The notes under the pieces were generated by a model. It had not been told where the DNA came from. It saw nothing but the letters and a program-made list of their open reading frames with translations, and did no database searches. A DNA stretch of 20,120 nt from a virus, in the IMG/VR virus record IMGVR_UViG_3300030333_001117, positions 1-20,120 of that record, one strand, 5' to 3'. Positions 1 to 20,120 of this stretch are shown here, one piece after another. The translations under genes were made by a program, and so were the position numbers. Positions within the stretch are counted from its first letter, which is position 1. Every line of letters starts with the position of its first letter.

Positions 1-377
1 ATATTGTCCATTCTCGCAAATGCTAGGTTTCTTACTGTGGCAGTTCGTTTTTCTAAGTTAGCAAAATTAGCATTAACATCATGTGCTGCTATTAATGCTT
101 CAGCTGCTTTACCAGGATTACCAGCATAATTATCTAAATCAAATTTAATTCTTTTCCAGGCTGCTGCTTGTTTTAAAGTAACTCTTCTTTTGTGTGCAGC
201 CTCATATTTTAAAATATCAAAAGTTTCTTTTGCAGCTAAAGATTCTGCAGAAGTTTCTGGCATAGATTCTTTATATAACATTTTTAATTGCTGGTAAGTA
301 TCTAAAGCCTTAGCTCCTTGATCCTCAGTTATTAAGCCTTCTTTTTGTCCATTTATAACACAATTACGAAAGGTCAT
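1..377 (-). CDS. Unrecognised protein, N-terminal part (runs off the window)
   Basis: This is the first 125 codons of a gene that continues past base 1. It starts with ATG at 377, overlapping the stop of the upstream 1080-residue gene as ATGA, with GGAAGG a few bases upstream as a plausible ribosome-binding site. The visible part is hydrophilic, rich in Ala, Lys and Glu, and looks mostly alpha-helical; it has no signal peptide or recognisable catalytic motif. Following the internal virion proteins in one tight transcription unit, it is probably another ejected or internal virion protein, perhaps part of what gp16 does in T7. That role is inferred from position only. The reading frame is open to the window edge. 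Confidence 0.8.
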   Translation of the reverse strand, partial: MTFRNCVINGQKEGLITEDQGAKALDTYQQLKMLYKESMPETSAESLAAKETFDILKYEAAHKRRVTLKQAAAWKRIKFDLDNYAGNPGKAAEALIAAHDVNANFANLEKRTATVRNLAFARMDN

Positions 378-3300
378 ACGCAGCCTTCCAATCTTGATAG
401 CATAACTCTATCTTGTTCTATATCATCTAAAATTTGTTTTGGAGATTTGTAATCGGGTACTAATTCCCCGTTTTCGTCTATTCTTTGTCCGATAGGGATT
501 TCTGAAATGCTTTCGCTATCTCTTCTAGTGAACTCCCTGGGTATTCCGCTATCGCCTCGTTCTCCGCCTTCTCGTAATCGAAAATCTTGTTCTTGTAATA
601 AGTCTGATTTGATTTCTTCGATTCTTGGGTTTTGTCCGAAAGCTTGGTTGTTGTCGATTTTTGCGTAGCCATCTGCTTTACCTTTCAATTTATTATACGT
701 CATTATAGGTTTATTGCCAATACTTTTCATGTATCCAGGAGGTATTAATCTACCCGTGGTAATAAATCTGTCATACATTCTTTTTAAAGCATTACTTGGT
801 GTAACATTCATATTAATTAAGTTTATTTCATATCCAGCTTTTTTATATTTATTCATTAATTTAGAAATTTTATTAACGTCTTTGCCTACAGTTGGAATAA
901 TAATATTATAATTTTCTCTTATTGCTACATCCTCTAAAGCAGTAGCAATAGCTTGACTCTCTTTATGTACGGCATTTGCCCCAACTCCATCTTTATATTC
1001 GGGTAAAACTTTTTTAGCCTCATCTGCATCAATAATCATTGAACGAGTTTTTTGTCCTATTCTATTAGCTAGTGTGCTTTTACCACTAGCAGCTGGGCCT
1101 AATATAATGCTTACTTGTTTATTTTTTATTGCGGGATTGGAAGGAGGTATTAATTCATCACCTGTCCATGCTAATTTTTTTGCACTTTCAAATAATCTAG
1201 CTAAAGCCTCACCAGTTCCTTTAACAGTTTCCCCATTAAAATTATATGTTCTATTTAACCAATATTGTTCAGTTCCATAACCTTTTTTTAAATTAGTTAA
1301 AGGAATAGCCATGGCCTCATCTATAGCTTTTGTAACCGCTGGATGAGATTCTATAGTAGCCTCATCTGCTCCTTCATCTATAACCTTCTTTAAATCTTGT
1401 CTTAATTCAATATCTTTTTGAAAAGCCTCTTTTACTTCATGCTGCTCTTTAAATTGTGTTTCTAAACTATCCCCCTGGTTTTTTACTCCAGGGCCATTAA
1501 CGGGATCATCAAAATCATCTAACTGTTTTGGACTAGCTGCGACTTCAAAGCCTTCCTCTTCAACATCAATATTGCGTCTAATTGTGCCAAGGCTATCCCC
1601 GCTGATGTTGCCTCGTTGAATTTCTCGTCTGATAAGGTCAACAAAGTCTTGGGTTGCACCTTTTGAGTTACCTTCTTCTTTAAACCTTTTCGCTGCTTGA
1701 GTGAGGGCATCTGATATATCTCCTTTTCTATTTGCTAAACTCATTATTATTTGAGCTGCCATTGAATCATTAGCAACTCTTTTTTTATTAATATCTGTCT
1801 CTAATTTATTACCTTCCCGTTCTATTCTTGATTGGTTTTGTACTAAATTAGAAAATGTTATTTTATCTCTGCGTAATGTTTTTAAAGCATTATCTAAAAT
1901 AGAGGCTCTTTCTTTAAATAAACTTTCAGTTATTGTTTCTTCACCAAATAATGTCATATTAGTTGTAGGTGTAAATTCTACATTCATAGCTTGTCTAACT
2001 ATAGATTCTGCCTCAGTTACATTTTTTGGATTTGTTTCTTTTAATACTTTTATAATAGCAGAATGCTTATCTACATCTTGAACTAGCCTTCCAATTAAAG
2101 CTGCAAATCTTGGTTCAATAACTCCATTAACTACCATAGCAAAAGCATCATCATTTAGATTAGAAAGTTCCTGGGCCATTCTTACAAAGCTTGACGCTTG
2201 AGGTAAGTTAGCAGCTCTTTCTGGAGACATTCTTAATACTTTAGCAGCATCTATAGGACTACCAGTACCTTCAGCAATATTTTTCATAGCAGCTCTAATC
2301 ATAGCCTCATCAGCCGTTATGCCATCCGCCTCTCTTAAAACAAAACCAATTAATTTTGGATCTTGCCCGTCTTTTTGAGATAAAATTCTTTTGGCTAATC
2401 CTAATCTTTGATGTCCATCAACAACAACTTTTGAACCATCTAATTTTTCATAGACTATTAAAGTACCAGATTTTTCTGCCTCCCATTTCGTAATTCCTTG
2501 TAATCTCTTTGAAACACCAAATTTATCTCCACCTTCTTTGAATTGAAATTGTTTTGCATCTACAACTAAATCACCAGGTCTAAATGTTTGAAAATCATCT
2601 GGAGTTGTATTGTTCATAATCTCATTTATATTTTTTGGAGGTATAATAGTGGATACGGGTTTTTCTGTAATTTCTGCAGCTGCATCATTACCTACCATTC
2701 TTTTAATAGATTCATTTATTCGAGTTGTATGTTCGTGGTTAGCATCTAAAGGATTGTCTGATTTTAAAGGATTAGTATTAGCATCCTCTAAATCCATTTC
2801 AGCTTTAACAATTTCTGCCTCAATTTCTTTTGGTATTTTTACACCAGCATTTCGTAAAGCTCTAAATCCATTAATAGCACCTTTTAATGTTACTCCAAAC
2901 AATGCAGCACCAGCACCAGCTGTACCAGCCTCTAATAAAAATTCTTCCCAGGTATATTCTAATCCTACACTATTTCTCCACTCTGCGACTTGTGCGCTAC
3001 TATAAGTAGTTTCACCAACACCTATCATAAATTCTCTTAATGCTATTCTTAAAAATGAACCTTGAAAGGGAGCTATTAACATTGGTATAGCTATTTCTGG
3101 TGTTCTTGCTATATCCAATACTTCGTGCCTAGCTCCAGCTGCTAAAGAACCCCATATACTATCTTGCCTGGATGTAATATCTTGATATTCTGCTGCTGTA
3201 TTTTGTGCTAATTCTGCAGCTTTAAATTGTAAAAATTCTCTTGTTAGTAAAGGTTGATCTTTATAAATATCTGGATGATCTTTATAAACTTTATTTATTT

Positions 3301-3616
3301 CATCTAAACCTTCTTGAAAATAATTAATAAATTTACCAGAAATAGGATCAATGTTATCAGAAAATTGCATTGAACCTTTATAATATTCATCCCTAGACCA
3401 TCCAAAATTATGAATTTCTATTCCAGTTTTTTGTTTAATGTCTGCTATAATAGGTTCTAAAACTTCGGTAAATGACTCTTCTTTAGAATACATAGAGTCT
3501 ACAAATCTTCCGTATTTCTTTCCTACTTCATAATTTTCGCCAAAATCCGTAAACTCTCCAATAGATGGGGTAAAGTTTACTCGTTGTTTTGCATCTTTAT
3601 TACTTTCAAAAAACAT
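374..3616 (-). CDS. Large multidomain 'polyvalent'-type virion protein: DdrB-like ParB domain plus zeta-toxin-like kinase
   Basis: A 1080-residue protein. Residues 1-150 are helical and unrecognised. Residues 160-255 are hydrophobic and Gly/Ala-rich, like membrane-active parts of ejection proteins. Residues about 344-480 resemble the ParB/sulfiredoxin-like fold, with the motif VVVDGHQRLGLAKR (397-410) typical of the DdrB-ParB family. Residues about 835-985 resemble a zeta-toxin/PezT-type P-loop kinase: Walker A GPAASGKST (840-848), an acidic IIDADE (861-866) after strand 2, and an Arg-rich RMYDRFITTGRLIPP near 946-960. Known polyvalent proteins of phages and plasmids combine such modules and enter the host with the DNA to counter defences. 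The gene occupies the slot of T7 gene 16, right after the gp15-like gene (TAATG overlap), so I infer it is packaged and injected. I see no lytic transglycosylase motif. Two small ORFs overprint this gene (separate entries). Coding certain; domains likely; ejection inferred. Confidence 0.85.
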   Translation of the reverse strand: MFFESNKDAKQRVNFTPSIGEFTDFGENYEVGKKYGRFVDSMYSKEESFTEVLEPIIADIKQKTGIEIHNFGWSRDEYYKGSMQFSDNIDPISGKFINYFQEGLDEINKVYKDHPDIYKDQPLLTREFLQFKAAELAQNTAAEYQDITSRQDSIWGSLAAGARHEVLDIARTPEIAIPMLIAPFQGSFLRIALREFMIGVGETTYSSAQVAEWRNSVGLEYTWEEFLLEAGTAGAGAALFGVTLKGAINGFRALRNAGVKIPKEIEAEIVKAEMDLEDANTNPLKSDNPLDANHEHTTRINESIKRMVGNDAAAEITEKPVSTIIPPKNINEIMNNTTPDDFQTFRPGDLVVDAKQFQFKEGGDKFGVSKRLQGITKWEAEKSGTLIVYEKLDGSKVVVDGHQRLGLAKRILSQKDGQDPKLIGFVLREADGITADEAMIRAAMKNIAEGTGSPIDAAKVLRMSPERAANLPQASSFVRMAQELSNLNDDAFAMVVNGVIEPRFAALIGRLVQDVDKHSAIIKVLKETNPKNVTEAESIVRQAMNVEFTPTTNMTLFGEETITESLFKERASILDNALKTLRRDKITFSNLVQNQSRIEREGNKLETDINKKRVANDSMAAQIIMSLANRKGDISDALTQAAKRFKEEGNSKGATQDFVDLIRREIQRGNISGDSLGTIRRNIDVEEEGFEVAASPKQLDDFDDPVNGPGVKNQGDSLETQFKEQHEVKEAFQKDIELRQDLKKVIDEGADEATIESHPAVTKAIDEAMAIPLTNLKKGYGTEQYWLNRTYNFNGETVKGTGEALARLFESAKKLAWTGDELIPPSNPAIKNKQVSIILGPAASGKSTLANRIGQKTRSMIIDADEAKKVLPEYKDGVGANAVHKESQAIATALEDVAIRENYNIIIPTVGKDVNKISKLMNKYKKAGYEINLINMNVTPSNALKRMYDRFITTGRLIPPGYMKSIGNKPIMTYNKLKGKADGYAKIDNNQAFGQNPRIEEIKSDLLQEQDFRLREGGERGDSGIPREFTRRDSESISEIPIGQRIDENGELVPDYKSPKQILDDIEQDRVMLSRLEGCV
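478..672 (-). CDS. Candidate overprinted small gene (64 aa) inside the polyvalent gene
   Basis: An ATG ORF of 64 codons in the frame whose codons begin at the second base of the host gene's codons, overlapping residues about 982-1046, just after the kinase domain. AAAGG lies 8 bases before the ATG. The product is hydrophilic, starting MATQKST and ending LEEIAKAFQKSLSDKE, and looks like an ordinary soluble helical protein. The strongest hint is that the host gene's codons change where the ORF begins: upstream it uses AT-rich codons, then TAC, ATC, GAC, AAC, TTC, GGC and AGC appear together through the overlap and a little beyond. In this register the host's third base is the small ORF's second base, so such a shift is what dual coding would produce. 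No homolog recognised. An alternative is a recombined patch with different codon use. Confidence 0.4.
   Translation of the reverse strand: MATQKSTTTKLSDKTQESKKSNQTYYKNKIFDYEKAENEAIAEYPGSSLEEIAKAFQKSLSDKE
1519..1710 (-). CDS. Candidate overprinted small gene (63 aa) inside the polyvalent gene
   Basis: A 63-codon ATG ORF in the same shifted register as the one at 478-672, overlapping host residues about 636-700, a linker between the ParB-like and kinase domains. A good Shine-Dalgarno site, AAGGAG, ends 9 bases before the ATG. The product is basic (many Lys, including a Lys-rich N-terminal third) with a helical Ala/Leu-rich middle (TSAGIALAQLDAILM). In the host frame, codons switch abruptly at the ORF start from AT-ending ones to GCC, CTC, GAC, ATC, GGC, AGC, GGG, CGC and GTC, then return towards the usual AT-rich use after the stop. 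No family recognised. It could be a real overlapping gene, or a segment acquired from elsewhere. Confidence 0.4.
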   Translation of the reverse strand: MPSLKQRKGLKKKVTQKVQPKTLLTLSDEKFNEATSAGIALAQLDAILMLKRKALKSQLVQNS

Positions 3617-6507
3617 TATCTATTCCAAGAATTTGAATTAGCAGCTCTTCTTTTAGCTACTGTTTCTTGTAATCCTCTTAAATTTAACAATATAGGATCA
3701 CCATTAGCGTCTAACAAATATTGTGGATCAGATGAAAATGCTGGATAAAAACTTATCATTACTTCATCTGCATTTGCATTTGTAAAATGAAATCTCTCTT
3801 TTAACTTATTAAACTTTTCACCATCTAAATCTGTTGTATCAAATTGAACAACTTGGCCATTTCTTACATAATGTAATCTTTGATTATTGTTATTAGCTAA
3901 GAAATCAACTTCATTCATATCCTCAATTAATCTAGGAAAACCCTCAGCCCATATATTATTAGGGATCATTAAGTTATGTTCAGTACCACTTTGCTCTGGA
4001 TCAAATTCAATAATGCCTCCATATTTTTCACCATTAATATAAATAGCTCCCGCAACTTCTTGAAAAGTTTGTTCAAAAAGTTCTGGATCAAATTCATCTT
4101 TTTTTAAATTTATATGTCTTTGCTTATAAGCAGATTTCGTTACTTCTTGGATGTTGCCTATTAAATTTCCTGGGAAATAAGTACCTCCTATATAGGTCAT
4201 TATTTTTTCGTTCATCTCAGAAGAAGTTGTACCAGCCTCAATAAAAAATTCTTTGACTTGTTCTTTATCATATTCCAATCCTTGTAAAGAATCTTTTACA
4301 ATGTCTTGATTTCCGTAAAAACTTAATGTTCCTAAATGAGCAAGGTTTTGGCCTATTTTCCCATTACTATGTATTTGTTCCCAAACAGCACTTGTATTTA
4401 TGTCAAAATTTTCTCTTACTCTATTTATTAAAACAATTTTATTATTTAGGTCAGCTCGGCTAAAAGCATTAATTAAAGCAGTAGATTCATCTTGAGTTAA
4501 ATATTGTGGAGTTATATTCATTTCAGCACTCCATCCATTTACCCATTCAATTCTATTTTTAACGGATTGTGCATCCATGTTTCCATCATCTGTAAATGCT
4601 ATTTCTGGAAAATCCTCTCTAGTCTTTTTGGCCCATCCAATAGGATCAGATTCTAAAGCATTAATCATATTCTTTTTTAAAGATTGTAAACCTTCTACTA
4701 ATTTTAAAGCATCCTCATCAGCACCTTTTTTCTGTAAAACTTTATCAATACTGTCTATAACTCTACCTAATTCTATAACAGACATATCCTCTGCTGCATC
4801 TAATTGGGTTACTTGAGATATAACAGTTGCTAATTTATCTCTTATTTCGTCATCTTTATAACGAGTTAATATATCTGAAAGTTCTTTTTGTAATTCATCA
4901 TTTAATGGATAACCTTCACTTAAAACTTCCATCATTTCGGTTAATTTAGCATCCTCATCAGCTCTTTCAGTTTCTTTTCTATTTAAAATATTTTGTAAAT
5001 TTATTAATAAATCTTGTTGATACTCGCTAACTTCATCTGAATTATCTATAGACGCTTGTATATCGTTAATTTCTCCTTGCAAAGCCTCTGCACTCATATC
5101 ATTAGCTCTTTGCAAAACTTTAGTAGAGTTAATTAGCATAGTTGTTTTTTCAATCATTTCCTGGTCGCCAACTTCTTCTGCATCTGCTAGTAATTTTTCT
5201 AAATGATTAAATCCAGGATTTCTTCCTTTACTTACTATTTTTTCTATTGAAGAAAATCTATTACTTAAATCAGCCTCTTCATCTACTCTATCACTTCTTA
5301 TGTCTGCCAATATTTTTTCTAAATTTTCTACAATTTCTTTTTGTTCTGGTAATACTTCTTCAGAGGCAGTTTCAGTTTTTTGCATCTCATTAATAATTAT
5401 TTGTAACTCTTCTGGACTTTTTAACCTGGCTGGTCTGTAATAATTTTCATAATTATATTCTAATTGTTCTATTGCCATATAAAGATCACCATAACCCGCT
5501 GCCTCTGCCTCTTTTTTTAGTTCCGTTAATTGAGAACCAGGATTCAATCCATCAACAACAATTTCTTCAATTTTGCTAAACTTGCCATCTAAAGATTTGT
5601 GCAACGCTGTAGTTCTTTTATCAATACTGTTTATTTTAGTATTCATTTCTCCATATAAAGTTTTTTGTGAGGCCTCATCTAAACCACTTGCCAATCCTTG
5701 TCTTTTGTCAAAATCATTTTTAAATTCTTCAGCAAAAGCAATTTTATCCGTAGCTCTTTCAAACCCTCCACGGACTCTTGCTTTATTTGCTCTAATTCTC
5801 ATATTAATTACTGCAGCAGAAATTTCTTTTTGAGTTAAATCTGAGCCTTCCATAAAACCCATTAAACTTGCTATTTCAGCATTTAAGTTATCATTAAATT
5901 GTTCTAAAGTTATATTTTGTCTACCCATTAACTCTATATTATTTAAACGTTCATCTACGCCTAAATATGTAGCTGTTCTCAAATCGTCTTTTTGGTCTTT
6001 CATCCAATCCTCTGTATAATCTAAATACACAGAATTTGATAACCTGGTTAATGTTTCATTCAAGGTAGCTGCAGATAAAGAATCCATATTACCTAAAGCA
6101 TTAGAAAATCCAGCATTTATATTATCTAATTTAGTTCTTAATAATTCTGGATCAGCCTTATTATTTTTCCACTCTAATAAAACCTTACCCATTTCATTTC
6201 GGGCCTCAGTTTCAATTTGTGCAGAGGCAACTTTTACAGCTGCTCCATAAGCATACTGGTCAAAAACAGTATCCTGGCCCTTGGATTGTTTCATAGCTTT
6301 TTGAGGATTCATAGCTCCATATTGTTGTCCTTCTAGTTTTGCTTTTTGTTCTAATTTACCGAATGCAAAATTCATTATTTGATTGGCACTTTGAGCCATA
6401 GCAGACGCACCTTTAGCTTGTTCTCTTAAATCAGCTCTATCAACATTTACGGGCCTGGCTAAACTTGCCCTATTACTTGAATCATAAGTTGGGTATCTTT
6501 GTGCCAT
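3616..6507 (-). CDS. Internal virion / ejection protein, T7 gp15-like by position
   Basis: A 963-residue, largely hydrophilic and acidic, alpha-helical protein with no signal peptide. It starts directly after the stop of the gp14-like gene (no gap), and its TAA shares one base with the next ATG. Residues 309-613 hold three degenerate tandem repeats of about 100 residues (separate entry). The flanking region 1-300 is helical and Ala/Gln/Lys-rich; 620-963 looks more globular. No catalytic motif is evident. In T7-like phages the long protein after gp14 is gp15, which forms part of the internal core and is ejected to build the periplasmic conduit for DNA entry. That role is inferred from gene order, length and composition, because internal core proteins diverge too quickly for reading by eye to establish homology. 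Confidence 0.75.
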   Translation of the reverse strand: MAQRYPTYDSSNRASLARPVNVDRADLREQAKGASAMAQSANQIMNFAFGKLEQKAKLEGQQYGAMNPQKAMKQSKGQDTVFDQYAYGAAVKVASAQIETEARNEMGKVLLEWKNNKADPELLRTKLDNINAGFSNALGNMDSLSAATLNETLTRLSNSVYLDYTEDWMKDQKDDLRTATYLGVDERLNNIELMGRQNITLEQFNDNLNAEIASLMGFMEGSDLTQKEISAAVINMRIRANKARVRGGFERATDKIAFAEEFKNDFDKRQGLASGLDEASQKTLYGEMNTKINSIDKRTTALHKSLDGKFSKIEEIVVDGLNPGSQLTELKKEAEAAGYGDLYMAIEQLEYNYENYYRPARLKSPEELQIIINEMQKTETASEEVLPEQKEIVENLEKILADIRSDRVDEEADLSNRFSSIEKIVSKGRNPGFNHLEKLLADAEEVGDQEMIEKTTMLINSTKVLQRANDMSAEALQGEINDIQASIDNSDEVSEYQQDLLINLQNILNRKETERADEDAKLTEMMEVLSEGYPLNDELQKELSDILTRYKDDEIRDKLATVISQVTQLDAAEDMSVIELGRVIDSIDKVLQKKGADEDALKLVEGLQSLKKNMINALESDPIGWAKKTREDFPEIAFTDDGNMDAQSVKNRIEWVNGWSAEMNITPQYLTQDESTALINAFSRADLNNKIVLINRVRENFDINTSAVWEQIHSNGKIGQNLAHLGTLSFYGNQDIVKDSLQGLEYDKEQVKEFFIEAGTTSSEMNEKIMTYIGGTYFPGNLIGNIQEVTKSAYKQRHINLKKDEFDPELFEQTFQEVAGAIYINGEKYGGIIEFDPEQSGTEHNLMIPNNIWAEGFPRLIEDMNEVDFLANNNNQRLHYVRNGQVVQFDTTDLDGEKFNKLKERFHFTNANADEVMISFYPAFSSDPQYLLDANGDPILLNLRGLQETVAKRRAANSNSWNR
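4669..5583 (-). repeat. Three tandem protein repeats of about 100 residues within the gp15-like gene
   Basis: The repeats are visible at protein level only: residues 309-412, 417-520 and 521-613 (about 5272-5583, 4948-5259 and 4669-4947). Repeats 1 and 2 open alike, KFSKIEEIVVDGLNPG and RFSSIEKIVSKGRNPG; repeat 3 opens KLTEMMEVLSEGYP. A second shared block reads KSPEELQIIINEMQ, MSAEALQGEINDIQ and MSVIELGRVIDSID. Units 1 and 2 end with an acidic VDEEA / ADEDA, and unit 3 has GADEDA near its end. The pattern suggests old internal duplications building a long helical rod. Confidence 0.65.
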
Positions 6508-7041
6508 CTAACCTCTCCATCCAGTAGGGCCACCAAACATAGGGCCAGATGGTAAAGTATAAGTTGCCCCTGGTGATCCAGTTGTTCCAGCAAAAGAACT
6601 TTTACCACCGATTGAACCATATTTTAAAGCTGCACCACCGACAGTTCCTATTGCTCCAAATACTCCTTGTTTAGCTGCAGATTTACCAGCTGCTTTATAA
6701 ATATTTGATTGGAATGCTCCAGTTTTTCTCCTGGTATCAGCACTCATTCTGTGAATATTAAAATCTGTATAACCTTCATTTAATACTTGATCTTGTAAAT
6801 TTCCGATAGAACCAGCAAAAGGATTAAGATTTCCCGCAGCAGCTCTAGCCGTAATAGTAGCCATTGTTTTCAATGTCTTTTTTAAGGCATTAACTCCTTG
6901 CTGTTCATATGCTATGGCATCATTTTCGGCCTGGATATTATTCCAAACAGCTTGAGATTCATACATTGCTTGTTGTGCTTTTCCCGCTTGTATTTGTCCA
7001 AATGCGGAAACTGCTGTTGCTGCTATTGCTACTACTTCCAT
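6508..7041 (-). CDS. Internal virion protein, T7 gp14-like
   Basis: A 177-residue protein. It has a small-residue hydrophobic N-terminus (MEVVAIAATAVSAFGQIQAG) followed by a Gln/Ala-rich helix ending near residue 60. The rest is Gly/Ala-rich, with a hydrophobic GVFGAIGTVGGAALKYG stretch at about 126-142. This organisation is typical of gp14-like internal core proteins, which enter the host outer membrane during ejection. It begins one base after the nozzle gene's stop and ends directly against the next start, placing it in the tail/ejection unit. Family assignment rests on length, the N-terminal pattern and the position between tail tubular protein B and the gp15-like gene. Confidence 0.75.
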   Translation of the reverse strand: MEVVAIAATAVSAFGQIQAGKAQQAMYESQAVWNNIQAENDAIAYEQQGVNALKKTLKTMATITARAAAGNLNPFAGSIGNLQDQVLNEGYTDFNIHRMSADTRRKTGAFQSNIYKAAGKSAAKQGVFGAIGTVGGAALKYGSIGGKSSFAGTTGSPGATYTLPSGPMFGGPTGWRG

Positions 7042-7042
7042 T

Positions 7043-9025
7043 TTATTGTCCTAACGATACTAAATAGTCTAGTGATAAAATAGTTAATGGTAATGGTACA
7101 CTTTGACTAATGGTTATTGAGCCTTCATAATCAAACCCAAGCAGAGGCCCTATTTGCTTGGAACCCGTATAAGATTGAACTGGTGTGTCTAATATATCCT
7201 CACCAAATTGCCTAAATGGTACAAGTTGTCCATTTACTGTCATAGCTTTAGATTGATAAACTTCAGCATTAACTTGGACAATTCGTTTTTTAAATCCTTT
7301 AACTGTGCCAGAAGGTAATCGTGGTTCAACGGGCATAGTTTTAATATTTATTGTAAATGGTATTCCTAATTCATAATTACTTGTAGAAGCTCTAGTCATA
7401 GTAACCTCGCCACTACCATTTGTAGTTTGTTGAGCCTCTACATTTCCATCATTTAAAATATCAACTGTGGTACTAGGTAAATGTGCGGCAGTTGCCGTAG
7501 CAGTTGTAGCACTTACATATACAGCTGCATCTGTATGCAAACTTGAATCAAATATTTCTACAAAATATTTAGTTGCACTATTTATAGTTCTTTTTACTAC
7601 AGTATAAGTATCATCAACATCTACACCGATAGCTTGAAAAGTTCCATCAGTTGTAAATTTAGAAGGAGCTACAACATTTTGTGAACGTAAAATAGAATAA
7701 ACCGATAATGAACCATCTCCAGAATTGACAATAAATAATCTATCAGATTCTTCTGTGGATGTTGCTCTTCTCATAGCTATATCTGAAGGGTTGTTCAATA
7801 AATGTGAGGACATTAAACTTATAGTAGATGTAGTATAAGCTTGTTCTGCATCTGTAAATATCATTTCATTTAAAGATTTGCCAGAACGTTGTATAAATAT
7901 AGTTCCCGAATCTAAACCAGCAACGGGTACACCTTCTTTAATTCCATTTCTTGTAGCAATTTTAACCATAAAATTACCTGGTGTAATAGGATCATTAATT
8001 GATTGAGGAACATAAAATTCTCCTCCCGTAGTAAATACTTGTAAATCTCTGCCAGAAAATATATTGACAATAGCATTTAAAGAGTCTGTAACAACTTCCG
8101 CATCTAAAGCCTCATCATCTAAACCTTCTCCAACTTCAAAATTAAAATAATCAGCTACCCTGGAACCCCATATATTTGTAGGTAAAGATTTAGAACCACC
8201 AAAAAACAAACGACTTTCATGGAAAGTACATGAAGTAGGCCATCCTTTAGTTGAACTCCAGGCTGCCTCATAACCAGATTCTAATTCCCAATCTCCAGAG
8301 GCTACAGCTGCTAAATCAAATAAATTTACTACTACTCGGCATTTAATACTTGTTGAGCTAATAAACTCAATAACTCTTAATCTACCAAAATTAGAATTTA
8401 TATTAATATATTGATTAACATAGCCAGAAGTAAACACGCCACTACTTGCTGTTAAAGTAATGTTACCACTTGTTGCTGAAGGTGTAATACTTGCCGAAGG
8501 ATTACTTACTGATAAAGTAAAAGCTGCAACGGGTATATTACTAAAAGATATATAAGAAGCTGTCCAGGTAGCGTCATTTGCTCCTCTTACTATTCTTACG
8601 GGTTGCAAATCATTATGTGTAAAAATAATAGTATCACCAAATTGTGCATAATTAATATTAGGTATTACGGCAGAAGTTAAAGCTGTTACACCAAAATAAT
8701 CATTACCCGATCCATTAATATTTGTTATTAAAGCCTTGTTTTTAAAGATATAAATTCTTTGATTAACCATAACTAACATATAAGAATCAGAAGTAGAATA
8801 CTCAAAAGGAATACATCTAATACCATCTTGAGGATTTGCAGCACTTGGTAATTCTGCTAAATATTTTAATCCATCTCTTCTTTTAATTCCGCCTTGAGGT
8901 TGAATAAAAACATTATTAGCTGTTTGTAAAGCATTGTAATATTGCTGTAAGTCTATTCTTGATTTTAATAAAGGATCAAGTTCACCGACACTAAAATTTG
9001 TTTGTATTTGTACTTGTCTTGACAT
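7043..9025 (-). CDS. Tail tubular protein B (nozzle), T7 gp12-like
   Basis: A 660-residue protein with the characteristic start of podoviral nozzle proteins: an early NFSVGELDP (residues 10-18) followed by YYNALQTANNVFIQPQGGIKRRDG (about 29-52, read in two parts). The rest is beta-rich with many Ser/Thr and Gly, as expected for a propeller-type tail tube. A dimer or hexamer of such proteins forms the lower tail through which DNA leaves the virion, and fibres or internal proteins dock on it. It directly follows the tail tubular protein A gene with no intergenic base and is followed by the internal protein genes, the usual T7-like order. Length is a little below that of T7 gp12 (about 790). Confidence 0.9.
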   Translation of the reverse strand: MSRQVQIQTNFSVGELDPLLKSRIDLQQYYNALQTANNVFIQPQGGIKRRDGLKYLAELPSAANPQDGIRCIPFEYSTSDSYMLVMVNQRIYIFKNKALITNINGSGNDYFGVTALTSAVIPNINYAQFGDTIIFTHNDLQPVRIVRGANDATWTASYISFSNIPVAAFTLSVSNPSASITPSATSGNITLTASSGVFTSGYVNQYININSNFGRLRVIEFISSTSIKCRVVVNLFDLAAVASGDWELESGYEAAWSSTKGWPTSCTFHESRLFFGGSKSLPTNIWGSRVADYFNFEVGEGLDDEALDAEVVTDSLNAIVNIFSGRDLQVFTTGGEFYVPQSINDPITPGNFMVKIATRNGIKEGVPVAGLDSGTIFIQRSGKSLNEMIFTDAEQAYTTSTISLMSSHLLNNPSDIAMRRATSTEESDRLFIVNSGDGSLSVYSILRSQNVVAPSKFTTDGTFQAIGVDVDDTYTVVKRTINSATKYFVEIFDSSLHTDAAVYVSATTATATAAHLPSTTVDILNDGNVEAQQTTNGSGEVTMTRASTSNYELGIPFTINIKTMPVEPRLPSGTVKGFKKRIVQVNAEVYQSKAMTVNGQLVPFRQFGEDILDTPVQSYTGSKQIGPLLGFDYEGSITISQSVPLPLTILSLDYLVSLGQ

Positions 9026-9646
9026 TTAATACCTCACAGATATTAAGTCAAAATCCTCTATTACTTGGTTAGTAGTATTTTGACCATCAGTTATACAAGC
9101 TTGTCTAAAAGCTCCGCCTCTATTATTTTCCGAAGGTAAACCAACTGCCATTTGCCTATAATATTCAGCTTTAGTTATTTGATCTGTTACGGGTTCAGCA
9201 ATATGCCAAGCAATCCAATATTTAAGTAACTGAATAAAATAAGTAGGTAATACAGCCTCAGAAGGTTTAAACTGATAATCAACATAAACTGTTTCAAAAC
9301 TTGTTAATAATTTATCCTCGTATATTTCCCAGCCTTCGTTCCTGGGCCTTGCTCCATCAGAACTACTGGTAAATACAGCACGAACTCCAGAACCAATACT
9401 ATCAGATGGTAATTGATATTCATATTTCCATTCTGTAACGGGAGTATTTACTGTCCTGGCTAATTGAATTTTTTTATAAGAAAACGTCCAAGGATACATA
9501 CCCAAAACAGTATCATATAAATCGTCATATAATCTATCACACACTTGTGCTGAATCAGTACCCTCAGAAAAGGAAGAAAGGGGGGCGGCCCCTAGCATTA
9601 TCAATGCGTCTGAACATATAGATAATTTTGTATCGCCAGAGGCCAT
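9026..9646 (-). CDS. Tail tubular protein A (head-tail adaptor), T7 gp11-like
   Basis: A 206-residue protein starting at ATG 9646, with AGGAGG just upstream. The N-terminal pattern, KLSICSDALIMLGAAPLSS followed by a helix ending in LYDDLYDTVLGMYPWTFSYK, is the hallmark of gp11-like adaptors that form a ring between portal and nozzle. Length matches the family (about 190-210). The codons for LGAAPLSS form an unusually GC-rich stretch near 9580-9593, where GGGGC and GCCCC arms face each other. Its neighbours, a small capsid-associated protein upstream and the nozzle downstream, fit this role. Confidence 0.92.
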   Translation of the reverse strand: MASGDTKLSICSDALIMLGAAPLSSFSEGTDSAQVCDRLYDDLYDTVLGMYPWTFSYKKIQLARTVNTPVTEWKYEYQLPSDSIGSGVRAVFTSSSDGARPRNEGWEIYEDKLLTSFETVYVDYQFKPSEAVLPTYFIQLLKYWIAWHIAEPVTDQITKAEYYRQMAVGLPSENNRGGAFRQACITDGQNTTNQVIEDFDLISVRY

Positions 9647-9667
9647 ATGCCCTCCTAATTATTTGGT

Positions 9668-9949
9668 TTAGTCAGAGTCAGTTACAGCTACAGTAACCGC
9701 ATCACCAACGTCAACTACACCACTTGCATTACTTACCACAACGTGCCATGAGGCAGTAGCGGTTCCTCCAGTAGAGGCCCAGCTATAAATTATATCGCCT
9801 ACAGCTACTTCGTCTGATAAATCATTGAAGTAACCAGCTGCTCTTATAGCAGTATGAGCATCTGTTGAAGTATAAGACCACATCTGAGGAGCAGAACCTC
9901 TCTTAGATTGGCCACCTATTGGACTCCATCCATCTCTTGAAAAAGCCAT
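9668..9949 (-). CDS. Probable capsid decoration / head-associated protein (93 aa)
   Basis: A 93-residue protein rich in Ser, Thr, Val, Ala and Asp, with no charged helix and a predicted beta-sandwich character. It carries AIRAAGYFNDLSDEVAVGD (34-52) followed by short hydrophobic strands; an AGYFN motif of this kind recurs in small phage head proteins. It begins five bases after the capsid stop, with GGGAG upstream, so it is probably translated from the same capsid mRNA in large amounts. In BPP-1 the gene after the capsid gene encodes a cement protein, so decoration is the likeliest job. A head-fibre base is also possible. The function is inferred from position, size and composition. Confidence 0.65.
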   Translation of the reverse strand: MAFSRDGWSPIGGQSKRGSAPQMWSYTSTDAHTAIRAAGYFNDLSDEVAVGDIIYSWASTGGTATASWHVVVSNASGVVDVGDAVTVAVTDSD

Positions 9950-9953
9950 ATTA

Positions 9954-10808
9954 CTACTCCCTACAAGTTATTTTTACTATGCCTTCGGACTCTATAGCCA
10001 CTCCAGCACCAGTAAACATTGACGCAACTAACCATGAAGTTTTTTCTGGAACATAATCTACTTGGGTTTTTTGCCCCATTCCAGAACCAACTCCTACAGA
10101 ATCTTTATGGAAAGCATAACACACTCTATCACTAGATCCGTCTATTGCTAATCCACCTTCATCTCTATCACCTATAGTTACTACGTTAAAGCCGAGCCAA
10201 GTCGATACGTCCCCGTTTACCAAGGCACGTATACTGTTATAGTCGCTCGATTGTACTGTAGTTTGACCTAATAGTGATGATAGGTTATTTGCGTGTATTA
10301 ATAATGTACGATTTGCAACTGGAACATTTTTGCTGTCCAGATATTTCTTGGCAGCTCTAATCTTACCAGTATTCAAATCAGAAGCAGAACCAGAGGTTCC
10401 ATCTTCTGCAATCGTATTTGCCACAGTTCCAGTTCCACTAGCTGCTGATAACGCATCTATTGTTACTTGATCGATCCTTCTTCCAATCGCATTTCCAACA
10501 ACTTGTACTAACTCTTGTCTATCATTAAAGTTAACTTTTGTTTGGTTAAAGATGTCAGAATATTCTGCTGCTATATAGTTAGTCATAGTCGCAGAAACGG
10601 TGGAATAACTAGCGTTTAGAGGAACTACGTCACTTTGAGGTGTTCTTACTGTAGCTACTCCAGAAGCAAGTTTTGGGAAGGAAATTGTTTGCCCTACAAC
10701 ATTATTTTTTTCTCTAGTTAAACCAGCTAAAGCTCTAGCAGCTTGATAAGCTTGTTTCACTTCCGAATCAAATAATGTAATAAAAGCATTTGATATACTT
10801 AAAGCCAT
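9954..10808 (-). CDS. Major capsid protein
   Basis: A 284-residue protein located between the scaffold and a small decoration-type protein, where podoviruses keep the major capsid gene. The N-terminal half is helical around QAYQAARALAGLTREKN, followed by Ser/Thr/Val-rich beta segments and the helix RQELVQVVGNAIGRRIDQVT; this is compatible with an HK97-fold capsid subunit, though I cannot prove the fold by eye. A strong AGGAG lies just before ATG 10808. The gene has its own promoter-like leader (10942-10970) and differs in composition: no CCWGG sites and more CTA, GAC and AAC codons than its neighbours. That is consistent with very high expression. No protease gene is visible, so assembly probably relies on the scaffold. 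Confidence 0.88.
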   Translation of the reverse strand: MALSISNAFITLFDSEVKQAYQAARALAGLTREKNNVVGQTISFPKLASGVATVRTPQSDVVPLNASYSTVSATMTNYIAAEYSDIFNQTKVNFNDRQELVQVVGNAIGRRIDQVTIDALSAASGTGTVANTIAEDGTSGSASDLNTGKIRAAKKYLDSKNVPVANRTLLIHANNLSSLLGQTTVQSSDYNSIRALVNGDVSTWLGFNVVTIGDRDEGGLAIDGSSDRVCYAFHKDSVGVGSGMGQKTQVDYVPEKTSWLVASMFTGAGVAIESEGIVKITCRE

Positions 10809-10864
10809 ATCATTTACTCCTCATTGTTATTAATAAAAAAATTTAATTCGCTGCTGGTTATCCG

Positions 10865-10915
10865 TGGGCCAGTTCGCTACATAATTGGGGCTATGTGAAC
10901 CACTAAACTGGCCCA
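10865..10915 (-). promoter_or_regulatory. Long hairpin in the capsid mRNA leader
   Basis: Perfect 10-base inverted repeat TGGGCCAGTT (10865-10874) and AACTGGCCCA (10906-10915) with a 31-base loop. The loop carries its own 5-base repeat ACATA (10879-10883) / TATGT (10892-10896), so the RNA can form a stem, an internal loop and a second stem. On the minus strand it lies downstream of the promoter candidate and about 57 bases before the capsid ATG. There is no T-run directly after it, so it does not look like a simple intrinsic terminator. An mRNA-stabilising or RNase III processing structure, or a regulatory site, fits better. Confidence 0.6.
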
Positions 10916-10941
10916 TACAATTTAGGTTGTCAGTTACCTAT

Positions 10942-10970
10942 AATATATCGAGATATGAAATTTGACTCAA
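10942..10970 (-). promoter_or_regulatory. Sigma70-like promoter candidate upstream of the capsid gene
   Basis: On the minus strand TTGAGT (10965-10970) is followed after exactly 17 bases by TATATT (10942-10947). These match the -35 consensus TTGACA at 4 of 6 positions and the -10 consensus TATAAT at 5 of 6. It points towards the capsid gene and sits in the main intergenic region. AT-rich DNA gives chance matches, so the call rests on position and exact spacing as well as sequence. Confidence 0.5.
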
Positions 10971-11014
10971 ATACCACACATACAATTATAAGTCTGAATA
11001 TTACCTATATAGTG

Positions 11015-11854
11015 TTAGTATTTCTCTCCGTGCATCTCATAAACTGCTTTTTCTACTTTCTCCGTATAAGCCTCATCCACACCATATCGTTCATCTCTCA
11101 TCATAGCCTCAATATCAGATTTAGTTGTTGTGGCCAATTCATGGGTAGACGCAGTAGGTATAGTTTTTTCACCATAGCTCCTACGAATTTTATTTAATCC
11201 CGAAATAAAAGCAGCATTAGTTGAGGCATCAGCAATAGCCTCAATTTCATTTTGAGCCAATACTCCCGTAGAAACAAACTTTGTTAGCCAATCATTTGTG
11301 CTTTTAATAATAGCTGGAGCATTATTACCTAATTTAGCCATTTCTTCTTCTTGTTTATATTTCACTTCTTGTTGAACGGCTCCCTGGGATTCCAGGTAAA
11401 AGTTTGTTAGGTTTTCAAAAAGTTCTTGACTCATATTATTATCTTTAGCCAAAGTTTTAAATTCATTCATCATAGTATCATCTTCTTCTAAACCTTCGAC
11501 AAAATCTGTTTTATATACACCATCTTTAGGTGGTTTATGTTTACCAGCTGCCATTTTGTTTCTTAATTCTTCATAAGATTTAGCAAGTTCATCTACTTTA
11601 ACTTCGCCTTTATCTTTATCCCAATGAGCCTCAGATATATTTTGAGGACGTTCTTTTTTCGTTTCTTCCGCTTGGACTTCCTCTTCGGACTTAACAGTTG
11701 GTTCGGCATCATCATCTGTATTAAGGTGGGTAGGGGGTGTTTCATCTATTTCATTTTCTTTTTTTTCTGGAATTTCTGGGTTCAGTAAACTTTGGTTTTC
11801 GTTCTCAATGGCCTCTTGGTTTTCATTTTGAACGGCCTCGGTATTATCACTCAT
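11015..11854 (-). CDS. Capsid assembly scaffold protein
   Basis: A 279-residue, very acidic protein. Residues 1-75 are almost entirely Glu, Asp, Asn, Gln, Pro and Lys and look disordered. Residues about 85-160 hold a helical region with Lys/Glu pairs, and the C-terminal part (IRRSYGEKT to the end) is helical and charged. This composition, the lack of Cys and the position between portal and capsid are typical of T7-like scaffolds, which line the procapsid interior and leave during maturation. Start ATG 11854 overlaps the upstream stop as ATGA. The gene ends where the capsid leader begins. Confidence 0.85.
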   Translation of the reverse strand: MSDNTEAVQNENQEAIENENQSLLNPEIPEKKENEIDETPPTHLNTDDDAEPTVKSEEEVQAEETKKERPQNISEAHWDKDKGEVKVDELAKSYEELRNKMAAGKHKPPKDGVYKTDFVEGLEEDDTMMNEFKTLAKDNNMSQELFENLTNFYLESQGAVQQEVKYKQEEEMAKLGNNAPAIIKSTNDWLTKFVSTGVLAQNEIEAIADASTNAAFISGLNKIRRSYGEKTIPTASTHELATTTKSDIEAMMRDERYGVDEAYTEKVEKAVYEMHGEKY

Positions 11855-12111
11855 TTATTTCTCGTCCTTTCTATACGTTTTAAAATATCTCGGACAATGC
11901 TATTTTGTCCTTCTCTCGCATAACCATGACTCGCATCTTCTCCTGGATACCAGGTAGGCTGGTCAATCGTCATATGTTTAAAAAATGCTAAAACTTTTTG
12001 TCCATCCCTGGTTGAAAAAACTTTTGTAATAATTCTATCAATATCCTGGGATTCTTCATTAACATCTAAAGGGGCCTTCCCATTTAAGCCATTTAATTCT
12101 TCCCAGCTCAT
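11851..12111 (-). CDS. Bbp19-like small phage protein
   Basis: An 86-residue soluble protein overlapping the portal stop and the scaffold start by ATGA at both ends. The central part FSTRDGQKVLAFFKHMT and the C-terminal AREGQNSIVRDILKRIER match the pattern of the Bbp19-like family, named after a protein of Bordetella phage BPP-1 and usually encoded between portal and scaffold in such podoviruses. Its molecular role is not established. Coupled translation with portal and scaffold suggests a head-assembly function. Confidence 0.75.
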   Translation of the reverse strand: MSWEELNGLNGKAPLDVNEESQDIDRIITKVFSTRDGQKVLAFFKHMTIDQPTWYPGEDASHGYAREGQNSIVRDILKRIERTRNK

Positions 12112-13664
12112 ACAGCCTCTTCTGTTACTTGCTCTTCTTCAGCTGCCATAGCTTGTTGAGCCATTTCTGCCATTTGTGCCATCATAGTTTTTCTTTCCTC
12201 TTTTGAATTTAGTATTTTACCAGGAACTCCTAATTTATCGGCTATATAATCTAAAGCCTCATCCTGGTTTAAAGCCACTTGTCCTATTGGCCCAATACCT
12301 TGAGTAATTTGAATAAACTTCATAACATTCTCTAATTCATCTAAACTTTGTGCCTGGGCCAGAGGTGATACGGGAACAACTTTAACTGCCTGGCCATCTA
12401 CTTTTAATGGCATATCAATTAAGTTTTGTTCGTCCATAACAACTAATACCCTGGAAACAATAGGCAACATAGCCTCAGTTATTAACCTTCCAAATGCAGA
12501 ACCCATATTTTGAGATAGTTCTTTCATACGTTGCACTATTTCAGTAGCACTCCTGGCACTCATATTATCGGGTGGGAGGGAGTCGTCCAGGAGTACCTTT
12601 TTAATATTATCCCTTAAATCTTGTATTACTAATTGAGCAACATCAAAATCACTTGCTCTTTGTAAAGGTTTTAAACTTTCTCCTTGAGGGCCGCCATTTC
12701 TTGCTACGGGTATTATTGCTCCTGGTTGAATGCGAACATTTTGCGGATTTAAAACTCCATCATCTGCAGCCGTATAAACACCAGCTATTGCTAAACTTGC
12801 ATTTTTTAAAATTAATTCTTTTGTTTTATTTAATGTTTTTACGTCAGCAATACAGCTTATTAATGGGCCTCTACCCATAACCTCGCCACTTACTTTCATA
12901 TACCGACTAACTACCCAAGGACTAGATTTTAAAACTCTATAAACAATTTCTTCCTTCTTTTTAACATCTATTACATGATAGCAATATATGTCCTCTTCCT
13001 TTTTATAAATAGTAGCCTCTAATAAATCTATTTCATCTTCTGGTTTATCTTTTATTATGTCTTGTAAATCTGAATGAATATTAGCATCTGGCCATTGTCT
13101 TTCGATAGCCTCGGCTCGGACTCTATGTTTTCTATACACATTATCTATTGTGCCGTTTGGCCCTTCTTCTAAACTTACCAGGTATTGTGGTACAGCCTCA
13201 AAACGAATAGGGGTTACTTCGTCTCCAGGCTGTATCAACATAACAGCTGTTCCTACGCATAAATCTAATAAAAATTCAGACATAGCCAAATCAAATGATG
13301 ATTGACGTATAACAGCAAACATTTTTTCTGTATAAATATCTAAAGCAATTTGTAATTGTTGAGGATCATCCACTTCTCTAATTGCATCCTCACCAGCAAC
13401 TAAAGCACACCATTTCCTATATGGCGGAAATAAAGCTGATTGTATTCTGTTAGCAAATCTTTGAGTCGCATGAATAGCCGTTGAGTCAAATACTCTGGAA
13501 CTTTTATCCTGGGCGGGAACTCGACTTTCATAATGTCCACCATATAAATTTCTTTGTGGCAAACCATATTCATAACACTCTTCATAAATAGATCGCCATT
13601 GATCTTTACGATTATTAGCTTTATCAGCTCTTTTTAAAACTTGAATCGGGGTAAGTTTTTCCAT
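12108..13664 (-). CDS. Portal protein (head-tail connector)
   Basis: A 518-residue protein that matches podoviral head-tail connectors in length and pattern. Near the N-terminus are RKDQWRSIYEECYEYGLP and, at about 59-75, the FDSTAIHATQRFANRIQSALFPP block typical of T7-like portals. A helical stem region and LPPDNMSARSATEIVQRMKE (about 365-384) follow, with a Gln/Met/Ala/Glu-rich tail. Twelve copies would form the ring at the capsid vertex through which TerL pumps DNA and to which tail tubular protein A attaches. The start is one base after the upstream stop, and the stop overlaps the Bbp19-like start. Confidence 0.93.
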   Translation of the reverse strand: MEKLTPIQVLKRADKANNRKDQWRSIYEECYEYGLPQRNLYGGHYESRVPAQDKSSRVFDSTAIHATQRFANRIQSALFPPYRKWCALVAGEDAIREVDDPQQLQIALDIYTEKMFAVIRQSSFDLAMSEFLLDLCVGTAVMLIQPGDEVTPIRFEAVPQYLVSLEEGPNGTIDNVYRKHRVRAEAIERQWPDANIHSDLQDIIKDKPEDEIDLLEATIYKKEEDIYCYHVIDVKKKEEIVYRVLKSSPWVVSRYMKVSGEVMGRGPLISCIADVKTLNKTKELILKNASLAIAGVYTAADDGVLNPQNVRIQPGAIIPVARNGGPQGESLKPLQRASDFDVAQLVIQDLRDNIKKVLLDDSLPPDNMSARSATEIVQRMKELSQNMGSAFGRLITEAMLPIVSRVLVVMDEQNLIDMPLKVDGQAVKVVPVSPLAQAQSLDELENVMKFIQITQGIGPIGQVALNQDEALDYIADKLGVPGKILNSKEERKTMMAQMAEMAQQAMAAEEEQVTEEAV

Positions 13665-13665
13665 A

Positions 13666-13911
13666 CTAAGTTCCAGTAGTTGGCCCTAAAGTATCCTTTA
13701 AACCCGTCATGTCTCCCGTCATATCAGCCATACCACCATGAAAAGCATTTAACAATAAACGACTACCGCCTCTACGAGCTTTTTGTCTTGATTGCAATTT
13801 GTTAGATGTTTCTTGTTTTTCTCTTGCTAATCTTTCTCTTTCCCGTCTTTGATTTTCTGCAATACTAGGATCGGGAGCTGGTGGTTTTGAACTTCTAAAT
13901 AATCCGCCCAT
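13666..13911 (-). CDS. Small basic conserved phage protein between gp13-like protein and portal
   Basis: An 81-residue protein: a Gly/Pro N-terminus (MGGLFRSSKPPAPDP), a strongly basic and acidic helix (about 18-45), then RRGGSRLLLNAFHGG and a Thr/Gly-rich end. Many podoviruses and siphoviruses carry a small protein near terminase and portal with a similar Arg-Gly-Arg/Ser-Leu-Leu pattern; its function is unknown. The ATG shares one base with the upstream TAA, with AGGAG immediately before. It is probably virion-associated, inferred from position only. Confidence 0.7.
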   Translation of the reverse strand: MGGLFRSSKPPAPDPSIAENQRRERERLAREKQETSNKLQSRQKARRGGSRLLLNAFHGGMADMTGDMTGLKDTLGPTTGT

Positions 13912-14396
13912 TAATATAATCTCCTCATCAAATAATAATCTGAGCCATCTGGCCCATATTTTTTAGATAAACATTCTTCTTCGAACATTAGAAATTTAGC
14001 ATATTTAATGGCCCTAGTGTCAAGGCTATGTATATGGAATTGGAGCCTATGTAGTTGCAGTACAGAACCTATACTACCAAATATCCGTTTACTTGCTCTC
14101 CCCATAGTCAGCCAGTAGGGTGCCACTCGTTTATCTGTTAGTAACCAGCCTTCATAAACATTAGGCCATAGCGGAACAAATCCCGCTGCTATCATAGGAA
14201 CACCATATCTTAATATTGTAAAATTTGGGCCACTCATAGCTTGAGCATCAAAAAAATATACATAGTTAGGGATATATTCTGATAACATAGTTTGATATTT
14301 TCCCAGCTGCATCATGTAATAATGAGATCGGGAGTAGGGGATAACTTTACCTTCTGGCGGAATAAATTGTTGCACATACTCAATTATGTCTACCAT
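13911..14396 (-). CDS. T7 gp13-like / DUF2833-like protein with a GNAT-type pattern
   Basis: A 161-residue protein. From about residue 57 its order of elements resembles a small acetyltransferase-like (GNAT) fold: a strand ILRYGVPMIAAGFVPL, a strand EGWLLTD, a helix with SKRIFGSI, then LHRLQFHIH and a final KYAKFLMFEEECLSKKYGPDG segment, like the common 'lGFe.EG.lrryGpdG' ending. DUF2833/gp13-like phage proteins share this pattern and sit near structural genes; T7 gp13 is needed for making infectious virions. I cannot point to a complete acetyl-CoA pyrophosphate loop, so enzymatic activity is doubtful. The start overlaps the terL stop by 7 bases. Confidence 0.7.
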   Translation of the reverse strand: MVDIIEYVQQFIPPEGKVIPYSRSHYYMMQLGKYQTMLSEYIPNYVYFFDAQAMSGPNFTILRYGVPMIAAGFVPLWPNVYEGWLLTDKRVAPYWLTMGRASKRIFGSIGSVLQLHRLQFHIHSLDTRAIKYAKFLMFEEECLSKKYGPDGSDYYLMRRLY

Positions 14397-15946
14397 ATCT
14401 CAAAATCCAAAGTTGCAGTAGCCTGGGTAAAGTTTTGATTATGATAATTTCCTCTTACAATTCTTCTATGTTCTCCACCGCCTAACAATAAATACCCATA
14501 AGCATCACCAATATGTGAATGCTGGTTTTTATCTGGAACATCTCGAAATCTATCCGTGCCTCCGCTAATACCAACTCGCTTAAAATGATACCCTCCCGCT
14601 AAAGATTTCCGTAACCTTTTGCATTCCGTATCCACAACTAACGCTGGTCTTTTATCAATGTACCGCAGCATAGGAGCTGCTCCCGCCTCTCTGCGAACCA
14701 TGAAATCATTAGAGGCTGTGGGTTTAGCATTTAATCCCAGAGAACGTAAATGGTCAAAACTTGTTACTTCAAATATCTCATCTCTTTTTTGCCCCGCTGG
14801 ATCGCCCCATATTTCTGGTTCACAACTTTTGAATCGTGTATTTAATTCATACAATAATATTTGAGCAAATCTCTCCAGGCCCATATCTTCTGTAACTATT
14901 TCATGTAATATATTCCAACGGCCATTTGATAGTCTTTGGCCAAATACAGCTGCGGGAGTTAATCCAAAATCTAATCCCACTTGTATAGGTAATGTTTTGT
15001 CAACTTCTAAATTCTCAGCCGTCATACTTGTATCATCATATTCATGCCATACACTCTTTCCATCCTTTACAAAAGCATATTGGCCTCCGACATAACAACG
15101 TAACCAATCTAAATCCTTGCCTCCTAATTGTTGCTCATAATATCCTAACGGCAAATTTTTTATATTCTCCGCATCTGGATTTATTATCCAATTTTTTCCC
15201 GCAGCAAAAATAGAATCCTCCGTTTTGTTTTCTGTTTCTATCATGCCTCCAGGCTGCTGAAAAAACTTCCAGGGATACTTTCCCTTAATAGGATTCTTTA
15301 ATGCCAGGTTATGCCACCAGGAATCACTATCTGGCGGATTCGTGTCCGCAATAATAAACCGATAAGTACATCCCGCTTTCGACTTTGGCGGATACCTTCC
15401 AATTCTATGTGTCAATCCCTGGACAATCCCTAATGGCAATTCTCTTGCCTCATTTACCCATGCACCCGTTAATTCCAAAGACAATAACTTACGAACATCC
15501 TTCGGCTGGTCTAACGCCAAAAATATTACTTCGCAATCTATTCCCGCTGCATCCCCTCGACTCGGCAACTTTAAATGATGTGTTAAAGGTGGACTCCAGC
15601 GCATAGGCCCCCAGCGACTCTCTGGAAATAAATCTAACCAGGTCTTAATAGTTGTTGTTCGTAATTCTGGATAACTATTCCGTACTACAACAAACCTGGT
15701 ATATCGTATTCCATCAACGGGACTCGGTTTTTGTTGTACGGCTCGTAACATAATTTCTGCAGCACACGCATAAGACTTGCCACTTCCAACTGGCCCGAGT
15801 AACCCTCGAAAAAAACTATTGTCCTGGAGAAACTGCCAGGTAGTCGGTGAACCAGAAAAATCTAAATTTAATCCATCAATAGGTTCTGTCGGTCTAACTT
15901 TTTCTCTACGCTTACTGCGGTCTCTGGAAGTTCTCACTCTTGGCAT
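14390..15946 (-). CDS. terL: Terminase large subunit
   Basis: A 518-residue DNA-packaging motor. The ATPase part shows Walker A GPVGSGKS (51-58), a Walker B-type region ending WVNEARE (163-169, with Asn where Asp is more usual before the catalytic Glu166), and a coupling motif ADTNPP (200-205). The nuclease part shows VGLDFGLTP (Asp326), EIWGDPAG (Asp382) and HSHIGDAYGY (Asp481), the acidic triad of the RNase H-like fold that cuts concatemers. The start at 15946 lies inside the end of the XRE gene (35-base overlap), and the shared TerS-XRE-TerL order is compact. TerL docks on the portal encoded just downstream. Length fits podoviral terminases. Confidence 0.96.
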   Translation of the reverse strand: MPRVRTSRDRSKRREKVRPTEPIDGLNLDFSGSPTTWQFLQDNSFFRGLLGPVGSGKSYACAAEIMLRAVQQKPSPVDGIRYTRFVVVRNSYPELRTTTIKTWLDLFPESRWGPMRWSPPLTHHLKLPSRGDAAGIDCEVIFLALDQPKDVRKLLSLELTGAWVNEARELPLGIVQGLTHRIGRYPPKSKAGCTYRFIIADTNPPDSDSWWHNLALKNPIKGKYPWKFFQQPGGMIETENKTEDSIFAAGKNWIINPDAENIKNLPLGYYEQQLGGKDLDWLRCYVGGQYAFVKDGKSVWHEYDDTSMTAENLEVDKTLPIQVGLDFGLTPAAVFGQRLSNGRWNILHEIVTEDMGLERFAQILLYELNTRFKSCEPEIWGDPAGQKRDEIFEVTSFDHLRSLGLNAKPTASNDFMVRREAGAAPMLRYIDKRPALVVDTECKRLRKSLAGGYHFKRVGISGGTDRFRDVPDKNQHSHIGDAYGYLLLGGGEHRRIVRGNYHNQNFTQATATLDFEIW

Positions 15947-16166
15947 CTATAGGTACTATCTCCACATCATGGTCTAATATTTGAAAAATCTTTTCTACAT
16001 AATTGAATTGGCCCGAACTAACTCCCATTTCTATCCGTCTTATTGTTTCCATATTAATATCTGCAGCCTCCGCCACATCTTGCAAAGTTAATCCTCTCTC
16101 CATTCGTAACTCACGCATCACCTGGCCATACCAATTACTCTTGTGTTTTTTCGTCTTTGATTTCAT
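15912..16166 (-). CDS. Cro/CI-type (XRE) helix-turn-helix regulator between the terminase genes
   Basis: An 84-residue protein with a basic start and an HTH of the XRE family: LRMERGLTLQDVAEAADINMETIRRIEMG (about 20-48, written here in one motif of parts LRMERGLTL, QDVAEAADI and NMETIRRIEMG), in which the second part and the start of the third give the two DNA-contacting helices. The remaining C-terminal part is short, so it probably dimerises through few residues, as Cro does. It overlaps the terS end by 32 bases and the terL start by 35, in different frames. No strong ribosome-binding site lies before the first ATG, so the exact start is uncertain (Met17 is an alternative). Possible roles: autoregulation of the packaging block, or a second DNA-recognition factor working with TerS. 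Both are inference. Confidence 0.8.
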   Translation of the reverse strand: MKSKTKKHKSNWYGQVMRELRMERGLTLQDVAEAADINMETIRRIEMGVSSGQFNYVEKIFQILDHDVEIVPIDAKSENFQRPQ

Positions 16167-16539
16167 ATGTTACATCTTTCGGGCCTTGTAAATTAATACC
16201 AATAACACTTGGCCTATTTATATCACTTGTTGAATCAAGTAATCCTCTATGTTTTGCTAACATTCGTAATGCTGCCATCTTATCGTGCATTTCAACTTCT
16301 ATTTGCGAACCTAATTTTGTCGGTGTTATCTTAACCTTCTTAATCGCTTTCCTAGCTCCATGACTCAAATCCTCAGATGATTTCATTATCACCTGGCCCG
16401 TACCCGTCCAAGTTAAAACATCCGTAATCTCACTAGCTCCTATAGCCTCAAGTTCCTGGAGTACGGCCTCCCGTTCATCAGTATCTCCTTTAGACAAAAC
16501 TTGCCTAGCTTTTCGGATCGTTGATGGATGGTTTTTCAT
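16135..16539 (-). CDS. terS: Probable terminase small subunit
   Basis: A 134-residue protein just before the XRE and terL genes. The N-terminal half (about 1-45) is helical and could be the DNA-binding part. The C-terminal half has the block KKVKITPTKLGSQIEVEMHDKMAALRMLAKHRGLL, written in pieces: KKVKITPTKLG, SQIEVEMHDK, MAALRMLAKHRGLL (about 67-101). In TerS proteins the phrase 'DK..AL..L.kh.Gl' is characteristic of the oligomerisation region. TerS recognises the genome and regulates TerL. GGAAG lies 8 bases before ATG 16539, which falls inside the end of the upstream gene (35-base overlap). The family call rests mainly on the C-terminal motif and gene order. Confidence 0.8.
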   Translation of the reverse strand: MKNHPSTIRKARQVLSKGDTDEREAVLQELEAIGASEITDVLTWTGTGQVIMKSSEDLSHGARKAIKKVKITPTKLGSQIEVEMHDKMAALRMLAKHRGLLDSTSDINRPSVIGINLQGPKDVTYEIKDEKTQE

Positions 16540-16888
16540 CTAACACTTCCTTTAACAATTTATCTAAATACCATTTTGCTTTTCGTAAATCTTCCACGGG
16601 TTCTTTTTTATATTGATACCGCCATAAATATTTTAATGCTGCACCTTTTAAATATCCTTTAAACTCTTCCTTGGACATGCTGCCTTTAATTCCATCAATA
16701 GCCTCCAGATCATGTTGTCTGTAGTGGGAAGGAGTATTTACCAAATCCTCTAAAATTTTGTGAGATCCACCCCTACCAACAAGGCCAGGGCGGGGGGAAG
16801 GGGGTACCCCCTCTTTTTCATCATTAATGGCGGATTTCTGCCGTTTTCTCAATCTATCTACCTTCTTCCACTCTTTATCAAATCCCAA
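16505..16888 (-). CDS. DUF3310-family protein
   Basis: A 127-residue protein whose C-terminal half has the family signature: VNTPSHYRQHDLEAIDGI, then YLKGAALKYLWRYQYK and PVEDLRKAKWYLDKLL (about 50-115). DUF3310 proteins are frequent in phages near replication genes and are often labelled nucleotide kinase, but the activity is not settled. The first 45 residues are a basic, Pro/Gly-rich linker (VPPSPRPGLVGRGG) encoded by a GC-rich tract with a 14-base palindrome (16799-16812). The start is TTG at 16888, chosen because TGGAGG (16895-16900) lies 6 bases upstream; the ATG at 16901 is out of frame and stops soon. Confidence 0.85.
   Translation of the reverse strand: MGFDKEWKKVDRLRKRQKSAINDEKEGVPPSPRPGLVGRGGSHKILEDLVNTPSHYRQHDLEAIDGIKGSMSKEEFKGYLKGAALKYLWRYQYKKEPVEDLRKAKWYLDKLLKEVLDEKPSINDPKS
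16799..16812. repeat. GC-rich 14-base palindrome inside the DUF3310 gene
   Basis: Perfect palindrome AGGGGGTACCCCCT, next to a G-tract (16788-16804 region) and followed on the plus strand by a short T-run. It is the most GC-rich patch in an AT-rich window. It could fold as a small stem with a GTAC loop, but with no plus-strand gene running into it, a terminator role has no clear purpose. It may only reflect Pro/Gly codons. Confidence 0.55.
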
Positions 16889-16901
16889 TTACAACCTCCA
16901 T

Positions 16902-16914
16902 ACCAACGTTTGGT
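16902..16914. repeat. Short dyad before the DUF3310 gene
   Basis: ACCAA-CGT-TTGGT, a perfect 5-base inverted repeat with a 3-base centre, lies in the 36-base gap between the winged-helix gene and the DUF3310 ribosome-binding site. Size and symmetry fit a small operator, for instance for the XRE or winged-helix protein, but a dyad this short can occur by chance. Confidence 0.3.
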
Positions 16915-16924
16915 TATTGTAATA

Positions 16925-17611
16925 CTACTTCAAACCCGCCCATTTGACAACCTGGTTAAGCTGCAATGGTGGATCTTGGCCCATCTTTAAACGTTCAAGA
17001 GTCATATTAACTGTATATTCTTCTATATCCTCACCAGATATGTCCAGGTCTACCAGGTCTTGAGCATCAACAAACTGGTTTTCATAAGTTCTCATAATTC
17101 CAGACGCTTTTTGCACTCCATTACAAAATGCTCTTGCCAATATACTAACATCAGCTTTTCCACCCCCTTTAACCCCCTTACTATTCTCCAATACAACCTC
17201 TTCGGGATATTCCTCGGCAATCTTAGGTCTTGGAGCATAAAACTGCTCTTTTGTAGGCATTTCAGTTTCTAGTCCATCATACAATACCTGGTAACGATTA
17301 GTTGCGTACCTGGAATTTCTTTTCCACCCTGGTATTTTATAGCCTCGTTTCTTTAGTTTTCTTATATATCCCATTTTAATTAACCTGGTAATATGAGTTG
17401 AAACAGTTTTAGGAGTTCTGGATACATGACGGCCCAAAGTTACTCTTGAAGGCCAACAAATCCCGTATTTATTTGTATGAATACAAATTGCCCCTAAGAC
17501 TCGTAAAGTTGTAGGATGTAGGTCATCATCCTGGATAGATTTCGCTGGAAGTACCGCATATCTTCTTGTTTCTGGTTTAGATTGACGAATGACGGGTTTA
17601 GTTGATCTCAT
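16925..17611 (-). CDS. Winged-helix DNA-binding protein, possible replication initiator
   Basis: A 228-residue protein with a clear winged-helix domain at about 30-112: DDLHPTTLRVLGAICIHTN, YGICWPSRVTLGRHVSRTP and KTVSTHITRLIKMGYIRKL (helix 1, recognition helices), then a basic wing KKRGYKIPGWKRNSRYATN and strand RYQVLYD. This form (HTH_36-like) is found in phage and plasmid replication initiators such as DnaD/RepA-like proteins. The C-terminal half is acidic, with ANQLVDLDISGED-like stretches (about 178-195), and may contact other proteins. ATG 17611 overlaps the upstream stop as ATGA. Its position behind primase-helicase and near the TGTCC repeat cluster suggests an initiator binding those repeats. 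A transcription regulator remains possible. Confidence 0.75.
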   Translation of the reverse strand: MRSTKPVIRQSKPETRRYAVLPAKSIQDDDLHPTTLRVLGAICIHTNKYGICWPSRVTLGRHVSRTPKTVSTHITRLIKMGYIRKLKKRGYKIPGWKRNSRYATNRYQVLYDGLETEMPTKEQFYAPRPKIAEEYPEEVVLENSKGVKGGGKADVSILARAFCNGVQKASGIMRTYENQFVDAQDLVDLDISGEDIEEYTVNMTLERLKMGQDPPLQLNQVVKWAGLK

Positions 17612-18099
17612 TCATTATCTTTCCTTTCTTTTACTTTTACAACTTTGGCAGATTTAATCTGCTGCTTAAATTCCAGGACTTTGGCTGGTACAAACTTAAC
17701 CAGTTCTTCCACATTGAAAACTACTCCCTGGTGTAAATAGTTTTTGGCATCTATTTCTCCATTATGAATAATCAACATATGTCCGCTGCTATGTTTTACC
17801 TTCCAGACATTATCCTCCGTCAACGGAATCATTCTGGAGGTATAAGTGATTTTATCAAATATCTTTTCCAGATAGTTCCAAGCATTAATCATTTTTTGTC
17901 CTTCGGTGAAAATAGCAACATTATCTTTTGAATCTATTGCCTTAAACAATTTACTTTGCTGCTTTTCAAATTTGTCCTGGACATTTTGCGGTGCATTTTC
18001 AATTAAGACATCCACACCATGTTTTTTTTCTTTTTGTTTTCGAATCAAATCTACTTGTTCAATCATTTTTAAAGCTTTATCATTTATCCTATTTTTCAC
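17608..18099 (-). CDS. Unrecognised protein in the replication block
   Basis: I do not recognise this protein. I choose GTG 18099 as the start (163 residues) because AGGGAGGA (18107-18114) lies 7 bases upstream. Earlier in-frame starts, ATG 18132 and TTG 18159 (183 residues), have no good ribosome-binding site. The product begins with a helical, Lys/Glu-rich half (KALKMIEQVDLIRKQKEKK, then DKFEKQQSKLFKAIDSKD), includes NAWNYLEKIFDKITYTSRMIP, and ends with a compact beta-like part (WKVKHSSGHMLIIHNGEI) and a basic helix. It has no membrane segment. Lying between primase-helicase and the winged-helix gene, it may be a replication accessory factor; that is inference. Confidence 0.8.
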   Translation of the reverse strand: MKNRINDKALKMIEQVDLIRKQKEKKHGVDVLIENAPQNVQDKFEKQQSKLFKAIDSKDNVAIFTEGQKMINAWNYLEKIFDKITYTSRMIPLTEDNVWKVKHSSGHMLIIHNGEIDAKNYLHQGVVFNVEELVKFVPAKVLEFKQQIKSAKVVKVKERKDNE

Positions 18100-18205
18100 A
18101 GACAAATCCTCCCTGGACAAATGGACGGACATCCCTAGGGATATGTCCTGTCCGTCCAAAGTCCAAATACCGCCCGTTTTTCTGTCCGCAACTTTTGTCC
18201 GTCAT
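18089..18205 (-). CDS. Possible tiny ORF (38 aa) bridging primase and the next gene
   Basis: ATG 18205 overlaps the primase-helicase stop as ATGA, the junction type used by many genes here, and the ORF ends inside the start of the following gene (11-base overlap with GTG 18099). The 38 residues run from MTDKSCGQKNG to FVQGGFVCEK, with two Cys and many Arg/Gly. If translated it could couple the two flanking genes. The same bases carry the TGTCC repeat cluster, so the frame may simply be open by chance. Confidence 0.25.
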   Translation of the reverse strand: MTDKSCGQKNGRYLDFGRTGHIPRDVRPFVQGGFVCEK

Positions 18206-18275
18206 TCTGTAACCCCTTGTTTTCTGCCGTTTTCCGCCTGGACAACTTGTCCGTCCGCATTTTGTCCGTTTGTCC
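18115..18275. repeat. Cluster of TGTCC/GGACA repeats around a palindrome: candidate origin or operator
   Basis: Ten copies of TGTCC or its complement lie in 161 bases: TGTCC at 18144, 18149, 18183, 18196, 18248, 18263 and 18271; GGACA at 18115, 18127 and 18240. Several extend to TGTCCGTCC (18149-18157, 18248-18256) or its inverse GGACGGACA (18123-18131). In the middle ATCCCTAGGGAT (18131-18142) is a perfect palindrome flanked by GGACAT and ATGTCC. Chance would give far less than one copy in this length. The cluster spans the end of the primase-helicase gene and the short gap after it. Iterons near replication genes are typical of origins; an operator is the alternative. Confidence 0.6.
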
Positions 18276-20046
18276 AGGCAAACTCTCGCCACTTTCCTAT
18301 AAAACCACCATCTAAAAGAGCTTTTGCCGACCTGGTAAATGCTTTTCTTTTGGCATCTTCAGACTCAGAATTAGTAATTGTCATGTTATAAGCATAACGT
18401 TTCCACATATCCATTGTGGTCGCTTTTCGTGGTACTCGATCACTTGGAGCAGATACTCCAGCCTCATCTATAGCAATTTGTAAAGCTTTAAATACAGTTC
18501 TCTGGGCCTGGCTCATACTCCGTGTTTTTTGACCAGCTGCATCCGATAATTGTAAAATGAGACTTGTTTCGCTTTCGCCAATATCCAAGTCATCCAATTG
18601 GATACTATCTGTAGTAAACCAGGTAATATCCTCAGCCTCGGCATCTTTTTGCTTTTCTGTAGTCAACGACAACATTTTTTCCTGGCGATCTATCCGCAAA
18701 GATACATCTACGGCTCCTATCATAGCCGTTGAGCCTCTAGCTCCTCTATCCCGATCTTTACCACTATGATGAATAGGAACAACACAGCAGCCGAATTGCT
18801 GCTTGATAGTATCCATAGCTTTTATAGCTTGTCCCATATCCTGGGCCGAGTTTTCATCTCCCGTCATACATCTGGCCACAGTATCAAATACCACCATTTT
18901 GACATCTTTTGCACACATCTGAATTGTTGTAATAAGGTTTTCTATTTCCTGGTTTTCTAATAATCCCACGGCCTGGGGAATAATATGTAACGGAGCTTGA
19001 GGCTGCAGCTGGTAATGTTTATGCCAAGCTTGTAATCTCTTCCTTAATCCGCCAACACCTTCCCCCGCCACATAAACCACGGAACCTTGTTCAATAGCCT
19101 TATTGTGCCATTCTTTACCATGAGCAATATGTAACGCCATGTCCAGGGCCATAAATGTTTTTCCACTACCTGGTGGCCCATAAATCATAGCCATACTATT
19201 ACAAGGGACATAATCCTGGATGAGCCAGGGAGTTGGGGGCATGGATATAACCTGGGCCATAGATAATAATGGAATAGGAGGTTGTTCTTTTGTTTCGTGT
19301 GTAGCTGCTACTAAATCTAATAGTTCCTGGACAGAATGCTTTTGTAGCCAATCGTAAGAATCTTGTTTTGGTAAGAGTCCTGGAAGTTCGCAAACCTTAA
19401 CACTTTTAGCAATACCCTGGAGAGAATTAGCCACTATTCTGGCATGATTTTTTCCAGGTTCGTCATTATCTGGAAGGATAAAAACGTCCTTATCTTTTAA
19501 ATATTTACTATGTTCATCTGTCCACTTCCCAGAGCCTCCAGAGTTACAAGTTGCCGCCAAACCATGCTTTTCGAGGTTAAGTACGTCTTTTTCACCCTCT
19601 ACAATCGCCACCTGGTGCGCTTTGGCTATGTTTGGTAACCTATAGGGTACGGGAGAAATTCCGTGTAAATTCCACACAGTTTTTCCCTTTTCGACTCTTC
19701 TTTGCCGAAAAGTTTTAGGTTCATAACGTACTACCTGGTATAATATGTTTCCTTCTGTATCGGTATAATCATAGACAGTATTTTCTTGTTTTTTACTTGG
19801 CTGCGGCAAGATTCCGAACTCGTCCAGGAACCCTTGGATAGAGCCATTGAGACTTGGCATTTCCTTTTTTACCAAGTCCACAACTCCGCCACCTTCGTTA
19901 TTCTCGAAGTCGTACCAAGTACCCTGGGATAAATTTACAGCTTTTGAGCCGTGATTACCCCAGCGTAACTCAGTTGTTGTACGGGAAGAGGGTTCACCCC
20001 AGAAATGTTTGGCGACCTCTTCCATATGTCTGGAAATATCGTTCAT
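18202..20046 (-). CDS. Primase-helicase (TOPRIM plus RepA/DnaB-type ATPase)
   Basis: A 614-residue replication enzyme. Residues 1-80 resemble the primase zinc-ribbon region (SQGTWYDFENNEGGGVVDLV) but lack its cysteines. A TOPRIM domain follows with VEGEKD (149-154) and LPDNDEPG (191-198), the acidic residues that bind metal for primer synthesis. The ATPase domain has Walker A GPPGSGKT (290-297), VYVAGEG (324-330), Walker B MVVFD (384-388) and VPIHHSGKDRDRGARGS (423-439), typical of RepA-like hexameric helicases. Residues about 510-590 look like a winged helix. The protein should unwind DNA and make primers at the phage fork. ATG 20046 overlaps the upstream stop as ATGA. Confidence 0.93.
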   Translation of the reverse strand: MNDISRHMEEVAKHFWGEPSSRTTTELRWGNHGSKAVNLSQGTWYDFENNEGGGVVDLVKKEMPSLNGSIQGFLDEFGILPQPSKKQENTVYDYTDTEGNILYQVVRYEPKTFRQRRVEKGKTVWNLHGISPVPYRLPNIAKAHQVAIVEGEKDVLNLEKHGLAATCNSGGSGKWTDEHSKYLKDKDVFILPDNDEPGKNHARIVANSLQGIAKSVKVCELPGLLPKQDSYDWLQKHSVQELLDLVAATHETKEQPPIPLLSMAQVISMPPTPWLIQDYVPCNSMAMIYGPPGSGKTFMALDMALHIAHGKEWHNKAIEQGSVVYVAGEGVGGLRKRLQAWHKHYQLQPQAPLHIIPQAVGLLENQEIENLITTIQMCAKDVKMVVFDTVARCMTGDENSAQDMGQAIKAMDTIKQQFGCCVVPIHHSGKDRDRGARGSTAMIGAVDVSLRIDRQEKMLSLTTEKQKDAEAEDITWFTTDSIQLDDLDIGESETSLILQLSDAAGQKTRSMSQAQRTVFKALQIAIDEAGVSAPSDRVPRKATTMDMWKRYAYNMTITNSESEDAKRKAFTRSAKALLDGGFIGKWREFAWTNGQNADGQVVQAENGRKQGVTE

Positions 20047-20120
20047 CCAAAATCTGGTATTTCATCCTCTAATAAATCATTTTCTAAAATTGTGTCCTCT
20101 TCTTTAGGAGGATTACCCCA
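20043..20120 (-). CDS. C-terminal fragment, probable ssDNA-binding protein
   Basis: The last 25 codons of a gene entering from the right edge, ending TGA at 20043 and overlapping the primase-helicase ATG (ATGA). The peptide is acidic and ends LLEDEIPDFG. This resembles the acidic, Phe-containing tails of single-stranded-DNA-binding proteins (bacterial SSB ends in DDDIPF; T7 gp2.5 and DUF2815-type phage proteins also end in acidic tails with Phe), which recruit replication partners. The position directly before primase-helicase supports this. With only 25 residues visible the identity is an inference. Confidence 0.5.
   Translation of the reverse strand, partial: WGNPPKEEDTILENDLLEDEIPDFG

Follow-up and report, generated by a model that had tools for sequence, protein, structure and literature searches.

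Candidate small genes nested in the +1 frame of a polyvalent protein gene of a tailed phage

The window analyzed here, meaning the whole stretch of DNA under study, is a 20,120-base IMG/VR virus record whose main genes lie on the minus strand. Its terminase is 63% identical to that of Methylophilales phage MEP301; because of the gene order and the terminase, the source is probably a podovirus-type tailed phage, and probably a marine one. A late gene encoding a protein of 1080 residues, hereafter the outer gene, contains two small open reading frames, ORF A and ORF B, each lying wholly inside it and in a different frame (Table 1).

Table 1. Features of the outer gene and of the two reading frames inside it (window coordinates)
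Feature	Position	Strand	Basis
Outer gene, 1080-aa polyvalent protein	374..3616	(-)	ORF, Pfam and PHROG domains, full-length homologues in L005 and L006
ParB-like domain, outer residues 328–650	1667..2635	(-)	phrog_10691 E 8.5e-60, phrog_21 E 1.4e-28
Probable relic of ancestral ORF A start	1747..1770	(-)	Nucleotide alignment of homologues
Shine-Dalgarno AAGGAG of ORF A, 9 bases before ATG	1720..1725	(-)	AAGGAGG in L005 and L006
ORF A, predicted nested +1-frame gene, 63 aa	1519..1710 (ATG 1710, stop ends 1519)	(-)	Comparative sequence
Conserved predicted helix of ORF A, residues 23–62	1525..1644	(-)	AlphaFold2; lowest synonymous ratio, outer codons 676–689
Zeta-toxin-type P-loop domain, outer residues 831–965	722..1126	(-)	Pfam PF06414 (Zeta_toxin) E 6.6e-17
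Shine-Dalgarno-like GAAAGG of ORF B, 8 bases before ATG	681..686	(-)	
ORF B, second predicted nested +1-frame gene, 64 aa	478..672	(-)	Homologues, synonymous ratio

The first annotated domain of the outer protein matches phrog_10691 and the C-terminal part of phrog_21, with no match in Pfam. It contains the motif VVDGHQRLGLAKRI, which appears ParB/sulfiredoxin-like when read by eye. In the zeta-toxin-type domain, the sequence still shows a Walker A motif, GPAASGKS. The outer gene thus combines several conflict-type domains, the ParB label being assigned by eye, in a late-gene protein adjoining virion genes. Published polyvalent proteins, multidomain late phage proteins thought to be delivered together with the DNA, are likewise long, adjoin virion genes and carry ParB-like and zeta-type domains (PMC5512222). 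By this precedent and by its position after the tail genes, the outer protein may also be ejected with the phage DNA.

Homologues with different C-terminal effectors share the final ~42 residues of the outer protein (...ILDDIEQDRVMLSRLEGCV; window 374–500, minus strand), which represent a possible packaging or delivery tail. Alignment of the neighboring 963-aa protein (window 3616–6507, minus strand) to loci L005 and L006 gives two stretches that overlap and are shifted, a pattern suggestive of internal repeats whose copy number differs.

ORF A had been noticed in a reading of the DNA letters alone (the sequence-only reading), which described an ATG-started ORF of 63 codons in a shifted frame, an AAGGAG nine bases upstream, and an abrupt switch in the codon use of the outer gene. 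The ORF and its ribosome site are both present, the ORF lies in the +1 frame of the 1080-aa gene, and the register is as claimed, with the third base of the outer codon serving as the second base of the ORF A codon. The codon switch is also real: outer GC3 across ORF A is 0.33, against 0.14 expected (z +4.5) from permutation of the outer gene's own synonymous codons, with the outer protein and the codon counts kept. The +1 frame across ORF A stayed open in 0 of 5000 such permutations.

Full-length homologues of the outer protein occur in L005 and L006 at 63–64% identity. The ORF A product is 92 and 89% identical in these loci, compared with ~64% for the outer protein, and ORF B is 66 and 55% identical. 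A fall in synonymous variation across the overlap, on which the sequence-only reading had staked its proposal, is found in both comparisons: outer codons specifying the same residue are changed in 1 of 54 and 3 of 55 cases inside ORF A, and in 178 of 568 and 184 of 587 cases outside both ORFs. Within the 3′ part of ORF A, the changes altering the outer protein sit on the third base of ORF A codons. DNA around ORF A is 70–78% identical among these close relatives. A chance +1 ORF in the portal gene (13400–13585), used as a negative control, is 46 and 43% identical, while the portal protein itself is 83–84% identical; being much less conserved than its outer frame, it was rejected as a further nested gene.

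Elsewhere in the window, a 67-aa GTG-started ORF (18089–18292, minus strand) overlaps the 3′ end of a 614-aa gene and the start of a 183-aa ORF. Its identity is 84% in L010 and 77% in L006, and it is possibly another overlapping gene.

Deeper relatives, mostly on metagenomic contigs, were fetched with a five-sequence domain alignment, yielding 80 viral loci (the best 80 of 439) and 35 genome loci. Single-protein queries with the outer protein and with its 963-aa neighbor found none or one relative, and the ORF A query and a three-row outer alignment returned L005 and L006 alone. The outer domains of the relatives are often just 45–50% identical; the +1 frame keeps a motif like LSDEQLxxAISxGxxLAMLDALSMLxRK, followed by a stop, at a place where the outer frame varies. 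Carriers show no stops through the shifted frame, which bears out the second comparative expectation of the earlier reading. The profile places ORF A in ~100 distinct outer genes, with a few doubtful cases among the remotest ones. A core profile trained without the distant members and tested against 50 codon-permuted versions of each sequence scored L122, L117, L118, L125 and phage SI2 (L019) above all 50 of their permuted versions, gave uncertain results for L123, L126 and L119, and did not place prophages lacking the ORF clearly above theirs.

In the domain tree, all 34 representatives of one well-supported clade possess ORF A, and lineages further away are mixed. Among relatives of the ParB-like domain, many lack ORF A, so the domain can do without it at least in some cases. 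When 2.9 million viral contigs were scanned for an exact peptide pattern, the ORF A motif appeared in 41 loci: L052, already known to carry it nested, and 40 new ones, all inside a longer open outer frame. The outer domain was identified in 39 of the new loci, the remaining one (L165) being a fragment of 1.15 kb. No stand-alone copy of ORF A was found among the pattern matches or the fetched loci. The one named phage found with ORF A is SI2, whose record leaves the nested ORF unannotated. This phage, listed as 'Dunaliella viridis virus SI2' (L019/L191, HQ332136), is classed within Caudoviricetes (tailed phages), and ORF A is nested in its related gene; we doubt the algal host assigned to it.

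Most homologues start ORF A 19–20 codons upstream of the ATG used in the window, producing a protein of 82–95 aa that often begins with MAKRSRSSK. This common start coincides with the outer codons for Asp-Gly (GAT GGC) or Asn-Asp (AAT GAC) and is preceded by AAGG, AGGAG or AAGGAG inside an Arg/Lys-rich stretch of the outer protein. The window, L005 and L006 have stops in the upstream part and use a separate ribosome site and ATG (63 aa); this second site was also assigned to L093, L118, L123 and L125. Where most homologues start ORF A, the window retains an ATG-started run of 7 codons closed by a stop (MIQWQLK), and its lineage uses a newer start. Carriers in this survey, which were chosen for their open frame, begin with an in-frame ATG, and in nearly every case a Shine-Dalgarno match lies 7–10 bases upstream. 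Own start signals are kept in homologues of both ORF A and ORF B.

Synonymous change in the outer frame was followed in 33 homologue pairs, in which each sequence was used once and which are not strictly independent, relative to the upstream region of the same pair. The ratio is ~1.0 up to outer codon 600 and falls to 0.37 at codons 613–627, a dip coinciding with the upstream start region; it then stays near 0.6 to about codon 655, reaches 0.10 at codons 676–689 (z -12) and is back at ~1.0 immediately after the stop of ORF A. Outside the core, differences are dominated by the third codon position (0.38–0.43 at p3). Within the ORF A core they are dominated by the first position (0.256/0.167/0.154), which is the third position of ORF A. 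Single-base changes that alter the outer protein and are silent in ORF A stand to the reverse class as 76:52 in the core and as 40:1301 in a control stretch. ORF A thus shows both fewer outer synonymous changes and a codon-position flip, and the constraint on its core is no weaker than that on the outer protein.

These patterns bear on whether the region acts as a DNA or RNA element (a regulatory structure or packaging signal) or is a recombination patch, with the open frame being incidental. The very high local DNA identity in the close trio would fit such an origin, and some suppressed stretches elsewhere, such as L055 codons 999–1049, which have no ATG-started ORF with a ribosome site, may be patches of this kind. 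However, the codon-position flip and the 76:52 against 40:1301 ratios argue against both an element and recombination, as the changes concentrate on the third base of +1 codons and the core favors +1-silent changes. The +1 protein motif is also retained at low DNA identity across deep relatives, and no Rfam match was found. We consider this explanation largely refuted by the flip and highly improbable.

Programmed +1 frameshifting, which would yield a truncated outer protein ending in a different C-terminal tail, and no separate small protein, was raised when the ATGs looked unconserved: most homologues do not share the position of the window ATG, and upstream of it the +1 frame frequently stays open. 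It was dropped once an upstream start accompanied by a ribosome site had come to light. Carriers have an ATG and, nearly all, a ribosome site; the two shift jointly, and this favors internal initiation over frameshifting. In addition, stops interrupt the +1 frame directly ahead of the start in the window, L005 and L006, the drop in synonymous change sets in at the long form's ribosome site, and inspection of the homologue alignment by eye revealed no common slippery motif. Frameshifting is therefore a very unlikely source of the conserved frame. Judging from the sequence comparisons, ORF A is very probably a genuine nested +1-frame protein-coding gene, initiated internally at its own Shine-Dalgarno and ATG.

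ORF B, missed by the sequence-only reading, lies in the same frame as ORF A, directly after the zeta-toxin domain, and shows a codon switch as well (GC3 z +4.5, T3 z -5.2). Its frame is open in 2% of permutations, and its openness taken by itself is weaker evidence; ORF A and ORF B were both open in 0 of 5000. The 27 distinct ORF B sequences found measure 58–76 aa, start mostly at the outer motif Ala-Asp-Gly-Tyr, have a Shine-Dalgarno match in nearly all cases and mostly share the core [FLY]D[YL][ED]xxExxA ... LL. The synonymous ratio (17 pairs) is 0.47–0.67 over outer codons 980–1039 and 1.08 after the stop; reduced synonymous change is clear, and the codon-position flip is weaker than for ORF A.

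A profile (HMM) detected ORF B in 34 zeta hosts, and diverged versions were recognized by eye in L090 and L185. It is present in all 36 clade homologues with a fully covered zeta module and in 0 of 84 without zeta, an exclusivity that follows in part from the overlap of ORF B with the module end. Five further zeta hosts are truncated at the end of a contig or locus, and two distant ones, L146 and L149, do not have ORF B. No named phage carrying ORF B was found. The comparisons support the view that ORF A and ORF B are both coding, under selection and equipped with their own start signals.

Candidates for a third nested gene in non-zeta hosts (L055 codons 999–1049, L158/L181 codons 773–846 and others) were rejected: no ATG-started ORF with a ribosome site spans these suppressed stretches, and they are therefore taken as recombination. 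At outer codons 999–1049 of L055 (also L052, L063 and L064), synonymous suppression between pairs is strong (z -4.0); it probably reflects recent recombination, or a non-coding element.

AlphaFold2 leaves the first 22 residues of ORF A unstructured and predicts one 40-residue helix thereafter (pLDDT 92–97 for residues 31–60). The median net charge of ORF A is +9, and that of the first 25 residues of the long form is +7. By this model, the product is probably a protein with a basic, disordered N-terminus and one long conserved helix. For the hidden small basic protein proposed earlier, the conserved protein-coding overprint is strongly supported, but the basic part is not the best conserved one: the window's lineage no longer has the stretch of 19 residues that is the most basic part of the longer form, and the conserved core is the helix. 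The roles suggested with that proposal, an immunity partner, a modulator or an anti-defence peptide, are putative. The ORF B model comprises two helices at low confidence.

ORF A and ORF B show no homology to each other and have no membrane segment; no cysteine occurs in 73 ORF A and 26 ORF B sequences. Neither gave a convincing match in Pfam, PHROGs or PDB sequences, and fold searches (BFVD for ORF A, PDB for ORF B) yielded no convincing match either. ORF A has no similarity to known virion proteins. With respect to known antitoxins, the window ORF B has no Pfam match, the 27 members have no PHROG match, and no PDB match was found.

In phage phiX174, gene E lies out of frame within gene D, on the same mRNA and with its own ribosome site, an arrangement that ORF A and ORF B appear to share. 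Gene E, however, encodes a membrane lysis protein of a tiny ssDNA phage, whereas the products described here have no membrane segment and belong to a tailed dsDNA phage. A closer relationship between nested and outer product is known for phage lambda Rz1, an embedded o-spanin encoded within Rz, as the two proteins bind each other (PMC6139136). Like ORF A and ORF B, Rz1 is a small gene that sits entirely within a larger phage gene in the +1 frame, has a start of its own and usually goes unannotated. Unlike Rz1, ORF A and ORF B have no cysteine, and so no lipobox; and unlike Rz, the outer gene here is a large multidomain late protein with two nested genes. A text search of the polyvalent protein study (PMC5512222) yielded nothing on overlaps, and a literature search, covering sources other than subscription journals and preprints, returned no report of nested genes in polyvalent proteins.

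ORF A and ORF B would very probably be translated from their own start signals on the mRNA shared with the outer gene. Each begins at the last conserved stretch of a domain (ParB-like for ORF A, zeta for ORF B) and continues into the following linker. Each product may act as a dedicated small partner, either a chaperone or a neutralizer, of the domain it nests in; made together with that domain, it could keep the large protein inert or soluble until it is packaged and delivered. This role is favored because the nested genes lie at domain ends and because the nested Rz1 product binds Rz (PMC6139136). With position and this precedent as its grounds, we put it forward as a tentative possibility. 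A further reading, in which delivered effector modules carry their own antidote or chaperone gene in a second frame (ORF A for the ParB-like domain, ORF B for zeta), seems rather unlikely to us; if it is true, an effector module could not be acquired or recombined without its neutralizer.

The main rival to the partner role accepts ORF A (and ORF B) as real and assigns them to small virion or assembly proteins, for example an oligomerizing helix joining, or packaged with, the ejected proteins. In its favor are the late structural gene block, the single long predicted helix, the basic tail (median charge +7) and the retention of ORF A whatever the C-terminal effector. The basic tail, however, is in part imposed by the outer frame and has disappeared from the window's lineage, and similarity to known virion proteins is absent. 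We regard a structural or co-packaged role as possible, if somewhat doubtful.

Since ORF A is kept with many different C-terminal effectors, with and without zeta, it is unlikely to be the immunity protein of any one of them, including zeta; for zeta, ORF B is the candidate instead. Zeta kinases are toxic when free, and a small antitoxin blocks them at the ATP site (PMC3062530); the epsilon/zeta pair resembles ORF B and its domain in that a zeta-type kinase domain is accompanied by a small protein gene. ORF B could accordingly be an epsilon-like antitoxin, with the role of ORF A being unrelated; this overlaps with the partner reading. Its exclusivity to zeta modules, its location directly after the domain, its small and partly helical predicted product, and the retained Walker A motif of the window's zeta domain are all consistent with this. 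Unlike epsilon, ORF B lies inside the reading frame of the toxin gene rather than beside it and has no sequence relation to epsilon or any other family; its model is of low confidence and has no PDB fold match, the inhibition and the toxicity of the window's zeta domain are putative, and the exclusivity is weak evidence, as ORF B overlaps the module's own DNA. We consider the antitoxin function rather unlikely as it stands.

Coming back to the partner role, the position of ORF A and ORF B at domain ends offers a testable proposal on how phages handle their own delivered effectors. The bias of gene callers against same-strand nested ORFs has been noted for embedded spanins (PMC6139136). Both families are absent from PHROGs and Pfam, and ORF A from the SI2 annotation, although ~100 related genes retain ORF A and ~35 retain ORF B. 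As all representatives of a deep clade retain ORF A and it is nevertheless uncatalogued, phage protein catalogues miss conserved genes, and a codon-switch scan followed by comparative tests provides a recipe for finding more of them.

What the first reader, a model, noticed from the sequence alone, without database searches (positions are those of the whole stretch)
478..672. Second overprinted ORF in the same shifted frame at the C-terminal tail of the polyvalent gene
Seen: a 64-codon ATG ORF, AAAGG 8 bases upstream, same register as the ORF at 1519-1710, with a protein-like sequence and a host codon shift (TAC, ATC, GAC, AAC, GGC, AGC) that begins at its start. Two independent cases with the same frame offset in one gene are hard to credit to chance. 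One sits just before the kinase domain and the other just after it, so the kinase may be flanked by nested genes. Alternatively both patches are recombined segments.
Basis: partly seen in the sequence, partly recalled or inferred. Interest (0 to 1): 0.72.

Follow-up and report, generated by a model that had tools for sequence, protein, structure and literature searches.

The report
Hidden gene nested in phage kinase
A marine phage gene for a large multi-domain protein hides a second, independently conserved 64-residue protein in a shifted reading frame just after its toxin-like kinase domain, and relatives of that small protein accompany nearly every related kinase found, which suggests a dedicated partner, possibly a built-in antidote.

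Summary
The 64-codon +1-frame ORF at 478-672(-) (here P2) starts with ATG 8 nt after AAAGG. Host wobble-C is 20/64 there, 16/63 in the second patch, and at most 7/64 elsewhere. Relatives decide the matter. P2 is detected in 82 of 86 distinct zeta-kinase hosts (two of the four misses are cut contigs), always phase +1, never +2. The other nested ORF (1519-1710, P3) is in 96 of 96 ParB-domain hosts. Kinase-only hosts carry P2 and no P3; ParB-only hosts carry P3 and no P2. Synonymous-codon shuffles of the hosts do not reproduce either profile (0/1220 and 1/1220 at >=40 bits). In seven loci the P2 frame runs 82-103 nt past the kinase stop; in two the conserved start is lost but a later ATG precedes the same C-terminal core. 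The P2 core shows nested-frame constraint (host position 1 varies most). Both are therefore almost certainly real, unannotated overprinted genes without Pfam, PHROG or (P2) PDB relatives. Each belongs to the effector domain it follows, so each is probably that domain's cognate partner. An antitoxin/immunity role is the favoured guess but untested.

The parts
478..672 (-). P2: nested +1-frame gene, 64 aa, after the zeta-kinase domain
481..582 (-). Conserved core of P2 (from residue 31, FDY..AE...A); the part lying at or beyond the kinase stop in relatives L136, L159, L166 and similar
681..685 (-). AAAGG, Shine-Dalgarno-like site of P2, 8 nt before the ATG
   Evidence: weak evidence because the host peptide forces such sites
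374..3616 (-). Host gene: 1080-aa polyvalent protein, in the gene position of a virion-internal/ejected protein (position is inference)
722..1126 (-). Zeta-toxin-type kinase domain (host residues 831-965; P-loop GPAASGKST)
   Evidence: Pfam PF06414 E 6.6e-17
1667..2635 (-). ParB-like domain region (host residues 328-650); named from the VDGHQR motif region and from halovirus annotation, no Pfam hit
   Evidence: PHROG 10691 E 8.5e-60; 'zeta toxin and ParB nuclease domain protein' annotation in HCTV-5
1519..1710 (-). P3: the other nested +1-frame gene, 63 aa, after the ParB-like domain
3..377 (-). Next gene, its ATG overlapping the host stop (host continues past P2 and ends normally)

Best explanation
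478-672 is a real, separately translated gene (P2) overprinted in the +1 frame on the tail of a phage effector gene. Ribosomes on the same mRNA start at the ATG inside the host Asp-Gly codons (GAT-G) right after the kinase domain and make a 64-residue protein: a pliable, Ser/Thr/Lys-rich N half whose sequence is largely dictated by the host protein, and a selected C-terminal core (FDY(D/E).AE..A...SP.......L). P2 is part of a module with the zeta-type kinase, moves with it between protein architectures, and most likely acts on it. My favoured role is a cognate inhibitor/immunity protein that keeps the kinase silent in the producing cell until the large protein is ejected into the next cell; P3 would do the same for the ParB-like domain. 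Shown by comparison: coding conservation in frame +1, domain linkage, straddling of the host stop. Inferred: translation, binding to the kinase, inhibition, ejection. My odds: real coding gene 0.95; acts on or with the kinase 0.6; inhibitor/immunity type 0.35.
For: Homologues nested at the same place in relatives with 48-64% host identity. 71 of 76 kinase hosts with the tail motif have the ATG at the same Asp codon. P2 found in 82/86 kinase hosts, P3 in 96/96 ParB hosts, all phase +1, none +2, and no crossover between kinase-only and ParB-only hosts. Shuffle control 65/122 real against 0/1220 at >=40 bits for P2, 96/122 against 1/1220 for P3; a model trained only on kinase-only hosts finds 35/104 others at >=30 bits against 1/1040 shuffles and scores the window P2 at 41 bits. 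Host-synonymous change reduced: 0.32 against 0.52, lower in 210/239 pairs, for P2; about 0.09 against 0.3-0.4 for P3. In the P2 C half, host position 1 (nested wobble) varies most: 0.147 against 0.083 and 0.089. The frame runs 82-103 nt past the host stop in L136, L137, L156, L159, L165, L166, L172, and the post-stop part of L136 matches the engulfed family, E 1.3e-9. L169/L173 lost the start codon but keep the core from a later ATG. All 127 P2 and 172 P3 hits (loci partly redundant) in 2.39 Mb overlap their domain ORF in phase +1. Toxin-then-small-immunity-ORF is the usual layout of phage polymorphic toxins (PMC5576092).
Against: No expression, proteomic or binding data. No similarity to epsilon antitoxins or any known family. 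P3 does the parallel job for a different domain, so a shared non-inhibitory role (packaging tag, chaperone, virion part) is also possible. The post-stop match is strong for L136/L137 only, marginal for L159 and not significant for the other straddlers. Many loci are near-identical or related, so counts are not independent events.
Confidence: 0.8

Rival explanations
1. P2 is a real gene but not a partner of the kinase: a small virion, packaging or host-takeover protein that happens to sit there.
For: Host gene lies among probable virion-internal proteins (by gene order); P3, unrelated in sequence, is nested after another domain, as if small proteins were simply added after domains.
Against: P2 follows the kinase into ParB-less architectures and into phages with different neighbours (L136, L166, L132, L174) and is not found without it in the sequence held.
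Confidence: 0.3
2. The +1 frame is reached by programmed frameshifting, giving kinase with an alternative tail instead of a separate protein.
For: P2 starts immediately after the kinase domain in the +1 frame.
Against: A +1 stop lies within 8 codons upstream of the ATG in 67 of 71 cases, the ATG is kept, and L169/L173 use a start well downstream after a +1 stop. No slippery-site search was made.
Confidence: 0.04
3. Constraint comes from an RNA or DNA element, not from a second protein.
For: Host-synonymous sites are suppressed, which such an element would also do.
Against: The variable positions fall on nested wobble in the P2 core and in the core of P3, the +1 frame stays open over about 60-67 codons in divergent hosts, and the protein motif continues past the host stop.
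Confidence: 0.03
4. The patches are recombined segments with foreign codon use, and the open frames are by-products.
For: A sharp codon shift confined to the two patches.
Against: The nested ORFs occur at the same domain boundaries in over 100 divergent hosts, and host codon shuffles do not recreate the nested protein profiles.
Confidence: 0.02

Closest known systems
Epsilon/zeta toxin-antitoxin systems (PezAT; gonococcal ng-epsilon1/ng-zeta1, PMC5923241)
   Same: Zeta-type P-loop kinase accompanied by a small partner protein; one known antitoxin (ng-epsilon1) binds as an extended chain, so a short flexible partner is plausible.
   Different: There toxin and antitoxin are a bicistronic gene pair; here the small gene lies inside or across the 3' end of the kinase gene in another frame, with no detectable similarity to a known family, and inhibition is untested.
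Phage MuF polymorphic toxins with downstream immunity ORFs (PMC5576092)
   Same: Effector domain at the end of a phage protein followed directly by a small ORF, proposed there to be an immunity protein.
   Different: Here the small ORF overlaps the effector gene, in most relatives is wholly engulfed by it, and two such ORFs sit in one gene.
Polyvalent proteins of phages and conjugative elements (PMC5512222)
   Same: Host protein architecture: ParB-like nuclease plus zeta-like kinase domains in large, presumably injected proteins.
   Different: A word search of that paper found no mention of overlapping or nested genes.
Known nested phage genes: Rz1 within Rz, phiX174 E within D and K across A/C (own knowledge, not tested here)
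   Same: Small protein encoded in another frame inside another phage gene.
   Different: Those are mostly lysis genes; here two unrelated families are each tied to one effector domain across protein architectures.

Membership tests
Overprinted (nested same-strand) gene | Second frame open and conserved as protein beyond what the host protein explains | tested here: met
   shuffle and cross-trained profile controls
Overprinted (nested same-strand) gene | Suppressed host-synonymous change and nested-wobble variation in the overlap | tested here: met
   (nested-wobble signature in the C half of P2 only; N half follows host constraint)
Overprinted (nested same-strand) gene | Translation of the nested product | not testable with these tools
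   needs Ribo-seq or mass spectrometry
Epsilon antitoxin of zeta toxins | Sequence similarity to a known antitoxin family | tested here: not met
   only scattered weak, unrelated Pfam/PHROG hits (best Pfam E 0.0079, RHS repeat) and one weak unrelated PDB hit
Epsilon antitoxin of zeta toxins | Three-helix-bundle fold or complex with the kinase | not testable with these tools
Epsilon antitoxin of zeta toxins | Consistent genetic linkage to a zeta-type kinase | tested here: met
   82/86 kinase hosts, no unlinked copies in held sequence
Zeta-toxin kinase (host domain) | PF06414 match with P-loop | tested here: met
   E 6.6e-17, residues 831-965, GPAASGKST
Polymorphic-toxin immunity protein | Neutralises the adjacent effector | not testable with these tools
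   needs co-expression assay

The most novel reading that the evidence does not exclude
Phage injected effectors carry their antidotes inside their own coding sequence: each effector domain (zeta-type kinase, ParB-like nuclease) brings its own +1-frame immunity gene, so domain and antidote cannot be separated when domains are shuffled.
Probability: 0.3. Interest if true: 0.9.

Novelty: new variant of a known kind. Interest (0 to 1): 0.75.

Why it matters
Overlapping genes in phages are known, but two unrelated, deeply conserved nested genes in one effector gene, each linked to its own domain across more than a hundred environmental phage sequences, were not found in Pfam, PHROGs or the annotated records read. 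It predicts specific partners for zeta-type kinases and ParB-like nucleases in polyvalent proteins, shows that gene callers can miss whole families hidden in effector genes, and offers a case of overlap physically binding a putative toxin to its putative antidote. Loci where the gene straddles the kinase stop and loci where it is fully engulfed suggest how nesting arises.

Tried and rejected
Single-protein scan with the whole host found nothing. P2, the L136 and L139 versions of P2 and a P3 protein have no tblastn match in 50,697 phage records. Pfam, PHROG and PDB searches of the nested families gave only scattered weak, unrelated hits. P2 and P3 are not related to each other. Shine-Dalgarno conservation was tested as evidence and dropped, since the host peptide forces it. 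The whole-alignment substitution profile was too gappy at P2, so it was redone by pairs. Frameshift, RNA-element and recombination readings were considered and rejected for the reasons given under rivals. Paper searches on overprinted phage genes, nested antitoxins and polyvalent proteins showed nothing on these nested genes in the titles and abstracts listed.

Full report
Observation. The window is a 20,120-base IMG/VR virus contig. The host gene 374-3616(-) encodes 1080 aa with a zeta-toxin-type kinase (Pfam E 6.6e-17, residues 831-965) and, before it, a region matching PHROG 10691 that I call ParB-like from its VDGHQR motif and from the annotation of related haloviruses. The reported ORF 478-672(-) is present as described: 64 codons, ATG, AAAGG 8 nt upstream, +1 relative to the host, same register as 1519-1710. 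Host wobble-C codons number 20 of 64 in this patch and 16 of 63 in the other, against at most 7 of 64 elsewhere. In this frame offset the host wobble base is the middle base of the nested codon, which explains why a nested protein rich in Thr, Ser, Lys, Gln, Asp and Tyr forces NNC and NNA codons. On the window alone the open frame has p = 0.014 under synonymous shuffling, so relatives were needed.

Relatives. A scan of IMG/VR with the small protein (P2) found two contigs in which it is nested at the same place in a homologous host, with 66% and 46% identity; both also carry the other nested protein (P3), at 92% and 48% identity. Profile-based scans with the kinase-tail and ParB regions gave 160 loci, 122 distinct hosts including the window. 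In 71 of 76 hosts with the kinase-tail motif the nested ATG lies on the same Asp-Gly codons (GAT-G) and mostly opens an ORF of about 60-67 codons. An HMM from five P3 seeds found P3 in 96 hosts, all in frame +1.

Domain linkage. Scoring host domains and nested profiles together: P3 is in 96 of 96 ParB hosts, P2 in 82 of 86 kinase hosts, 26 kinase-only hosts have P2 and no P3, 36 ParB-only hosts have P3 and no P2, and no hit is in frame +2. Of the four kinase hosts without a P2 hit, L134 and L201 are cut by the contig end; L149 and L163 still show an open +1 ORF there by eye, divergent in sequence. In all 2.39 Mb held, 127 P2 hits and 172 P3 hits (loci partly redundant) overlap their domain ORF in phase +1 and none is free-standing. 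The held loci were fetched through these domains or the terminase, so this is not an unbiased search for free-standing copies. Kinase genes with P2 occur in different gene neighbourhoods.

Controls. Because the host protein is conserved, its +1 frame could look conserved for free. Synonymous shuffles of every host (1220 sequences) gave no P2 hit and one P3 hit at 40 bits, against 65 and 96 of 122 real hosts. That test is partly circular, so a P2 model was trained on 18 kinase-only hosts and applied to the others: 35 of 104 at 30 bits or more, against 1 of 1040 shuffles; the window P2 scores 41 bits. Host-synonymous differences fall from 0.52 in the kinase to 0.32 in the P2 overlap, lower in 210 of 239 pairs, and to about 0.09 in the P3 region against roughly 0.3-0.4 in most other stretches. 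By position, the first 28 codons of P2 follow host constraint (host position 3 varies most, 0.169), whereas the C-terminal part follows nested constraint (host position 1, the nested wobble, 0.147 against 0.083 and 0.089). The core of P3 shows the same (0.167, 0.067, 0.072). So the C-terminal core of P2 is the selected part and the N half is a tolerated linker.

Natural experiments. In L136, L137, L156, L159, L165, L166 and L172 the kinase ends earlier and the P2 frame continues 82-103 nt beyond the kinase stop; for L136/L137 the post-stop part alone matches the engulfed family at E 1.3e-9, for L159 it is marginal and for the others not significant. In L156 the start shifts two codons to another ATG, and in L169/L173 the usual start is lost (GAC, early +1 stop) but a downstream ATG precedes the same core. 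Among 14 kinase relatives in bacterial and archaeal genome contigs, a Hyphomicrobiaceae MAG locus has P2 (E 1.7e-13) and a Rhodobacter MAG locus a weak match; the clostridial ones do not. Dunaliella viridis virus SI2, a public record, has an unannotated P3-like ORF in the +1 frame.

Mechanism. Shown by comparison: a second protein-coding frame, kept with its domain. Inferred: translation from the internal ATG on the same mRNA, and action on the adjacent domain. Zeta-type kinases phosphorylate UDP-sugar precursors of the cell wall and are held by epsilon antitoxins, one of which binds as an extended chain (PMC5923241); phage polymorphic toxins are followed by small ORFs proposed to encode immunity proteins (PMC5576092); polyvalent proteins are thought to be delivered with phage DNA (PMC5512222). 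A nested antidote that travels with its effector domain fits these facts best, but a packaging, chaperone or virion role is not excluded. No member matches a known antitoxin, so it is not filed as one.

Verdict. A real pair of overprinted gene families, apparently undescribed in the libraries and papers searched. The counts include related sequences and are not independent events; expression and function are untested.

Noticed in passing
window 1519-1710 (-): The companion nested gene P3 (LSDEQLNEAIS.G..LAMLDALSML.RKA motif) is even better supported than the one assigned: 96 of 96 ParB-domain hosts, with synonymous change about a third or less of that elsewhere.
   Followed up: yes
L136:1998-3525, L166:3644-4940, L159:1871-4907: Kinase genes in different phage contexts (L166 beside a serine-recombinase-like gene) where P2 straddles the kinase stop instead of lying fully inside: possible intermediates of engulfment.
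   Followed up: partly
L256 (Dunaliella viridis virus SI2, HQ332136.1), host CDS at 2894-5272: An unannotated P3-like ORF in the +1 frame of a deposited phage-like genome, at the end of the ParB-like region.
   Followed up: partly
L169:3668-5041 and L173: The conserved nested start codon is lost and an early +1 stop appears, yet the P2 core persists from a later ATG.
   Followed up: yes
L087:1417-4617: ParB-domain host without the kinase, whose C-terminal part by eye resembles a RelA/SpoT-like nucleotidyltransferase; it carries P3 but not P2.
   Followed up: no
window 6508-9646 (-): Gene order before the host gene resembles podovirus tail-tube and internal virion proteins, suggesting the host protein is virion-borne and ejected; not tested.
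   Followed up: no
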